Positions 1 to 64,000 of a stretch of DNA of 64,000 nt are shown piece by piece. The notes below the pieces were generated by a model that saw only the letters and a list, made by a program, of their open reading frames with translations, searched no databases and was not told where the DNA came from. A program made the position numbers and the translations under genes. Origin of the DNA: Caldilineaceae bacterium (GTDB lineage Bacteria > Chloroflexota > Anaerolineae > Caldilineales > Caldilineaceae); the NCBI GenBank assembly GCA_958295845.1, contig OY282376.1, positions 2,431,022-2,495,021 of the forward strand, in the 5' to 3' direction. The first letter of the stretch is position 1; each line of letters opens with the position of its first letter.

Positions 1-1752
1 GACGAAGCCAACGTACAGCCTGGCAACTTTTGGCGAAGGGCGCTCGAGCGGAATCAGGTAGGTGTCCTCGTAAATGACATCAGGTTGCCACAATGTGAGT
101 GGCCGAACACCCCATCCCGGTTGCGTTGTTACGTTTCCTATCTGTCTGTCATTGGCATCCAGTAGGTGAAGAAACAGTTCGTGGTCCTGGTCCTGTACCT
201 GGGAGGCGCGGAAGTAAAGTGTCACCGGCACCGAATCGCCTGAAAAAGAGTCTGGGTCCGGCGAACGGGCAGCAACCAGCTCGATACCGTCTCCATATAC
301 TTTCCCAATGGGTATCGCGTCCCCCGGCACTTCGGACACGACGTCGGCCATCGTGTCCAACCCGTACGAATCTGGCAGCAAAACATCCAGGGCATAAATG
401 GAGCAGCTCCAGAGTCCGATCGGGACAACCGTCCCAAGCGTAATGCGCACGATACGCGGAAGAAACCCGGCCCAATAGCGAAGACCGCCCACCGCGACGA
501 CTGCCAGTGCGCTCACCGCCGGGAACAGTAACCTGCCCTGAGAGCCCTGTGCGACCGAAATCCAATACGCCATCAGCGCGAGAGAAATCAATACCCAGAC
601 CCAGGAGATACTGAAAGCGTTTACAACATGCTCTTCCTCCGCGCTTGACCCGCGGGGGGCCTTCCGAGATCGTATCCAGGCGATGACGGCGCCCGATAGG
701 GCCAAAGCGGTCAGCAACTCAAAGAGAGTGTATGTCCATGATGGAAGAAGAATGCTGAACCATCCGAATATGCCCCAAAAGGACATCTGCAGGCCGCGCA
801 GTTCTCCGTAAAGTCCCGCTAGCGTCAGTGGTTCCACCCGCTGGCCGGTTACGCTGAGCAGATTGCTGGTACCGAACGGGTCGCCGTAAAGGAGGATGTT
901 GCGAGCGTACCACCACCCTGCCGCAACCAGGACTACACCCCCGACCCATATCGCGCCTTGAAGCGGAGTTACCCAATTCTTATGCCTTCTGGCATACCAA
1001 ACAAAAGTCAAGGCTGCCAGCGGAAGCAACCCCAGCCCCTGTAGCTTACTCAACGCGCCCAGACCCAGCAGCAGGCCCAGGCCCACCCATTCCCACCATC
1101 GGATCCCCTTGCCCGCAGAGCGGCCGCCCAGCGCGGCCAAACAGACCAGCGAGGCCGCGCTCACGGCTGTGATCATATTGTCGTTGGAAAGGCTCGCGCT
1201 AATGAATGTAAACTGCGGGATCGTAGCCACCAGGCCGGTCGCCAGCAGGCGCGACCATCTGTCAGCCGGAAAGGCGAAACGAGCGAGTAGGTATGTAAAA
1301 AAAACGGTGAGAGTGCCGAGAACCAGCGAAACCCAGCGGCCAACGTGCAGCGCAAGATTTAGTCCGGTGAGAGGCCTGCTTTGGGCACTGAAGAGCATGA
1401 CGTTCTTGTTGCCCTGCTGATGCGGGTCGCCGAGATTGGCCCTTGGATTCTGAACCGCGAAACCATCGAGGTCGGCCTGATCGATGCCGGCCGTCGCCAG
1501 CGCGACCAAACCGTAATACAGGGGAGGCTGACTTCCTTCCTGCTCCCAAGGTCCGGTCTTTTCAGGCCCCTGCACCGGCAGGCCGCCGCCTGCAGCCAAA
1601 TGGCGGGCGAAGGCGTAGTGATAGATCTCGTCAGGAGTCTCGAAAGGGGGAACGACTAGGCTATACCCGATTCCCGTCAGGAAAAACGCAGTAAGCAAGA
1701 GGCCGACCAGTACTTTTTCCAGATCCGGTATTCTAAGAAACCTAGAGTTCAC
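1..1752 (-). CDS. GT-C family membrane glycosyltransferase (PMT/DUF2142-like), 3' end cut by window
   Basis: An unbroken frame of 584 codons runs off the left edge. I start it at GTG 1752, preceded by GGGAG; a stop lies 16 codons upstream. Residues 11-35 form a first membrane helix, followed by PDEIYHY (Asp41-Glu42), the acidic first-loop motif of GT-C enzymes that bind a lipid-phosphate sugar. Many hydrophobic helices follow to about residue 450. After that comes a soluble stretch with the pattern VTLYFRA...LFLHLLD, the beta-sandwich tail also seen in the next gene and in the protein at 39.7-42.1 kb. GT-C enzymes move sugars from polyprenyl-phosphate donors to acceptors outside the membrane. 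The acceptor here cannot be told. The gene lies 204 bp beyond the YfhO-like gene on the same strand; nothing is seen in that gap. Confidence 0.8.
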   Translation of the reverse strand, partial: MNSRFLRIPDLEKVLVGLLLTAFFLTGIGYSLVVPPFETPDEIYHYAFARHLAAGGGLPVQGPEKTGPWEQEGSQPPLYYGLVALATAGIDQADLDGFAVQNPRANLGDPHQQGNKNVMLFSAQSRPLTGLNLALHVGRWVSLVLGTLTVFFTYLLARFAFPADRWSRLLATGLVATIPQFTFISASLSNDNMITAVSAASLVCLAALGGRSAGKGIRWWEWVGLGLLLGLGALSKLQGLGLLPLAALTFVWYARRHKNWVTPLQGAIWVGGVVLVAAGWWYARNILLYGDPFGTSNLLSVTGQRVEPLTLAGLYGELRGLQMSFWGIFGWFSILLPSWTYTLFELLTALALSGAVIAWIRSRKAPRGSSAEEEHVVNAFSISWVWVLISLALMAYWISVAQGSQGRLLFPAVSALAVVAVGGLRYWAGFLPRIVRITLGTVVPIGLWSCSIYALDVLLPDSYGLDTMADVVSEVPGDAIPIGKVYGDGIELVAARSPDPDSFSGDSVPVTLYFRASQVQDQDHELFLHLLDANDRQIGNVTTQPGWGVRPLTLWQPDVIYEDTYLIPLERPSPKVARLYVGFV

Positions 1753-1956
1753 GAAGGACCACTTCTCCCGTAACGCCGGCAGCCGTAGCTGGCGTGGTTA
1801 AGCTGAACTGTCTTAGGGTAAGGAAAAACTCGCACGGAAAAAGTAGCAAGTTTCCAGTTAAGTTGGCGGAAACGCCACCTTCTAGAGACAATTGTACCGG
1901 CTTTTTGCGATATAGCGTGCCGCGATGACCAGGCAGTCCGAAAACGGTAAAGCCTG

Positions 1957-4900
1957 TCATCTTCCGCAAACATCGCAATCTGAAACGTGAAAGTAAACGA
2001 GTAGCAGGGAATCCTCTCCCGACTCCGTCAGAATTCGCGGCGCTCCTTCCACCGTTACATCGTATACGCCGGCCAAAAGGCGCAGCGAACCCGCCGGCAG
2101 CGAAGAAGGAATCGGCATCGCCGCGGCAGTCCAATGATGTGCACCATCCATTCCGAGTTCCGGGTCCCACTGGGCAATCAGTTTACCCGTTTCGTCGACC
2201 AAGTGCAGAAAGATCTTTTCTCCCCCGGTCAACGCCGCCGGGTCCCCCCTCCATTCCATGTGGACGACCAATCTGCCGCCGGCGGGAGGGAACTGCGAGC
2301 TGACCTGGGCTCGCTCTAGTACCAATCCATTGGCAAATTCGACGTCGAACAGTCGCCACGCCTCAGGATACGGCCGCGAATACAGTTCGACAAGCCAGTC
2401 GCCAAACGTTTCCTGGCCCGCCAACCTGTAGGAGCTTGCAAGTGCCTGCCTGGCGAGGTCTGCACCTTCCTGTTCAGCGTTTAGACTGACCGGAAGTATG
2501 ATTCTCAGTATGTTGCTCTCCTGTAGCGCCCTCACGGCTTCCGTTGCGCCTTCCAAGTCGTGGTCATGGCGTGGCAGCACCGAATCCTCGACATCACCCG
2601 TGAAATAGTAGAAAAAGAGCGTGGGGTCAGGGAAGCTCTGAAGGATGTGTACCTCGTCCGCATACAACCCGGCACTCCAACGATCCAGCACTGTGGACAA
2701 CGCCCGCAAACCCCTCGAACTGCTGAACTGAGGATCAAAGTGGTAGTTTCGCCATGTGAACAGATTACCCGCGACAAGAATGAGAACCAGACCGACTGCG
2801 GCAACACTGCCGACGCGAACTCTGCTCAAAAGGGTCGGACCGTCTGCTTCTTCTTCGTTAGTCCATGCCCTCCATCTCCATCCCAGCCAGCTCTCAATCC
2901 AGCCGCCGATGTGTGTCAGCCCGATAGCCATCAGAAGTAAGTATGGCGGCAAGGTCACAGCGTAGAGGCTTCCATTCATGAACCAGTGCCGGAATAGAGG
3001 GCCCAAAAATGCGAGCGGGGCCATGAACAGCAGTATCAGAAGGAAGACCATGGGGTTCTGAGTCGGAAACAGGGGCGACGTATCCATTATCACAGAACTG
3101 CTACCCACATCGCCTTCTCCCGAACCCTGGCCATTTCGCCCTCCCAGCGACGTTCTCGCTCGCGCCAGCAAGAGTGCGCCAATCACTGCGGCAGCCATGA
3201 AAACAGAACCGAGTAAACCGGCATTCAATAACCAGATTTGCCCTGGCACAAGATCACCCACTGGATAGCCTGCGAATCGCCACCACAGCATCGAAATAAC
3301 GGACGGGTCTGTACTGCTTCCCGTGAATTCGAACGTACCGTTACTGGCGCTCAAAAGCCATGGAATGCATAGGACCACAATTGAGAACTGACCCCCGGCC
3401 CAGCGTACCAGCATTGACCTGTAAGGGCTTGACGAGAGCGAGTTAGCTCTGCCGCGAAAGTCGCGCATGTACAGGTACAGCACATACAGATTCTGTGCCA
3501 GGAGAGCAAGAACTGCGAAAACTTGTGTATAGAAGGTAGCAGCCGAGAACAGGACGTACCCCAGCAAAACAGTCCCGCTCTTGGACCCGCCGATGAGTCG
3601 CAAGGCCAGCACAGCGCTGGCAACAGAAAGAGTAAGACTGAGAGGATTGATAAGAACTTCCTGGCTGGCCCGAACCGCGTATGAACCTACCGCCATCAAG
3701 AGGGTTGCCGTCAGTGCAGCAAAGGCGGGTATGCGCAATTCCCTGGCAAGACAGTAAAGAAGGGGAATGGCCAGAGTGCCCAGCAGAGCTGACACAGCCC
3801 GTAGGGCAAACTCGCTGCCCCCCGCGAGACGTAGCCAAAAGTGGTTCAACCAGTGGCTGGCGGCGAAGGTCGCACTCCCTCCTTCGCTGAACATCTGAAC
3901 CAGACCGGAACGTGGGATCTGGCTATACCAGTATGACACTGCCTCCCTTATGACCAGTTCCTGGTCGGCCAGCTGGTAGAACCGAAGCGCAAAGCCGGCT
4001 AGTATTGCGAGCACCACCACCGCGCGCTGAAACCGGATGTCTCCGAATAGCACTTCACTCGATGGGCCGATCGATTCAGAAACATCCTGACGAGTTCCGA
4101 GAATCCCCCAAATGGCTGACTTCGAGTAAGTCACCTGCCGCAGGCCTCCTGCAATCCATCGAATTCGATTCCACAAGGTACCGAGTCCCGCCGCAACATA
4201 TCTTCGCAATACGAGCAGCATAGCGACCCAGGTCAAGGCGCTGATCATCAGGCCCCAGCGCACGCTGGCGGGACGATAGACTAGGTCAACTGTCCCACTA
4301 CCTGCTGGAACAGGGATACCCAAAAAGGCCTGATGTGCACGTACGATCGGCAAATCAATAGGCTCCGCTGATTGACTCCTTGCCCTCCACTCCGCCTCCC
4401 AGCCTGGCAAATAATTCTCACTGACAAAGAGCAGGCCAGTCTGGGTACTCTCGATCTGGACCTCTAGATGGGTAGGCCCGAGCCGGGTTGCCCCAACGGT
4501 GGCCTCACCCCCGTCACCAAAGTGCAACCGACCGTCCTCCCACGCCTCGCCCAGGACATCTGCATCAGAATTCGCAATCAGCACCTCCTGAAGCGGGTCG
4601 AAGCTGGGATCAGCCAACAACGCCAGCGCCGGCAAGTCGTCCACTCTCCGCGCCTGCTGTGCCCACCAAATGCGCGGGGCGGTGCTGGTCAGACTGTGCA
4701 ATCGAGTCGCTTCGTTCTCAAGAGGGAACTCTTCCACGAGCTGGCTTTCAACAGTCAGCTCCTCCCTCCACGTGAGCACAGTGCCGACTCCCGTAAGCAT
4801 CCACATGCGGTCAGGGGGAAAGTCCACAAAGAACTCATTGTACGCGGAAAGGCGCAGAACGCTGGCAGCCCACACATCCTCCCATCCGGCCACCATACCG

Positions 4901-6519
4901 CTGTCCTCCGGCAGACGGCGCTCGTTATAAACTCGTGCCGGAAGCGCAGCCGTTTCGCTCTCCACTGCCTGCGCGGCCTCCAACGTGGCAGCGATTTCCG
5001 GACGCGTTAACGCAGACCGGATCTCCTTTCCGTCCGCAAGAATCGTAACGAAGTTGGTGGCAAAGAGGTCGACCACAATGACAAAGAGCAGAAGGATGAG
5101 GTGCGTACGCCAGAGCCGAACACGACTGCACAGATACAAAAAAACCAAGGCTATCAGGATCGACTTGCCGGCATGAAATATGAAACTCGTGTCCGATACG
5201 TAGAGTCGGCCCGGAAGATGCCATACAGCGAACACCAGTGCGATTCCGCCGGCAACAAAGGCAAGCAAAACCCAACCCAGTCTCTGCCTCAAGCGGGCAG
5301 CAAGATTAGGCAATAGTGCCAGCCCGTAACCGCTCAGGACACTCAGCGAAAATGCAAACAGATAGGCCACACGTTCCTGCCCCCTGAAGAGGGACCAACC
5401 CGGCGCAAACCGATGGAGGAGAGGGTAAATCGGCAAAAGATCCCCAAAAGAGACCAGGATGGAAACGCAGCCCACGACGACAAAGAAGATCGCAGCAGGG
5501 CGGGCAAAAGGGCCGCCTTCGATGAGACTGAATCGGTTCCACAGCAGCGCCACCGTGGCAGCTGCAGCCAGGCCCAGCCCGGCAATCCCTACATACAATG
5601 GCGAATAGAGACTCAAAACGCCAGGTACGACAAGCTGCCAGATGTCCTGCGGTGGAAAGCCGCTGCTCAATTCATGAAAGGGACGAGCAGAGCGTACGGA
5701 CAAAGCGGTAAACTCCAATGCCGGCCACAACTGCCCTACTGTCAGGCAAATCAGGATGGCGGCATAGGCGACCATTATCGCTACGTGCTGAACCAATAGC
5801 CTGGATCCCGACGACCCCGCCTCGTCGTCGTTCCCAATCGGGCGGCTCTGACGCCACTGAGAGACTGCCAACATGATCATCCACCCACCTACGGCGTAGG
5901 TCAGAAAGAGAAACGTCTGTGGATGGTTGGCAAAAAAGGCCACCGCGTGCGCAGCGCAGGCCCAGAGCCACCTGCGCCATCTTAGCCTTCCTGACCTTGC
6001 CGGCAACAGCAGCCACAAAATGAGTGGCAGCCAGACGGCCACGCGCATAATGCCGAGTTGCAGTGGAGGATAACCGGTCAGGTAACCCGAAAAACCGAAT
6101 ACCAGCCCGGCAGCGAATCCTGCCATGCGGTTTTCTGTCAGCCGGTGCACCAGCAAGGCAGTGAAGACGCATGCCAATATAATGTGAACAAGGGCTTCCA
6201 CCTGCAGCCAGTAAAGTCTGCCTACGATTGAGGAGCTGAAGGACGTGAGCAATAAGAGAATGTTGCTGACCGGATAGAAAACCGCCGACTCGGTATCCGC
6301 GAGGAAGGGATGACCCGAGTTTACATGTGGATTCCATACGGGCAGCTGCCCCGCCAGCAGCGACTTCTGCTGAAAAAAGCTGTAGGGAAGGTAGTGCCTG
6401 GTGAAATCGCCTGCGGCAAAGGCAGACAGCCCAAGCAGGTAGGGGGCAAAGAACAGCGCGGCCAAACCAAAGTAAGACCAGAAGATGAGGAATTTCGAAC
6501 TACGCTGGTGTCGGTTCAT
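1957..6519 (-). CDS. Giant membrane protein: YfhO-like half fused to a GT39-like half
   Basis: 1520 residues. The first ~800 look like a YfhO-type membrane protein: an initial helix (FWSYFGLAALFFAPYLLGL), the DxxxxHYLPY region of the first loop, about a dozen helices, then a soluble beta-rich part ending in a helix near residue 760. From about residue 835 a second GT-C unit begins (LRFYQLADQELVIREAVSYW, where the loop normally carries DE; here it reads RE), with further helices to about 1290 and a C-terminal beta-sandwich with LFLHLVDETGK-like strands. YfhO proteins are linked in Gram-positives to lipoteichoic-acid glycosylation; GT39-like proteins transfer sugars from lipid carriers. Each half alone is the usual size of a full protein, so this is a fusion. 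The altered acidic motif in the second half may mean it is inactive or binds differently. Acceptor unknown. Confidence 0.8.
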   Translation of the reverse strand: MNRHQRSSKFLIFWSYFGLAALFFAPYLLGLSAFAAGDFTRHYLPYSFFQQKSLLAGQLPVWNPHVNSGHPFLADTESAVFYPVSNILLLLTSFSSSIVGRLYWLQVEALVHIILACVFTALLVHRLTENRMAGFAAGLVFGFSGYLTGYPPLQLGIMRVAVWLPLILWLLLPARSGRLRWRRWLWACAAHAVAFFANHPQTFLFLTYAVGGWMIMLAVSQWRQSRPIGNDDEAGSSGSRLLVQHVAIMVAYAAILICLTVGQLWPALEFTALSVRSARPFHELSSGFPPQDIWQLVVPGVLSLYSPLYVGIAGLGLAAAATVALLWNRFSLIEGGPFARPAAIFFVVVGCVSILVSFGDLLPIYPLLHRFAPGWSLFRGQERVAYLFAFSLSVLSGYGLALLPNLAARLRQRLGWVLLAFVAGGIALVFAVWHLPGRLYVSDTSFIFHAGKSILIALVFLYLCSRVRLWRTHLILLLFVIVVDLFATNFVTILADGKEIRSALTRPEIAATLEAAQAVESETAALPARVYNERRLPEDSGMVAGWEDVWAASVLRLSAYNEFFVDFPPDRMWMLTGVGTVLTWREELTVESQLVEEFPLENEATRLHSLTSTAPRIWWAQQARRVDDLPALALLADPSFDPLQEVLIANSDADVLGEAWEDGRLHFGDGGEATVGATRLGPTHLEVQIESTQTGLLFVSENYLPGWEAEWRARSQSAEPIDLPIVRAHQAFLGIPVPAGSGTVDLVYRPASVRWGLMISALTWVAMLLVLRRYVAAGLGTLWNRIRWIAGGLRQVTYSKSAIWGILGTRQDVSESIGPSSEVLFGDIRFQRAVVVLAILAGFALRFYQLADQELVIREAVSYWYSQIPRSGLVQMFSEGGSATFAASHWLNHFWLRLAGGSEFALRAVSALLGTLAIPLLYCLARELRIPAFAALTATLLMAVGSYAVRASQEVLINPLSLTLSVASAVLALRLIGGSKSGTVLLGYVLFSAATFYTQVFAVLALLAQNLYVLYLYMRDFRGRANSLSSSPYRSMLVRWAGGQFSIVVLCIPWLLSASNGTFEFTGSSTDPSVISMLWWRFAGYPVGDLVPGQIWLLNAGLLGSVFMAAAVIGALLLARARTSLGGRNGQGSGEGDVGSSSVIMDTSPLFPTQNPMVFLLILLFMAPLAFLGPLFRHWFMNGSLYAVTLPPYLLLMAIGLTHIGGWIESWLGWRWRAWTNEEEADGPTLLSRVRVGSVAAVGLVLILVAGNLFTWRNYHFDPQFSSSRGLRALSTVLDRWSAGLYADEVHILQSFPDPTLFFYYFTGDVEDSVLPRHDHDLEGATEAVRALQESNILRIILPVSLNAEQEGADLARQALASSYRLAGQETFGDWLVELYSRPYPEAWRLFDVEFANGLVLERAQVSSQFPPAGGRLVVHMEWRGDPAALTGGEKIFLHLVDETGKLIAQWDPELGMDGAHHWTAAAMPIPSSLPAGSLRLLAGVYDVTVEGAPRILTESGEDSLLLVYFHVSDCDVCGR

Positions 6520-6731
6520 CGATTAATGTTACTTGAGCGACAGGCGGCTCAGAGATAGAATCCAGGACCCGTCTCTTCTCCGTGAGGTAGCCGACTTTGC
6601 CCCTCACTCGTTGCTACCAGAAATGTCCCGAATGTCCAGCAGACACAATTTCATTTCAGTGCAATAACGCTGCCATAACGAACGCAGTTTCCCCCGACAA
6701 CGAGCCAGGAAACTTCTGATCAAGCCGGCAG

Positions 6732-8129
6732 TTATACAAGCCAGGCGACAAAGTAGCTCGCCAGACCGAGAAATATCGCAAATCCCAGGATGTCAGTTGA
6801 CGCTGTCACCATCATGCTGGACCCATAGGCGGGGTCGACCCCGAATCGACGTAGGGTCATCGGGACCAGTACGCCCACGACGGCTGCCACGAGGAAATTC
6901 CCCACCATTGCCGTCCCGATTACTGCGCTCAAAATCAAATTGCCTAACCAGACGTAGACGACGGCAGCAACCAGTGCGCCGAGTGCCAGGCCATGCAGTA
7001 TACCGACACCGAGCTCGTGTCGGAAAACAGCCCAGAAGTCTTTCAAATCGATCTGTCCCAGCGCGAGAGAACGCACAATAATCGTCATCGACTGATTACC
7101 GGCATTGCCGCCCTGGGCCGCTACCACCGGCATCAGCGCGGCAAGGATGGCAACCGCCGCGATCGTCCCGGCAAACTGGGCCACGACAGTGGACGACACA
7201 AGAGCCGTGCCCAAATTGACAACCAGCCACGGCATTCGAGCACGGATAGCTCGCGGCAGAGGGCTGAAGATCACCGCCTCCTCGTGCACTTGGGCCAGCC
7301 GGTAAATGTCCTCGGTGGCCTCCTCCTCGATGATGTCCACCACATCGTCTACAGTGACAATTCCCAGCAAACGATCCTCGTCATCGACAATTGGCACCGC
7401 CAACAGATTATAGCGCGCAAGGATCCGAGCTACCTCCTCCTGATCGGTATCAGCGGTGGCAGTCAGCAAGTCTAGCTCCATTATCGCTTCCAGTTTGACC
7501 GCTGGGTCGGCAAGAATGAGTGAACGGAGACTGACGACTCCCACCAACTTGCCCTGCTCTGTAACCGCCTCAGGAGCTGCCTCCGCTATGGACGGTACGC
7601 CGCCTTCAAGAACATACAGATAGAATAGGTCGTGCGCGTCATCGTAGTGCTCTCGCAGAAACTGCATGGCCTGCCCGGCCGACATGTCGCGTCGCAGCAT
7701 ATGGCGGGGGGAGTTCATGATTCCCCCGGCACTGTCCTCAGGATAGTCGAGCAGGGGCGCAACGCCTGCCGCGGTCTCCATCTCGTCCAGCAAATCTGCT
7801 GCTGTCTGGTCGTCTAGTTCCCCAATGAGGTCGGCCGCCATGTCCGGTTCCATCTCGTCCAGCACATCAGCCAGCTCTACCACCGTCAACCCTTGGACGA
7901 CCTCCACCATCTCCTCTTCATCGAGTTCTTCCAATACATCTGCGACCTCTTCCCAAGGGAGTTCCTGCAAGATCGCGTGCTGCGCGTCCGGCTCGATGCG
8001 GTAGAGGATATCTGAACTGTCGGCAGGATGCAGCCTGCGCAGTATTTCGGTGACTGCGCGCGTTTCCCCCCTGTGCAACATGGACTGGACACGTTCTAAC
8101 AATCTGTGGACGGCTACCGGGGCGACCAT
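6732..8129 (-). CDS. mgtE: Magnesium transporter MgtE
   Basis: 465 residues, normal for MgtE, a dimeric Mg2+ channel gated by cytosolic Mg2+. The N-terminal domain (to ~135) is a run of acidic helices (EVADVLEELDEEEMVEVVQ, DQTAADLLDEME). Two CBS modules follow (to ~260; AVPIVDDEDRLLGIVTVDDV), then the connecting helix and five membrane helices from ~280, with the PVVAAQGGNAGNQS segment typical of the family pore region. ATG 8129 has GGAG seven bases upstream. About 195 bp separate it from the E1-alpha gene upstream, so it may have its own promoter. An 8-bp stem (CGCCGGCC/GGCCGGCG, about 8236-8262) sits in that gap. I do not recognise an M-box or other Mg riboswitch there. Confidence 0.95.
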   Translation of the reverse strand: MVAPVAVHRLLERVQSMLHRGETRAVTEILRRLHPADSSDILYRIEPDAQHAILQELPWEEVADVLEELDEEEMVEVVQGLTVVELADVLDEMEPDMAADLIGELDDQTAADLLDEMETAAGVAPLLDYPEDSAGGIMNSPRHMLRRDMSAGQAMQFLREHYDDAHDLFYLYVLEGGVPSIAEAAPEAVTEQGKLVGVVSLRSLILADPAVKLEAIMELDLLTATADTDQEEVARILARYNLLAVPIVDDEDRLLGIVTVDDVVDIIEEEATEDIYRLAQVHEEAVIFSPLPRAIRARMPWLVVNLGTALVSSTVVAQFAGTIAAVAILAALMPVVAAQGGNAGNQSMTIIVRSLALGQIDLKDFWAVFRHELGVGILHGLALGALVAAVVYVWLGNLILSAVIGTAMVGNFLVAAVVGVLVPMTLRRFGVDPAYGSSMMVTASTDILGFAIFLGLASYFVAWLV

Positions 8130-8356
8130 CTATCTCTCCAAGTTACTTCAATAGCGTCTTTAATCCTTCTACTTAGCACTGTGCGTTACAAGACTGATGG
8201 CAGGCAAGCGCAAATGTCTCCTTACCAAACAGAATCGCCGGCCGAATCGCGGCCGGCGAATAGCACTGCCACATGCTGGTTGCGCCCAAATCCTGAACTT
8301 TCAAGGAAGCGGCCCTGCGTCAACACTGACTACCGGCAGCTTTGCTACTGTTTACA

Positions 8357-9325
8357 TCAAGGCGCGTATATGCCCTCTTCAACAGAGTCCGGATCGGGAT
8401 ACGGGCTGGACTCCGCGAACTCGATCGCGTCTTCAATTTCAATCGCTGCCCGCTCACGAATCTCCTTCAACTCCTCTATGTCCGCGACCTCTTCGGCCAA
8501 CAACTTCGCCTGATAGCGGGCGACCGGGTCCTTCTTCTCCCACTTGGCCAGGAGCTCACGCGGCACATATTCAGCGCCGTCATGGATGGCATGGCCCAAC
8601 ATACGCATGGTCTTGGCTTCGATGAGCGAAGGGCCGCCTCCCTGCCTGGCCCGGTCGACCGCCTCGCAAGTCGCCGCATAAACGGCTTCGACATCGTTCC
8701 CGTCTACAATAGTCCCAGGCATGTTGTACGCGGCCGCCCGATCCGCAATATTCTCGATCGGCATCTGGTCGGAAACATGCGTGGAGTAGGCGTACTGGTT
8801 ATTTTCGACAATCAACACGTAGGGTACCTTGTAAAGTGCGGCCATATTGAGCGTTTCGTGCCAGAGGCCGGCAGTGCTGCCGCCATCACCCACATAGGTC
8901 ATCGCTACCTTTGCCTCGTTCCGCAACTTGAGGCTCATCGCAACGCCCAGCGTGATCGGCATCGACATCGGAATGTGACTGATATAGCCCACAATGTTCA
9001 GGCTCAGATCACCCATGCCATGAATATTCGCGTCCCGCCCCCCCGAAACACCCGTCACCTTTCCCAACAGGTTGCCGAAGACCCGCCGTGGCGTCAGACC
9101 CCTCAGAAAATAGGCGCCGATATCCCGGTGCATCGGGGCAATGATATCCTCCGGTCTGAGCGCGAAAGCCGACCCCACACTGACCGCCTCATGACCCCGC
9201 TGGCTGAATGTTCCGCCTAGCCCTCGGCCCTGCTTCCAGAGCGAAACCATGCCCTCATCAAAAGTCCGAGCCAGGACCATCCAATAGAAAATCTCAAGTT
9301 TCTGATCATTGGTCAGCGCTGCCAT
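8357..9325 (-). CDS. pdhA: Pyruvate/2-oxoacid dehydrogenase E1 component, alpha subunit
   Basis: 322 residues from ATG 9325, which I prefer over the upstream in-frame ATG at 9397 because AGGGGTAGGAAA precedes it and the family starts near KLEIFYWMVLARTFDE. It decarboxylates a 2-oxo acid with thiamine diphosphate and passes the acyl group to E2 lipoyl domains. The ThDP/Mg motif is complete (GDGGSTAGLWHE ... VIVENN-type ending, read as LIVENN), and the HRDIGAYFLRG, SHIPMSMPITLG and YAYSTHVSDQ regions match PdhA/AcoA. The E1-beta, E2 and E3 genes expected next to it are not in this window: the neighbours are cmk and mgtE. Whether the true substrate is pyruvate, acetoin or a branched-chain acid cannot be settled from this subunit alone. 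Confidence 0.9.
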   Translation of the reverse strand: MAALTNDQKLEIFYWMVLARTFDEGMVSLWKQGRGLGGTFSQRGHEAVSVGSAFALRPEDIIAPMHRDIGAYFLRGLTPRRVFGNLLGKVTGVSGGRDANIHGMGDLSLNIVGYISHIPMSMPITLGVAMSLKLRNEAKVAMTYVGDGGSTAGLWHETLNMAALYKVPYVLIVENNQYAYSTHVSDQMPIENIADRAAAYNMPGTIVDGNDVEAVYAATCEAVDRARQGGGPSLIEAKTMRMLGHAIHDGAEYVPRELLAKWEKKDPVARYQAKLLAEEVADIEELKEIRERAAIEIEDAIEFAESSPYPDPDSVEEGIYAP

Positions 9326-9517
9326 TTTCCTACCCCTTGGCGCTGAATCAAACTGCTGATAAACCGAAGAGAATCCGCTAAAACTGTCTCCAATCATACC
9401 ACAATCTGATGACAGCTGCAGCGAAAACGGACACGGTTATGTCGAACGGGCAGTGGGTCTGAGTGAAGCCACCGGGCGAGGAGTCGAGTCGTACGCTAGC
9501 CGCGTAGGACCCCCGTC

Positions 9518-10324
9518 CTACTCCACATCGTTACCCAAACTGGCATCCAAAGGAAGGTCGCTGTCATCAGCTTTTGCAGGACCGACACCCAGCCTCTTGG
9601 CGGCAAGCGAAAGGATCTGGTCGACGACCTCCAGTACCGATAGGCCATGCGTCTGGACCAGGAACGCGTCCTCCGCAGGCCGCAGCGGCGCATCGGCTCG
9701 CTCACTGTCGATCCGGTCCCGCAGCCGCATATCATCCAGGACCGCGGCTTGATCGGCCTCTTTCTTCCTTTCAGTTAGTTCCAGAAAACGGCGTCTCGCC
9801 CTCTCTTCCAAGGGCGCCTCCAAATATATCTTGACGGGGGCCTCAGGAAGGACGACTGTTCCGATATCCCTACCCACCATAACCACACCGGCCTTACCGG
9901 CAACGCCCGATCCGTGCTCAAGACCGATAAGACGCTGTTTCCGACTCAACGCCTTTCTGACCCGGCTGTTCGCAGCCACGACAGGGACAATGCTGTCGAC
10001 CTCAGGTGCACGGATGGACCAGGTTACATCCAGTTCACCAACCTGGATCGTCGCCTGACGCCCATCAGTCTCCCCGTCGCTGGGTGCATTGACGCCAATG
10101 GAAAGCTGCTCGGCGATACGCCCAACAGCCTCACGGTCCTCGCTTTCGATGCCCCTGTCTAGAATGGCCCAGGCGACTGCCCGATACATGACGCCGGTGT
10201 CAAAGAATAGAAAGTCCAGTCGTTGACCAACCAGGAAGCCGACCGTACTCTTCCCCGATGCTGCCGGACCATCAATCGCTATTGCATTCACAGCTATTGC
10301 ATTCACGGCTATTTCCTGTGCCAA
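9518..10324 (-). CDS. cmk: Cytidylate kinase
   Basis: 268 residues; phosphorylates CMP and dCMP with ATP. The P-loop GPAASGKST lies at about residues 19-27, followed by FFDTGVMYRAVAWA (nucleotide-monophosphate site), the GRDIGTVVLPEAPVKIYLEA segment and the LID/RDRIDSERADAPLRPAEDA region that binds both nucleotides. The length exceeds the usual ~225 because of a ~15-residue insertion around 85-100 and a C-terminal tail. The N-terminus carries an in-frame 15-bp duplication (AVNAI twice, at 10279-10308) just before the first beta strand. rluB lies 135 bp upstream on the same strand, an arrangement common in many bacteria, so co-transcription is likely. Confidence 0.95.
   Translation of the reverse strand: MAQEIAVNAIAVNAIAIDGPAASGKSTVGFLVGQRLDFLFFDTGVMYRAVAWAILDRGIESEDREAVGRIAEQLSIGVNAPSDGETDGRQATIQVGELDVTWSIRAPEVDSIVPVVAANSRVRKALSRKQRLIGLEHGSGVAGKAGVVMVGRDIGTVVLPEAPVKIYLEAPLEERARRRFLELTERKKEADQAAVLDDMRLRDRIDSERADAPLRPAEDAFLVQTHGLSVLEVVDQILSLAAKRLGVGPAKADDSDLPLDASLGNDVE
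10279..10308. repeat. 15-bp tandem duplication at the cmk 5' end
   Basis: Two copies of CTATTGCATTCACRG in direct tandem, in frame with cmk, plus the start of a third (CTATT). They lengthen the N-terminal lead by five residues without touching the P-loop. Confidence 0.85.
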
Positions 10325-10459
10325 AGGGGCAGTCCACCACTTGAGTTGAAGCGCAGTCCAGCCGGAGGAATGGGACGGAGAGAAAACTGCGTGAAGACAC
10401 GTCTATCGGACTTCGTTCAATCAGATTGCCGAGCTGCCGGGAGGCGAGAGTGACGCAGA

Positions 10460-11365
10460 CTAAGATCTTGAACGCCTGTTTCGCGGCGCAGAACCCCGCC
10501 TGGAGCGAGGTCGGTCGGCTCTCGTTTCGGCCCTGGCTCTCGACGAGCGCCTGTCTGCGCCTTTGACCACCATCTGCTTCAGCGCATAGACCTCGCCCGG
10601 AGTCAACTCCCTCGCCATTCCGGGCTCGAGACCCTCCAGGGTCAGTGGGCCTATCGACCAGCGTATCAGGCGTCTCAAACTAATTCCGACTGCGGAAGCC
10701 ATGTGTCGAATCTGTCGCTTCTTACCCTCCCGCAGGACAATCCGTAGCCAAACACCTTTATCTGGTGGCGAGCCTTTCCATCCATCCTCGGGCGCCGCGG
10801 CGAACCTCTGTGTGCCCTTGTCAAGCATCAGCCGTTCAGGCAGCCCGTCCGCGACTTCCACCTGGGCCGGCGCCGTTCGACCGCTCTCTAGTTCAACACC
10901 TTCACGCAATCGAACCAGCGCGTCGGCAGGTGGTCGTTGTGACACCAGCACATAATATGTCTTCGGATGCTCAAAGCGGGGGTGGGTCAGCTTGTTGGCC
11001 AGCTCCCCATCATCAGTCAACAGGACAAGGCCCTCGCTGTTCAGGTCCAACCGGCCAACCGGAAAAACGCGGCCCGCGCCCTGCGGCAACAGGCGGGCAA
11101 CCGTCCTGCGCCCGCGCGTGTCCCCGCCAATATCGCTAAGGATTCCCCGCGGCTTATAGACTCTGAAATAGACATTGCTTTCAGTAAACCGAACAGAACG
11201 CCCGTCTACCGAAACTTCAGCTGTGGCCGGGTCCACCTTCGTCCCCAGCGTAGTCACAACCTCACCGTCGACACGCACGCGTCCCGAGGTAATCAGCTTT
11301 TCACTTGCCCTGCGGCTCGCGACGCCCGCCGCAGCCAGCACTTTCTGCAGTCGCTCTTCTGTCAT
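10460..11365 (-). CDS. rluB: 23S rRNA pseudouridine synthase, RluB/RsuA family
   Basis: 301 residues from ATG 11365 (MTEERLQKVLAAAG); an in-frame ATG 33 bp upstream at 11398 is an alternative. An S4 RNA-binding domain (residues 1-60: RLQKVLAAAGVASRRASE) is followed by the catalytic domain with GRLDLNSEGLVLLTDDG, whose Asp is the nucleophile that isomerises uridine. The C-terminal KKRQIRHMASAVG and LRRLIRWSIGPLTLEGLEPG motifs are those of the RsuA/RluB/E/F group. The last ~35 residues are an Arg/Ser-rich basic tail, likely to help bind rRNA. The gene sits between the carboxypeptidase (67 bp) and cmk (135 bp), all on the same strand. Confidence 0.92.
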   Translation of the reverse strand: MTEERLQKVLAAAGVASRRASEKLITSGRVRVDGEVVTTLGTKVDPATAEVSVDGRSVRFTESNVYFRVYKPRGILSDIGGDTRGRRTVARLLPQGAGRVFPVGRLDLNSEGLVLLTDDGELANKLTHPRFEHPKTYYVLVSQRPPADALVRLREGVELESGRTAPAQVEVADGLPERLMLDKGTQRFAAAPEDGWKGSPPDKGVWLRIVLREGKKRQIRHMASAVGISLRRLIRWSIGPLTLEGLEPGMARELTPGEVYALKQMVVKGADRRSSRARAETRADRPRSRRGSAPRNRRSRS

Positions 11366-11431
11366 GTCCTGTCCGTAACCTTCACTCTGCTGTACCACGG
11401 CAATGCCGCGACCCGTGACGGTACAGCTCCC

Positions 11432-12670
11432 TCACTGAACAAAGATGCGCTGGGTCGCAATCAAAGTATCGCCCAGGCGCCATTCCAACTCGCCGGCCGG
11501 CATGCCAGTGGTCCACATTCCCGTAGCCGGTGGGTGAAGGCGCCGGAAGACCCGCAGGTCGCCGCGTTCCCAACCGGCCAGCAAAGTTTCGAAGAATGGG
11601 CCCGACTCAACCGACGCTGGATTGATGCTCAAACCGTCTGCACGCAGATACAACCAATTGCCTTCACCATCGAAAAGCCGGTCCAGAGCGGTTGGGCGTT
11701 CAGGCATGCGCAAAGGGACCCAGCTATAGTTGCCATCGACAGTTTGCAGGACCAGTCTCATGTCATGGTAACGGTCCACACTTCCCAACACCAGGGCAAA
11801 TAGCTGATGACCATTCTCTTCCACGCCCGCGATCAGCGATTGTCCGCTCCGCTGTGTCGTGCCGGTCTTGACCCCGTTAACGCCTGGGTAGGAACCCAGA
11901 AGCCGATTTGTCGACTGAAGTTCTCGGTCCCCTACCGTCGTCACAGGTGTCCCAACGATTTCACGGAATAGAGGATACGCCCAAAGCTGTTTGACCAAAG
12001 TCAACAGGTCCCGCGCGCTGCTGACCTGACCGTCGGCGTCGAATCCGTTGGGATTTTGGAACAGCGTGTCGTGCATCCCAAGATCGCCGGCCCGCAGATT
12101 CATCTGTTCCACGAACGCCGCCACCTGCCCGGAATGATGGCGCGCAAGAGCCATCGCCGCGTCATTGCCGCTCGGAATCAGTAGCCCCCACAGAAGCTCG
12201 TCAACCCGCAGCGCCTCCCCCTCTCTCAGCCTCATCGTGGCTTCGCCGATAAGGTCGGCCTGTTGAATCGTGACCCGTTCCGAGAGTCGGTCCTGCTCCA
12301 GGACCAGCAAAGCCGTCATCAGTTTCGCCAGGCTGGCTGGAGATACTGGCAGGTGAGCCGCTTTCGCCATCAACTCGCGCCCGCTCTCAAGATCGTACAC
12401 CAAGACCGACACCGCACTGATTTCGGGCGGTGCCGTGTGCGCCCGCTGAATCTGGCGCAGTTGGCCGACGGTGTATCGCTGCCGCGGCGCTACGTCTCGG
12501 TCGACAATCGTCGGCGGCCCGAATCCGCAAAGGAAGAGGGCAATTAGGCAATACAACGGAAACAAGAACGAGAAAAGATGAGCTGTGCGCACGCGACCGG
12601 GAAATGAATCTCGAGCCGCGCCCTTCCCAATGCCTTGTCTCCCGGTTCTGTCGAATGTCATTATGTGCAT
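11432..12670 (-). CDS. D-alanyl-D-alanine carboxypeptidase (peptidase S11, PBP5/DacA-like)
   Basis: 412 residues. A hydrophobic segment at about 31-50 (LFSFLFPLYCLIALFLCGFG) acts as signal anchor. The penicillin-binding triad is complete: SLAK (SxxK, acyl-serine) in SPASLAKLMTALLV, SGN in IPSGNDAAMAL, and KTG in NGVKTGTTQRSGQS. The enzyme trims the terminal D-Ala from peptidoglycan stem peptides outside the membrane and so limits cross-linking. ATG 12661 (MTFDR) is a possible later start. A C-terminal beta-rich part of ~90 residues resembles the PBP5 C-terminal domain by position only. It is upstream of rluB-cmk and reads with them. Confidence 0.92.
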   Translation of the reverse strand: MHIMTFDRTGRQGIGKGAARDSFPGRVRTAHLFSFLFPLYCLIALFLCGFGPPTIVDRDVAPRQRYTVGQLRQIQRAHTAPPEISAVSVLVYDLESGRELMAKAAHLPVSPASLAKLMTALLVLEQDRLSERVTIQQADLIGEATMRLREGEALRVDELLWGLLIPSGNDAAMALARHHSGQVAAFVEQMNLRAGDLGMHDTLFQNPNGFDADGQVSSARDLLTLVKQLWAYPLFREIVGTPVTTVGDRELQSTNRLLGSYPGVNGVKTGTTQRSGQSLIAGVEENGHQLFALVLGSVDRYHDMRLVLQTVDGNYSWVPLRMPERPTALDRLFDGEGNWLYLRADGLSINPASVESGPFFETLLAGWERGDLRVFRRLHPPATGMWTTGMPAGELEWRLGDTLIATQRIFVQ

Positions 12671-12897
12671 GCGAAAAATCGACCGGTAGCAGTGAGTGGT
12701 CTGTAGCGAACGCCCGGAGACTAAGTGGGACGGAGCCCCGCCTGGTCCAGGCTCTGCGAATGCATATCGGTCCGGACTAGCAGCCGTAGCACGAGTAGGC
12801 TGCTTTCCGCTGCAAAATCAACGAGTGGGGAAAATACCTGACTGGGTGGCTTCGGCCAAGCCCGTTGAAACGCCAGGGGTCTTACTCTATCTCTTTT

Positions 12898-13845
12898 CTA
12901 AGCAGGCGCTGCCTGTTCCCTCGCCCTGACACGCTTACTTGCCTTGGGGAGCAAGGAGCCTTCCTCCCAGGCAACGACGAGCGGAGTGGCTGTGAATATA
13001 GAACTGTAAGTACCGGACACGAGGCCGACTATCAATGTCGCCATAAAAATGCGCAATGTGCTTCCGCCAAAGATTAGGATGGCAGCCAGCACCAGCAGCG
13101 CCGTCACCTGTGTTGCGATCGAACGTTGCGCCGTCTCAATAATGCTGCGGTTCGCAACCATCGCCAGCGGCTCCCCGCGATGACGCCGTATGTTTTCGCG
13201 GATTCGGTCAAAGATAACGATCGTATCGTTGACGCTGAAGCCAATGACTGTCAGCGTAGCCGTCAGGAATAGCGCATCCAACTCCCAGCCAAGCACAAGA
13301 TTCATAATAGAAAGGAAGGAAACCGTTATCAGTACATCGTGCACCAGTGCCGCGATCGCCGCCACACCATACCGAAACGGGTGCGATATCTCTCGAAACG
13401 CCACGGCAATGTAGGCTAGGATCAGCAAAGAGGCCGCGATAACCGCGAGCAGCGCCGCCTGGCTTACCTCCGCGCCGATGGCAGGTCCGATGCTGCGATA
13501 TAGGCGCTCATCAAATTCTCCGAACCGCTCTACAATCGCCAGCTCGATAACCTCTTTCTGGGCCATGTCGATATTCTTGAACTTGACCTGAACCGTGCGG
13601 TCATCGTCGACGTGAAAGGCCTTTGTATCGGTGAACCCAGCTTCGACAAATACGTTGCCCAATGCTGTCGGCGCAACCGGCTCGGCAAAACGCATCTCCC
13701 ACTGCGTCCCGCCAGTGTAGTCGATACTGAGAGGCAGGAGAGTGCCGGCAGAGGAGACGTTCCAAATAATGAAAAGGATGCCCGGCAGAATTCCAATCAA
13801 GGAAACCAGGAACCACAGCTTTCTACGTTCAACCAAGCGATACAT
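12898..13845 (-). CDS. secF: Protein translocase subunit SecF
   Basis: 315 residues from ATG 13845 ([12 protein letters not shown]), which matches the family start better than the ATG at 13878. First membrane helix [17 protein letters not shown], then the SecF P1 domain beginning [13 protein letters not shown], and five more helices after residue ~130 ([32 protein letters not shown] is the SecD/SecF signature). With SecD it uses proton-motive force to pull preproteins out of SecYEG on the outer face. It follows secD by 139 bp on the same strand. yajC is not seen. Confidence 0.95.
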
Positions 13846-13984
13846 AAGATACTCTTTCGTGTTGCAAACGGCTATCACACAGTCAGAGTGCGCAGCGAAT
13901 GCGTGAACTCATCCCGGTTAACCTGCACGGCCAATTCCACCTCAGCCCATCTTGAATGGAAAGACCGGCCCAACCCCCCCGCCG

Positions 13985-15385
13985 TCAATAGCCCAGCAAA
14001 CCGCGGCTACCAAGAAGCCTTTCCCCCTGGGTCGAGAGAAAGCCGCGCATAAATGTGCGCGTAACAAAAACCGCTGTAAACATGGAGAGCAGCACACCGA
14101 CCGAAAGCGTGATCGCGAAACCCTTAACAACACTGGCGCCGAAATTATTGCCGAACCAGTAGAGTACAGCACATGAAATCAGCGTAGAGAGGTTCCCGTC
14201 ACGAATCGCCGGCCACGCGCGACTGAAGCCGGTTTCGACTGCCAGCCGCAAAGATCGGCCGTTGCGCAGCTCTTCCTTCATCCGTTCGAAGATCAGTATA
14301 TTGGCATCAACCGCCATGCCGATTGAAAGAATGAACCCAGCGATACCCGGCAGGGTAAGCGTCACCGGCATCAGCTTGTACATGGCAATATTCAAAGTCA
14401 CGTAGATCGCCAGTGCAATCGTCGCCAGAAACCCCGGCAAACGGTACAGAATAACCATGAATAGCAGGACCAGAATGCCGCCGACAATGCCTGCCTGTAA
14501 GCTGCGGTCAATCGAGTCCTGGCCCAGGCTGGCGCCGATAGTACGCACGTCTACAACCTCAAGAGGGATCGGCAGCGCGCCATAGCGCATCTGAATGGCC
14601 AGGCTTTCTGCCTCCTCCTGCGAAAAGTCGCCCGTGATCACACCGTTGTCGTTAATGGCAGCATTGATAACCGGCGTCGACAGAACCCGCCCGTCCAGAA
14701 TTATCGCCAGGACTTCACCAATGTTATCGCGCGTGTAATTGAAGAAGTCACCGCTGCTCTCGCTCTTCAGATCGAACTGGATCTGCCAGAACGTATACTC
14801 ATCCTGCGTGGCGACCACAGCCTGCAGGATGTCGCCCGTCATAATCGTCTCAAACGTTTCATCAGGGAACGGAATCGATTGGGGCGCGGCTTCCCCGGCG
14901 ACAATCGCTTCCTGCAAAGCCGTGACCGCGTTCGGGCGGTTAGTCGTATTGATAAAGTCATCAGGACGGACCGGTAGCCCGCCAAGATTGACGAACTCCA
15001 GCTGGCCTGTCGAGCGAATCGTCTCGATGGCCTGGTCTGGATTCTTGACGCCGGGCAGCTCGACGATCATGCGTCGCTCGCCCTGCAACTGAACGGTCGG
15101 CTCAGCCAGGCCCAGGCCGTTAACTCTCTGCTCAACGATGATCTTGGCCGAGTTGAGGGCATCCTCGGGAAGGGGCTGGTCCTCGCTGATCTCTGCCTCC
15201 AGCAAGACCTGCGTTCCCCCCTTCAGATCCAGCCCAAGCGTCAGTTCGCGGATATCGCGCTGGGTGTCAACCCCCGGAGCCAGACCTTCCTCCAGCCAGA
15301 GAGGGTGGTCAATCGGCAGCGCCACAAACAAAGAGACGGCGAACAAACACAAGATAAGAAAAACGTAGACAAGTTGATTGCGCAT
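13985..15385 (-). CDS. secD: Protein translocase subunit SecD
   Basis: 466 residues. First membrane helix (VYVFLILCLFAVSLFVALP), the LGLDLKGGTQVLLEAE motif, the external P1 head with NGLGLAEPTVQLQGERR and LPGVKNPDQA, then five helices from ~285 including GMAVDANILIFERMKEE, the conserved helix-4 signature. Shorter than E. coli SecD (615) because the head is compact, as in other Gram-positives and Chloroflexi. ATG 15385 is preceded by an A/T-rich region with no strong SD. Cotranscribed with secF. Divergent to the short RNA gene and P450. Confidence 0.95.
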   Translation of the reverse strand: MRNQLVYVFLILCLFAVSLFVALPIDHPLWLEEGLAPGVDTQRDIRELTLGLDLKGGTQVLLEAEISEDQPLPEDALNSAKIIVEQRVNGLGLAEPTVQLQGERRMIVELPGVKNPDQAIETIRSTGQLEFVNLGGLPVRPDDFINTTNRPNAVTALQEAIVAGEAAPQSIPFPDETFETIMTGDILQAVVATQDEYTFWQIQFDLKSESSGDFFNYTRDNIGEVLAIILDGRVLSTPVINAAINDNGVITGDFSQEEAESLAIQMRYGALPIPLEVVDVRTIGASLGQDSIDRSLQAGIVGGILVLLFMVILYRLPGFLATIALAIYVTLNIAMYKLMPVTLTLPGIAGFILSIGMAVDANILIFERMKEELRNGRSLRLAVETGFSRAWPAIRDGNLSTLISCAVLYWFGNNFGASVVKGFAITLSVGVLLSMFTAVFVTRTFMRGFLSTQGERLLGSRGLLGY

Positions 15386-15681
15386 AGGAAACCTTTACAA
15401 ATTGTACACTTCGCGATGCGATACCTGTTTCGTGGACCCTGTGTTGGAACTGCCGACCCTGTCCCGGCTATTTCTGTACAACGACAGCCAGTACTTCATC
15501 TCAACGGTCCGGCCTGCCACTGCCCTACAGGCGCCAATGGCGCAAACTGAATGCCGAACCTAACAGGCTGAAATAGGAACGCAATCGTATCCATTATAAG
15601 CTTTGAACTGGACGACTCCAAAACTCAAGCCTGTTTTCCTCTACTTCAGCAATCGGGCCGAACTTACCCCGTTTTCCCATT

Positions 15682-15710
15682 TTGACATAATTCTTAAACT
15701 GTGAAATACT
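15682..15710 (+). promoter_or_regulatory. Strong sigma70-type promoter for a short RNA/peptide gene
   Basis: Consensus -35 TTGACA at 15682-15687, exactly 17 bp spacer, -10 AATACT at 15705-15710 (4 of 6). Predicted transcription start is near 15717, leaving a leader of about 13 nt before the ribosome-binding site. Confidence 0.6.
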
Positions 15711-15745
15711 GTCGGCGTATCCTTAACACAAGGAGGTGATGCCCT

Positions 15746-15805
15746 ATGGATAATTGTAGTAGCAGTACTGGTCCGTTAGCATCACCACTGGAGATTATTC
15801 TCTAA
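15746..15805 (+). CDS. 19-residue peptide with very strong ribosome-binding site
   Basis: ATG at 15746 preceded by AAGGAGGTGAT (15730-15740), nearly the full complement of the 16S rRNA 3' end, six bases before the ATG. The product reads MDNCSSSTGPLASPLEIIL and stops at TAA 15803. The Cys-Ser-Ser-Ser-Thr run could sense charging of one of these tRNAs if this is a leader peptide. No membrane segment, signal or known family. It could equally be a non-functional frame riding on a regulatory RNA. It ends inside the stem described for the surrounding RNA, so ribosome position would affect folding. Confidence 0.4.
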   Translation: MDNCSSSTGPLASPLEIIL

Positions 15806-15829
15806 GAGATGCTTTCGGACCAGACGCCG

Positions 15830-15862
15830 CAAGACCCCGTCATTGGCGGGGTCTTGTTCTTT
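15830..15862 (+). terminator. Intrinsic terminator of the short RNA
   Basis: Ten-base-pair stem CAAGACCCCG / CGGGGTCTTG (15830-15839 with 15847-15856) with a 7-nt loop, followed by TTCTTT. Confidence 0.8.
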
Positions 15863-15940
15863 CCGGTAGGCGCTTTCCTTCGTTCCTCCAAACCGATGGT
15901 CAGATCTATGATTTGGCGGAAACACCGCAAGGTTTGACAC

Positions 15941-15969
15941 TTGACATACAGTTTCCTCAATGCTAACAT
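15941..15969 (+). promoter_or_regulatory. Promoter of the P450 gene
   Basis: TTGACA at 15941-15946, 17-bp spacer, TAACAT at 15964-15969 (4 of 6). A second TTGACA begins 8 bp upstream at 15933. The transcript would carry a leader of about 120 nt before the P450 start. Confidence 0.55.
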
Positions 15970-15974
15970 TGTTC

Positions 15975-15992
15975 TTGTGAAGTAATTCACAA
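15975..15992. promoter_or_regulatory. Palindromic operator at the P450 transcription start
   Basis: Perfect inverted repeat TTGTGAA-GTAA-TTCACAA, 7-bp arms with a 4-bp spacer, beginning 5 bp after the -10 box and so covering the predicted start site. A repressor bound here would block the promoter. The size suits a dimeric helix-turn-helix regulator. No regulator gene is adjacent. Confidence 0.5.
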
Positions 15993-16095
15993 AAAGTAAA
16001 GTGATTTCGACGATTCAGTCGATATGCCCTCTGGCTGTCTGATGTCTCAGATCGAGGCAGAGCGATGCGAGTAGAGGGCGACGAGGAGTAAACAT

Positions 16096-17481
16096 ATGAC
16101 CAGCGCAGTCGTCCCAAAGGAGCGGCGACAAGCCCCCCCCACGCCGCGGGCCAATCGCCTATTCGGCACAGCCAGGCGTCTCCAGCGCGACCCTCTCGTG
16201 TGCCTGCAAGATTTCGTTGCGGAAGTCGGCCCCGCAGTCAGATATCAGTTCTTCGCCCATATGTGGGCCTATCTCTTTGTAAACCCCGAACACTACCAAC
16301 ACATCCTGCAGGACAACTACAAAAATTTCACTAAGATGCCCAGCCCCATCTTTCAGTTGCTGCTGCCACTGGTTGGAAAGGGCCTTCTTAGCAATGACGG
16401 CGATTCCTGGCTGCGGCAAAGGCGGCTGGCCCAACCCGCTTTTCACCGTAAACAGATCCAGGATCTCGCTCAGATCATGACCGCGACCGCGCAGCGGAGA
16501 ATGAGCCGGTGGGATGAGTTGGCTCACGCCGGGAATGATGTCTCCTTTGATCGAGAGATGATGGAGTTGACACTGGAGATTGTCGGCAAGGCTCTCTTCA
16601 GCGTAGATCTGACCGGCCCCGCCCGCGAAGTTGGCAATATTTTCAACAGGCTGAATGACTTGTTCGCGAAGTTGATGGTTTCGCCTTTCGCGCTTTTTAC
16701 GATGCGGATCCCCTTCTGGCCCAGTACGCGCCAGGTTGGACTCGATGTTGGCGCTATCGATCAGTTGATCTATGGCATTATCAACGAGAGGCGCGAATCC
16801 GGGACCCCTGGAAACGATCTGATGGGTATGCTGCTCTCGGCTCGCGATCAGGACACCGGTGAGGGCATGGACGAGAAGCAACTGCGCGATGAGGTAACAA
16901 CCCTGCTCATCGCGGGACACGAGACAACTACGCTCCTGTTGACCTGGTTCTTCTATAGCCTGGCGAAATATCCCGAGATCGAGGCCCAGGTTCACGAAGA
17001 AGTAGACAGGACGCTGAGCGGACGTCTACCAACGGTCGAAGACATTCCCAATCTGGTCTATACGCGCCAGGTAATCGATGAAACCTTGCGCCTCTACCCG
17101 CCGGCCTATGGCTTGTCACGATTTTGCAACAGCGCCGACGTTATCGGTGGTTACGACGTTCAGGCAAACGCGCCAATCTCACTGTGCCCCTTCATAACCC
17201 ACAGGATGCCAGAGTTCTGGCGCCAACCTCTGAAGTTTGATCCCGAGCGTTTTAATCCGGCCGCAGACTCTGGTCGTCACCGTTTTGCCTACATTCCATT
17301 TGGCGCAGGGCCGCGCCAATGCATCGGCGAAGGCTTCGCTCTTACAGAGGGTGTCTTGGTTGCCGCGGCAATTGCTCAGCGCTTCCGCCTCCGCATTCCG
17401 GACAACCACGTCGCCCAACTGGACCCGCAGATAACCCTGCATCCGAAAGGCGGAATGCCAATGCGATTCGAGCATCGCTAA
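16096..17481 (+). CDS. Cytochrome P450
   Basis: 461 residues, soluble bacterial-type length but without a signal anchor. Motifs: I-helix oxygen-activating AGHETT (~283-288), ETLRLYPP for the K-helix ExxR, the PERF motif (FDPERFNP), and the haem-thiolate loop FGAGPRQCIG with the axial Cys at about residue 419. The sequence style (NFTKMPSPIFQLLLPLVGKG..., NDLMGMLLSARD) resembles the CYP102-domain/CYP110/CYP4-like clade, which often hydroxylates fatty acids or terpenes. Substrate is not readable. Start ATG 16096 has GAGGAG eight bases before it. It is a single-gene unit with its own promoter, operator and terminator. No redox partner is nearby. Confidence 0.95.
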   Translation: MTSAVVPKERRQAPPTPRANRLFGTARRLQRDPLVCLQDFVAEVGPAVRYQFFAHMWAYLFVNPEHYQHILQDNYKNFTKMPSPIFQLLLPLVGKGLLSNDGDSWLRQRRLAQPAFHRKQIQDLAQIMTATAQRRMSRWDELAHAGNDVSFDREMMELTLEIVGKALFSVDLTGPAREVGNIFNRLNDLFAKLMVSPFALFTMRIPFWPSTRQVGLDVGAIDQLIYGIINERRESGTPGNDLMGMLLSARDQDTGEGMDEKQLRDEVTTLLIAGHETTTLLLTWFFYSLAKYPEIEAQVHEEVDRTLSGRLPTVEDIPNLVYTRQVIDETLRLYPPAYGLSRFCNSADVIGGYDVQANAPISLCPFITHRMPEFWRQPLKFDPERFNPAADSGRHRFAYIPFGAGPRQCIGEGFALTEGVLVAAAIAQRFRLRIPDNHVAQLDPQITLHPKGGMPMRFEHR

Positions 17482-17530
17482 CCCCGCCGAGATACCGACC
17501 TGACCGAATCGCAACATTCTGCCAAAAATA

Positions 17531-17560
17531 ATGCCCCCGTCGCCAGAAGGGGGCATTTCC
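17531..17560 (+). terminator. Terminator of the P450 gene
   Basis: Eight-base-pair stem ATGCCCCC / GGGGGCAT (17531-17538 with 17549-17556) followed by TTCC, 50 bp after the P450 stop. T-tract is short. Confidence 0.55.
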
Positions 17561-17806
17561 GCGCCCAATGCAACTAAGCAGTCCCCGTTCGAATTCTAAC
17601 CTCTCCCACTCTCTCCCGCCAAACAATTTATCAACTAAATTTTATATAATTTCACTCCGATCACCCTCCATCCTCGTCGCCCTTCAGGCTATCGCAGTGC
17701 CTGGACCGCTGGCATCCGCCACTTCGGTTGCCTGCTGCAATCCAGCAGCAATCGCGCAGGCCAAATGATGTCTACACTCCCCCAGCGTGAGGACACTCGA
17801 ATCCGC

Positions 17807-18020
17807 GATATTTGCCCATCGCCCGCGCAATTTCTCTCCGCCGCTGCCAGCGAATCTGAAGCAGCAAAAATACCCATCGCCCGCGCAATTTCTCTCTGCC
17901 ATTGCGAGCGCATCGGAGGCAGTGAAATTACACATCGAGTGTGTAATTTCACCCTCCCATTTTGAGCTAACCTGGAGCAGTGAATTACACATCAGCTGTG
18001 TAAATTCTCACCCCACAGTG
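17807..18020. repeat. 58-bp tandem repeat array, later units palindromic
   Basis: Units at 17807-17864, 17865-17922, 17923-17980 and a partial one from 17981. Each full unit is exactly 58 bp and ends in a form of CTGRAGCAG. Units one and two share CCCATCGCCCGCGCAATTTCTC. In unit three the same place holds GAAATTACACA-TCGAG-TGTGTAATTTC (17924-17950), and in unit four GAATTACACA-TCAGC-TGTGTAAATTC (17982-18007), both strong hairpins. The rest of 17563-18352 shows no credible gene. Short frames crossing the array are artefacts of the repeats. Confidence 0.7.
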
Positions 18021-18352
18021 AAGGAACTTCATTGCGAAGGAACATCCGGCCCGTGAGAGTTCCGTAAGTGGGCTTCCCAGGCTTGCAGAATTCGCAGTCT
18101 GGTCTATTTCCTTGGACGTTTGCGAACCGGACCTTCATCCTGGCATGCACCCCAAACCGCCTTTTCGTTGTGGCTTATCTGTGGGAGTGCTATACTGGCC
18201 CATACGGCACAATCTGCCATCAGCGGAGAAGGCGCCGCGACCAGCCGGTACCCTTTCGAACAGACCAATTTCGTAAGCCGGTGCAGTGTCCGGACCGTTC
18301 CCCGCGTAGCCGAAGAGTGCGACCAGGAAAAACAATAAGGAGTCAGATTCCA

Positions 18353-19003
18353 ATGGCTAAGAGATCACTGATGATGTGGGGCGGCTGGGAAGGCCACGAA
18401 CCAAAGCAGTGCGTGGATATATTTGCCCCTCTGATCGAGGATGCCGGCTTTGACGTAGACGTGGAGACTTCCCTCGATATCTACACCGACGCGGAGCGCA
18501 TGGCCACCTACGACGTCATCACGCAGGTCTATACGATGAGCTCAATCACAAAGGAACAGGAAAAAGGCCTTCTCGAAACCATCGCCAACGGGGCTGGATT
18601 CGCCGGCTGGCACGGCGGAATGGCCGACGCCTTTCGCCAGAACACCGAATATCAATTCATGGTCGGCGGGCAGTGGGTAGCCCACCCGGGCAACATCATC
18701 GACTATACCGTCAATATAGGCGATCAAAGTGACCCGATCACCGCGGGGCTGAGCGACTTTGCCATGCATAGCGAACAGTACCTGTTGCACGTCGACCCCA
18801 GCAACGAGGTTCTCGCCACAACGACCTTTTCCGGCGAACACGCCCCCTGGATCGATGGGACCGTCATGCCAGTCGTCTGGAAGCGCCGCTGGGGCCAGGG
18901 CAAAATCTTCTACTGCTCATTGGGCCACGTGGCCAAGGATTTCGATGTCCCCGAGGCCAAGGAAATCGTGCGCAGGGGAATCGTCTGGGCGGCGAGAGAC
19001 TGA
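18353..19003 (+). CDS. ThuA-like domain protein (class I glutamine-amidotransferase-like fold)
   Basis: 216 residues from ATG 18353 ([17 protein letters not shown]), chosen because AAGGAG precedes it; frames extending further 5' lack similarity. ThuA family features: [15 protein letters not shown] at the start, the [21 protein letters not shown] segment with the conserved Gly-Trp-His, [24 protein letters not shown], and the terminal [17 protein letters not shown]. ThuA proteins occur with sugar-utilisation genes (trehalose use in rhizobia); biochemical activity is poorly known. It is followed by an oxidoreductase of the Gfo/Idh/MocA family, a frequent partnership for processing oxidised or modified sugars. 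Confidence 0.85.
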
Positions 19004-19010
19004 CCAGAGC

Positions 19011-19112
19011 CAGCAGGTTTGCCCGACCAGTAGGTTTGTCAGACGAGTAGGTTTGTCAGACCAGTAGGTTTGTCAGACCAGTAGGTTTGTCCGACCAATA
19101 GGTTTGTCCCAA
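19011..19112. repeat. Six tandem 17-bp repeats between the ThuA and oxidoreductase genes
   Basis: Six uninterrupted copies of CAGTAGGTTTGTCAGAC-type units (consensus CAGTAGGTTTGTCMGAC), starting at 19011, 19028, 19045, 19062, 19079 and 19096. The middle units are nearly identical, the outer ones degenerate. They fill almost all of the 136-bp gap and end 27 bp before the next start codon. Confidence 0.9.
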
Positions 19113-19139
19113 TTGCATAGGCATCAGGAGTAGACAGAG

Positions 19140-20249
19140 ATGACAATGGAACTACCGGCGCGTATCGGTCTGGTTGGTTGCGGCATCATCAGCAGCAGGT
19201 ACATTGAAGTCATCGCAGAATTGCCGGAGATCGAAATCGTCGCTTGCGCCGACGCGATCCATGCTGCCGCAGAAGCCCAGGCCCAAAAGTATGGACTCGC
19301 GGCCCTGTCTCTGGACGACCTGTATGCCGCGCAAAACATCGACATCGTGCTCAATCTCACACCGCCTCCGGCACACTATTCTGTCGGCAAGGCAGCGCTG
19401 GAAGCCGGCAAAGCAGTCTATAGCGAGAAGCCGCTTGCTGCCACATTCGCCGAGGGAAAGGCATTGCTGGAGCTGGCCAGCCAGAAGAATCTTCGCATCG
19501 GCTGTGCGCCCGACACCTTTCTCGGCGCCGGCCATCAGTCGGCTCGACTCTACCTGGATGAAGGTATTGTCGGCGCCCCAGTGGCGGCCAACGCCTTTAT
19601 GATGAGCCGTGGACACGAATACTGGCACGCCAACCCGGCCTTCTTCTACAAACCCGGTGGCGGCCCCATGTTGGACATGGGCGTCTATTACATCACGGCG
19701 CTCGTCCATCTTCTCGGCCCGGTGAGTCGCGTGACCGGTTCAGCCCGGGCAACCTGGTCGCAGCGCACCATCCACAGCGAGCCCCGCAGAGGCGAGATTA
19801 TCGATGTTGAGGTTCCAACCTACGTCACCGGCGTCCTCGACTTCGAGTCCGGCGCTGTCGGCACCGTCATCACCACCTTTGATACGCAGGCATCCGCGCT
19901 GCCCCGAATCGAACTGTACGGCGCGACGGGCACACTCAATCTGCCCGATCCAAACACATTCGGCGGTCCGCTGCAGATTCGTACCCACGCCGACGATTCG
20001 TGGAAGGACCTGCCGCTTCGATTCGGTCACGCCGGCAACAGCCGCGGCATTGGCCCTGCCGATATGGCGGTCAGTACGAACGAAGGAGTTCAGCATCGGG
20101 CCACCGGCGAAATGGCGCTCCACGTGCTTGAGATCATGGAAGCAATACATGTAGCCTCAGAAACTGGCCGCCACGTAGACCTGACCACGCGTTGCGAACG
20201 CCCGCAGCCGCTCCCCGAAGGCGAATATGCCGGGGTCAGGCCGGCATAG
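19140..20249 (+). CDS. Gfo/Idh/MocA family NAD(P)-dependent oxidoreductase
   Basis: 369 residues. Rossmann fold at the N-terminus (IGLVGCGIISSRYIEVIAEL, residues ~9-28), the DIVLNLTPPPAHY segment, and the catalytic EKPLAATFAEG motif (Glu-Lys-Pro). The C-terminal domain has GGGPMLDMGVYYI, the family signature holding Asp and His/Tyr substrate contacts, and the edge strands VTGVLDFESGAVGTV. These enzymes oxidise or reduce a sugar or inositol hydroxyl. ATG 19140 has CAGGAG ten bases upstream. Sits between ThuA and RtcB, all reading rightward. Confidence 0.93.
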   Translation: MTMELPARIGLVGCGIISSRYIEVIAELPEIEIVACADAIHAAAEAQAQKYGLAALSLDDLYAAQNIDIVLNLTPPPAHYSVGKAALEAGKAVYSEKPLAATFAEGKALLELASQKNLRIGCAPDTFLGAGHQSARLYLDEGIVGAPVAANAFMMSRGHEYWHANPAFFYKPGGGPMLDMGVYYITALVHLLGPVSRVTGSARATWSQRTIHSEPRRGEIIDVEVPTYVTGVLDFESGAVGTVITTFDTQASALPRIELYGATGTLNLPDPNTFGGPLQIRTHADDSWKDLPLRFGHAGNSRGIGPADMAVSTNEGVQHRATGEMALHVLEIMEAIHVASETGRHVDLTTRCERPQPLPEGEYAGVRPA

Positions 20250-20319
20250 CCGCAACCACAGCGCCTGTCAGGTAGCGTGGCCTCTCTGCTGTTCACCTAC
20301 GCGTGTCATCGAGGAAAAA

Positions 20320-21564
20320 ATGACGGTTGAAATGATTCAGGGCATTCCAGTCTGGGGCGATCCCCTGGACAACGCAGTCGCCCAGATCATCAATTGCGCC
20401 GGCGAAGCCGACGCAGTCGCGTTGATGGCCGACCACCATTTGGGCTACTCGGTTCCCATCGGCGGTGTAGTCGCCTATCGCGACAAGCTGAATCCTGCCG
20501 GGGTCGGTTACGATATAGCCTGCGGTAACAAGGCTGTCCGTCTGGATATCCCGGCTGCTGAGGTTAAGGCAAACATTCAAACCATCATGGATGACGTCTG
20601 GCGAACAATCTCCTTTGGCATCGGTCGCAAGAACAAAGAAAGGGTAGATCATAAGCTCTTCGACGACGATCCGGCATGGCACTTGCCCGTTGCCAGCAAC
20701 CTCAAAAAACTGGCATCCGAACAGCTGGGAACGGTTGGAAGCGGAAATCACTACGTCGATATCTTCGAGGATGAGAAGAACCGCATCTGGGTTGGTGTCC
20801 ACTTTGGGTCCAGGGGGTTGGGGCACCGTCTGGCGACCCACTTCATGAAGGCGGCCGACCGCGAGCGGACCGGTCCACAGGAGCCCGCACCCGTCAAAAA
20901 GAAGCGTTCCCGCCGCCGGCGCAGCGCATTGGAAGTCATTCCAAGCCTCCTGCCTGTCGACTCGAACCTTGGTCAGGAGTATCTGGCCTGTATGCTATTG
21001 GCCGGCCGCTATGCCTACGCCGGGAGGAACTGGGTCTGCAAGCGAGTCGCCGCGCTGCTGGGCGGACACATCGTCGAAGAGATTCACAACCACCACAACT
21101 TTGCCTGGAAAGAGGACCACAACGGTGAATCCCTTTGGGTCACTCGCAAAGGGGCGACCCCGGCATTCCCCGGGCAGAAAGGATTCGTCGGCGGCTCGAT
21201 GGGCGATGTCTCGGTCGTTCTGGAAGGCGTCGAAAGCGAAGAAGGCCCCATGGCTCTCTACTCCACCGTTCACGGTGCCGGCCGGCTGATGTCGCGCACG
21301 CAGGCTGCCGGCCGCGTCCGCTGGAGAAAGGGACGTAGGGTTCAACTGAAGGAAGGGCAGATCCACCGCGACCAGATGCTCGACTCAGTCCGCAGGATAG
21401 GCGCTACACTGCGCGGGGCCGGAACGGACGAGGCGCCCCAGGCCTACAAGCGCCTCCCGGAAGTTCTGGAGCATCACCGCAACTCGATTCGAATTCTCCA
21501 TACACTCAGGCCACTGGGCGTAGCCATGGCTGGCGAAAACGAATACGACCCGTACCGAGACTGA
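20320..21564 (+). CDS. rtcB: RtcB-family RNA ligase
   Basis: 414 residues from ATG 20320 (GAGG five bases upstream); the frame open further 5' overlaps the previous gene and is not similar to the family. Metal and guanylate sites are all present: GVGYDIACG (Asp, Cys), GTVGSGNHYVDI (His), GVHFGSRGLGH (His), EIHNHHNF (His), WVTRKGATPAFPGQ, and the HGAGRLMSR loop whose His takes GMP. RtcB joins 2',3'-cyclic phosphate or 3'-phosphate to 5'-OH RNA ends using GTP and Mn2+. A Lys/Arg-rich insert (VKKKRSRRRRSA, about residues 189-200) is unusual. No Archease gene or intein is present. It follows the oxidoreductase by 70 bp. Confidence 0.92.
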   Translation: MTVEMIQGIPVWGDPLDNAVAQIINCAGEADAVALMADHHLGYSVPIGGVVAYRDKLNPAGVGYDIACGNKAVRLDIPAAEVKANIQTIMDDVWRTISFGIGRKNKERVDHKLFDDDPAWHLPVASNLKKLASEQLGTVGSGNHYVDIFEDEKNRIWVGVHFGSRGLGHRLATHFMKAADRERTGPQEPAPVKKKRSRRRRSALEVIPSLLPVDSNLGQEYLACMLLAGRYAYAGRNWVCKRVAALLGGHIVEEIHNHHNFAWKEDHNGESLWVTRKGATPAFPGQKGFVGGSMGDVSVVLEGVESEEGPMALYSTVHGAGRLMSRTQAAGRVRWRKGRRVQLKEGQIHRDQMLDSVRRIGATLRGAGTDEAPQAYKRLPEVLEHHRNSIRILHTLRPLGVAMAGENEYDPYRD

Positions 21565-21648
21565 ATAGCGCCACTACTTGACTGACCAACTGTCCCCCAA
21601 AGAGGAAAGCCTGGCTAGACGCCCTCCTTCCAGGATGTAGCAGGTAGT

Positions 21649-21930
21649 CTAGCCCGCACGCTCCTCCCCAATCAACCCTCGATCCTCTGCTTCGCCCAAA
21701 ACAGCCTGTATCGTCTCAACAAGCTGACGCGCCCCCTCGACGCTCAGTTCCACCGCTACGCGGGCGCCGGGCCCGTAGCTCTCGTTGACGAAGTCGATGT
21801 TGAGCGCGTGCTCCTCCGGCGAATGGAAGGGATGGTCCCAGCTGACGTTCGCCTGGTTCATGTCAAACCAGCCGTCGGTTCCTCTGCCAAACCCTTCGAC
21901 AATAGCCTTCTGACTTATCATCGTACACAT
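21649..21930 (-). CDS. Small DUF6295-like protein of unknown function
   Basis: 93 residues starting MCTMISQ, acidic, no signal or membrane segment. The pattern GxGRGTDGWFDMNQANVSWDHP, ALNIDFVNESYGPGARVAVEL, then an Ala/Glu-rich helix, is like a small family (DUF6295) I know mainly from Actinobacteria; assignment is from memory of the motif. It lies 60 bp after the dienelactone hydrolase gene and reads with it, so the two may be co-transcribed. Function unknown. Confidence 0.65.
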   Translation of the reverse strand: MCTMISQKAIVEGFGRGTDGWFDMNQANVSWDHPFHSPEEHALNIDFVNESYGPGARVAVELSVEGARQLVETIQAVLGEAEDRGLIGEERAG

Positions 21931-21990
21931 TTCTCTGCTCCCACTGGGTTGAAGTCCCCCCTAAGATAAATCTCTCTTCCGGTCTACGAC

Positions 21991-22749
21991 TCAACCGGAC
22001 AGCTTCTGGTCCAGAAACGTCCAGATCTTTTCCCAGCCGTCCACCGCTTGGGCCTGCCGATAGCTTGGACGGTGGTAATAGAAAAAGCCGTGTCCAGCCC
22101 CCTCATACATGTGGAACTCAAATTCCTTTCCGTGCTTCTTGAGGGCCTCTTCATGGATGGCCACGTCATCGGTAGTCGGGCTGTGATCCTCGGCGCCGAA
22201 CAGACCTAACACGGGGCTGTCCAGGTCGGCAGTGTAGTCGATCGGCGCAACCGGCCTCTGGGGTGTAATTTGGTCAGCCGGCATCACAACACCGCCGCCC
22301 CAGCAGTCGACGACCGCGTCGAATCCACTGACGCGGCTCGCTGCCAGCACCGCGTGCCTGCCGCCCGAGCAAGTGCCAAAGACTCCCACCTTCCCGTTCA
22401 CATAGGGGAGTGCCCGCAGATACTGCATCGAGGCTTCCAGGTCGGCAACCGCCTGATCGTCAGGGACGCCGCCATCAGCCCGAACCGCTGCCGCCACATC
22501 ATCGGGCGAGCCGTGCCCGAAACGTTCGTACAAATTCGGCGAGATAGTGACGTAGCCGTGGTGGGCGAACCTGCGGGTGGCCTCGCGATACCACTCATCC
22601 CAGCCGGGCATATGGTGGATCAAAACCATCCCGGGAAACGGGCCTGCCCCCATAGGGCGGGCACAGTAGGCGAGGACGCGATCTCCATTGTCACCACGGA
22701 TGGCGACGGTCTCTGCAACCATTCCCTCATACTGATCGGTTGTGTACAT
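21991..22749 (-). CDS. Dienelactone hydrolase family protein
   Basis: 252 residues, alpha/beta-hydrolase fold. Nucleophile elbow FGTCSGGRHA (Cys at about residue 126, the dienelactone-hydrolase type G-x-C-x-G-G), acid in LFGAEDHSP, and His in GAGHGFFYYHRPSY. FPGMVLIHHMPGWDEW supplies the oxyanion region. Family members hydrolyse dienelactones in chlorocatechol breakdown, but many act on other lactones or esters, so the substrate stays open. ATG 22749 has AGGAG eight bases before it. No aromatic-degradation genes are near. The 440 bp between it and the Nudix gene shows no further gene. Confidence 0.9.
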   Translation of the reverse strand: MYTTDQYEGMVAETVAIRGDNGDRVLAYCARPMGAGPFPGMVLIHHMPGWDEWYREATRRFAHHGYVTISPNLYERFGHGSPDDVAAAVRADGGVPDDQAVADLEASMQYLRALPYVNGKVGVFGTCSGGRHAVLAASRVSGFDAVVDCWGGGVVMPADQITPQRPVAPIDYTADLDSPVLGLFGAEDHSPTTDDVAIHEEALKKHGKEFEFHMYEGAGHGFFYYHRPSYRQAQAVDGWEKIWTFLDQKLSG

Positions 22750-23190
22750 AGCATTTTCTCCTGTAGTCTTCTTCTCTGGTTGAAGTCGTGGAGACTGGGG
22801 CTGGGCATCGGTGTACAGGCGTCGCCGGACCCAACAGAAAGATCTGGGGACTTGTGGAACTTCCCGGAAACTGTCCTCAAGAATAGCACATTGGAGAGTG
22901 AATTGCTCTACACCGCCACCAGGAAAAGCGTTATCATTAACTTGATTTGTACTACGTGGGCGACTAAAATAGGTAGAATTAGGTCAACTACGCCATTTAC
23001 GTGTCTGCCACTGCCCGATTCCAACGCTTGAACGTCTAATTTCATGGTCCACCCTGTTGTGCAGGCACGCCCTACAGGCAAGAAGAATGGAAGTTCGCCC
23101 TGACTCTCCGAACAGTTCCCAGGCGCTCGGCGCGAGGTCCAACAAGTGGTGCAGGTCTACAGAGCAAATTCAGCCCGAAAAGGTGACCAG

Positions 23191-23946
23191 ATGAACATTC
23201 TGCCACATGCCGTCAACCGCTTCAACGGCATCGAAATCAACACCGAAGTTCTGCCCACAGATGTTGCTTCCTTCGAGCAAAGTCTCGCCTCCTCTCTGGT
23301 TAAGTGGATCCAGGACGGCCGCTTTCTCGTCTGGTTGCATCTCCCAATTGAACGGGCTGCCCTCATTCCAATCTCCACCGCGGCAGGCTTCGAATTCCAC
23401 CACACCGAGCCGAACTATGTTCTACTTGTCCGCAGACTGGAAGAGGATGCTCTGGTACCCGGGTACGCAACCCACTACATCGGCGCAGGCGGAGTCGTCA
23501 TCAATGAGGATCGGGAGCTCCTGGTCGTCTCTGAAAGGCATCGCGGTTCTTCCCGGGCCTACTATAAGCTTCCCGGCGGCGCGCTCCATCCGGGCGAACA
23601 CCTGGCTACGGCTGTAGTGCGCGAGGTTCTTGAAGAGACAGGGATCGAGACAAAGTTCGAGGCCGTGGTCTGCTGGCGGCATTGGCATGGATACCGCTAC
23701 GGTAAGTCGGACATTTATTTCATTTGCCGGCTCTCCCCGTTGACCCACGCCATTGAACGTGACGACTGGGAGATAGACGAGTGCCTGTGGATGCCGGTCG
23801 GCGAGTATCTGCAGCATGAACTGGTAGGCGACTTCAATCGCGCAATCGTCGAGGCGGCCATCAAAACGCCAGGGCTGAGAAATGGATGGATGGACGGATA
23901 CGATGATCCCACCATGCGGGAGTTCTACTGGCCTGACTACGAATAA
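23191..23946 (+). CDS. Nudix hydrolase with NUDT6-type N-terminal domain
   Basis: 251 residues from ATG 23191 (MNILPHAVNRFNGIEIN; AAAGGTGA upstream). Residues 8-85 match the pre-Nudix domain of NUDT6 and plant NUDX2/8 proteins (RFNGIEIN, GRFLVWLHLPIERAALIPI, GFEFHHTEPNYVLLVRRL). The Nudix box GGALHPGEHLATAVVREVLEETG follows GX5EX7REUXEEXGU. The fold hydrolyses nucleoside diphosphates linked to another moiety. The two-domain form is better known in eukaryotes but occurs in bacteria. Stands alone. Confidence 0.9.
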   Translation: MNILPHAVNRFNGIEINTEVLPTDVASFEQSLASSLVKWIQDGRFLVWLHLPIERAALIPISTAAGFEFHHTEPNYVLLVRRLEEDALVPGYATHYIGAGGVVINEDRELLVVSERHRGSSRAYYKLPGGALHPGEHLATAVVREVLEETGIETKFEAVVCWRHWHGYRYGKSDIYFICRLSPLTHAIERDDWEIDECLWMPVGEYLQHELVGDFNRAIVEAAIKTPGLRNGWMDGYDDPTMREFYWPDYE

Positions 23947-24148
23947 CTGAGTCCCCACAAAGTGGCCCAGGATGGCATGCCAGCCATGGCAAGTTCGAGC
24001 GCGACGGGATCCGTACTCTAGTCGTCACAGGTGGCAAGAGTCTCAGTCCAAACGCGATGCCATTCCGGGCCGCAGAAACAGTCTTCTTTCGTCCCCCCTT
24101 CGACTAAACAGAAAACTGGTCCCCGCCAACGAGTTTGGAGTAGATAGT

Positions 24149-26023
24149 GTGCGTGTAAAACCAAGCAACGGGAATCCACGAGCAGAACGTGGACTGATAT
24201 CGAATTTCATGCGGGTAGTGCTAATTGCAATTGCGGCCTCATTCATGGCTGCCGGATGCGACTTCTCAACTGGTCAGCTGGAAACGGCACTCTGCTCCAA
24301 TGGCATCGCCGTGGACAATCATACCGAAAACATGGGCCTGGTTGATGACTGTGCCGTGCTACTGGGACTCAGAGATAAACTTGCAGGGCAGGCTACCCTG
24401 AATTGGAGCGCCCAACACCCGATGGCAGATTGGGAAGGCGTCACTATCGACCCCGAGGCGACCCCGCTGCGTGTGACCGAGATTCGCCTCGATGGCAGAG
24501 GACTGACGGGCGAACTGCCGCCTTCTCTGGGAACTCTCTCCAAACTTGAAGGGCTCTGGCTTCACGGCAATCGCCTGCACGGCGTGATCCCGGCTGAGCT
24601 GGGCAGCCTGGTCAACCTGGAATGGTTGTGGCTGTACGATAACCGGCTCACCGGAGAGATTCCGATCGGGCTGGGCGCGCTCTCAGAGCTGCAAGGACTC
24701 GGTCTTCACGAGAACCATCTGACCGGACCAATTCCGACCGAACTCGGCGCGCTCACCAAACTCACGTGGCTGCGCTTGGACGGCAACCGCCTCTCCGGCA
24801 CGATTCCAGTAACAATCGGCTCTCTGGTCAATCTCGAAGGTCTGGGTCTTCACCGGAACCAGCTCACCGGCAACATTCCCCCTGAGCTTGGTGGCCTAAC
24901 CAACGTTGAGTGGCTCCGGATCGATTGCAACCATTTGGAAGGTGACATCCCGGCGGGCCTGGGCTTGCTACAAAACCTGGAAGGTCTGGGCCTTCAGGAA
25001 AACCACCTCACCGGGGATATCCCGCCGGAGCTTGGCAATCTCACCAATCTGGACTGGCTCCATCTCTTCAATAACGATCTGACTGGATCAATCCCCACAG
25101 CGTTGGGCGATCTCACCAATTTGGTATGGCTGCGAATTGACGGAAACGGCCTGTCGGGCCCGGTTCCCAGTGAACTGAGCAAGCTGACCAACCTGCGTGA
25201 ACTGGATCTCTCCGACAACAGACTATCCGGTCCAATCCCAGTTGAGTTGAGTACGCTCTCCCGGCTGGAATGGCTAAGACTCAATGACAATCGACTCGAG
25301 GGAGAGATTCCCATCGAGCTCACACACCTCGGCAAAATGCGTGAACTGGGGCTCGCAGATAACCGGCTAACCGGCGAAATACCCCCGGAGCTAAGCAACC
25401 TACTCTTTCTGGAAGGACTGGACCTCCAGGGAAACCAGTTAACTGGGCCCATACCTGGCACATTGGGAGTACTGTCAGACCTTGAGTGGCTGCATCTCCA
25501 AAGCAACCGTCTCACAGGCGAGATTCCCCGCGAACTGGGCGCCTTGAACAAACTCCAGTGGCTTCGGTTGGACGGCAACGAGTTGACTGGTGAAATCCCT
25601 TCATCATTGGGTACATTACTGGATCTGAAAGAGTTGCGCCTGAACGAAAACAGACTGACCGGCGGGATTCCGCCTGGGCTGAGTGAGCTGGAGAGTCTCC
25701 GCCAGTTAGACCTCGCAGCAAACAGGCTGACCGGTGGCATACCACCTGCACTTAGTGCCCTTGAAGACCTTAGGTCGCTGCTGCTTGACGACAACAGGTT
25801 GACATTCGAAATCCCTGCCGCTTTGGGCTCAATGTCGAATCTGAGGGAGCTGGGACTCAGCAGGAATGACCTGTCGGGGACCGTCCCCGAAGAACTGGGA
25901 GAATTTGCCAACCTGAGAACACTACGTTTGGCCGGCAACCTTCTTGGCGGATGCCTTCCCCAGACGCTTAGCAAAGTCAGCAATAGCGATCTGCCCGATA
26001 CAGGACTTCCCTACTGCGAGTGA
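24149..26023 (+). CDS. Plant-type leucine-rich-repeat lipoprotein
   Basis: About 624 residues. I start at GTG 24149 (GGAG eight bases upstream); ATG 24209 is the alternative and an ATG at 23972 is open but unlikely. A hydrophobic segment ends in the lipobox MAAGC (Cys ~37), so the protein should be lipid-anchored outside the cell. Next is a cap resembling plant LRR N-terminal domains (LLGLRDKLAG, LNWSAQHPMADWEGV). Then come about 21 repeats of 24 residues with the plant-specific consensus LxxNxLTGxIPxxLGxLxxL, to the end (GCLPQTLSK). Such ribbons bind proteins or glycans. In bacteria this subclass is uncommon and is often interpreted as adhesion or host contact. No anchor other than the lipid is visible. 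Confidence 0.85.
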   Translation: MRVKPSNGNPRAERGLISNFMRVVLIAIAASFMAAGCDFSTGQLETALCSNGIAVDNHTENMGLVDDCAVLLGLRDKLAGQATLNWSAQHPMADWEGVTIDPEATPLRVTEIRLDGRGLTGELPPSLGTLSKLEGLWLHGNRLHGVIPAELGSLVNLEWLWLYDNRLTGEIPIGLGALSELQGLGLHENHLTGPIPTELGALTKLTWLRLDGNRLSGTIPVTIGSLVNLEGLGLHRNQLTGNIPPELGGLTNVEWLRIDCNHLEGDIPAGLGLLQNLEGLGLQENHLTGDIPPELGNLTNLDWLHLFNNDLTGSIPTALGDLTNLVWLRIDGNGLSGPVPSELSKLTNLRELDLSDNRLSGPIPVELSTLSRLEWLRLNDNRLEGEIPIELTHLGKMRELGLADNRLTGEIPPELSNLLFLEGLDLQGNQLTGPIPGTLGVLSDLEWLHLQSNRLTGEIPRELGALNKLQWLRLDGNELTGEIPSSLGTLLDLKELRLNENRLTGGIPPGLSELESLRQLDLAANRLTGGIPPALSALEDLRSLLLDDNRLTFEIPAALGSMSNLRELGLSRNDLSGTVPEELGEFANLRTLRLAGNLLGGCLPQTLSKVSNSDLPDTGLPYCE

Positions 26024-26120
26024 AGCAGATCGATGAAGGACGCGGCTTGCTCTCCAAGCATATAGGAACTTTCCGCAAACAGTCCGCAAAGTTGAACGCA
26101 CACAATTTAGGAGCCGTAAG

Positions 26121-28289
26121 ATGAGTCTTCCAAGCGACTATACCGAGAGGGTCTACGCGGGTGTACTGGGTAAGTTGATCGGCGTCTATCTGGGACGGCC
26201 ATTCGAAGGCTGGAAGTATGAAATGCTGGACGAACAGTTTGGCGAGATCAACTATTACGTCCACGAGCACCTCGATGTGCCCCTAATCGTCACCGACGAC
26301 GATATTTCCGGCACTTTCACCTTCCTGCGCGCATTGCCCGACTATGGCAACAATCGGGAAATCACTGCTGCGCAGATCGGGCAGAGCTGGTTGAACTACA
26401 TTATAGAAGAACGCACAATCCTGTGGTGGGGAGGGATGGGAAACTCTACCGAGCATACCGCCTATCTGCGTCTGAAGGAGGGCACTTCAGCCCCCGAAAG
26501 CGGCTCGATGGACCTGAATGGCCAAGTCGTGGCCGAGCAGATCGGATCCCAGATCTTCATCGATGGATGGGCAATGGTCGCGCCTGGAGACCCCGAGCTG
26601 GCCGCCGACCTGGCGCGGCGGGCGGCCAGCGTATCCCACGATGGAGTCGCCATTCACGGCGCGCAGGTGCTGGCCGCCATGGAAGCGCAGGCCTTTGTCG
26701 AAAAGGATATCCAGAAACTGATCGATACCGGCCTTGCGTTCATCCCCGCGGACTCCCTCATTAGCACTATGATTAATCAGATTCGTGAGTGGCATGCCAG
26801 CAACGGAGACGACTGGCGAGCAACGCGTGAGCAGATTGCTGCCAACTATGGCTACGATAAGTTCGGCGGCAACTGCCACATGGTGCCCAATCACGCACTC
26901 ATCATTCATGCACTTCTTCATGGCGACGACAGTTTCCAGAAGTCGCTGATGATAGTCAATACTAGCGGATGGGACACCGACTGCAATTCCGGTAATGTCG
27001 GATGTCTGCTGGGCATTAAGAACGGGCTGGCCGGGATGGAGGACGGCCCCGACTTTCGCGGACCCCTGTCAGACCGGCTCTATCTGCCAACCGCCGACGG
27101 GGGAAGGGCAGTCACCGATGCCGTGACCGAGAGCCTGCATGTAGCCAACGTCGGGCGCGCCCTGAATCAGGCGCCCCCGCACACGCACAAGAATGGCGCC
27201 CGCTACCACTTCGAACTGCCCGGCTCCGTACAGGGCTTCATGGCCGACGATAGCGTCGACAGCCGCGACACGTTGACACTCGAAAACGTGGAAGGTCACA
27301 GCCAGACCGGCAGCCGCAGCCTGGCGCTCCACTTCAACGGCGTCGCAACCGGGCGCCCGGCCCGCGCCGCGACCCATACCTTTATCCCCTCCAAAGAAAC
27401 TGCGCAATACTTCGAGCAGCGAGGCTACGCCCTCCTTGCTTCGCCCTCGATCTATCCTGGACAAACAGTTTCCGCCGCCCTGGAGGCAGGCGCCGGCAAC
27501 GAGCGCGCCGTGAACGTCAATCTCTATCTGCGCCGCTACAATTCGCAAGACGATCAGCTGACGCTGGAGGCAGGCCCATGCCATTCGCTCGAGCCGGGCG
27601 AACGTCACACCTTCGATTGGACCATGGACGGGTCAGGAAACGAACCAATCGCCGAAATCGGGGTTGCCGTACAGTCCGACGAACGTACGCAGGGAACGCT
27701 TTATCTGGACTACCTGACGTGGGAAGGAGAACCTGATGTATCCTTTGCTCGTCCGGATTCGCCTCGCGATCGACGCAGCTGGGGTATGTCCTCTCCCATA
27801 ATGTGGCGCCGTGCCTGGGTCAACGGCGTCGACAGCTACGACTTCTGGTGGCCTGAGTCATTTCGCCTTGTCCAGAACCGGGGCCGCGGCCTGCTCATGA
27901 CGGGAACCAGAGAGTGGCGCGACTACAAAGTGAATTCGGAAATCACGCTTCACCTGAGTAAAGCCGCCGGAATCGCCGCCAGGGTGCAGGGGATGCGCCG
28001 CTACTATGCCCTGTTGCTCTGCCGGACAGGAGACGGCCATGCTGTTGCCCGGCTTGTCCGTGCCTTGGACGGAGACACCATACTGGCTGAAGCAGATTTT
28101 CCTTGGGAATTCGGTGAGAAACACGATTTCGCCCTGCAAGTGGACGGCGATCGCCTTCGAGGCTGGATTGATAATCTCGAAAAACCTCTCTTTGACGTAA
28201 ACGACAATATGCTCGTCTCGGGGGGAGTTGCTCTGGTGGTCGAAGAGGGGCGAGTGATGAGCGACGAAGTTACCGTGCGTCCTGTTTGA
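26121..28289 (+). CDS. ADP-ribosylglycohydrolase-fold protein with C-terminal beta-sandwich
   Basis: 722 residues. The first ~345 form an ADP-ribosylglycohydrolase/DraG-type domain: GVLGKLIGVYLGRPFEG, TDDDISGTF (di-metal acidic motif, residues 58-61), and NTSGWDTDCNSGNVG (about 281-294) holding the second Asp pair. The rest has two beta-rich parts, the last (GMRRYYALLLCRTGDGHAV... RGWIDNLEKPLFDV) resembling a concanavalin/LamG-like or DUF1080-type jelly roll. DraG-fold enzymes release ADP-ribose from proteins or small substrates; those with sugar-binding tails may act on other N- or O-glycosides. No signal peptide is visible, so it should be cytoplasmic. GGAG precedes ATG 26121. Confidence 0.85.
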   Translation: MSLPSDYTERVYAGVLGKLIGVYLGRPFEGWKYEMLDEQFGEINYYVHEHLDVPLIVTDDDISGTFTFLRALPDYGNNREITAAQIGQSWLNYIIEERTILWWGGMGNSTEHTAYLRLKEGTSAPESGSMDLNGQVVAEQIGSQIFIDGWAMVAPGDPELAADLARRAASVSHDGVAIHGAQVLAAMEAQAFVEKDIQKLIDTGLAFIPADSLISTMINQIREWHASNGDDWRATREQIAANYGYDKFGGNCHMVPNHALIIHALLHGDDSFQKSLMIVNTSGWDTDCNSGNVGCLLGIKNGLAGMEDGPDFRGPLSDRLYLPTADGGRAVTDAVTESLHVANVGRALNQAPPHTHKNGARYHFELPGSVQGFMADDSVDSRDTLTLENVEGHSQTGSRSLALHFNGVATGRPARAATHTFIPSKETAQYFEQRGYALLASPSIYPGQTVSAALEAGAGNERAVNVNLYLRRYNSQDDQLTLEAGPCHSLEPGERHTFDWTMDGSGNEPIAEIGVAVQSDERTQGTLYLDYLTWEGEPDVSFARPDSPRDRRSWGMSSPIMWRRAWVNGVDSYDFWWPESFRLVQNRGRGLLMTGTREWRDYKVNSEITLHLSKAAGIAARVQGMRRYYALLLCRTGDGHAVARLVRALDGDTILAEADFPWEFGEKHDFALQVDGDRLRGWIDNLEKPLFDVNDNMLVSGGVALVVEEGRVMSDEVTVRPV

Positions 28290-28381
28290 GATTCGAAGCT
28301 GACAATTGAATTGGCGGATCGTGTGTGAGATAATGGAAGAAGCTTTCGCAATTCTCAAGCGTTGATCTGGGCTCGCAGTGC

Positions 28382-29329
28382 ATGCAACTAAAGCAAATTC
28401 CGTTTCCCTTTGCGCCGCCCCAAGAAGCAAAGGCGAAACCATTCCTCAAGTGGGCAGGAGGCAAAGGGCAACTTCTGCCACAGATAGGGCAACATCTACC
28501 TACCGGACTGTGGGAGGGCAGCCTCACCAAATATGCCGAGCCCTTTATTGGCGGTGGCGCGGTCTTCTTTCAAATCGCAAACAGTTTCAATGTGCGTGAG
28601 TTCTTCATCTCCGACATGAACGAAGACCTTGTGCTTGCCTACCGCACCATTAGCCAGCAGGTCGAGTTGTTAATTGAGCGCCTCCAGACGATAGAGCTTC
28701 TCTACCATGGCCTAAACGCGGACGGCCGCAGAGGATTCTTCTACGATACCCGAGACCAATTTAATCAGGGCAGGACCTTGAGTCTTGCGCTCGCGCCTGA
28801 AGACGAAACGGAGCGCGTTGCGCGTCTCATATTTCTGAATCGGACCTGTTTCAATGGCCTCTACCGAGTCAATTCGCGCGGGGATTTCAATGTGCCCCAC
28901 GGCAAGTACCGCAATCCCAGAATCTGCGACGCAACCAACCTGCGGTCAGTTTCACGCTCGCTCCAGAATGCGGAAATCCGGTTTGGGGACTTCACCGCTT
29001 GTAGGGATTTTGTGGACGAAAATACCTTCGTCTATCTGGATCCTCCTTACCGTCCGATAAGCAGGACCGCTAACTTTAACTCATACTTCAAAGAGGCGTT
29101 CGGTGACGAAGAGCAGAAGCGGCTGGCGCATTTCTACCATGAATTGGGAAATGCGGGGGCCAAACTGATGCTGAGCAACTCCGATCCGCACAACGAGAAT
29201 CCCGACGACAGCTTTTTCCAGGATCTCTACGCTGGGTTCAGCATTCACAAAGTTTCCGCCAGCCGCCGGATCAACAGCAACGGGGCCAAACGAGGTCCGA
29301 TTACCGAGCTCTTAATCTCCAACTACTGA
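28382..29329 (+). CDS. Orphan Dam-type adenine-N6 DNA methyltransferase
   Basis: 315 residues, usual for Dam/DpnM. FLKWAGGKGQLLPQI and EPFIGGGAVFF make the AdoMet site, and VYLDPPYRPIS (~218-227) is the catalytic DPPY. The helix ARLIFLNRTCFNGLYRVN and GDFNVPHGKY between them are those of the GATC-methylating D12 class. No restriction endonuclease or MutH is beside it, so it is an orphan methylase or a horizontally moved one. Target GATC is likely from the family but not shown here. The gene is in line with the preceding one after a 92-bp gap. Confidence 0.92.
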   Translation: MQLKQIPFPFAPPQEAKAKPFLKWAGGKGQLLPQIGQHLPTGLWEGSLTKYAEPFIGGGAVFFQIANSFNVREFFISDMNEDLVLAYRTISQQVELLIERLQTIELLYHGLNADGRRGFFYDTRDQFNQGRTLSLALAPEDETERVARLIFLNRTCFNGLYRVNSRGDFNVPHGKYRNPRICDATNLRSVSRSLQNAEIRFGDFTACRDFVDENTFVYLDPPYRPISRTANFNSYFKEAFGDEEQKRLAHFYHELGNAGAKLMLSNSDPHNENPDDSFFQDLYAGFSIHKVSASRRINSNGAKRGPITELLISNY

Positions 29330-29498
29330 GTCTGACGCCTATAGAACAGCCTTACAAAAAAATGCTTCATTCAGTGCGAGCGGTTCCACGCGATGCCTTC
29401 GGGATCTGCAATAGTAACCAAGACCCTCGACTGGTAGGATCCCACAGAGGCACGGATAGAATGATCCAAAAAGTTGGCTGCCAGCTTCCTGTCAGCAC

Positions 29499-29520
29499 AA
29501 AAAAAGGGCCGTCAGGCCCT
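29499..29520 (-). terminator. Terminator of the ccm operon (leftward)
   Basis: Read on the minus strand: AGGGCC-TGAC-GGCCCT followed by seven Ts. It lies 118 bp past the stop of the last gene of the leftward cluster, in the convergent gap with the methylase. Confidence 0.75.
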
Positions 29521-29637
29521 CTTCGGCTCAATGCTCTTGGACGTATGAGACGTTGATGCCCCCACTGGCTGAGCACCGAGAGGAAAATTTTGCAGGGAAA
29601 CCTGCCCTTCCCTTGAAGCCGTTCTGTCAGAGCCAAT

Positions 29638-30306
29638 CTACCCCAAACGCATCTCCTCAGACCGCACGACGTCCTTCATTGCCGCTTCAATATAGGGGTA
29701 AGCCAGCCACACCGAAGCCCCGCCGAAAAGAGCGCCGGTCACAGTGCGCAGCCACCAATTGCTTTCCCTCAGGCCGAACAGCTGGCTGAGGCCGTCAAGG
29801 GCTATTGGGATCAGCAATAGAAGATAGAACTTGAGACCAATCGTGGGAATCCCACGGCGCAGAATGCCGAACAGCAGGCCGGCCGCGACAACCGATCCGT
29901 AGATGGCCACATCCCGTTGACAGACCGCGATCTTGTAACCGGTGCTCTCGTTGCCGCGGAAGGCACGGCGCTGGAAGAGTCCCTGGCCTTCGCTCAACCC
30001 GCTTGTTTCCAGAGATGCCAGGCTGTAGAACGGTTGCTCGCCAAAGAGGAAATAGCTTCGTTCCGGCAGTTGGTGACAGGTAGCCGAGTAGACCGAGTAG
30101 ATCAGGGATGATGGCGTCGAAAGACCGGCACTGGCCAGTACAGGCGCCAGGAACGGCAACAGCAAGTAAAGGCCAACCAGGACATTGAAGAGCGCGAGCC
30201 AGTGCCGCGCTATCCACAGTACCCCGCCGTCAACGCGACTGGCGATCGCCCTCTGGACCCGGTCCTCTCTCTCCTCTCCACCTTTCGAGTCCGCCGACCG
30301 GCTCAC
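29638..30306 (-). CDS. DUF2085 membrane protein
   Basis: 222 residues with about four to five membrane helices (WLALFNVLVGLYLLLPFLAPVL near the start). The family mark is SATCHQLPERSYFLFGEQ with a second cysteine in KIAVCQRDVAIYGSVV, two Cys and a His facing one side of the membrane. Function is unknown in the family. Here it overlaps the glutaredoxin start by 4 bp (ATGA) at the end of the cytochrome-maturation operon, which suggests a role in thiol or metal handling at the membrane; that is inference from position. Confidence 0.85.
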   Translation of the reverse strand: MSRSADSKGGEEREDRVQRAIASRVDGGVLWIARHWLALFNVLVGLYLLLPFLAPVLASAGLSTPSSLIYSVYSATCHQLPERSYFLFGEQPFYSLASLETSGLSEGQGLFQRRAFRGNESTGYKIAVCQRDVAIYGSVVAAGLLFGILRRGIPTIGLKFYLLLLIPIALDGLSQLFGLRESNWWLRTVTGALFGGASVWLAYPYIEAAMKDVVRSEEMRLG

Positions 30307-30578
30307 TCTTGCCGCCCCGGCCTGCTCTCCATCTCTGCCCGGACCGCGCGACGGAGTTCTGCCTGATTTACCGGAAACGCGAACTGAAGAACCACCTGGC
30401 CGTTTCGCTCAATATGAACAAATGGGACGCGATCTTGTTCCCCTTCCTCTGCGTTTGAGTCGGTTTCCACGAACGCCTCCCTGAATTCAAAGCCGTATTC
30501 GGCCTCCAAGTCCCATAGTTCATACTTGATCGCGTCGCACAGCTGGCAATTCGCTTTGGTGAACAGGGTTACCTGCAT
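30303..30578 (-). CDS. Glutaredoxin-like small thiol protein
   Basis: 91 residues with a thioredoxin fold. FTKANCQLCDAIKYEL carries a CxxC near residue 11-14, and the cis-Pro is in DRVPFVHIERNG. These glutaredoxin-like (DUF836-type) proteins exchange disulfides in the cytoplasm. It lies 9 bp after tlpA and overlaps the DUF2085 gene, so it is clearly part of the operon and may pass electrons toward CcdA; that link is inference. Confidence 0.85.
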   Translation of the reverse strand: MQVTLFTKANCQLCDAIKYELWDLEAEYGFEFREAFVETDSNAEEGEQDRVPFVHIERNGQVVLQFAFPVNQAELRRAVRAEMESRPGRQE

Positions 30579-30587
30579 GTCCGCGGC

Positions 30588-31196
30588 TCACTCAGTCCTG
30601 ATCTGCGTAACAAAATCACTGAGCTGCTCGCCCGCTAGGAAGCCAGCCCAGCGAGCGCCGATCGTACCGTCCGCCTTGACAAAAACCGTCGTCGGCATGT
30701 TTCGAACCTCATACGCGCGGCGAATCAAGTCCTCCTCATCCAGCACCACCGTCATGCTCATTCCGAACTCAGCGGCAAACGCTTCGACCGCCGCCAGTTC
30801 CTCCCCGACATTGACTTCGAGCACCACAAGATCGGTATCGCTTTCATGAAGAGCGACCAGGTCAGGCATTTCGGCCCGACATGGACCGCACCATGTGGCC
30901 CAGAAATTAAGGACCACTGGTTTGCCCTGCAAGGAGGCCAGATCGGCGCCCCGACCATCAGCGAGGAAGAAAGCGAAGTTGGGCGCGATCTCGCCAACGC
31001 TTGGGCTGCCCTCCTCGACGAGATCAGCGACTGGGAATCCTTTCCCCAGTTCAGCAGGGAACTCTTCAAGAGGTGTGGGCTTGAACAACCCTTCAGGTGC
31101 GCTGTCTCCGGGCGCTTCCGCCGCGCACGCGGTCACAAGGATCGTAACCACGATCACCACCACGACCTTCATTGTCGCAAAAAATAGATGCTTCAT
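30588..31196 (-). CDS. TlpA/ResA-like thioredoxin lipoprotein (CcmG role)
   Basis: 202 residues. Signal peptide VVVVIVVTILVTAC ends in a lipobox Cys (~24), so it is anchored outside the membrane. Thioredoxin domain from ~65: GEIAPNFAFFLADG, NFWATWCGPCRAEMPDLV (CxxC active site WCGPC) and cis-Pro in NMPTTVFVKADG. TlpA/ResA/CcmG proteins reduce the CxxCH of apocytochrome c before haem attachment, taking electrons from CcdA, whose gene lies 18 bp upstream in the operon. Confidence 0.92.
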   Translation of the reverse strand: MKHLFFATMKVVVVIVVTILVTACAAEAPGDSAPEGLFKPTPLEEFPAELGKGFPVADLVEEGSPSVGEIAPNFAFFLADGRGADLASLQGKPVVLNFWATWCGPCRAEMPDLVALHESDTDLVVLEVNVGEELAAVEAFAAEFGMSMTVVLDEEDLIRRAYEVRNMPTTVFVKADGTIGARWAGFLAGEQLSDFVTQIRTE

Positions 31197-31214
31197 CGAA
31201 CTCCTCTTTCGCCC

Positions 31215-32144
31215 TTAGCTCCGGCCCCCGGAGAGCGCGGCGCCACTCAGATAACCGATATAAGCCGGAATGAGTGGCAACACGCACGGGCTGATGAAGC
31301 TGATTATTCCGGCGATAAAGGCAAGAGGCGCCGCGCTCAGCGCGCCGGAGCTAAAGGCCGTTTCGACCCCAATTGACGTCGATAGAGCCTCCTCCAACAC
31401 AAACACCCATTGATTCAGAAACGAAAACTGTGTCGTCAGCATGGTCAACTGATCGGCCCAGAGAAGCCACGCCACGTAGAGAAGAAAGATCCCGCTGACG
31501 AGGCTGACGATATTGGCATGTCGGTTGAGCCGGCGAAGAACTGCCGTCGCCCTGCTGAAGGCTGCTCCGGTTACCAGGAATGGCAAGCCAAGTCCAAAGC
31601 TGTAGATGGCCAGGAGGAGCGCCCCCTGGGCGACAGTCGCGCTATCGCTCGCCAGAAAAAGAATGCTGGCCAGGATCGGGCCTACACAGGGTACCCAGCC
31701 GGCACTGAAACTCACCCCCATCAGCGCGCTGCTGAGATATCCCCACCCACGTTTCACTTTGTGGAGTTCCGTCACACGCCGCTCGGTATACATCAACGCA
31801 TTGAGAAAGCTCAGTATATCCACCAGCGCGGCCACCGCGGGATTTGCGATAAGCCTCCCGTTTGACTGAACGCGATTGACAATCCAGCCAATAATGCCCA
31901 GAGTCGTCAACCCAAAAATAGCCAGCAAAATCGCGCCGATCCGCTGAATGAGTGGCAGGTAGGAATTCAGATTCTGTCCCAGGAATCCGGCCGCGGAGCC
32001 TAGCAATGTGAATATGGCGCCAAATCCTATGACGAAGGCAAGCGAATGCAAAAAAGTGCTGCTGCGCCTGTCCTGTGCCCGCCCCGAGGGGTTCGACATA
32101 CTTCCTGTTCTTACGTTTCCTGCGCTTGTGACATCTTGCACCAT
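31215..32144 (-). CDS. ccdA: CcdA/DsbD-core thiol transporter, circularly permuted
   Basis: 309 residues of clear CcdA sequence in an unusual order. The protein begins with the loop and helix normally second (FLHSLAFVIGFGAIFTLLG, residues 31-50), continues with the GWVPCVGPIL helix (Cys153) and GLGLPFLVTGAAF, and ends with the motif that opens normal CcdA: FIAGIISFISPCVLPLIPAY (Cys287), 22 residues from the stop. It has about seven hydrophobic stretches including a linker at ~235-270. A TGA lies six codons before ATG 32144, so no hidden N-terminal helix exists. CcdA carries electrons from cytoplasmic thioredoxin to TlpA. The two essential cysteines are both kept. ATG at residue 16 is an alternative start. 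Confidence 0.85.
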   Translation of the reverse strand: MVQDVTSAGNVRTGSMSNPSGRAQDRRSSTFLHSLAFVIGFGAIFTLLGSAAGFLGQNLNSYLPLIQRIGAILLAIFGLTTLGIIGWIVNRVQSNGRLIANPAVAALVDILSFLNALMYTERRVTELHKVKRGWGYLSSALMGVSFSAGWVPCVGPILASILFLASDSATVAQGALLLAIYSFGLGLPFLVTGAAFSRATAVLRRLNRHANIVSLVSGIFLLYVAWLLWADQLTMLTTQFSFLNQWVFVLEEALSTSIGVETAFSSGALSAAPLAFIAGIISFISPCVLPLIPAYIGYLSGAALSGGRS

Positions 32145-32285
32145 GGCATCAACCTGTTCGCGTATTCATGCTTCCTGCGTATGCCCCTCGGGCAGCGCTT
32201 CAGTTCTATTCATCCAGTCTAAGCCACCAGGGTCTGACAGGAAGTAAACAATCTTACCAAGAACTGGTTTGCCCTCTGGACCACC

Positions 32286-32429
32286 TCACTCCGATCCCGC
32301 TCTATCCTCAAGCCTTTCCTCTAGGGACTGCAACGCCCTTTCCAGGGTCCGTTGGCGGACCAGCATGAACAGCAAGTAACCGCCCACCAGGATCCACAGC
32401 AAAATCAAGACGGATGCGAGATAGATCAT
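32286..32429 (-). CDS. ccmD: CcmD-like small haem-exporter protein
   Basis: 47 residues: MIYLASVLILLWILVGGYLL, one N-terminal membrane helix, then a charged amphipathic helix (RQRTLERALQSLEERLED). It starts inside the stop of ccmC (ATGA overlap, 32426-32429). Size, topology and position match CcmD, which helps release holo-CcmE from CcmABC; sequence is too short and variable for firm homology. The 141 bp between its stop and ccdA hold a 15-codon frame that I do not consider a gene. Confidence 0.7.
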   Translation of the reverse strand: MIYLASVLILLWILVGGYLLFMLVRQRTLERALQSLEERLEDRAGSE

Positions 32430-33163
32430 TCGTCGAATCTCTCCCGTATTGCATCGATGCGGGCCTCAAAATCAAATTGGCGGACCCTGTGGAATAGTAA
32501 CGCCAGGAAAAGGAGCGCGAACCCTATCATTGCAATCGCTAGCGTCTGCCCCATCGTTGGGCCGATGGCAAAGCCCCCTTGCGCTTCCTCATTGCCGCCG
32601 TCGAAGACGATTGGATGAATGGAGCGAAATAGGCGCGCACTGTAGTAAGTCAGCGGAACGCTCAAGAAGGCGAACATGGCGTAGACAGCCGCGAATCGGG
32701 CTCTCGTCTCTGCATCATCAAAACCGTTCCGGAACAGCATGTAAGCAATGTAAATTAGGACCGTAATCGTCGCTGTAGTCAAACGCGGATCCCAAGTCCA
32801 GTACGTATTCCATGCGGGCTTGGCCCAGATCGCACCTGAAAGAAGAACGAGTATCCCGAAGATCGTGCCAATCTCAACGCTCGCCGCGGCCCAGCGGTCC
32901 CACACCAAACGGCGACTGACGAGATAGCCGATACTTCCGACAACCGAGCCTAGAAAGCCCAGCAGCGCTGCGATGTTGCTTCCGATATGAAAGTAGAAGA
33001 TGCGCTGGGCTGCCTGTTCTTCTCCGGCTAGATTCACCGCGTCGCCGGCATAGACTAGCCCTGCCCACATCACTCCGACCATCGCAAGCCCGGCAATCAC
33101 ATCGAATACCAATAAGGGTGCGAACCACCGATCGGGGCTCGTCGGTCTTGAAAGAGTGCTCAT
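32426..33163 (-). CDS. ccmC: Haem exporter/handling protein CcmC
   Basis: 245 residues, six membrane helices. The tryptophan-rich loop that presents haem to CcmE reads WAKPAWNTYWTWDPRLTT, and flanking His ligands appear in FHIGSNIAALLGFLGS and near FRSIHPIVFDGG. CcmC attaches haem to CcmE on the outer face. It lies 22 bp after ccmB and overlaps ccmD. Confidence 0.95.
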   Translation of the reverse strand: MSTLSRPTSPDRWFAPLLVFDVIAGLAMVGVMWAGLVYAGDAVNLAGEEQAAQRIFYFHIGSNIAALLGFLGSVVGSIGYLVSRRLVWDRWAAASVEIGTIFGILVLLSGAIWAKPAWNTYWTWDPRLTTATITVLIYIAYMLFRNGFDDAETRARFAAVYAMFAFLSVPLTYYSARLFRSIHPIVFDGGNEEAQGGFAIGPTMGQTLAIAMIGFALLFLALLFHRVRQFDFEARIDAIRERFDE

Positions 33164-33185
33164 ATATCGGTTCTGTCCGACTCCT

Positions 33186-33917
33186 TTAGCCTTTTTCCCA
33201 GATTACATCAACCAATAGGAAAGCGATTGCGAATACAAGTGCATCAAATAGCCCGATGATTACGAGCCACGGCCACGCTTCGGCTGTAGCCCGGCCATCC
33301 AGTATGACAGAAGTCAGGCCCACCCCCGAAATGAAGAGTGGGACGAGCACCGGCAGCAGGAGAACCGGCAATAGCGTCTCTCTTGCCCTGTTACGCGAAG
33401 TCAGCGCGGCAAAAAGTGTTCCCACGCCCACGTACCCAATTGTACCCAGTAACAACCCCAGCAGAACTATCGGCTTCAGCAGATTGACGTCAAAGAGAAT
33501 GAGCAGGGCGGGCACGAGAAGGGCTTCAACAATCAGAAAGTAAAGTAGATTCGCGGCAGCCTTGCCCAAATAGATCGCCGACCTTTCCACTGGCGCCAGC
33601 AGAAGCCCAGCCAGCGTGCCACGGTCTACTTCAGATCCGAAAGAACGGTTCAGCCCCAACACCCCCGCAAACAGGACAATTACCCACAGAATTCCGGGTA
33701 CCACCAGCTCGGAACGGGGAACCCGCAAATCAAAAGCCAGCCCGAAGACGACCGCGGCCAGAACTGAGAAGGCCGCCATCGTCCCCACGACCTCCTTGGA
33801 GCGCATTTCAGCGCGGACGTCCTTCTCCGCCACAACCCATACTCGGCGCAGATAGGCTGCAATCCCCCCTTCTCTGTGCGTAACACCCTCAACCTCGGAA
33901 ATTTCTGCCATAATCAC
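33186..33917 (-). CDS. ccmB: Haem exporter permease CcmB
   Basis: 243 residues with six helices; conserved features are VAEKDVRAEMRSKE after the start, the LRVPRSELVVPGILWVIVLFAG region, NRSFGSEVDRGTLAGLLLAP and ALTSRNRARETLLPVLLLP. With CcmA it forms the ABC unit that releases haem-loaded CcmE. Located 60 bp after ccmA. Confidence 0.93.
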   Translation of the reverse strand: MIMAEISEVEGVTHREGGIAAYLRRVWVVAEKDVRAEMRSKEVVGTMAAFSVLAAVVFGLAFDLRVPRSELVVPGILWVIVLFAGVLGLNRSFGSEVDRGTLAGLLLAPVERSAIYLGKAAANLLYFLIVEALLVPALLILFDVNLLKPIVLLGLLLGTIGYVGVGTLFAALTSRNRARETLLPVLLLPVLVPLFISGVGLTSVILDGRATAEAWPWLVIIGLFDALVFAIAFLLVDVIWEKG

Positions 33918-33977
33918 GCAAGGGCGCCAGCCAGGCCTGTCATCGAGAGCACAGAAGGAAAAACGCCTCTTCTGTCC

Positions 33978-34658
33978 CTAAAGAGTATTACGATCAGGAC
34001 ACCCAATTTGATGCAGGTGTCCGCCTCGGAGTTCAAATACCCGGTCGCCCCACACTTGTGCACGCTCAATACTGTGGGTTGTAGTGACAACTGCCCGGCT
34101 CCGTGAACGCAAATGTGCCACGAGTTCGGTCAGAAGGTCAATGCTTTCGCGATCGAGCCCGGTATCCGGCTCATCGAGAACGACCACAGGCGGATCATGC
34201 AGTAGCGCCCTCGCAATAGCCAGTCGCTGAGTCATTCCCCGGCTGAACGTGCGAACCGCGTCATCCCGCCAGCGCCAAAGGTCCAGCGTTCGTAGAAGCT
34301 GCTCTATTCGCTTCTGCGGCTTCTCCAAATCATACAGGCGTGCGTAGAAGCTCAGGTTTTCGGACCCGGTGAGCCGGTCGTATAGCATAGGCGCATGCGC
34401 GACAACGCCGACGTAGCGGCGGATCTCAGCTGCGGCTGAAGAAAGAGGAACCGGCCCCAGCCACACTTCCCCTCGGTCCGGTCTGTCCAGTGCTGAAATT
34501 ATCCGCAAGAGCGTCGTCTTCCCCGACCCGTTGGCCCCCAGCAGGGAAAGAACCTCCCCCGCCGCAACAGTGAAGGAAACGTCACGCAGGACCCGTTTGT
34601 GCCCGAAACGCTTTTCAACGTGCTCGCATCGAATCAGCGGCGTAGCGCGGTCGGTCAT
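33978..34658 (-). CDS. ccmA: Haem exporter ATP-binding protein CcmA
   Basis: 226 residues, ABC ATPase: Walker A LLGANGSGKTTLLR, signature FSRGMTQRLAIARALL, Walker B VVVLDEPDTGLD, and switch His in VVTTTHSIERAQ. Overlaps the dihaem cytochrome gene by 4 bp (34655-34658), which shows translational coupling in the operon. Located in the cytoplasm on CcmB. Confidence 0.93.
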   Translation of the reverse strand: MTDRATPLIRCEHVEKRFGHKRVLRDVSFTVAAGEVLSLLGANGSGKTTLLRIISALDRPDRGEVWLGPVPLSSAAAEIRRYVGVVAHAPMLYDRLTGSENLSFYARLYDLEKPQKRIEQLLRTLDLWRWRDDAVRTFSRGMTQRLAIARALLHDPPVVVLDEPDTGLDRESIDLLTELVAHLRSRSRAVVTTTHSIERAQVWGDRVFELRGGHLHQIGCPDRNTL

Positions 34659-36577
34659 GCTGCTTCCCGCAACCTGTTTTCAGCCAGGGCGATTTCGATT
34701 AGCTCGTGCTTCATCGCAGCCCTCTTCCTCCGCCAGGAACGCTCCTCCAACTCGCCCAGAGCATGCAGATCGTCCAACCTGGCAATGCCGTCCAGCAGTT
34801 CTTCACGACGTACTGCCAACTGTTCGGTTGACTGGGGGCTTCTGGTCCTTTCACGAAGAACAAATAGAATGAGGGATACCAGAAGGACGAGAGTAACGAC
34901 ACCGCCGAAGGTCAAAGGAATGCGAACGTCAAGCGGCGGCGCCGAAACCGGCATCTCTCTATTCGGCTGTGTGTCTCTGTCCGGCCGGGGATCACTTTCG
35001 TCGGCAGCGATCAGACCCCGCAGGGAAAGGTTAACAGGACTGCTGCTTGATAGCGGTGCGCTCCAGCTGCGGAACAGCACGCCCTGAATTGTTTCCTGCC
35101 CTGTGGGCTCAAGTAATTCGCCCTCGACTCTGAAGTCCACTTCCAGTCCTGGCAGATCGGCCACCAGAAGATTCAGCAACGCCGTTTCGTATTGGACAGG
35201 GAAACTGATCTGGGCGGATGCGTCAGCATACGGCAGACGATATCGCACAAAGACCTGTCGCGAGCCGGGCCCGGGAAGGACGGGCCGGGTATCGTAAAGG
35301 GTCTGCTCGCGCAGTCGATAAGCCTCGCCAACTGACCCATCCTGCATTTCCACTTCCATGGCGTTATCCGGTAACGGAATAACCAGGGTCGCTGGTACAT
35401 CAAACAGGCCGCTGTCACTGCCGATATATGTGCGGCCGCTGCGATTCCCAAATGTGTAGAGCTGTCCGATCAGCAGGCTCCCCGGCGCATGTTCGACTAT
35501 CCAGTTGGCCCGTGTGACATGCAATCCGCCCGCGTCCGTCGTTGTCTCATATACCGACAGCGTCGTCTCGATGCGTTCCGGGCCGATTCTGTCTTCGGTG
35601 AAGTCAGGACCGCTGAATGCAAGAATCGGCGACGTGTAGCGGACATTGCTGTGCTCGGTCTCCACCAGGAAGTAGAAGCCTTCGTCCACCGGCAAGTTCC
35701 TGAATTCGAAACTGCCTCCCGCCCCGACTGAAGCTTCGCGCGTCGTCAGCAAGTCGGCCTGCTGGTAAATGTTGAGCGAGACCGTTGACTGTTGGGGCGC
35801 AGGCCCGCCTTCAGTGCCCTGGCGAAGGTGGCCGGCAATTGCACCGGGACCGGAGACCTCGACAGGCTCCCATACCGGTCGATATGTGAAGCCGCGAATG
35901 TACGCAAGGACCGCCCGCCTCCCGGCAGATGACCAGTCTGAGCCAATTTCAGGATGGGACTCTTGCCAGCGGCGCTCCAGCTCCGCTTGACTGAGGAATA
36001 TCATGCTGTCCTGCGCGGAGAAGTCGGGCAACGCCCCGCCGGCCTCTGGGCCGTCGCCGCGTCCGCCTTCGCCATGGCAGGCGAGGCAGGACTGGGCATA
36101 CAACTCGCCTCCTTCTGCGAACTCCGCCTCGTCTGTATGCAGATTCCAGGAAAAGTAGACCGCCTGCCAGATCTGTTCGTCACTCAAGCTGTTGCGCCAA
36201 GGAGGCATCAGATTCTCGATGCGCCCGAACTTCGTAACGAAGAAGAGCTCCGCCGGAGATCGATCCCAGATTTCGGAAGGGTCGGAAAAGACGGTGGGGT
36301 CAGCAGCCGCGCCGGCAGGGCCGTCGCCGTCTCCGCTCGGCCCGTGGCAAGGAGCGCAGTTCTGTGCGTAGGATGCCGTGGCCAACTCGGCAATAGGCGG
36401 TCGTTGGGGAACAGGGACCTGCTGCGGATCGTAAGGTGGAGGAGATTCTTGCGCTTGGAGGCTATCCGTCGTCAGCGTCAAGAAGAGAGCTACGGTACAA
36501 GCCATCAGTAGTAGTGCACAGGTGGACCATTTACTGTACAATCTCTGTCTTTCCGACCATGAGCTGTTCCTGTACAC
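34655..36577 (-). CDS. Membrane-anchored dihaem cytochrome c inside the ccm operon
   Basis: 640 residues. Signal peptide to ~43 (STCALLLMACTVALFLTLT). Two cytochrome c domains: CAPCH at 74-78 with a likely Met ligand in ENLMPPWRN (M124), and CLACH at 164-168. From ~235 to 540 the protein is beta-rich, with a carboxypeptidase-like repeat style (EVSGPGAIAGHLRQG, SFEFRNLPVDEGFYFLVET). It ends with one helix (IPLTFGGVVTLVLLVSLILFVLRER) and a cytosolic tail with helices (LDDLHALGELEERSWRRKRAAM). It sits between ccmE and ccmA, so it may be a client or an electron carrier for the maturation machinery. The large beta part is not a domain I can name. Confidence 0.8.
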   Translation of the reverse strand: MYRNSSWSERQRLYSKWSTCALLLMACTVALFLTLTTDSLQAQESPPPYDPQQVPVPQRPPIAELATASYAQNCAPCHGPSGDGDGPAGAAADPTVFSDPSEIWDRSPAELFFVTKFGRIENLMPPWRNSLSDEQIWQAVYFSWNLHTDEAEFAEGGELYAQSCLACHGEGGRGDGPEAGGALPDFSAQDSMIFLSQAELERRWQESHPEIGSDWSSAGRRAVLAYIRGFTYRPVWEPVEVSGPGAIAGHLRQGTEGGPAPQQSTVSLNIYQQADLLTTREASVGAGGSFEFRNLPVDEGFYFLVETEHSNVRYTSPILAFSGPDFTEDRIGPERIETTLSVYETTTDAGGLHVTRANWIVEHAPGSLLIGQLYTFGNRSGRTYIGSDSGLFDVPATLVIPLPDNAMEVEMQDGSVGEAYRLREQTLYDTRPVLPGPGSRQVFVRYRLPYADASAQISFPVQYETALLNLLVADLPGLEVDFRVEGELLEPTGQETIQGVLFRSWSAPLSSSSPVNLSLRGLIAADESDPRPDRDTQPNREMPVSAPPLDVRIPLTFGGVVTLVLLVSLILFVLRERTRSPQSTEQLAVRREELLDGIARLDDLHALGELEERSWRRKRAAMKHELIEIALAENRLREAA

Positions 36578-36655
36578 CTGTGATACAGGGGCGAGTTAAG
36601 AGCCGTTTGCCCCGCCACGGGTTTAAGCCACTCGCCCAATGGGGTCTATCTTGCC

Positions 36656-37210
36656 TCAGTTAACGGCCTGAAACAGGATGTCTTCGGGCGATTCCTCATA
36701 CCGACTGGGACATTTGAGAAGCAGTACATCGGCCTCAAAGACGCCCCCCGGCAGAAGCTCTCCCTCTACAATGACCGACGCTGCTCGATGGAAATTGTCC
36801 GGTCGGGGTTCGTAATAAACGACCGAAAGCTGACCACCCGGGTTGTCTTCATCCTCAATCATGAAGCGAAGAGTCACCTCTTCCGCGTTCCAGTCCTCGC
36901 TGCCATCGACAATAACCCCATTTACCCGAATGCGCTGGGACACGAGAGTGTCGCCTCCCTGATGCACCTCGTCCACAGTCAGCCAGTAGGCTTTAGCCGT
37001 CGTCAGACCATAGACCATCAGCGAGATGATAACCCCAATCAATAGGAGTCCGGCAACCAGGAACTGCGGCTTGATACCGGTTCGATTGCGGGCCAGGTGA
37101 GCCGGGATTGGACCTTCCCACAACTCTTCTTCGTGGAATTCGTCCTGATTTGGTGAAGCTGCAGTCATCTCAAGTCTTACCTGTTTCGCTCTAAGAACTG
37201 CCTCGGCCAA
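36656..37210 (-). CDS. ccmE: Cysteine-type (CxxxY) haem chaperone CcmE
   Basis: 184 residues (or 170 from ATG 37168, where the AGG spacing is also acceptable). One N-terminal membrane anchor (LVAGLLLIGVIISLMVYGL, ~51-69), then the OB-fold: YWLTVDEV, SQRIRVNGVIVDGS, LRFMIEDEDNPGGQLSVVY, VIVEGELLPGGVFEADVLLLKC. In most CcmE the haem is bound covalently by His in HDENYxP. Here the place reads CPSRY (Cys167, Tyr171), the CxxxY variant known from Desulfovibrio and archaea. CcmE ferries haem to the ligation step outside the membrane. First gene of the operon. Confidence 0.9.
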   Translation of the reverse strand: MAEAVLRAKQVRLEMTAASPNQDEFHEEELWEGPIPAHLARNRTGIKPQFLVAGLLLIGVIISLMVYGLTTAKAYWLTVDEVHQGGDTLVSQRIRVNGVIVDGSEDWNAEEVTLRFMIEDEDNPGGQLSVVYYEPRPDNFHRAASVIVEGELLPGGVFEADVLLLKCPSRYEESPEDILFQAVN

Positions 37211-37298
37211 ATTGCCACCAACTGAGATTGTCGATTGGCTCGGCAGTGAATGTTCCGCCGTATTATAGGCTCTTCATTCCGTGCAACCGAATTTTGGA

Positions 37299-37655
37299 CT
37301 ACGCGCTGTCTCCACTGTCCAAGTCCCAATCAATCTCCTCGGACAGGATCTCCTCGGCAGTCTCGGCCAGTGGAGCGGGTACCAGGACATCACGCTCCGC
37401 CAGTCCACCGTAGACAAAGCCGTATATCCGGCCCATGGACTCCCCGCGGACAATCGCCGGGATGCCAGCACTCTGCAGCCGCCCTTTCACGATCTGCGCT
37501 TCCATCGGATTTGCAGCCTGCCATACCACAACCGGCTCCTGAGAAACAGGACCGCCTTTTGTCGCGGTCGTTTCAGCAAGCTCCGCCTCAACTGTCCGGT
37601 CGCGGCTCTTACGCCTTCCCCAAAGTCTCTGGAGTCCACCAGCCAAAGTCGTCAT
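37299..37655 (-). CDS. DUF2007-like small protein
   Basis: 118 residues from ATG 37655, chosen over the longer frame because AGGAGGGTGCC precedes it and it begins 16 bp after the MBL gene. The core VVVWQAANPMEAQIVKGRLQSAGIPAIVRGES...VYGGLAERDVLVPAPLAETAEEIL is the ferredoxin-like PF09413 pattern (called a putative signal-transducing protein). No catalytic residues known. Likely co-transcribed with the MBL hydrolase. Role unknown. Confidence 0.8.
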   Translation of the reverse strand: MTTLAGGLQRLWGRRKSRDRTVEAELAETTATKGGPVSQEPVVVWQAANPMEAQIVKGRLQSAGIPAIVRGESMGRIYGFVYGGLAERDVLVPAPLAETAEEILSEEIDWDLDSGDSA

Positions 37656-37671
37656 GGCACCCTCCTGTAGG

Positions 37672-38325
37672 TCATGTGAAGGAGAACGCGGCAGTCCTGC
37701 CCACAAAGGGATTCGTCTCTCGCTCGATGCCAATGCTGGTCGCCTCCCCGTGTCCCGGGTAAACAACATACCCGTCGGGAAGCGTTAGCAACTGGTGTTT
37801 GATACTGTGAAGAAGAGCCGGGCCGTCGGCGAGCGGCAAATCGAATCTTCCTACACTGCCGCGAAATAGGGTATCACCCGCAAAAACTTGCTCGTTCTCG
37901 TGGTCAATGAAAACAACGTGCCCGGGTGAATGACCTGGCGTGAATCGGATTTCCAGGCTCTCCGTGCCAAATTCGATCGTCTGCCCCTGCTCCAGGAACT
38001 GGTCTGGTTCGTCGATCGGATCGATTCGGGCGCCCAGCCACTCCCGCACCCGCTCAGGTGCCGCCCGCAGAATAGGCAGGTCCTCCCTGTGAAGGTGAAA
38101 AGTGGCTCCCGTGGCGGCTCGCACTTGGTTCACCGCCAATACGTGATCAAAGTGAGAGTGCGTGTTGATTATCTTTTCGATCGTCAGACCCATCCCGTCG
38201 ACTTCGTTGAGGATGGCTCGGGCGCTGTCCCCCGGGTCAATGATGACGCCGCGCAATGTGTCCTCACATCCCAGAATGTAGCAGTTTTCCTCCAACAGTC
38301 CGACCGTGAGGCCTGTAATCAACAT
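37672..38325 (-). CDS. Metallo-beta-lactamase-fold hydrolase, glyoxalase II-like
   Basis: 217 residues. Zinc ligands: THSHFDH (HxHxDH), TPGHSPGHV (His), FAGDTLFRGSVGRFDL (bridging Asp), and PGHGEATSIG (last His). GRFDLPLAD is typical of the YcbL-type single-domain glyoxalase II group, which hydrolyses S-lactoylglutathione or other thioesters. No TM or signal. Only 16 bp upstream of the DUF2007 gene. Confidence 0.93.
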   Translation of the reverse strand: MLITGLTVGLLEENCYILGCEDTLRGVIIDPGDSARAILNEVDGMGLTIEKIINTHSHFDHVLAVNQVRAATGATFHLHREDLPILRAAPERVREWLGARIDPIDEPDQFLEQGQTIEFGTESLEIRFTPGHSPGHVVFIDHENEQVFAGDTLFRGSVGRFDLPLADGPALLHSIKHQLLTLPDGYVVYPGHGEATSIGIERETNPFVGRTAAFSFT

Positions 38326-38361
38326 ACTTGCCGCACTCCCTCTTCCATGACTCTGAAGCTT

Positions 38362-38766
38362 CTACAACGCACTGAGCTGTGCCTCTGCAGTTGGCTCGTC
38401 CTCACTGCAGATCCAGCGCTGGCTCCAATCGGATAGTTCAGCGATAACGGGCGTCAATTCTCGGCCCTTATCCGTCAAACTGTACTCAACATGTGGCGGG
38501 ATCGAACTGACCTGCTCCCGCATCACCAAACCCTCGTCTTCCAGCATCTTCAGTCTGCTGCTCAGCGTGCTGGGATTCACGCCTCCCAACTCCTCCTGCA
38601 ATTCACAGAAGCGCTTGTTGCTTGCATTGAGAAGACGGTGCACGATCTGCAGCGTCCACTTCCTTCCAATAATGCGCGCGGCCGCTTCTACCGGGCAGGG
38701 CAACTCGTCCGGAAGGACGACTGGATGCGTTGGCATGCGCATCGGGTAGAGTCCTTTCCCACTCAA
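38362..38766 (-). CDS. HxlR-family winged-helix regulator
   Basis: 134 residues. CPVEAAARIIGRKWTLQIVHRLLNASNKRFCELQEELGG matches HxlR, whose Cys near the N-terminus and winged helix respond to aldehydes, quinones or redox state. NPSTLSSRLKMLEDEGLV is the recognition helix and VEYSLTDKGREL the wing. ATG 38742 or 38736 could be the true start. It precedes the MBL hydrolase in reading order (36 bp), so it may control that gene. Confidence 0.92.
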   Translation of the reverse strand: MSGKGLYPMRMPTHPVVLPDELPCPVEAAARIIGRKWTLQIVHRLLNASNKRFCELQEELGGVNPSTLSSRLKMLEDEGLVMREQVSSIPPHVEYSLTDKGRELTPVIAELSDWSQRWICSEDEPTAEAQLSAL

Positions 38767-39697
38767 TGACCCTCACCCTCCCGGACGAGGTATGAGCGCT
38801 ACGCAAAGCCGGGCAAATCACTTTTCATAAGGCGTCGGCCCGGTGTAACCCCGGTTCGGAGCACAGTCGACGTCGGGCACTATCGTACTATGCGCATTGC
38901 CCCTTGTCAAAGGAAACCGGGCCAACGGTAATCCCAAAAAGAGAGCGTACTCTCTTATACCTCTGTTGTCGACTAGACCGCGTCAAGTCCTCGCATCCAT
39001 CCCCGAAGAATCGCCCATTCACTGACCCCTGGCCACTGACCCCTGCAGTTGTGCGTTCGGGCCTTCGGCCCTCTCTTGTGCGGGGGCTGCGCCCCCGCAA
39101 CGCCCCGCCCTTACTTGCCACCGTGTTCAGTCTTCCCCAGCAACGTGTCTAGAGTAAGTTGTCTAGCCAACAGTGTCGCCTCCCCCCTTGCCGTCTCCAG
39201 CCCCAAGCCGCCGACCCCACACCACTGCTGTTCGCAGTGCACTAAAAACTGAAAACTACCTACTAAGAACTGCAGTACCGCGCCCCACCCGACTTGCCCA
39301 CAACCTCTTGCTTCCCCGCCAACAACTCAACCCAACGGTGTCCATCTTCTGACCACAAGCCAATCCAACCAGGTTCAGTGCACCCAGATTCCGCCAGTCT
39401 CGCGCAGTCCGGTCCCAAATAGACGTAATCCCCTTTGCTGGACTGTGTCACCTCGTGTCAAATCGCGCCAGGCCGCCCCAATCATTCTTTGGACCAAACA
39501 GTTACCTGCGGAAACGTCTTCTCTTCGCCTTAAAGCGACTAATGCCCGAAGAACTTTGACCCCTTCAACCAGAACCAGCGGGCATCATTAGTTCTCCGAT
39601 TCTCGGTCGCCGGGAGTAATGGCTTCCTTTGGCTAGAGCAGTCACATTGAAAACTGGTCTCGGGAACAGCGCACGCAGCGCATCCCCGAATGGACCG
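38767..39697. other. Gene-poor gap with several hairpins
   Basis: No convincing gene in 930 bp. It holds GGGCC-TTC-GGCCC (39059-39071), GCGGGGGC-TGC-GCCCCCGC (39080-39098), two near-adjacent copies of CACTGACCCCTG (about 39019 and 39034), and ACTAATGCCCG near 39538 facing CGGGCATCATTAGT near 39580. A 62-codon leftward frame at 39263-39451 is possible but has no family, no clear ribosome site and no neighbour support. Confidence 0.5.
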
Positions 39698-42142
39698 CTA
39701 CCTGTCATAGGGTATGCTGCCCATGCGTTTTCGTGTGTCGCCAACTTCGAGCCACAGCACAGGATCCGAACCATCGAACTGAATTTCGAACGTGCTACGA
39801 ACCAGCTCATCGGCCTGCCACTGACCGGTCGAGTAACCGCCGCCTGCCAGGGGAGCTTCTACTGACCCGTCGCCGAGGAGAAGCCGCATTGTCAGGTCTT
39901 CCGGCCAGTCGGTGGGAAGGGCCGAAGGCGCCTTCCAGTACAGGGTAACCTGGAGCATATCTCCTGCAGCCAGCGCCGTCAGAGGCGCATGGGCAAACGC
40001 CTTTCGATGGTAGTCATATCCGATGACCGCCAAATGGCCGAAATCGAGGCGCCTGCGGTACTGAACAGGAAGCATCGTCACCGGTAGGGCTTCCTCCGGA
40101 CGAGACAGACGCGGCCGCCCGAGTTCGACCGCATCGCCGGACTGAACGAGCAGCCGCGAGCCGGTTTCGGCATCATAGATGGCGACAATCAGTCGATAGT
40201 CGCCAGGAGGAGTGCCAAACGGCAGCGAGAGACCATGGTTATCGACTACGATTTCGTCCTGCTGCCAGGCCGTAGTTGGCAAAGACCCCCCTGCCGGTTC
40301 TCCGTCGCGCTGAACTACCACCTGTTCGCGGGCGTCCAGCAGCTGCACAGATACTTTTAGACGCCGGTCGGGTGTCCTTATCGGTCGCCAGCGCAGCCCA
40401 ACCATGAGTGTATCGCCGGCCGCCAGCGGACCTTGTGAAAGGCAAAGTTCAGTTAGCTCAGCGACGTCACCAAAGACGTGAGGCCTATCAAGAGCTGTAC
40501 ATGAAAGACTATCCGGCATTGAAAAGGTCGCGAAGCGCACATTGCCTTGCCAGCTTTCCCAACCCTTGAACGCGTGTCTTCCCAGCCAATTCTCGACGAT
40601 ACTCTCCCGATCGGACTGCTCAGTCGCCCAGAAGAGAGCAAAGATTCGTCGACGGTCGGCTGTTTCCGCCAACAAAGTCTCCTCAGTGCGGGCTCGATTC
40701 GGAGGCCTCTCTGAAGGCACCGGAAGAGTCTCAAACCCGACGTCGTAATAGCGCCAGACATCCGCCTGGCCCGCAGCATTGAGAATGACAAGGTCCCTTT
40801 CCTGGTCGCCAAGAGCTGCCACCGTGCGGGCCATGCCCGCGTAGTCGTCACGCGCCGCCGGGTCTGAATAGTAGGTAGGGAGTGCCGACACAGCGAGGAG
40901 GGCCGCCATGGCCGCGATCGAGACGCTTCCTAAAGCTGAAAGCGGGTGTCGAGCTCCTGTTCTGACACCCGTCTCCGCCCGGCTCCTGTCCTCACGAAAC
41001 CAACGCAAGAAGGGGAGGGACATTGATCGCATTGGGAGGTGTAGTGGACAGGAGGCCACCGCGAGGCACCAGGCCGGCGACAGAATCAGAAGGAATTTCA
41101 GGAATGACGGATTGACCAGGCCGAAACCGAACATCACGCCTATGGGCAGCAACAGCCAAAGCAGCAGGATCGCGCCCGCGAAGCAACGCCTCAACTGCCA
41201 CAGCCCGCAGAGAGGCAGCAGAACGACCAGGAGAAGCCAACCCCATCCCAGCTGTGGTCCCGTGCGGAGCGTACCGACGCCAATAGTCTGTAACGTCAGC
41301 CGTAACCCTTCCAGCAAACCGATGGATACATCCTCAGAGGGCCAGCTGAGCAATCGGTCTATTCCCGTTGGCAGCCAGGGCAGGTACGCAAGAAGCGCTA
41401 GGAAATTGATGGAGAAGAACACAAGAAAGGGCTTCCAGCGATCTGACGCATAGCCGCTGTCTCCCCCTTCAACGCCAGGCTCGCGAACGTCTCCAGAATT
41501 CTGCTCCTTGGGGCCAAACAACCACCAGACGGCGGCTCCCCCCGCAGCGGCCAGGAGTACCGCAAATATGTAATGAGTCCACAGGCCGGCCGCGGCCGCC
41601 AACAGATAAAGCGCTGCATACCTGGCAACCGCAGGGCTCAGTCCCTGCGTGTCCACTCGCCTTCCCATGGCGAGAAGAGCCCACATCAGCGCCGTACCCT
41701 CCAGGGTCAGCAGCGCGTACATGCGTGCTTCCTGGCTGTAGAAAACCTGAAAGGGACTTAGGGCAACTAAAAAGGAGGCAAGGAGCGCGAATTGGTAGCG
41801 GTGCTTGTCCGCTCTTGCTACAATCTCCTGCGCGATCCGGTACACCACCGCCACCGTGAGCAGGCCGGACAGTGCAGAGAGACTGCGTATCCCCCATGCA
41901 GAAAAACCGAAAAGACTGGCCCACAGTTTCAACAGCCAATAATAGCCAGGCGGATGAATATCTGCCGCGGCGTCTCTGGCGATCTGAACGAAGCTGCGTT
42001 GCGCCACCGCCCACGAGTTGCCTTCGTCGTGCCAGAGAGAAGAACAGGTGAGGCAATAGAATCGAACGAAGGCGGCAAGCGCCAGTATGAAAACGAAGAC
42101 CGCGCAGCGCAGGAAAGACCGTCGCGCCGTCATCCTCAACAT
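39698..42142 (-). CDS. GT39-type membrane glycosyltransferase with beta-sandwich tail
   Basis: 814 residues. First helix FVFILALAAFVRFYCL, then WHDEGNSW (the acidic GT-C loop motif) and DIHPPGYYWLLKLW (His/Pro motif of the PMT group), followed by about ten more helices to ~415. The second half is outside: a mixed domain and two beta-sandwich units (VSVQLLDAREQVVV, TPPGDYRLIVAIYDAET; MLQVTLYWKAPSALP). It should add a sugar from a lipid carrier to an external acceptor. It starts 3 bp past the stop of the glycosidase gene, so the two are coupled. ATG 42133 is an alternative start. Confidence 0.85.
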   Translation of the reverse strand: MLRMTARRSFLRCAVFVFILALAAFVRFYCLTCSSLWHDEGNSWAVAQRSFVQIARDAAADIHPPGYYWLLKLWASLFGFSAWGIRSLSALSGLLTVAVVYRIAQEIVARADKHRYQFALLASFLVALSPFQVFYSQEARMYALLTLEGTALMWALLAMGRRVDTQGLSPAVARYAALYLLAAAAGLWTHYIFAVLLAAAGGAAVWWLFGPKEQNSGDVREPGVEGGDSGYASDRWKPFLVFFSINFLALLAYLPWLPTGIDRLLSWPSEDVSIGLLEGLRLTLQTIGVGTLRTGPQLGWGWLLLVVLLPLCGLWQLRRCFAGAILLLWLLLPIGVMFGFGLVNPSFLKFLLILSPAWCLAVASCPLHLPMRSMSLPFLRWFREDRSRAETGVRTGARHPLSALGSVSIAAMAALLAVSALPTYYSDPAARDDYAGMARTVAALGDQERDLVILNAAGQADVWRYYDVGFETLPVPSERPPNRARTEETLLAETADRRRIFALFWATEQSDRESIVENWLGRHAFKGWESWQGNVRFATFSMPDSLSCTALDRPHVFGDVAELTELCLSQGPLAAGDTLMVGLRWRPIRTPDRRLKVSVQLLDAREQVVVQRDGEPAGGSLPTTAWQQDEIVVDNHGLSLPFGTPPGDYRLIVAIYDAETGSRLLVQSGDAVELGRPRLSRPEEALPVTMLPVQYRRRLDFGHLAVIGYDYHRKAFAHAPLTALAAGDMLQVTLYWKAPSALPTDWPEDLTMRLLLGDGSVEAPLAGGGYSTGQWQADELVRSTFEIQFDGSDPVLWLEVGDTRKRMGSIPYDR

Positions 42143-42145
42143 CGA

Positions 42146-43558
42146 TCAGTCTTGACCGCCCACACTGGCAACATAGGCCCGTACCGATTCAAAGACCGGT
42201 TGTGGAGTGAAATCGGGCGCAAGGAGGCGAAAGTAGGCCTCCGGCTGTCGATTCTGTTCCCAAAGATCGGTAGCGCGTTTCAGATACCAGACGTTGGCGA
42301 CGCCCAGCCATGGCCAGTCGTGGAGAATGCGTTCGTAGGCCAGCGGAAGATTGGCTGACTGCTCTTCCAGACTGACCCGGCCGTACCGCGGTTCCACATC
42401 CTCCGGCGCCGCGTTCCAGTTCATCTCGCTGATCCAGATAGGCTTGTGCCCGTCGCCGTTGGCGACCATCACATCGCGTATGAACTGCGGCCGGCCAAAG
42501 TTCATGACTCGCGGGTGCATGCGCCGATCGGTCGGCCCGGACCACAACCCGTAGCCCTGCGTGGCCATCACATCGAAGTAGGGCGCCGCGCCCGCGTCGT
42601 ACATCCGCTGCAGGAAAAGCAAGTCGGAAAAGCTGCGCCCGGGGACAGTGGTGCCGTCCATGTCCACGGTCGCAGCCAGCGCGCCGGCAATGATTACAGC
42701 ATCGGGGTCAACGGCGCGGATCGCATCCGCGCCTGCCTTGAGGAGTTCAACGTATCCTTCCGGATCGATCGTCGAATTGCCCCATTCAGGGTATATATTG
42801 GGTTCGTTCCACAGCTGGTAGAAACGGATGCGCCCTTGGTAGCGGGCGGCCACCGCGCCGGCGAAATCGGCAAAGTCCCGGTAGTCGTCGGGCGGCGCGT
42901 ACGAACCGGCCTCGTTGCCTTCGGCCCGGCTCCAGGCCGGTGGGTTTGAGATTCTGACGATCAGGTGCATGTCATGGCGTTCGGCTAGGGCAGCAATATG
43001 ATCGTATTTTTCCCAGGCGGAACGCGCCGGCTCATGACGGCGGTCCTCAAAGTCGCCCTTGCCGTGAACCTCGATATCCTCCCACGTAAACTCCTGCCGC
43101 AACCATCTGAATCCAGCCTCTGAGGCCAACTGAACCGCCTGCTCCCGTTTGGCCTGTTCGACCTCCTGCTCCAGAAAAACATTCACGCCGAATGGCGAGA
43201 CGTCGGCATGCTCTCTAACTTCCTGCGCAACAAGCCGCAGCCGGGGACGGAGCATACCCCCTGCCAGGTCGGTCAGTCCTTTGATCTGGGGCAGAAACGC
43301 CGACTCGCCAGTCTGAGACCAAAGCAACTGGCGGCTCGGATTCAATGCCAACATAAAAAGAGCCAGCCCGCCGCACAGCAGCAGACCGGCCCACAGAATC
43401 AGAGTTTCACGTACAGCGCGTTTCACAATGCTCGAAATGACAGTCAGTTGACTTCCCGGGGTATATTCTGTCGCCTGAGTCGTCATCACACGCACGAATT
43501 CCGGCAACCAAAAGAACGTTTCTTCTGTGTCCTGGTCAAACCTCGAACGCAAACACAA
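42146..43558 (-). CDS. Membrane-anchored clan-A glycoside hydrolase-like protein
   Basis: 470 residues (ATG 43486 is a likely later start). One helix near residue 50 (ILWAGLLLCGGLALFMLAL) anchors it. A TIM-barrel follows: FGVNVFLEQEV, WLRQEFTWEDIE, YDHIAALAERHDMHLIVRI, the acid/base FYQLWNEPNIYPEW (Glu in NEP), VDPDAVIIAG, YFDVMATQGYG and the nucleophile WISEMNWN. The pattern is clan GH-A, closest by eye to GH39/GH5-like cellulase-fold proteins. Substrate unknown. It is coupled to the GT39-type gene, so the pair may build and trim the same envelope glycan. Confidence 0.8.
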   Translation of the reverse strand: MCLRSRFDQDTEETFFWLPEFVRVMTTQATEYTPGSQLTVISSIVKRAVRETLILWAGLLLCGGLALFMLALNPSRQLLWSQTGESAFLPQIKGLTDLAGGMLRPRLRLVAQEVREHADVSPFGVNVFLEQEVEQAKREQAVQLASEAGFRWLRQEFTWEDIEVHGKGDFEDRRHEPARSAWEKYDHIAALAERHDMHLIVRISNPPAWSRAEGNEAGSYAPPDDYRDFADFAGAVAARYQGRIRFYQLWNEPNIYPEWGNSTIDPEGYVELLKAGADAIRAVDPDAVIIAGALAATVDMDGTTVPGRSFSDLLFLQRMYDAGAAPYFDVMATQGYGLWSGPTDRRMHPRVMNFGRPQFIRDVMVANGDGHKPIWISEMNWNAAPEDVEPRYGRVSLEEQSANLPLAYERILHDWPWLGVANVWYLKRATDLWEQNRQPEAYFRLLAPDFTPQPVFESVRAYVASVGGQD

Positions 43559-43783
43559 ACCAACAAAGGCTGTAGCTCAAGTCATCGTGCCCGCGAACCG
43601 CAGCCTGTTCGGACACTGCTCTCATTTACCTCGAATACACCACTCTTGGCAAGATGAGTTTAGATGGGCAGAGTTATGGATCAAGTCGTGCCTCCAATCC
43701 GACTCTCAACCCAAAAACCTGAATTGCAATCCAAATTCCCGTCGTATCTATGTCAAGAGTTTCGACGCAAATATTCGTGACCT

Positions 43784-44701
43784 CTAGTTTTTCCTGAAAG
43801 TGATGTCCTCGCAGGTTTGACCGCCGCTAAGTGTCTTGGTCCACTTTTCGGAAATCGGTGAGAGCGGCCCTGATGCAGTCCCCGACAATCCTCGGTCCCT
43901 CGGAACACCTGGCGGACAATTAACAACATAGATTTCAACCGTAGTTCCTGACCCTGTGCCCTGACCGAATGGGGTGAAGCCCCACTTCCCTGGCGAGTCG
44001 CCGCACCCGGTACATTTAGTGTTTCTGGGACCGTGGAAAGCGATGTGCACGCACACTTCGTTCACAGGATTGTTATTGACATCGCGTACGTAGCCACTGA
44101 AGAAGCTTATAGCAGAATGAGCGTTGCAATTCCCTTGGCTGACCAAGGAGTACGGGAAACGAGGCGCAGGTGGTTGTGTAGGCACAGGTACCGGCGTCGG
44201 CGGGATTGGCGTAGCGGTCGGAGGCGGAGGAGCCGGAATGACCAATGCCACCTGCACTGTTTCGGCGTTGGTTGCCGTGACCAGCTGACCGAAGACCCAT
44301 CCAGTCTGGCCGCTATAGTCAATCTGCCACCAGTCGCCTAGCCCCGGGTTCTTCCCCGTAATTCGGAACTGCTGACCAGGTGAAGCCGTCCCAATCACGT
44401 TGTAATTGGTGCCAGGCCCTCCTCGTACGTTCATGAGGATGTTGCCTATCGTAACCGTGGCTGCCTCGGGCGTCGCAGTCGCCGCCGGGGCCACCGGCAC
44501 CGGCGTAGCTGCCGGTTGGGATGGAGTCTGCGAACTGGTCTGTCCGCCGCCCGACGCGGGCGCCGGGCCGACGGGCGTCGAAGTAAAAGTCGGTACCGGA
44601 GTGTTGGTTGGAAGGGCCGGTTCCACCGACGCACCTCGCGAGCCGCATGCGGTGAACACCAGAACCATAAATATGAAAGTCGGCAGGCGTAGCCAGAGCA
44701 T
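43784..44701 (-). CDS. SH3-domain lipoprotein with Cys-containing C-terminal domain
   Basis: 305 residues from ATG 44701 (GGGGGA upstream); earlier ATGs at 44722 and 44770 have no ribosome site. Signal LPTFIFMVLVFTAC has its lipobox Cys at ~17. A Pro/Thr/Ala-rich linker follows, then a bacterial SH3b domain (ILMNVRGGPGTNYNVIGTA, GWVFGQLV), a second Pro-rich linker, and a C-terminal domain of ~115 residues with about seven Cys (GNCNAH, EVCVHI, TKCTGCGDSPG, VVNCPPG, QTCEDITF) probably forming disulfides; PVNEVCVHIAF is like a carboxypeptidase-regulatory type strand. Function unknown; SH3b may bind the cell wall. Confidence 0.75.
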   Translation of the reverse strand: MLWLRLPTFIFMVLVFTACGSRGASVEPALPTNTPVPTFTSTPVGPAPASGGGQTSSQTPSQPAATPVPVAPAATATPEAATVTIGNILMNVRGGPGTNYNVIGTASPGQQFRITGKNPGLGDWWQIDYSGQTGWVFGQLVTATNAETVQVALVIPAPPPPTATPIPPTPVPVPTQPPAPRFPYSLVSQGNCNAHSAISFFSGYVRDVNNNPVNEVCVHIAFHGPRNTKCTGCGDSPGKWGFTPFGQGTGSGTTVEIYVVNCPPGVPRDRGLSGTASGPLSPISEKWTKTLSGGQTCEDITFRKN

Positions 44702-44822
44702 TGAAAGAATCCCCCTGTTCATATCAATAGAGAGACAGGCAAACGGATATAACGGAGGAAAAAAGGCCAATAAACTATATCATAAACCAAACACGAATAG
44801 GAAAGCGCCCTGAATTGTGTCC

Positions 44823-46334
44823 TTACCAGGAGTACCGCCTACGCGATGTTCCCTGCGACCGCGCGGGCTGGTTGGAAGACGTCTGGTCTGCGCTGCCTCG
44901 ATAGTCGCCCGCCTTGATCGTCCACACTCGACAGAGTTCAGCATCACGAATGCGAGTGCGCAGCCAGGGCTCCAGTCTCTCCTCAGCGATCGTCGTTGTG
45001 ATAACCGTAGGCAGCAGAGCACTATGGCGGTAATTCAGCAATTGGAATAACTTCTCCTTTGCCCAGGGAGTCGCACTCTCCGTCCCAAGGTTGTCCAGAA
45101 CCAGCAGCGGCACCCGCTTCAATTCGTCAAACCGCCGCTGGTGTGAATCACTTGAGTCCGGGTTAAACGCGGCCCGCAAATAATCCAGAAGATCAGGAAC
45201 GACAACAAACATGGTGTCGTCTTGGCCCGACGCCCGCAACTCATTTGATATTGCCGCAGCCAGATGAGTCTTTCCTGTCCCGCTAGCCCCAATCAACACA
45301 AGCCAACCCCGAGGATCTTCGGCGAAATACATCGCCGCCTGCTTGACCTCTCTTAGGTTGGCAGACTCCGCCGGTGAACTGTTGCGCCGCTGCACTTCGA
45401 AGGACTCAAATCTCTGTGATGCATGCAGAGAGAGAGTGCTCAGGTCGCCTTGGGCCGGGTCTGCCCCGGCACGGTAGTCGGGGGCACTGATATGAATGTG
45501 GTCTACCAGGTTTAAATCCTGTAGTCGGCTGCGCAGTCGTTGGTCCACGTCTGCCAGACGCTGATTCGTCGTCAGGACAGTCGGCAGTTGGCTGTTGTAA
45601 CGGTGGTTCAGTATCTGAAACATCTTCTCCTGCGCCCAGGGAGTTACGCCCTGTACGCCGAGATCGTCAAGGATAAGCAACCCTGTGTTTCGCACTTCGT
45701 CGAAAAGTTCATCATAGCTTCCTTCGCTGCTGGGGCCGAAGGTGGAGCGCAAATGGTCCAACAGATCGGGTACGACGACGAAAATCGCTGACTGGTCACT
45801 CTCGATACGTTGATTGGCGATGGCCGCGGCGAGGTGAGTCTTACCGCAACCATAGGCCCCCGTAAATAGCAGCCAGCCTTCTGGCTGCACGGCAAAGTCA
45901 TACGCCGCGTTATAGGCCCGCACCAGATTCTCCAATTTGTGTGCCGGCAGCCACGACAGGTTCGTGTCAAATTCTTCGAAAGTAAACCTGGCCAGCGCGT
46001 CCAGGTTGTGAACATCTCTAAAGTTGCGGCGCCGTCTCGAACGGCGTTCTTCCATTTTGCAGTGGCAAGGAACCGGTTTGCCATAATCGGGATGGCCCAC
46101 CGGCAGATCGTCCATCAGAAAACCCGTGCCGCCGCATTTCGGGCAAGTATCCTCCTGGGATGTCCCCTGACGTTCAGAACGGGACGGCAAGCCTGGCGGT
46201 GCTGGACGGTTCCGAAACGCGCCAACACCCGTTTCAAAAGTGGATCGCTGATCCGCGGCGACCCGCCCATCCGGATCCGTCCCGCCCTTCATCCCTTCAG
46301 TTAAACCACGCAGCAGGTCGTTCAACTCATCCAT
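44823..46334 (-). CDS. Double DnaC/DnaI-type helicase loader (two AAA+ modules)
   Basis: 503 residues. N-terminal zinc ribbon CPKC (64-67) with CHC (90-92), as in DnaI. Module 1 (~110-285): Walker [10 protein letters not shown] (159-167), Walker B LLILDDLG (D223-D224), sensor I TTN (255-257), Arg-rich RLRSRLQDL. Module 2 (~325-475) repeats the fold: GASGTGKTH (349-357), LLVLDNLG (D414-N415), TTT (446-448). Module 2 thus lost the second Walker B acid and the sensor Asn. Loaders of this family load the DnaB hexamer on ssDNA and are single-module proteins of ~250-310 residues. It overlaps the DnaD gene by 8 bp and lies near dnaB, which supports the role. Confidence 0.85.
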
Positions 46335-47064
46335 AGCCTTCGTCTTTGCCTTCCGTCTCCCACCTTCGCAGAATCCCCCGGATGTAGTTCAGGTGGCGCT
46401 TGTTATTGAGCAAAGCGATCTCCATGGCTTCGGTGATCCAGTCGGGCGGAAAACTCTTCTCAAGGTCCCTGAGTTGGTCCGCGATCATTGCTGTCATCAG
46501 GCCGAAGTTTTGCTCGTATAGCACGAATATATTCGGTCGCTCAACGTGGAGCCGGGCCTCATCCGGTACAACACCCTCCAGTTCAGCCAGCATGCCCTGT
46601 CGAATTGCGGCGACCGACTGGCGCCCTTTGGCAGTGTTCAGAAAATACCAATCCTCGACTGAACCCTCACCGTCAATCGCCGCAGAGTCTTCCCCGCTGT
46701 TCCCGCCTTGGCCGTTACTGTGCTTCACATCGCCTGCTGGACCTGGATCCACTTCCATGCGGATCAGCGTGTTGCGGGCGACAGCACGCTGCAGCGCGTC
46801 CTCCAGCACAACCACAGGACTACGCAGCTCGCTTTCCAGATTCAGGCTGCTGAGCAGCGATTCGTCTTCCCGCAAGTCATCGCCGCGCACAAAGCGCAGC
46901 GGCCCTTCCTGCTCGTTTAACAACCAGAAAAAGTAAACGGTCAGCTTCAGCTCCGCAAGGTCGTCGATCTGGGGCAGTAAGTCTACAAAAAACAGGTCTG
47001 GCACGACGACGGCCAACATATCTTGGTCGGGAAAACCGACAAAACCGGACAGTTGTCGAGTCAC
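46327..47064 (-). CDS. DnaD-domain replication protein
   Basis: 245 residues. The C-terminal ~75 residues carry the DnaD/DnaB2 pattern: [54 protein letters not shown] (the YxxxILxxW motif for ssDNA). The N-terminal ~90 residues ([24 protein letters not shown]) look like a winged-helix domain. In Firmicutes DnaD remodels the origin and recruits the loader and helicase. Here it is 8 bp overlapped with the loader gene and 191 bp from dnaB. An acidic, Gly/Ser-rich linker (~115-140) separates the domains. Confidence 0.85.
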
Positions 47065-47255
47065 TTCTCCTCCAAAATGGGACCTGCATCCACCTCGCTA
47101 CCCACTGCGCCAACTCTTACTCTCATCCTGGAATCCGATGGTATTGCTTTCATACAGCCAAGATACATCGTCCATGTGTGAAAACATGCAGGATGCGGCA
47201 AAACGAAACAACTGAAGGTCTCTCTGCTCGTCCGGCAATTCACAGAAATCGCCCG

Positions 47256-49232
47256 TCAATAGTCCAGGTCCTCCCGCCGCAGCTCAAGATCGCGAAACTG
47301 GGTCAGTTCTTTGCGGAAGTAGAGACTGACCGTTCCGGTCGTTCCGTGGCGGTGCTTGGCGACCATCAGGTCGGCGATGTTCTGCTGTTCCGATTCTTCA
47401 TTGTAATAGTCTTCCCGATAAACAAAAATGACGACGTCTGCGTCCTGTTCAATCGAATTGTGGACAATGAAATCATTTGCAGCGAAATTGTGATACGCCG
47501 GCACCGTGAGATCGAAGACCTCTTCGACGCCATCTGCTTGAATGGATACCACATGGTCCCATCGTATACCACTTTCCACAGTCCACTTACTTGCGTCATT
47601 ACTGATCATGGCAGGAGAAATGGCATCGAAAGCAGAATTATGTTGCCGTTCCGTGGGCCCTACTGGCTGGTCGGCAATCCTCGCAGACTCTTTCTGGGCG
47701 GCAGCCCCTACACGTAAGCCACCGGAAGTCTCGGAAGCCGCGTATGACCTTGGAAATACCGACCGCAAGGCGTTCCCGTCTGTCACCGCAATCTGCTCAC
47801 TGCCACGAAGTTTGTCCAGGCGCTTCCATCCGCTATTCGAAAGAAATTTGTGATTGGCGGTTGCACGTATGGTTCTGCCCTCTTCTGTCGTGATCCGAAA
47901 AACCTGCTTTACCCCAGTGCAGAAGGCGTTGCTGACCCTCGCAGACACCAAGTCCTCCCGTACCTGATCGAGCGCGGCAATTTGAAACGCTTGCCGTCGC
48001 GCGAGCTCCCGTATCGGAGTCGACATCCCCAGTTCGGGAAGGTAGACCAGCGTGTCCCCGCTGAGGCAACCGCTTTCTCGCAGATCCGAAAGTACCGGCT
48101 TGTTGTTCGCCCTTGTCTCGACGGCCCTGCTGAGCTGACTGAGCGCGATCACCGGTACGTTTAGCTCTCGGGCCAGTCCCTTCAGCGAACGGCTGATAAA
48201 GCTGATCTCCTGCTGACGGTTTTCGCCTCGCGACCCGCCCCCTCCGCCAGACATGAGTTGCATATAGTCGACGACAATCAGGTCGATGCCGCTTTCAGCA
48301 TAAAGCCGTCGCGCCTTTGTGCGGATCTCCAACACCGATGCACCGGGCGTATCATCGATGAAAATGCTAGTTCCGGCCAGCGTATTGGCGGCCTCAACCA
48401 GGATCGGCCACTCCTCCTCATCGATCTGACCCATTCTGAGGCGATGGCTGTCAATGGCCGTCTCTATTGAAAGCAAACGCTGGACTACCTGCTCGCTGCT
48501 CATCTCCAGACTGAAAACAGCAACACGGGCGTCATAGCGGCGGGCGGCATTCTGCGCAATCGACAGTCCCAAGCTGGACTTGCCCATCCCCGGGCGGCCG
48601 GCAACTATAATCAAGTCACTCTTCTGGAAGCCGCCCAACATTTTGTCTAGAAGAACAAAGCCGGTGGGAACGCCCATCAACCTGTTCTGGTTGCGGGCCA
48701 GGAAGTCGATCTGGTCAACAACCTCGTCCAGAACTCTGGCAACAGGTGTCAGGTCTCTGTGGATGCGGCTCTCGCTGACACCGAAAATAATCGATTCGGC
48801 CCTGTCGACAACCTCGTCGACCTCATGGCTCTCGTCATAGGCAAGTTCGGCGATCTGGTTGGCCGCGCCGATCAGGCGCCTTAGCGTGGCAGTGCGCTCA
48901 ACGATTCTCGCGTAGTGGTCTACGTATATCGCTGTCGGCGTACTGTTAATCAATTGCGTGATATAGGCCGGCCCGCCGATCTCTTCGAGTTGATCCTTCC
49001 GTTCCAGTTCGTCGACGAGCGTGACGAAATCGGCCGGTTCACGCTTCTCATGCAGCGCCAGCAAAGCACTGAAAATCCACTGATGCGGCTCGCGATAGAA
49101 GTCTACGTCTCGCAACGTAGTCGATACCTTGACCATCGCATCAGGATCGATCAACAAGGAGCCCAGCACGGCCTGCTCGGCTTCCACGTTGGCCGGAGTC
49201 GTCTTGATTGTCGCCTCAGCTGTTTCGCTCAT
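47256..49232 (-). CDS. dnaB: Replicative DNA helicase DnaB with in-frame intein
   Basis: 658 residues before splicing, 454 after. N-extein 1-388: [13 protein letters not shown], then the RecA-like core with [17 protein letters not shown] (Walker A), [13 protein letters not shown] (Walker B) and [13 protein letters not shown]-extein 593-658: [32 protein letters not shown]. DnaB is the hexameric 5'-3' helicase of the fork. The intein interrupts between ESG and SIEQD, the well known site also used in Synechocystis DnaB. ATG 49232 has no strong SD. dnaD and the loader follow; rplI, a common neighbour, is absent. Confidence 0.95.
47457..48068 (-). other. DnaB mini-intein (204 residues, no homing endonuclease)
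   Basis: Intein residues 389-592 of the DnaB precursor. Splice chemistry looks complete: Cys1 in block A ([12 protein letters not shown]), block [15 protein letters not shown] (Thr and His), block [25 protein letters not shown] ending in His-Asn, and Ser as the +1 residue. No LAGLIDADG or HNH motif is seen; residues ~95-165 are a non-conserved linker, probably what remains after loss of the endonuclease. Confidence 0.93.
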
Positions 49233-49491
49233 CGGAGTTATCTAAAGGAAGGTACTACCTGTCTGGACCGAACAACGCAAAGGGGTTTTGAACGCCTCTT
49301 CCACTTGGTCCGGCTTGTCGCATGGCGCAAATACCCCGGCCGGCAATCGCAAGAGAGATAAAAAACGGCGAGAACCGCTTGGATGCGACCCCGCCGCCGT
49401 CTTAGTGCCCTTTAGTTGCGATTGCGTAGCCCCTGTTCCCACCCGCCGGGCCGTCACCTTCGCGGCCGACGAACACCTCTACCAAGCCCCC

Positions 49492-50010
49492 TTAATTGTC
49501 GATGTCGAGCCCCTCGATAAAATCGCGAAAAACATCCAGGTCCTCATCGCTCGTTTCGCCAACTTCCTCTTCGACGCCATCAGTGCCCTGGCCCAGTACC
49601 CCTAACTCTTCTTCCGGCTGCATACCCGCCCGCTCCATCACTTCCTCGGCTACGTAAATGGGTACATCAACGCGGACCGCCAAGGCCACAGCGTCGCTGG
49701 GCCTGCTGTCGATCTCTAACGTCTCGCCGTTGGCTTCAAGTACAATCTCGGCGAAAAAAGTCTCGTTCTGCAGATCGCTAATCACAACATGCGTTATTTC
49801 GCCGTCAAGCGATTCCGAGATCTGGCGAAGCAAATCATGAGTCATCGGCCTTACCACTTCGATACCCTGAAGTTGTATTGTGATCGCATCAGCCTCAAAA
49901 GGCCCTATCCAGATCGGGAGATATCTCTCGCCGTTCTCTTCTCGCAACACCACAATTCTATGTTGGGACATCAGACTTACGCGCACACTGTCGATTACAA
50001 CTTCAATCAT
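49492..50010 (-). CDS. DUF151 bifunctional-nuclease-family protein
   Basis: 172 residues from ATG 50010 (AGGAG six bases upstream); the longer frame upstream is a chance opening. [43 protein letters not shown] is the DUF151 start, [11 protein letters not shown] and [21 protein letters not shown] complete it. The C-terminal tail is strongly acidic ([16 protein letters not shown]). Plant and bacterial members show DNase/RNase activity; cellular role is unclear. It begins the leftward strand next to a large repeat gap. Confidence 0.9.
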
Positions 50011-50228
50011 CCTCTGCTCCTGTACACGATATGCTGAACCCGCTTCAGGGATATTCGCAGTGAATCGCAGAACCAAATCCGGTTGGAACTCCCGGTCGGC
50101 CCGCTTCGGATTATAGCATAGGCGAATTTTCCCGCAAAGTGAAATCTGAATTCCCAGCGTCCGTCCGAACCCGCCATTTCCATCAAGCATCTCCCCCCGC
50201 ATCCCAAGGGCCACTCACCAGCAGCCCA

Positions 50229-50241
50229 TCCCCAAATTGGG
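50229..50241. repeat. Perfect 13-bp palindrome
   Basis: CCCCAA-A-TTGGGG at 50229-50241, about 220 bp upstream of the DUF151 start. A degenerate form, CCCCCCAATTCTGGG, occurs near 50320. A regulator site is possible; nothing else supports it. The 50011-50700 interval holds no gene I can support. Confidence 0.4.
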
Positions 50242-50719
50242 GTCAACTCTCCTTTACTCTTGATATCGCCAACCTCTGTTCCAGACAACCCCGGCATGGC
50301 CTCCCCGCCCAGAAAGTACCCCCCCAATTCTGGGATTCAACCCAAAACCAGGCCAATTGCTTCAAAAACGATGATATAATAGCCCAGTACCGAAATTCGA
50401 ACCGTCATCACCGAGAGCGTATCGCTATCATAAACTCAAGGCTCCTGCTGGCTGGGAATCTGAAGACGAGAAATGACCCTGGCCAGTCTGTGAACTTCCC
50501 ATACCCCATCTGTTCATAGCCCAACAACGTCGGCGAGAAAGCGTGTGCGAAGCAAAACGCAAAATCCCTCATTTGAAAAAACTGCCAGCTTGTACCCAAC
50601 TCGACCCGACTCTTTACGTCCAAACGGGCTGTGAAATGTCAGATGTCGCACAACTTTTGTATATTTCTTGCACAATATGCAAATATGTTTGAACGGGCCC
50701 GCCAGCGCTGAGAAGGCAC

Positions 50720-51458
50720 TGGCCACAGCCCGTCAGGCAAGAACCATGAATTGGAACGCAGAAAACCCCAAAACGCTCGTAAACGCTCATGATCTCTCGT
50801 AAACTCTCGTCTAAAGCTCATACGAGACAACCTGCATCGACAAGTCCCCAGTCACAACCCATCAGGCAAATCCCGTGTACTGTAGTTCAGGCCGCCCCAA
50901 AACGTTCGTAAACGCTCATGATCTCTTGTAAACTCTCGTCAGACGCTCATACGAGACAACCTGCATCTGCAAAACCCCGGTCACAACCCGTCAGGCAAAT
51001 CCCGTGTACTGTAGTTCAGTCCACCCGAAAACGTTCGTAAACGCTCATGATCTCTTGTAAACTCTCGTCAGACGCTCATACGAGACAACCTGCATCTGCA
51101 AAACCCCGGTCACAACCCGTCAGGCAAATCCCGTGTACTGTAGTTCAGTCCACCCCAAAACGCTCGTAAACGCTCATGATCTCTCGTAAACTCTCGTCTG
51201 AAGCTCATACGAGACAACCTGCATCGGCAAGACCCCTGTCACGACCCATCAGGCAAATCCCGTGTTCTGTTGTTCGGTAAACCCTAAAACGCTCGTAAAC
51301 GCTCATGATCTCTCGTAAACTCTCGCCCAACGCGCATACGAGACAACCTGCATCGGCAAGGCCCCGGTCATAGTCCATCAGGCGAATCCCGTGAACTGCA
51401 GTGCAGACAACCCGAAAACGGTCGTAAACGCTCATGAACGCTCGTCCAACACACTGAT
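50720..51458. repeat. 129-bp tandem array with helically phased CTCRT motifs
   Basis: About 5.7 units with an exact 129-bp period: the core ACGCTCGTAAACGCTCATGA recurs with its first CG at 50774, 50903, 51032, 51161, 51290 and 51419. Within each unit CTCGT/CTCAT-type pentamers follow one another at 10, 10, 10 and 11 bp, one per helical turn, and TCTCGT can pair with ACGAGA in the same unit. The constant second half contains CAACCTGCATCGGCAAGACC and CAGGCAAATCCCGTG. Frames that cross it (129 is a multiple of three) are broken by stops. A 13-bp direct repeat GAGAAAGCGTGTG flanks it at 50535 and 51459. Confidence 0.9.
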
Positions 51459-51494
51459 GAGAAAGCGTGTGTCCTACCTTCAACACCCTGCCCG

Positions 51495-52634
51495 ATGACG
51501 AATCCAAACCCTTCACAACCCCTCACAATTTGGCTCCTCTCCCCCTACCACACCGGAAGCCACAGAGCATGGGCCGAAGGCTATCAAGCCCACAGCCGTC
51601 ATTCCGTCCAGCTCTTCACGCTGGCCGGCAGATTCTGGAAGTGGCGGATGCAAGGTGGCGCAATCGATCTGGCCGCGCAGACAAAGTCAGACGGCCCAGC
51701 CCCGCCGCCTGACCTGGTCCTGGCCACTGACATGACAAATCTGCCGGCGTGGCTCGCCCTGATGCGGGGGACGCTGCCGTCGCGTACCAAAACAGTACTC
51801 TATATGCACGAAAACCAGTTGACCTACCCCTGGCGGCCTGGCGACAAGCCAGATCTGACCTACGCAATGATTAATTGGCTGAGCCAGCTGTGTGCCGACC
51901 TTGTCCTTTTCAACACCGAGTATCATCGGCGCAGCTGGTTCAGCGAGCTGCCAAACCTTCTCAAACACTTTCCCGACTATAACCACCTTGAACAGATCGA
52001 GCAGGTTGAAGCCCGCGCCAGAGTAATGCCGGTCGGTATCGACCTGCTTGAGGAGAGTCGGCCCCAGTCGAGAACGGGCCCCCCATTAATTCTTTGGAAT
52101 CAGCGCTGGGAGTACGACAAGCGTCCGGACCGTTTCTTCGACCTGCTATACAAACTCGAGGAAGCCGGACACGATTTCAGACTGGCGGTAGCGGGCGAAA
52201 ACTTTCGAAAAGTGCCGGCTGAATTTGAGGAAGCCGCGACGCGCCTCGCGCATCGAATCGACCATTGGGGTTTCGCGCCGTCGCGGAGTGAGTACCGTGC
52301 CCTGCTGCAAAAGGCGGACTTGGTCGTCAGTACCGCAGAGCACGAGTTTTTCGGCATCAGCGTCTTGGAAGCGGTGCAAGCAGGGGCCTTTCCACTCCTG
52401 CCGAACCGTCTCAGCTACCCTGAACTCATACCAGCCGAACTGCATGCAGCCTGTCTTTACGCCGACGATGAAGATCTCTTCACCATGGCATGTCAGCGCC
52501 TCAAGATGCCGCGCGCCGCGCCGCCCTCACTGCGGCGGACAGTACGGGAACGATTTGGTTGGCCTGTCGTAGCCCGAGAATACGATCGCCTGTTCACCGG
52601 GCTGGCAGGAGTCCCCGCGACGGCCAGGCATTAG
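51495..52634 (+). CDS. DUF3524-type glycosyltransferase, QTMAN/GTDC1-like
   Basis: 379 residues, GT4-like. The N-terminus matches the DUF3524 mark: [68 protein letters not shown]. The C-terminal GT-B domain has [35 protein letters not shown] and [18 protein letters not shown] (the EX7E sugar-nucleotide motif). The animal homologue mannosylates queuosine in tRNA-Asp. A bacterial role in queuosine mannosylation is likely but not proven; no queuosine genes are in view. First gene rightward of the repeat array. Confidence 0.88.
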
Positions 52635-52670
52635 TTTTTCTGGATTATGGCTAATCGGGACGAGGCCCCT

Positions 52671-53030
52671 TCAACCCCCTTTTTGTTTTCTGGAGAGCAG
52701 TCGCACTTCCACCGCCGCCAGGCCCTTCTCTGTCTTTTCAATCGCAAACTCAACCAGGTCGCCGGGCCGCAGGCTGCCAACACCGTCGAAACGGGACCGG
52801 TGGGCAAAAAGGTCCGGTCCGTCTGAACGTGAAATAAAACCATAGCTTCTACTTGGGCTGTACCACTTTACCAAACCGCGTTCCCGATTAGCGGCCGGCA
52901 GAAGAAAACCGCATCCTGAGCAAAGTGACGGCGGTTTTTGTCCTACAATTTCTATACGTTTGTCCTCCACAGTCCAAAGAAATGTTACACCGCAACGTTC
53001 ACAGACCATCATTTCATCTGACAATTCCAT
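52671..53030 (-). CDS. Cold-shock domain protein with N-terminal zinc ribbon
   Basis: 119 residues. Residues 10-45 form a zinc ribbon (CERCGVTFLWTVED, CSGCGFLL). Residues ~50-110 are a cold-shock OB fold with GLVKWYSPSRSYGFISRSDG (RNP1 region) and DLFAHRSRFDG (RNP2, where F-V/H-H is usual), ending ARF-like VEFAIEKTEKGLAAVEV. It should bind single-stranded nucleic acid. The fusion of this zf-trcl type ribbon with a CSD is seen in Chloroflexi-like and Cyanobacterial proteins to my memory. Convergent with the glycosyltransferase gene (36 bp). Confidence 0.85.
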   Translation of the reverse strand: MELSDEMMVCERCGVTFLWTVEDKRIEIVGQKPPSLCSGCGFLLPAANRERGLVKWYSPSRSYGFISRSDGPDLFAHRSRFDGVGSLRPGDLVEFAIEKTEKGLAAVEVRLLSRKQKGG

Positions 53031-53158
53031 GGCAGAAACTTTCCTCGAATTCTGTACGGTCTCGAGCAGTTAGTTGGAGAATAACGCCAACCCGCATGAT
53101 TTGACAATGCTATACAGTCCTGATACGATCGTTTTCCAGTTGATTCCTGCAGGCTGTG

Positions 53159-53230
<72 letters not shown>

Positions 53231-53231
53231 T

Positions 53232-53256
53232 AAACCGCTCATTCGAGCGGTTTTCC
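53232..53256 (+). terminator. Terminator of the tRNA
   Basis: AACCGCTC-ATTC-GAGCGGTT followed by TTCC, 2 bp after the tRNA end. Confidence 0.75.
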
Positions 53257-53604
53257 TGTTTGACTCCGATGTGTTTCCATAGCAATCTATTAAGTATTGC
53301 CGAACGACTTTTCTGTTGCGCATTTCTTGTTCTTCGCGCTAGCAGAAACTATTAGTGTGATACAATTTAGAGTGCGGCCCCCGTTGTTGATCATTTACGC
53401 TTTGAACGGGAAGATACCCGTCTCCCAATTTCGTGCAAGTAGTTGCACATTTGGGCCGTGTCGAGGCCTCATAGGCATAGTGGTGTCAAGGAGGAAAGCA
53501 GGACCATGAAGGCAAAAAACGGGACGGGGACATCCTCTGAACCGCGGCGCAACAAAGCGAGAGGACTTGGAAACGCAAAATGCTCCAGGAGGGATTACAT
53601 TTCA

Positions 53605-56544
53605 ATGTTCGAACCTAACTTCCTGCACCTTTTTCTGAACTGCCTGAGCGGCTTAACGGGGCGCGTTAGACTGCGGCGTGCCGCTATAGCGAGTCTCCTG
53701 GTGTTTGCCTTGCTCCTGTCAGCGGGCTGTTCAGACGATGAGTCGGAAGAGGCGGAGCTGGCCCTGGAAAACATGCCGTTCGGATTAGACCAATTTGAGG
53801 TTCCACCACTGGACGACCTGGTCCCAGGGCGGCTGGGCCCGCGTCCTGAAGGATCCATAAAGACCGTCGTAGAACACTACCTGCAACAGTATCAGCCCAG
53901 CGGCAGCCTGCCCAAGCTCTTTGAGACAACCCGCGTCTACGATCGGAACGGCGTCCTTCTCGCAGAATTCTTTGAGGAAGGGCGTCGCACATGGGTCACA
54001 CTCGACCAGATCTCGCCGGCCCTGATCTCTGCCACCATAGCAACCGAAGACGCCTCCTTCTTCACCAATCGCGGCGTGGACAGCCGGCGCATTGTCGGCG
54101 CGGCAATACAAAACGTACAGACTCAATCCATTGCCTCCGGCGCCAGTACGATCACAATGCAGTTGGCGCGTAACCTCTTCCTTGAACCAGAAGAAAGATT
54201 CGAACAAACCATCGATCGAAAGTTCCACGAAATTGGACTGGCCCACGACCTGACGATTCTGTTCAACAAGGAAGAGTTGCTTGAAATCTACCTGAATCTT
54301 GTCAACTACGGACATCTGGCCTACGGGCCTGAGGCGGCCGCACAAGTCTATTTTGGCAAGAGCGCCATCGACCTGACCTGGGCTGAGGCGACAATCTTGG
54401 CCGGCGTGCCCCAGCAGCCGGCATCATTTGACCTGTTCAGTAATTTCGACGCCGCCAAACAGCGGCAGCGTGTCGTTCTGGACCTTCTGGTTCGTCACGA
54501 ATTCCTGTCGCAGGAGAGGGCCGACGCCATTTTTGCCGAGGAGATTTTCCTGATCGGCAGCTCTGAACAGAAGGACTATTTGGCGCCCCATTTCGTCCTC
54601 TATGTGGAGAAAGCTCTGGAGAGGCGCATGGCCGAACTCCTCGGCATCGAGAATGGCCGCTGGAAGATGCGCCGGTCCGGCATGCATATCATTACCTCGC
54701 TAGACATGCCAATGCAGGTGCTCGCCGAACAGGAGCTCAAAGACTGGATCAACAGGGTTGGCGAAGCCTACCGCATGACCAACGGTGCTCTGGTAGCCAT
54801 CCAACCCCGGACCGGCGAAATCCTGGCCATGGTCGGCGGCATCGATTTCAATGAGGAGGATGCCGGTCAGGTGAATCTGGCTGTCAGCACGCGGCAGCCA
54901 GGCAGTTCCTTCAAACCGATTCTCTATGCGACAGCGCTTTCCGAAGACCTGATCTCACCTGCCACCGTCATATGGGATACCCCGACTGCCTATCCGGTGG
55001 GCATGGGCCACTTCTATAGTCCCCGCAACTACGACCGGACCTTCCACGGACCGGTCACAGTGCGCACCGCCCTCGCGAACAGCTACAATGTTCCGGCCGT
55101 TAAGCTCCTGGCATCGCTGGGAAACGAACGGCTGGTTTCCAAAGCGAAAGAGTTTGGCATCACAAGCCTTACCCGAGAACCCGACAGCTACGGACTGAGC
55201 CTGTCTCTTGGGGCCGGTGAAGTTTCCCTCCTCGAGTTGACCAATGCCTTTCGCACCTTTGCAAACGAAGGGCTCTATTCTCAACCGGAATTCGCCATGT
55301 TCATGGTGGACGACCTGGGCCGCTATCGGTCGCCGCCCCCGGTCGCCCAGAAACGCATCATCTCCGAAGGCGTCGCCTTCCAACTCGCTGACATGATGAG
55401 TGACAACGAGGCCAGAAGTCCGGCATTTGGCCTAAACAGCCGGCTCAAGCTGAGCCGTCCCGCCGCCGCGAAGACGGGAACAACAACCAACTTCAAAGAC
55501 AACTGGACTGTCGGCTTCACCAAATATCTTGTGGCCGGCGTATGGACTGGCAACAGCGACGGGACCCCCATGTGGGGAAATAGCGGCGCAGCCGGCGCAG
55601 CGCCCCTCTGGCATAACTTTATGGAAGCAGTGATCGCTGACAAGGGGATGCGGGCGCTGATCGGCGCCCCCGATGACCCGAACCTCTGGGAATTCGACGT
55701 ACCTGACTCCGTCGTCCAACTGCCCGATTGCCCGCCAGCGGTACGCTGCCGCACCGGAGGCGAGTACTTCACGTCCAGCTGGCTGAGCAAGACCAGGGGA
55801 AACGGTCTGCTCGCGGGCACCGTGGTCACTGGCAAAACATTGCCGACTCACTTTGCACGGTCTAACGATTTCGAAGACCTTGCATACTGTGTAGTCGACG
55901 AATCGGTCGGCGCAGTCAACGGCGGTAGAACAAACACTGTCCCGGAAACGCGTTCTCTGCTACGAATCTCGAGTTGGGTCGGTCTCGCATTCCCCCCCGG
56001 CTATTCCACCGTAGGTAGGCCACTGGCGCCAATGCCGGAGATTCAAGTGGACGAGGACGACGATGGCCTGAATACGCCGCCTCCTGAATACAGGGATGAC
56101 CTGTTCTACATTCCTGCTACAGAACATGAAAAATTTAGGCTTTTGTCATATAGCATGCAACAGGGCATTCCCGTGTCACTCGGTTCCTGTTCGGATCTGC
56201 GTTACTACACCGCGCGAGCCGGTGACAACTGGGCAGGACTGGCCAGAGCCTACGGCCTGCCCGAAAGTGTGTTGCGCAACGCCAATCTGCACGTAAATGG
56301 TTCACTCAACGGGGAACGCCTGCTCTTACCCAGGGCGATTCCCATACGGCTCCATGAAGAAAGCATGATTCACGAAGTGCAGTCGGGCGATTCCTGGGTA
56401 ATTATCGCCGCCAAGTACGATATTCCAATCAGCCTGCTCCGGGCAGCAAATCCCAACGCGATCCGGACATACTACATCCTGCGGCCCGGGGATCTACTGC
56501 ATATACCGGAGAATCTGGAAATCTTCCAGAATCCGTTCGAGTAA
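53605..56544 (+). CDS. Class A penicillin-binding protein, lipoprotein-type, with LysM-like tail
   Basis: 979 residues from ATG 53605 (AGGAGGG upstream). An in-frame ATG at 53506 also has an SD but puts the signal at residue 75. Helix IASLLVFALLLSAGC ends in a lipobox Cys (~42). GT51 glycosyltransferase domain: ATIATEDASFF (catalytic Glu), GASTITMQLARNLFL, NLVNYGHLAYGPEAAA. Transpeptidase domain: SSFKP (S434-K437), NSYNVPAVKL, and KTGTT. The C-terminus bears two LysM-like units (YYTARAGDNWAGLARAYGLP; HEVQSGDSWVIIAAKYDIP). It polymerises and cross-links peptidoglycan outside the membrane. Class A PBPs are normally anchored by a transmembrane helix, not a lipid. Its neighbour is a paralogue. 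Confidence 0.9.
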   Translation: MFEPNFLHLFLNCLSGLTGRVRLRRAAIASLLVFALLLSAGCSDDESEEAELALENMPFGLDQFEVPPLDDLVPGRLGPRPEGSIKTVVEHYLQQYQPSGSLPKLFETTRVYDRNGVLLAEFFEEGRRTWVTLDQISPALISATIATEDASFFTNRGVDSRRIVGAAIQNVQTQSIASGASTITMQLARNLFLEPEERFEQTIDRKFHEIGLAHDLTILFNKEELLEIYLNLVNYGHLAYGPEAAAQVYFGKSAIDLTWAEATILAGVPQQPASFDLFSNFDAAKQRQRVVLDLLVRHEFLSQERADAIFAEEIFLIGSSEQKDYLAPHFVLYVEKALERRMAELLGIENGRWKMRRSGMHIITSLDMPMQVLAEQELKDWINRVGEAYRMTNGALVAIQPRTGEILAMVGGIDFNEEDAGQVNLAVSTRQPGSSFKPILYATALSEDLISPATVIWDTPTAYPVGMGHFYSPRNYDRTFHGPVTVRTALANSYNVPAVKLLASLGNERLVSKAKEFGITSLTREPDSYGLSLSLGAGEVSLLELTNAFRTFANEGLYSQPEFAMFMVDDLGRYRSPPPVAQKRIISEGVAFQLADMMSDNEARSPAFGLNSRLKLSRPAAAKTGTTTNFKDNWTVGFTKYLVAGVWTGNSDGTPMWGNSGAAGAAPLWHNFMEAVIADKGMRALIGAPDDPNLWEFDVPDSVVQLPDCPPAVRCRTGGEYFTSSWLSKTRGNGLLAGTVVTGKTLPTHFARSNDFEDLAYCVVDESVGAVNGGRTNTVPETRSLLRISSWVGLAFPPGYSTVGRPLAPMPEIQVDEDDDGLNTPPPEYRDDLFYIPATEHEKFRLLSYSMQQGIPVSLGSCSDLRYYTARAGDNWAGLARAYGLPESVLRNANLHVNGSLNGERLLLPRAIPIRLHEESMIHEVQSGDSWVIIAAKYDIPISLLRAANPNAIRTYYILRPGDLLHIPENLEIFQNPFE

Positions 56545-56782
56545 ACGACTCGTTCAATCGCCGCATTTGCAGAAGGAAGTTTGCCAGACAGAGACATCGT
56601 TCGTCCTGGAAAGCATCGAAGAAGATCTGCTACAAGCCACTGTGTGAGTGGAACCAAAAGGCGCCGTCCTATCGTTAGCTGGATCGAGGCGTAAATTCCA
56701 CGACGGAGCCTGTCAGGGTGAGGCAGTGGGGTAGCCGCCTTAATTTAGAAACGACCCGCATTGATAGAGACTGCTAAGCCTC

Positions 56783-59674
56783 ATGCCTGCACTTCCTTTC
56801 GATCGGCGTATCCCACTCCTTACTATTCTTGTCTTGACGATCCTCCTGGCCGGGTGCGGCTCCCGGCGAGGGGCTGTCGGGCGAAGGCCGGCGATCTCAC
56901 TGTCTGATGTAGCCGAAGCCTATCTGCAGATTTATCAGCCCGGTCCCCTTCCCCGCGTCTTCCAAACCACCTTCGTGTACGACCGCAACGGGCAGTTGCT
57001 CGCCGAGCTAATCGGGGAAGGCCGGCGTGAATGGGTGTCGTTAGACCGCATCTCACCGCACCTGATCAATGCAACGATCGCAACCGAAGACGCAACCTTC
57101 TTCACCAATCCCGGTGTAGACCCGGCTCGTATAGCCGGTGCCGCGCTCCAGAATGTGGAACAGGGCGAGATCGTCTCCGGAGCCAGTACGATTACCATGC
57201 AACTTGCGCGTAATCTGTTTCTGGGGTCCGAGGAACGCTACGATCAGACGTTCGATCGCAAGATCGCAGAGGCCGGACTGGCTGCCGATCTGACGCGGAC
57301 CTACACCAAAGAAGAACTCCTCGAACTGTATCTGAACCTTCTCAACTACGGGCAACTAGCCTATGGACCCCAGGCGGCCGCTCGCACCTATTTTGGCAAA
57401 TCCGCCGCAGATCTGAACCTGGCTGAGGCAACGCTAATTGCCGGCATTCCCCAATCGCCCGCGCGCTTTGACCTGTTCGAGGACTTTGGTTCCGCCAAAG
57501 AAAGGCAAAGAACAGTCCTGTCCCTGATGGTACGACACGGTTTGCTGTCTCTCGACGAAGCAAATGCGACATTTGCCGCAAGAGTTGAACTGGGTGGGTC
57601 GCCCGAGATAGTCTCACCCTATGCCCCGCATTTCGTCGACTACGTAGTTCGTGAACTGGACCGAACCTACGGCGAAGGTTATGTTCGGCGGACCGGGTGG
57701 CATATCTATACAACGATTGATATGACACTACAGGAAAGAGCGCAACAGATCGTCTCCCGGCAGGTTGCCGCTCTCCAACCCCGTTTCGACATGAACAATG
57801 GCGCGCTCATCGCTCTCAAGCCTGGAACAGCAGAGATTCTCGCCATGGTCGGCAGCATCGACTACAGAAATGAAGAGATTGACGGCCAGGTCAATGTCGT
57901 GATCAGCCCTCGGCAGCCGGGCAGCGCTATCAAGCCTGTACTCTACGCGACAGCCTTCAGCGACAATCTCATTAGCCCGGCAACCGTAATCTGGGACACG
58001 CCAATCACCTATAAAATCAGCAGAATTGAGCAGTACAGGCCGCTCAACTACGATCGAAAGTTTCACGGGCCTGTCACCGCACGCGCGGCCCTCGCCAACA
58101 GCTACAACGTCCCCGCCGTAAAACTTCTTGACGCAGTAACTGTCCAACGCATGCTGGAAAGCGCCCGCAAGATGGGCATAGGCAGCCTGCACCGGGGAAC
58201 CGACTGGTACGGACTAAGTCTGACCCTGGGAGGAGGCGAGGTCACACTTCTCGACCTGGCAACTGCCTACCATACAATTGCCAATCGAGGGCTCTACCAG
58301 CCTCCTCGATATGTCCTTACGATTACTGACGGCCAGGGCCAGACCCTGCTTGAAGAAAACTCGAATGAAGGACTGCCGGCAATCACAGAGGATGCCGCCT
58401 CCCTGGTTACCGATATCCTCAGCGACGATCCGGCGCGGGTACCCATGTTTGGGGCCGGAAGTCAGTTGACGCTGGATCGACCTGTGGCGGCAAAGACCGG
58501 TACAACTGACAACAATCGCGATGCCTGGACGATGGGCTTCACTCGCCATCTGCTTGCAGGAGTCTGGGTAGGCAACACCGATGGCCGCCCCATGCGCAAT
58601 GCAACCGGCGCCGGCGCAGCCGCACCGGTCTGGAACGAGTTCATGCGCACAGTCCTCGCAGACCCGGAGCTACTGGCCATACTGCAGGCGCCGGCAGCAG
58701 ATGCCGATTGGGACTTTCAGGTAAGCGATAGTGTGCAACTACTGGATATCTGCCCGCCAGGCCTCATCTGCCGGCAAGGGGGCGGCGAATTTTTCAGCGC
58801 AACCTGGCTGGACACCGCCACCGATCTCGGACAGGGCAGCAAAGAAGATGATGGAATCGAAGACGCCGATTACCATCAGAACAGTAGCACGCTCCCCCTG
58901 GTCGACAGCGTCCGGAACATCCCTTCAGCTCCCGTCTACCTGAATCGGCAGACGGATGCCGGTCTGGAAACGCGCCTCCTCGGCTACTGTGGCCACCCAG
59001 GTGGCGGGCAGCGCGCTCTCCTGGCCCTTCCCGACCCCTTTGGACTGTCAACGGAGGCGCTCACGAATTGCCTTGGCTGCTGGTCGATTGAGGAAGAGGA
59101 CACCGAGTTGTTCGACGAAGGCAGGCTGTTACGCGACAGGAAGGGCGCGCTTCTGTGGAATTTGGGGCGAGGCTTTCCCGTCTACCTGGGACAGTGTGAC
59201 GAGATGGACTCGATGGCTGCCAATACTGGGCTGTCAGTCGGAATCGACTTCGCCAGCGCCGGCACTCTGGTTTCTCCTGAAATATTCTCAAGTGGACAGT
59301 TATCTGAGGCGGGAAACGCTGACTTCCTGGGACCCTACCGTTTCATCCTGGATCGCATTTGGCATGATGACCAGTGCCCGGGAGAGTACGTCATGGGCCA
59401 GGCCATCGACGACAGAGGCATTGCGCTCCCTGGCCTTACGATACGCCTGACTGATGCTTGGGATAACACATTTCAGACTGTCTCCAAGAGCGGTGCAAAC
59501 GACGCCGGCAGATTCGATTTCCCCATCTCCGGCCGGGACGACCCTCAAAGTTTCACACTGCAGGTCCTCGACGCCAACGGGAATCCCAATGGCTCCCCTA
59601 TCCTCGTACCACATCGTATCGACCAATCCAACAGCACGCGCTGCCACCACCTCGTCGTTCGGCGTCAGTCCTAG
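56783..59674 (+). CDS. Second class A penicillin-binding protein, lipoprotein-type
   Basis: 963 residues. Signal PLLTILVLTILLAGC has its lipobox Cys at 25. GT51: ATIATEDATFF, GASTITMQLARNLFLG, NLLNYGQLAYGPQAAA. Transpeptidase: SAIKP (S381-K384), NSYNVPAVKL, AAKTGTT. It is closely alike the upstream protein through both catalytic domains but differs after ~665, where LysM is replaced by a Cys-containing region and a beta-sandwich (ALPGLTIRLTDAW... FDFPISGRDD) like a carboxypeptidase-regulatory domain. The pair arose by tandem duplication. 238 bp separate them; no terminator or repeat is obvious there. Confidence 0.9.
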   Translation: MPALPFDRRIPLLTILVLTILLAGCGSRRGAVGRRPAISLSDVAEAYLQIYQPGPLPRVFQTTFVYDRNGQLLAELIGEGRREWVSLDRISPHLINATIATEDATFFTNPGVDPARIAGAALQNVEQGEIVSGASTITMQLARNLFLGSEERYDQTFDRKIAEAGLAADLTRTYTKEELLELYLNLLNYGQLAYGPQAAARTYFGKSAADLNLAEATLIAGIPQSPARFDLFEDFGSAKERQRTVLSLMVRHGLLSLDEANATFAARVELGGSPEIVSPYAPHFVDYVVRELDRTYGEGYVRRTGWHIYTTIDMTLQERAQQIVSRQVAALQPRFDMNNGALIALKPGTAEILAMVGSIDYRNEEIDGQVNVVISPRQPGSAIKPVLYATAFSDNLISPATVIWDTPITYKISRIEQYRPLNYDRKFHGPVTARAALANSYNVPAVKLLDAVTVQRMLESARKMGIGSLHRGTDWYGLSLTLGGGEVTLLDLATAYHTIANRGLYQPPRYVLTITDGQGQTLLEENSNEGLPAITEDAASLVTDILSDDPARVPMFGAGSQLTLDRPVAAKTGTTDNNRDAWTMGFTRHLLAGVWVGNTDGRPMRNATGAGAAAPVWNEFMRTVLADPELLAILQAPAADADWDFQVSDSVQLLDICPPGLICRQGGGEFFSATWLDTATDLGQGSKEDDGIEDADYHQNSSTLPLVDSVRNIPSAPVYLNRQTDAGLETRLLGYCGHPGGGQRALLALPDPFGLSTEALTNCLGCWSIEEEDTELFDEGRLLRDRKGALLWNLGRGFPVYLGQCDEMDSMAANTGLSVGIDFASAGTLVSPEIFSSGQLSEAGNADFLGPYRFILDRIWHDDQCPGEYVMGQAIDDRGIALPGLTIRLTDAWDNTFQTVSKSGANDAGRFDFPISGRDDPQSFTLQVLDANGNPNGSPILVPHRIDQSNSTRCHHLVVRRQS

Positions 59675-59941
59675 CAGCGGCAAATCAACGATTACAATGC
59701 GTTGTACCTACGGTCGCGCCACAATGTTTTTTGACTGGCTATAATATGGGGAGGACCGACCACAATCAGGTACAAAAGTGTTGGGAATTGGCGCGGGATA
59801 TGGGTACACTGGATAGGATACGTGTAATGTCTCCGAAACGAATCCGTATTCTGGGGCCGTGCCCGAAGTCACAACATAGTTTTCGCATCCGGCAGTATTG
59901 GAGGCCGGCTTTCCACCTATACGGGAATCTGGAGGGAATAG

Positions 59942-61810
59942 ATGCATTTCAAAATTTCATGGCGTTATGTTAGCCTCGCCGCCTTCTTGGCGCTGGTTCT
60001 CATAGCAGGCCCATACGCCCTGACTGCGCAGGGTTCCGTCGAATCTTCGACTGTAAGTGGGCAGCTGAACGAGCAGTTCGCCAAACACTACCTTGCTTTG
60101 CGAGTAATCGATACATCGCAGGCTGTCTCGATAAAGATGGATTACCAGCCCCAGCATAGCCACATACTGGATGAGGGGACCGGATTCTATGTCTTTAAGC
60201 AGTCCGGATTCGATAGGTACATCAACGCCGCGCCTCCCTCGGATAGCGCCTTCCGAACAGGCACACAGGAATCGATGGAAGGCACCAAACGCAAGGTAAC
60301 CCAGATTGGCGCTGAAGATGTCTCAGAAATCGTCACGATCGTTGTCTACAATGACACAACGATGGACTTTTCCTATACCTTGACGGGTGAAAACGTCAGA
60401 TTCGTAGACGAATCCGGCGAACAGGTTGTAAGCGGCAGCACGCCTTCTGTACCTGAGACCTCCACGCCGACCCCTTCCGGGCTCCAGGGGGCCGCGGCCT
60501 CTGCAGCAGCCCCAGCGGCAGTCGTGACGACCAGCGCGGTACGGTCGACCTGGGTCAGAGGCCAGCTGAATGAACAGTTCGAGAAACACTACCTCGGTCT
60601 GTCAGTTGTAGATACGGGACTGTCCGTAACGATCAAAATGGAATACGATCCGCAGAATAGCAGTCCGATTGACGACAATTCTGGCTTCTACGTCTTCAAA
60701 CAGTCAGGATTTGACAGGTACATCAATGCCGAGCCACCGTCAGATACTGTCTTTGTAACCGGCTCATTGGATTCGATGGATGGCATCAAGCGCAAGGTTG
60801 TCGAAATCGGCATCGACGACGTTGGCGAAATCGTGACGCTGGTCACCTTTAACGACACCACCACGCCCTTCTCCTACACGTTGCAGGGTGAAAACGTGCT
60901 GTTCCTCGACGACTCTGGCGAACAGGTTGAAGGCGACAGAGTGGTTGTCCAGCTACCCGCTGGCGGAACCGCTGACTCGACTTCGGCTGGCACAACAGAG
61001 ATTACTCAGGGCAGTTCATACACTGTCCAGACGGGCGATACACTCGGCACCATCTCCTCACAAGCCTACGGCAGCACTGTATACTGGTCCTCTATCTGCA
61101 CGGCCAATTCACTTTCAAACTGCGACCTGATTGAAGTAGGCGACGTACTGACGATTCCGAGTCAGACTGATGCCGAAACCATTCGGACAGGGGGCGCACC
61201 GACACCTGCCGCTACGGCTGAGGCGACAGAGGCTGTGTCACCCACGGCTACAGCGGATGCAATGCCTGAGGCAACTGCTACGGCAACCCCAGCCGCTACA
61301 GCAGACGCAATGCCCGAGGCAACAGCAGTTGCTACGCCGGCTGCCACCGCGATGCCGGAACCGACCAGTGATCCAGGCATGATGGAAGACGATCTCATCG
61401 AAGTTGCCGAAGACTATGAGCAACTGGACATTCTGCTTTTGGCTCTGGACCTGGCCGGCCTGACTTCGTCCGTAGCCGACGGAGGCCCCTATACCATCTT
61501 TGCTCCGACCAACGCTGCGTTTGCCTCACTGCCCGAGGCTAGACTGGACATGCTGATGGCCGACTCGGACCTGCTGGCCGATACACTCAGGTACCATATT
61601 GTGGCAGGAAAGCTGAAAGTGTCCGACCTCTCGGCGCAATCCTCGCTGACTACACTTCACGGAGATACCATCACCCTGAGTACGAGCGATGACGGATCGC
61701 TTGCCGTCGAAGGTGTCAGCATCGTAACCTCTGACGTGGAAGCTTCGAACGGGGTCATTCACTTCATCCACCAGCTGCTTCCGGATCCGGATGATAGCAG
61801 TTCTCAATAG
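59942..61810 (+). CDS. Secreted repeat/LysM/fasciclin surface protein
   Basis: 622 residues; ATG 59942 has GGAGGG six bases before it. Signal to ~30 (LAAFLALVLIAGPYALTAQG). Two copies of a ~125-residue unit, starting GQLNEQFAKHYLALRVID (39) and GQLNEQFEKHYLGLSVVD (206), with GFYVFKQSGFDRYINA and FNDTTxxFSYTLxGENVxFxDxSGEQV in both. Then a LysM domain (SYTVQTGDTLGTISSQAYG, ~358), a Thr/Pro/Ala/Glu-rich linker (~410-475), and a fasciclin domain from ~482 (DILLLALDLAGLTS, TIFAPTNAAFASLP, LRYHIVAGKL, GVIHFIHQLLPD). LysM may hold it to the wall and FAS1 mediates adhesion. The repeated unit resembles no family I know. Confidence 0.85.
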   Translation: MHFKISWRYVSLAAFLALVLIAGPYALTAQGSVESSTVSGQLNEQFAKHYLALRVIDTSQAVSIKMDYQPQHSHILDEGTGFYVFKQSGFDRYINAAPPSDSAFRTGTQESMEGTKRKVTQIGAEDVSEIVTIVVYNDTTMDFSYTLTGENVRFVDESGEQVVSGSTPSVPETSTPTPSGLQGAAASAAAPAAVVTTSAVRSTWVRGQLNEQFEKHYLGLSVVDTGLSVTIKMEYDPQNSSPIDDNSGFYVFKQSGFDRYINAEPPSDTVFVTGSLDSMDGIKRKVVEIGIDDVGEIVTLVTFNDTTTPFSYTLQGENVLFLDDSGEQVEGDRVVVQLPAGGTADSTSAGTTEITQGSSYTVQTGDTLGTISSQAYGSTVYWSSICTANSLSNCDLIEVGDVLTIPSQTDAETIRTGGAPTPAATAEATEAVSPTATADAMPEATATATPAATADAMPEATAVATPAATAMPEPTSDPGMMEDDLIEVAEDYEQLDILLLALDLAGLTSSVADGGPYTIFAPTNAAFASLPEARLDMLMADSDLLADTLRYHIVAGKLKVSDLSAQSSLTTLHGDTITLSTSDDGSLAVEGVSIVTSDVEASNGVIHFIHQLLPDPDDSSSQ

Positions 61811-61853
61811 CGATCAGCCCTGACCAGGGCAATCGCTCCCAAACTGGCTCTAG

Positions 61854-61892
61854 GAACGCCCTCAGTTTACAAAACGAGGGCGTTCTTTTTCT
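61854..61892 (+). terminator. Terminator after the fasciclin gene
   Basis: Ten-base-pair stem GAACGCCCTC / GAGGGCGTTC (61854-61863 with 61876-61885) followed by TTTTTCTT. Confidence 0.9.
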
Positions 61893-61926
61893 TGCCCCCT
61901 TCGCACATGCGTGCTACAATTCTCCC

Positions 61927-64000
61927 ATGGAAACTCCCGTGCAAACTTACATTTCAGAAACGCCAAGTGACCTCACCCAGATTTCCGTCAATGAGGAAGA
62001 GGAAACCTATGGCAGCGACAACACCGAATCGACTCCGTCTCCTCTGATAGAGGCAAATCTGGGGGCGTATTTCGGCGCCGGCGGTACTCTGTCCACCCTG
62101 ATGGACGACTACGAGCTAAGGCCAGGGCAGCTGGATATGGCTGAAGTCGTCAAGACTGCGATTCTGGAACGCCGCCCGGCGTTGATCGAGGCCCCCACCG
62201 GAACCGGAAAGTCGATAGCATACCTGCTCCCAGCCATTCTCAGCGAATGTACCGTTGTCGTCGCAACCGCAAACAAATCTCTCCAGGACCAGCTTTACCG
62301 AAAGGATATCCCCTTCCTGCGTCGGGTCCTTGATCGTCCTATTGACGCCGTCGTAGTAAAAGGTCGCAATAACTTCATTTGCAACTATAAGTGGGAAAAG
62401 GAGGCAGTCGAGCGAAATCGGCTTGCCTTTCTCGATAGAGAAGACGATCAAGTCGCCCATCTGCGAAGTTGGCTGCTGAATACCGACACAGGGGACGTAG
62501 ACGACCTGCCTTTCGTCCTGAAAAGCGATCTGAAGCCCCGGGTTGTCAGTTTTCCCGACGACTGCATTGGCCGCAGTTGCCTTCATTTCGATGACAACTG
62601 CTTTGTGAACCAGATGCGGGACAAAGCGAGAAGAGCGCAGGTGATCATCACGAACCATCACCTCCTCCTCAATGCCCTCGAACTGGGAGAAATGGGGCAG
62701 GCGATCCTACCTGAAGCAGCTATCTACGTTATTGACGAGGCGCACCAGCTGGAGAACACGGCTACGTCAGTATTTGAGCAGGAAACCTCCAATTATGCCT
62801 TGGAGCAGCTTCTTGCCGGAGCCGTTTTCCGAGAACATGTGGATACTGAACGGCTGGACGACCTGGTACTGCAAAACAGGACCGCCTTTGCCGAAGTGGA
62901 AAGGATATCGGCGGCAACAGTATTTAGAATTGATTCCGACTTGGAAGAACTGAAAAAGCTGGCGAGAGAACTGAGCGCGTTGCAGGACGAGATGCGCCAG
63001 GCCAACCCTTACCGCCGTCCGAACGAGGAGGCCCAACCCCCGCTCACCACGGAAGAATCCGAAGCCGAGGCCAACTACGACTTGGCCGTGAAGGGCCTGG
63101 GCTCTCTTGCTGGCAAACTGCAGGCAGTGGCAAACAGCTCCAGGGACGACCTTACTGTTCGCTACGCCGAACGAACCAGGTCCTCCCGTCACGTGAGCCT
63201 TCGTCTCCATGCCGCGCCGATCGATCCGGCCCAGGCCCTGACCCGGCATCTCTTCGATGAGGAAGGGCGAACAGTAATTTGCACCAGCGCCACCCTGGCA
63301 ACCGAAGGTAGCTTTGACCACTTCAAAGCCAGATGCGGTGTGGCCGGACTTCCACTTGAACTAATCGCCGACCCTGTCTTCGATTACTCAAAACAAGCCT
63401 TGTTGTATCAGCCCGCCCTGCCTGCCTTCGACTGGCGCAACAAGGCCCCCTTCTACGATGCAGTCGCCGCTGAGATCGAGCGGCTTCTCAATGTCAGCCG
63501 GGGAAGGGCTCTGTGTCTCTTCACCAGTTGGACCGGATTGCAACAGGTCCATGAACGCCTGAATGACGTCGCCTGGCCTCTGCGGGCCCAGGGTCAACAC
63601 CCACGCAATTTGCTTCTGGACTGGTTTCGCCAGACTCCGCATAGCGTTCTGCTGGCGACGAAATCCTTTTGGGAAGGTGTCGATCTGCCTGGCGACGACC
63701 TGAGCCTGGTCGTTCTGGATAAACTGCCGTTTCCAACGCCGAGCGATCCCCTGCATGAGGCCAGAACTAAAGCCCTTGAGGAGATCGAGGAGGGCAGCAG
63801 CTTCAGAAAATACATGGTCCCCTTGATGACGTTGTCCCTGAAGCAGGGATACGGTCGCCTGATCCGGCGCACAGCAGACCGCGGCGTAGTGGCAATCCTG
63901 GACGAACGGCTATCCAGCAGAGGCTACGGCAGACAGGCTCGCCTCGATCTGCCTCCTGCACAGTTCAGCCGCAGCTATCGCGAAGTGTACCAGTTCTACC
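61927..64000 (+). CDS. dinG: DinG/XPD-type ATP-dependent helicase, 3' end cut by window
   Basis: 691 residues visible from ATG 61927, running off the right edge. Walker A EAPTGTGKSIAYLLPA (~88-103), DEAH box VIDEAHQLEN (~270), motif VI QGYGRLIRR (~640-648). Cysteines at about 152 (NFICNYK) and 212, 217, 223 (DDCIGRSCLHFDDNC) are placed like the four Fe-S ligands of DinG/XPD. The protein is a 5'-3' helicase for DNA structures such as R-loops or forks. The N-terminal ~45 residues are acidic and look disordered. No exonuclease domain is seen before the helicase, unlike Gram-positive DinG. It follows a terminator, so it is a separate transcription unit. Confidence 0.93.
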   Translation, partial: METPVQTYISETPSDLTQISVNEEEETYGSDNTESTPSPLIEANLGAYFGAGGTLSTLMDDYELRPGQLDMAEVVKTAILERRPALIEAPTGTGKSIAYLLPAILSECTVVVATANKSLQDQLYRKDIPFLRRVLDRPIDAVVVKGRNNFICNYKWEKEAVERNRLAFLDREDDQVAHLRSWLLNTDTGDVDDLPFVLKSDLKPRVVSFPDDCIGRSCLHFDDNCFVNQMRDKARRAQVIITNHHLLLNALELGEMGQAILPEAAIYVIDEAHQLENTATSVFEQETSNYALEQLLAGAVFREHVDTERLDDLVLQNRTAFAEVERISAATVFRIDSDLEELKKLARELSALQDEMRQANPYRRPNEEAQPPLTTEESEAEANYDLAVKGLGSLAGKLQAVANSSRDDLTVRYAERTRSSRHVSLRLHAAPIDPAQALTRHLFDEEGRTVICTSATLATEGSFDHFKARCGVAGLPLELIADPVFDYSKQALLYQPALPAFDWRNKAPFYDAVAAEIERLLNVSRGRALCLFTSWTGLQQVHERLNDVAWPLRAQGQHPRNLLLDWFRQTPHSVLLATKSFWEGVDLPGDDLSLVVLDKLPFPTPSDPLHEARTKALEEIEEGSSFRKYMVPLMTLSLKQGYGRLIRRTADRGVVAILDERLSSRGYGRQARLDLPPAQFSRSYREVYQFY

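Follow-up and report, generated by a model that had tools for sequence, protein, structure and literature searches.

What kind of element occupies the gap between secD and a P450 gene in a Caldilineaceae genome of the phylum Chloroflexota? Within the window, i.e., the whole stretch of 64,000 nucleotides analyzed here, an earlier note had described a short promoter-to-terminator unit in which a near-full-length Shine-Dalgarno sequence (SD) precedes a 19-residue frame, and in which a segment complementary to the SD (antiSD) also takes part in a second stem. Re-inspection of the sequence demonstrated that the unit is real and that the positions and complementarities given for it are correct (Table 1). 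Its RNA would be approximately 145 nucleotides long. Below we ask how widely the unit is conserved, which of its parts are under constraint, and what it may do.

The unit at the secD–P450 locus

The –35 hexamer and the 17-nt spacer are present, and the TTTGACA and TGTGAAATACT positions are conserved in the genus alignment; taken alone, the promoter call in the window is weak, as 7 promoter-like sites were found in 5 kb versus 2.8 expected. The SD is followed by the 19-codon open reading frame (ORF) as described, and the 16S tail of the same genome includes GGATCACCTCC. The exact complementarity of the antiSD over the SD was likewise borne out, as was the competing stem, here named H1, with its 12 pairs around a TT/TT mismatch. 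The terminator has a stem and a run of Ts; the stem length of 10 bp originally ascribed to it should be corrected to 13 pairs. In addition, the terminator takes no part in the competition between stems, which involves the SD-masking helix and H1. The fold energy of the region 15715–15865 is –67 kcal/mol, with a z-score of –7.5 relative to dinucleotide shuffles.

Table 1. Coordinates of the unit, its parts, and flanking features in the window.
Feature	Positions	Strand	Details
secD	13985–15385	–	flanking gene
Promoter-to-terminator unit	15682–15862	+	promoter, near-full-length SD, 19-codon ORF, H1, terminator
Promoter-like site	15682–15710	+	TTGACA (15682–15687), 17-nt spacer, AATACT (end at 15710), extended –10 TG
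5' segment	15715–15722	+	GCYATCC in relatives; local pairing with SD possible (P0)
Near-full-length SD	15730–15742	+	AAGGAGGTGATGC; strand a of the masking helix
ORF	15746–15805	+	MDNCSSSTGPLASPLEIIL; 19 codons, ATG at 15746, TAA at 15803–15805
Codons NGT AGT	15752–15765		GUAGU in RNA
H1 5' arm	15770–15783	+	GGTCCG, TT mismatch, AGCATC; pairs with 15808–15821
antiSD segment	15779–15788	+	GCATCACC(AC); GCATCACC (15779–15786) complements GGTGATGC (15735–15742) of the SD
H1 3' arm	15808–15821	+	GATGCT, TT, CGGACC
Intrinsic terminator	15829–15862	+	13-pair stem (15829–15857), T-rich tail to 15862
Second promoter-like site	15941–15969		TTGACA, 17-nt spacer, TAACAT, extended –10; ahead of the P450 gene
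P450 gene	16096–17481	+	flanking gene

Distribution in Chloroflexota

A DNA search identified the unit in 27 of 61 genomes (its own genome counted), other families among them. With a covariance model, whose E-values are rough, it was detected in 189 of the 297 sampled genomes of its class, representing 110 of 172 genera, and in 66 of 301 genomes sampled over the phylum, some of them from other classes, with lower scores. Such recurrence in both searches places the unit above chance level; a lack of conservation in relatives, which the earlier note had named as grounds for abandoning the idea, is thus not what is observed. Nearly all carriers within the class have a single match per genome, and two model matches were seen in each of G001, G006, G013, G163, and G205. 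The restriction to Chloroflexota is based on a scan of 84,980 species for the exact pattern, which yielded 89 matches; all of them are Chloroflexota copies, from Caldilineaceae, Ardenticatenia, Anaerolineae, Thermoflexus, Chloroflexaceae, and relatives, except for a handful that resemble chance occurrences. Genomes that lack a match may reflect divergence or true loss. One genus of the same family is without a match in all four of its listed genomes (G031, G036, G156, G216), i.e., the unit has either been cleanly lost there or has strongly diverged. To judge from the comparison of genomes, the unit is old, nearly always single-copy, and widely maintained in the phylum.

A terminator-like hairpin is located 3' of 121 out of 139 copies (3% in shuffles). 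Upstream, 110 out of 139 have a –10-like hexamer, versus 42% of shuffles. In some lineages (L034, L040, L094), the –10-like box and the GCYATCC motif are separated by a small additional hairpin.

Competing helices and the reading frame

The helix formed by the SD and the antiSD, which was left out of the covariance model, is paired in 95.5% of cells in the 73 aligned sequences. Most changes in it are to G-U, and two-sided changes were seen in six cells only, five of these being A-U to G-C replacements (L149, L154, L164, L173, and L176); covariation is limited since the SD is nearly invariant. At least nine pairs can be formed in 109 of the 139 distinct copies, compared with 6% of codon-shuffled ORFs, and four divergent elements have fewer than seven. 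The window copy has eight consecutive pairs, and in other lineages, e.g., L029, L141, and L181, the helix comprises 12–14 pairs and extends via the spacer up to or through the AUG; hence, binding to 16S rRNA cannot account for helices of this length. Moreover, the GC positions of the SD that lie outside the part complementary to 16S rRNA are kept in match with the antiSD. In one large family (L130–L148), the antiSD is CCCTCCTC and the SD region is doubled to AGGAGGAGG, so that the helix appears to have been re-registered by co-change of both strands rather than lost. The 5' segment could also pair with the SD (P0, 93.5% of cells); no covariation supporting these pairs was found in the alignment and the 5' motif is absent from some distant copies, and P0 was therefore not accepted as a conserved helix and is suggestive at most.

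H1 exhibits two-sided changes at 10 of 11 aligned pairs, with 94% of cells paired, a result reached by 0 of 500 shuffles; the underlying alignment of 73 copies was fitted to the H1 structure and is biased toward it, and identical changes are visible in unfitted alignments. Base changes in homologues, which according to the earlier note could have broken the stems, are thus mostly compensated, and conservation and covariation support the proposed masking of the SD, the competition between stems, and the independence of the transcription unit. The codons NGT AGT (GUAGU in RNA) recur early in the ORF over most of the phylum amid otherwise variable sequence. Possible pairing between this conserved motif and the H1 3' arm was inspected by eye, and no matching changes were seen.

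The two helices exclude each other to a degree that depends on the lineage. In copies of the L029, L141, and L181 type, the antiSD is situated within the H1 5' arm, and therefore the H1 and masking folds are mutually exclusive, as originally suggested for the window. In the window type itself, where H1 contains a 2x2 mismatch, the antiSD lies directly 3' of the basal H1 5' arm and overlaps only with the top of H1. The exclusion would be partial here, as the SD:antiSD helix can be predicted to form alongside the base of H1, giving a pseudoknot of the H type with the strand order a, b, a', b'. In both arrangements, a conserved helix that covers the SD competes with a second conserved helix.

An ORF of 14–24 codons follows the SD in essentially all of the 139 distinct copies, a set in which L050 was counted after its start had been corrected by eye, the weak match L188 without a start was excluded, and some copies have an in-frame upstream ATG. 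In 134 out of 139 copies, the stop codon is positioned –8 to +13 nt relative to the beginning of the H1 3' arm, and stops are present in the other two frames in 114 and 137 of the 139. A frame that stays open and stops at a constant position is, at the level of sequence, good evidence for translation. Within the ORF, codons 2–8 have a pN/pS of 0.26 in the genus, and a value of about 0.2 was obtained for a second family; for codons 15–19, pN/pS is 0.82. Few codons are involved, and RNA constraint may explain part of these values. The antiSD is read in different frames, yielding VASP, RHHLR, RITSG, or other peptides depending on the lineage; hence, its nucleotides are conserved and not that peptide. 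Phylum-wide selection for a single peptide was rejected on these grounds, the N-terminus being constrained within groups.

A candidate switch and its alternatives

We propose that the unit is a stand-alone mini-mRNA with a built-in switch, whose coding sequence masks its own SD, and estimate the probability of this interpretation at roughly 0.6. The transcript would start just upstream of the SD and stop at its own terminator. Pairing of the antiSD, from within the short ORF, with the SD would turn translation off; alternatively, the antiSD would be wholly or partly engaged in H1, whose 3' arm lies past the stop codon, leaving the SD free. The mask would thus have three possible sites, namely, the SD, H1, or the inside of a translating ribosome. 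We infer an order of events from the layout of the parts: the SD and the antiSD are transcribed before the H1 3' arm, and an RNA on which no ribosome loads would go through a masked state. This state should form first, as the H1 3' arm is made last, even though H1 is more stable; the median difference in Vienna energies between H1 and the SD:antiSD helix is 6.6 kcal/mol in favor of H1, and hence masking may be transient. A translating ribosome would cover the antiSD and the H1 5' arm, so that neither helix could close before it terminated next to the H1 3' arm. Since accessibility of the SD is the outcome common to all lineages, the direct product of the switch is most likely the extent of translation of the tiny ORF, with the peptide or the engagement of the ribosome as the putative output.

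One alternative, included in the original proposal as leader-peptide and cis-riboswitch options, is a leader, attenuator, or riboswitch acting on the downstream gene, here that of the P450. Indeed, in some species a gene starts shortly past the terminator. However, the next genes of homologous copies are located on either strand and belong to many families (P450 in the same genus, AIR synthase-related, HNH, and others elsewhere), and upstream genes are similarly mixed. No shared regulated gene was found, and therefore the unit is not a leader of one gene, be it the P450 or a common one. Besides, the unit is ended by its own terminator, no anti-terminator segment is evident, and the P450 gene has a promoter-like site of its own, in line with the earlier observation that it has its own signals. 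The leader hypothesis is thus already contradicted, and we regard it as highly improbable. Even less can be said for chance or for a homologue of 6S RNA, tmRNA, or another Rfam family, which we practically discount. Only weak, sub-threshold matches speak for it, and neither the window element nor 16 loci with relatives have a match in Rfam 15 at the gathering score, which agrees with the initial failure to place the unit in a known family. A role as a 6S replacement was rejected, as a 6S covariance match is located elsewhere in the genome (G000:C1:1752788-1752977), and the conservation and covariation of the unit contradict a chance origin.

Two further explanations concern the product. The peptide itself might be functional, as a small regulatory or signaling peptide, with the RNA structure only setting its dose; retention of the ORF in essentially all copies and purifying selection on codons 2–8 point in this direction. 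Against this, the C-terminal half is dictated by the RNA and read in varying frames, codons 15–19 have the pN/pS of 0.82 given above, and apart from a polar M(D/N)..S start no motif was found across the phylum, so that we consider this explanation rather doubtful. Alternatively, the RNA could act in trans, with AUCACCUC beside H1 blocking the SDs of other mRNAs and its own SD and ORF setting its availability. Such a role would fit an independent unit with a terminator, in which a conserved anti-SD adjoins a stable stem, and anti-SD motifs in unpaired regions are a hallmark of alpha-r14 sRNAs (PMC10746234). Yet the antiSD matches its own SD even where the 16S tail differs (GC; CCAT in other lineages), and it is only partly unpaired in the window type and buried in one or the other helix in other lineages such as Chloroflexia-type copies. 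Furthermore, exact 10-mer complements show no genomic enrichment (17 sites versus 14 in the control), and of the remaining 16 exact sites no more than one or two are SD-like; the test covered the exact full complement in the unit's own genome. On balance, action in trans seems unlikely. One possible trans target is L204, where the genome has its sole other clear GAGGTGATGC site immediately preceding an ATG. Of the options listed in the earlier note, a dual-function sRNA is still a candidate, its role in trans being putative.

The proposed self-masking mini-mRNA shares features with several known systems. SD-masking pseudoknots of riboswitches and ribosomal-protein genes that control a downstream gene include preQ1-II, SAM-II, rpsO, and the alpha operon, where, similarly, the SD is strand a of an a-b-a'-b' pseudoknot or lies in an exclusive helix; in contrast to them, the ORF putatively controlled in Chloroflexota has 14–24 codons and itself includes the strand that masks the SD, a terminator comes after it, and no ligand is known. 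In ermC-type translation attenuators, too, the position of the ribosome in a tiny leader ORF decides which stem forms, whereas the Chloroflexota unit has no regulated downstream gene. SgrS/SgrT is a dual-function coding sRNA, i.e., a short RNA with a small ORF. Another short RNA carrying a small ORF is Pos19, of 219 nt with a 150-nt ORF, which regulates independently of translation (PMC5036791). Unlike in both of these, the ORF of the Chloroflexota unit overlaps the regulatory helices, and no trans targets are known. The alpha-r14 (NfeR1) sRNAs of alphaproteobacteria, which carry CCUCCUCCC in three hairpin loops, are likewise small independent transcripts in which a conserved anti-SD segment occurs together with hairpins (PMC10746234). 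The Chloroflexota antiSD differs in being located within an ORF and in matching the SD of the same RNA. To our knowledge, no alpha-r14 sRNA has a self-complementary SD with a conserved ORF, and we know of no analogue in which a self-contained mini-ORF bears its own mask.

Few small regulatory RNAs seem, as far as we know, to have been described for Chloroflexota, and a search of the open-access literature found no published description of this unit. A broader role can be suggested tentatively: the unit may be a phylum-wide housekeeping RNA that reports on translation, where loading and release of ribosomes on the mini-ORF would set the conformation and the output would act globally on translation. 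The unit appears old, is independent of gene context, is absent from Rfam, and is carried by lineages with cultured members. What defines it, a mini-ORF harboring the mask of its own ribosome-binding site, leads to a direct experimental question, namely, whether the cell needs the peptide, the engagement of the ribosome, or the RNA.
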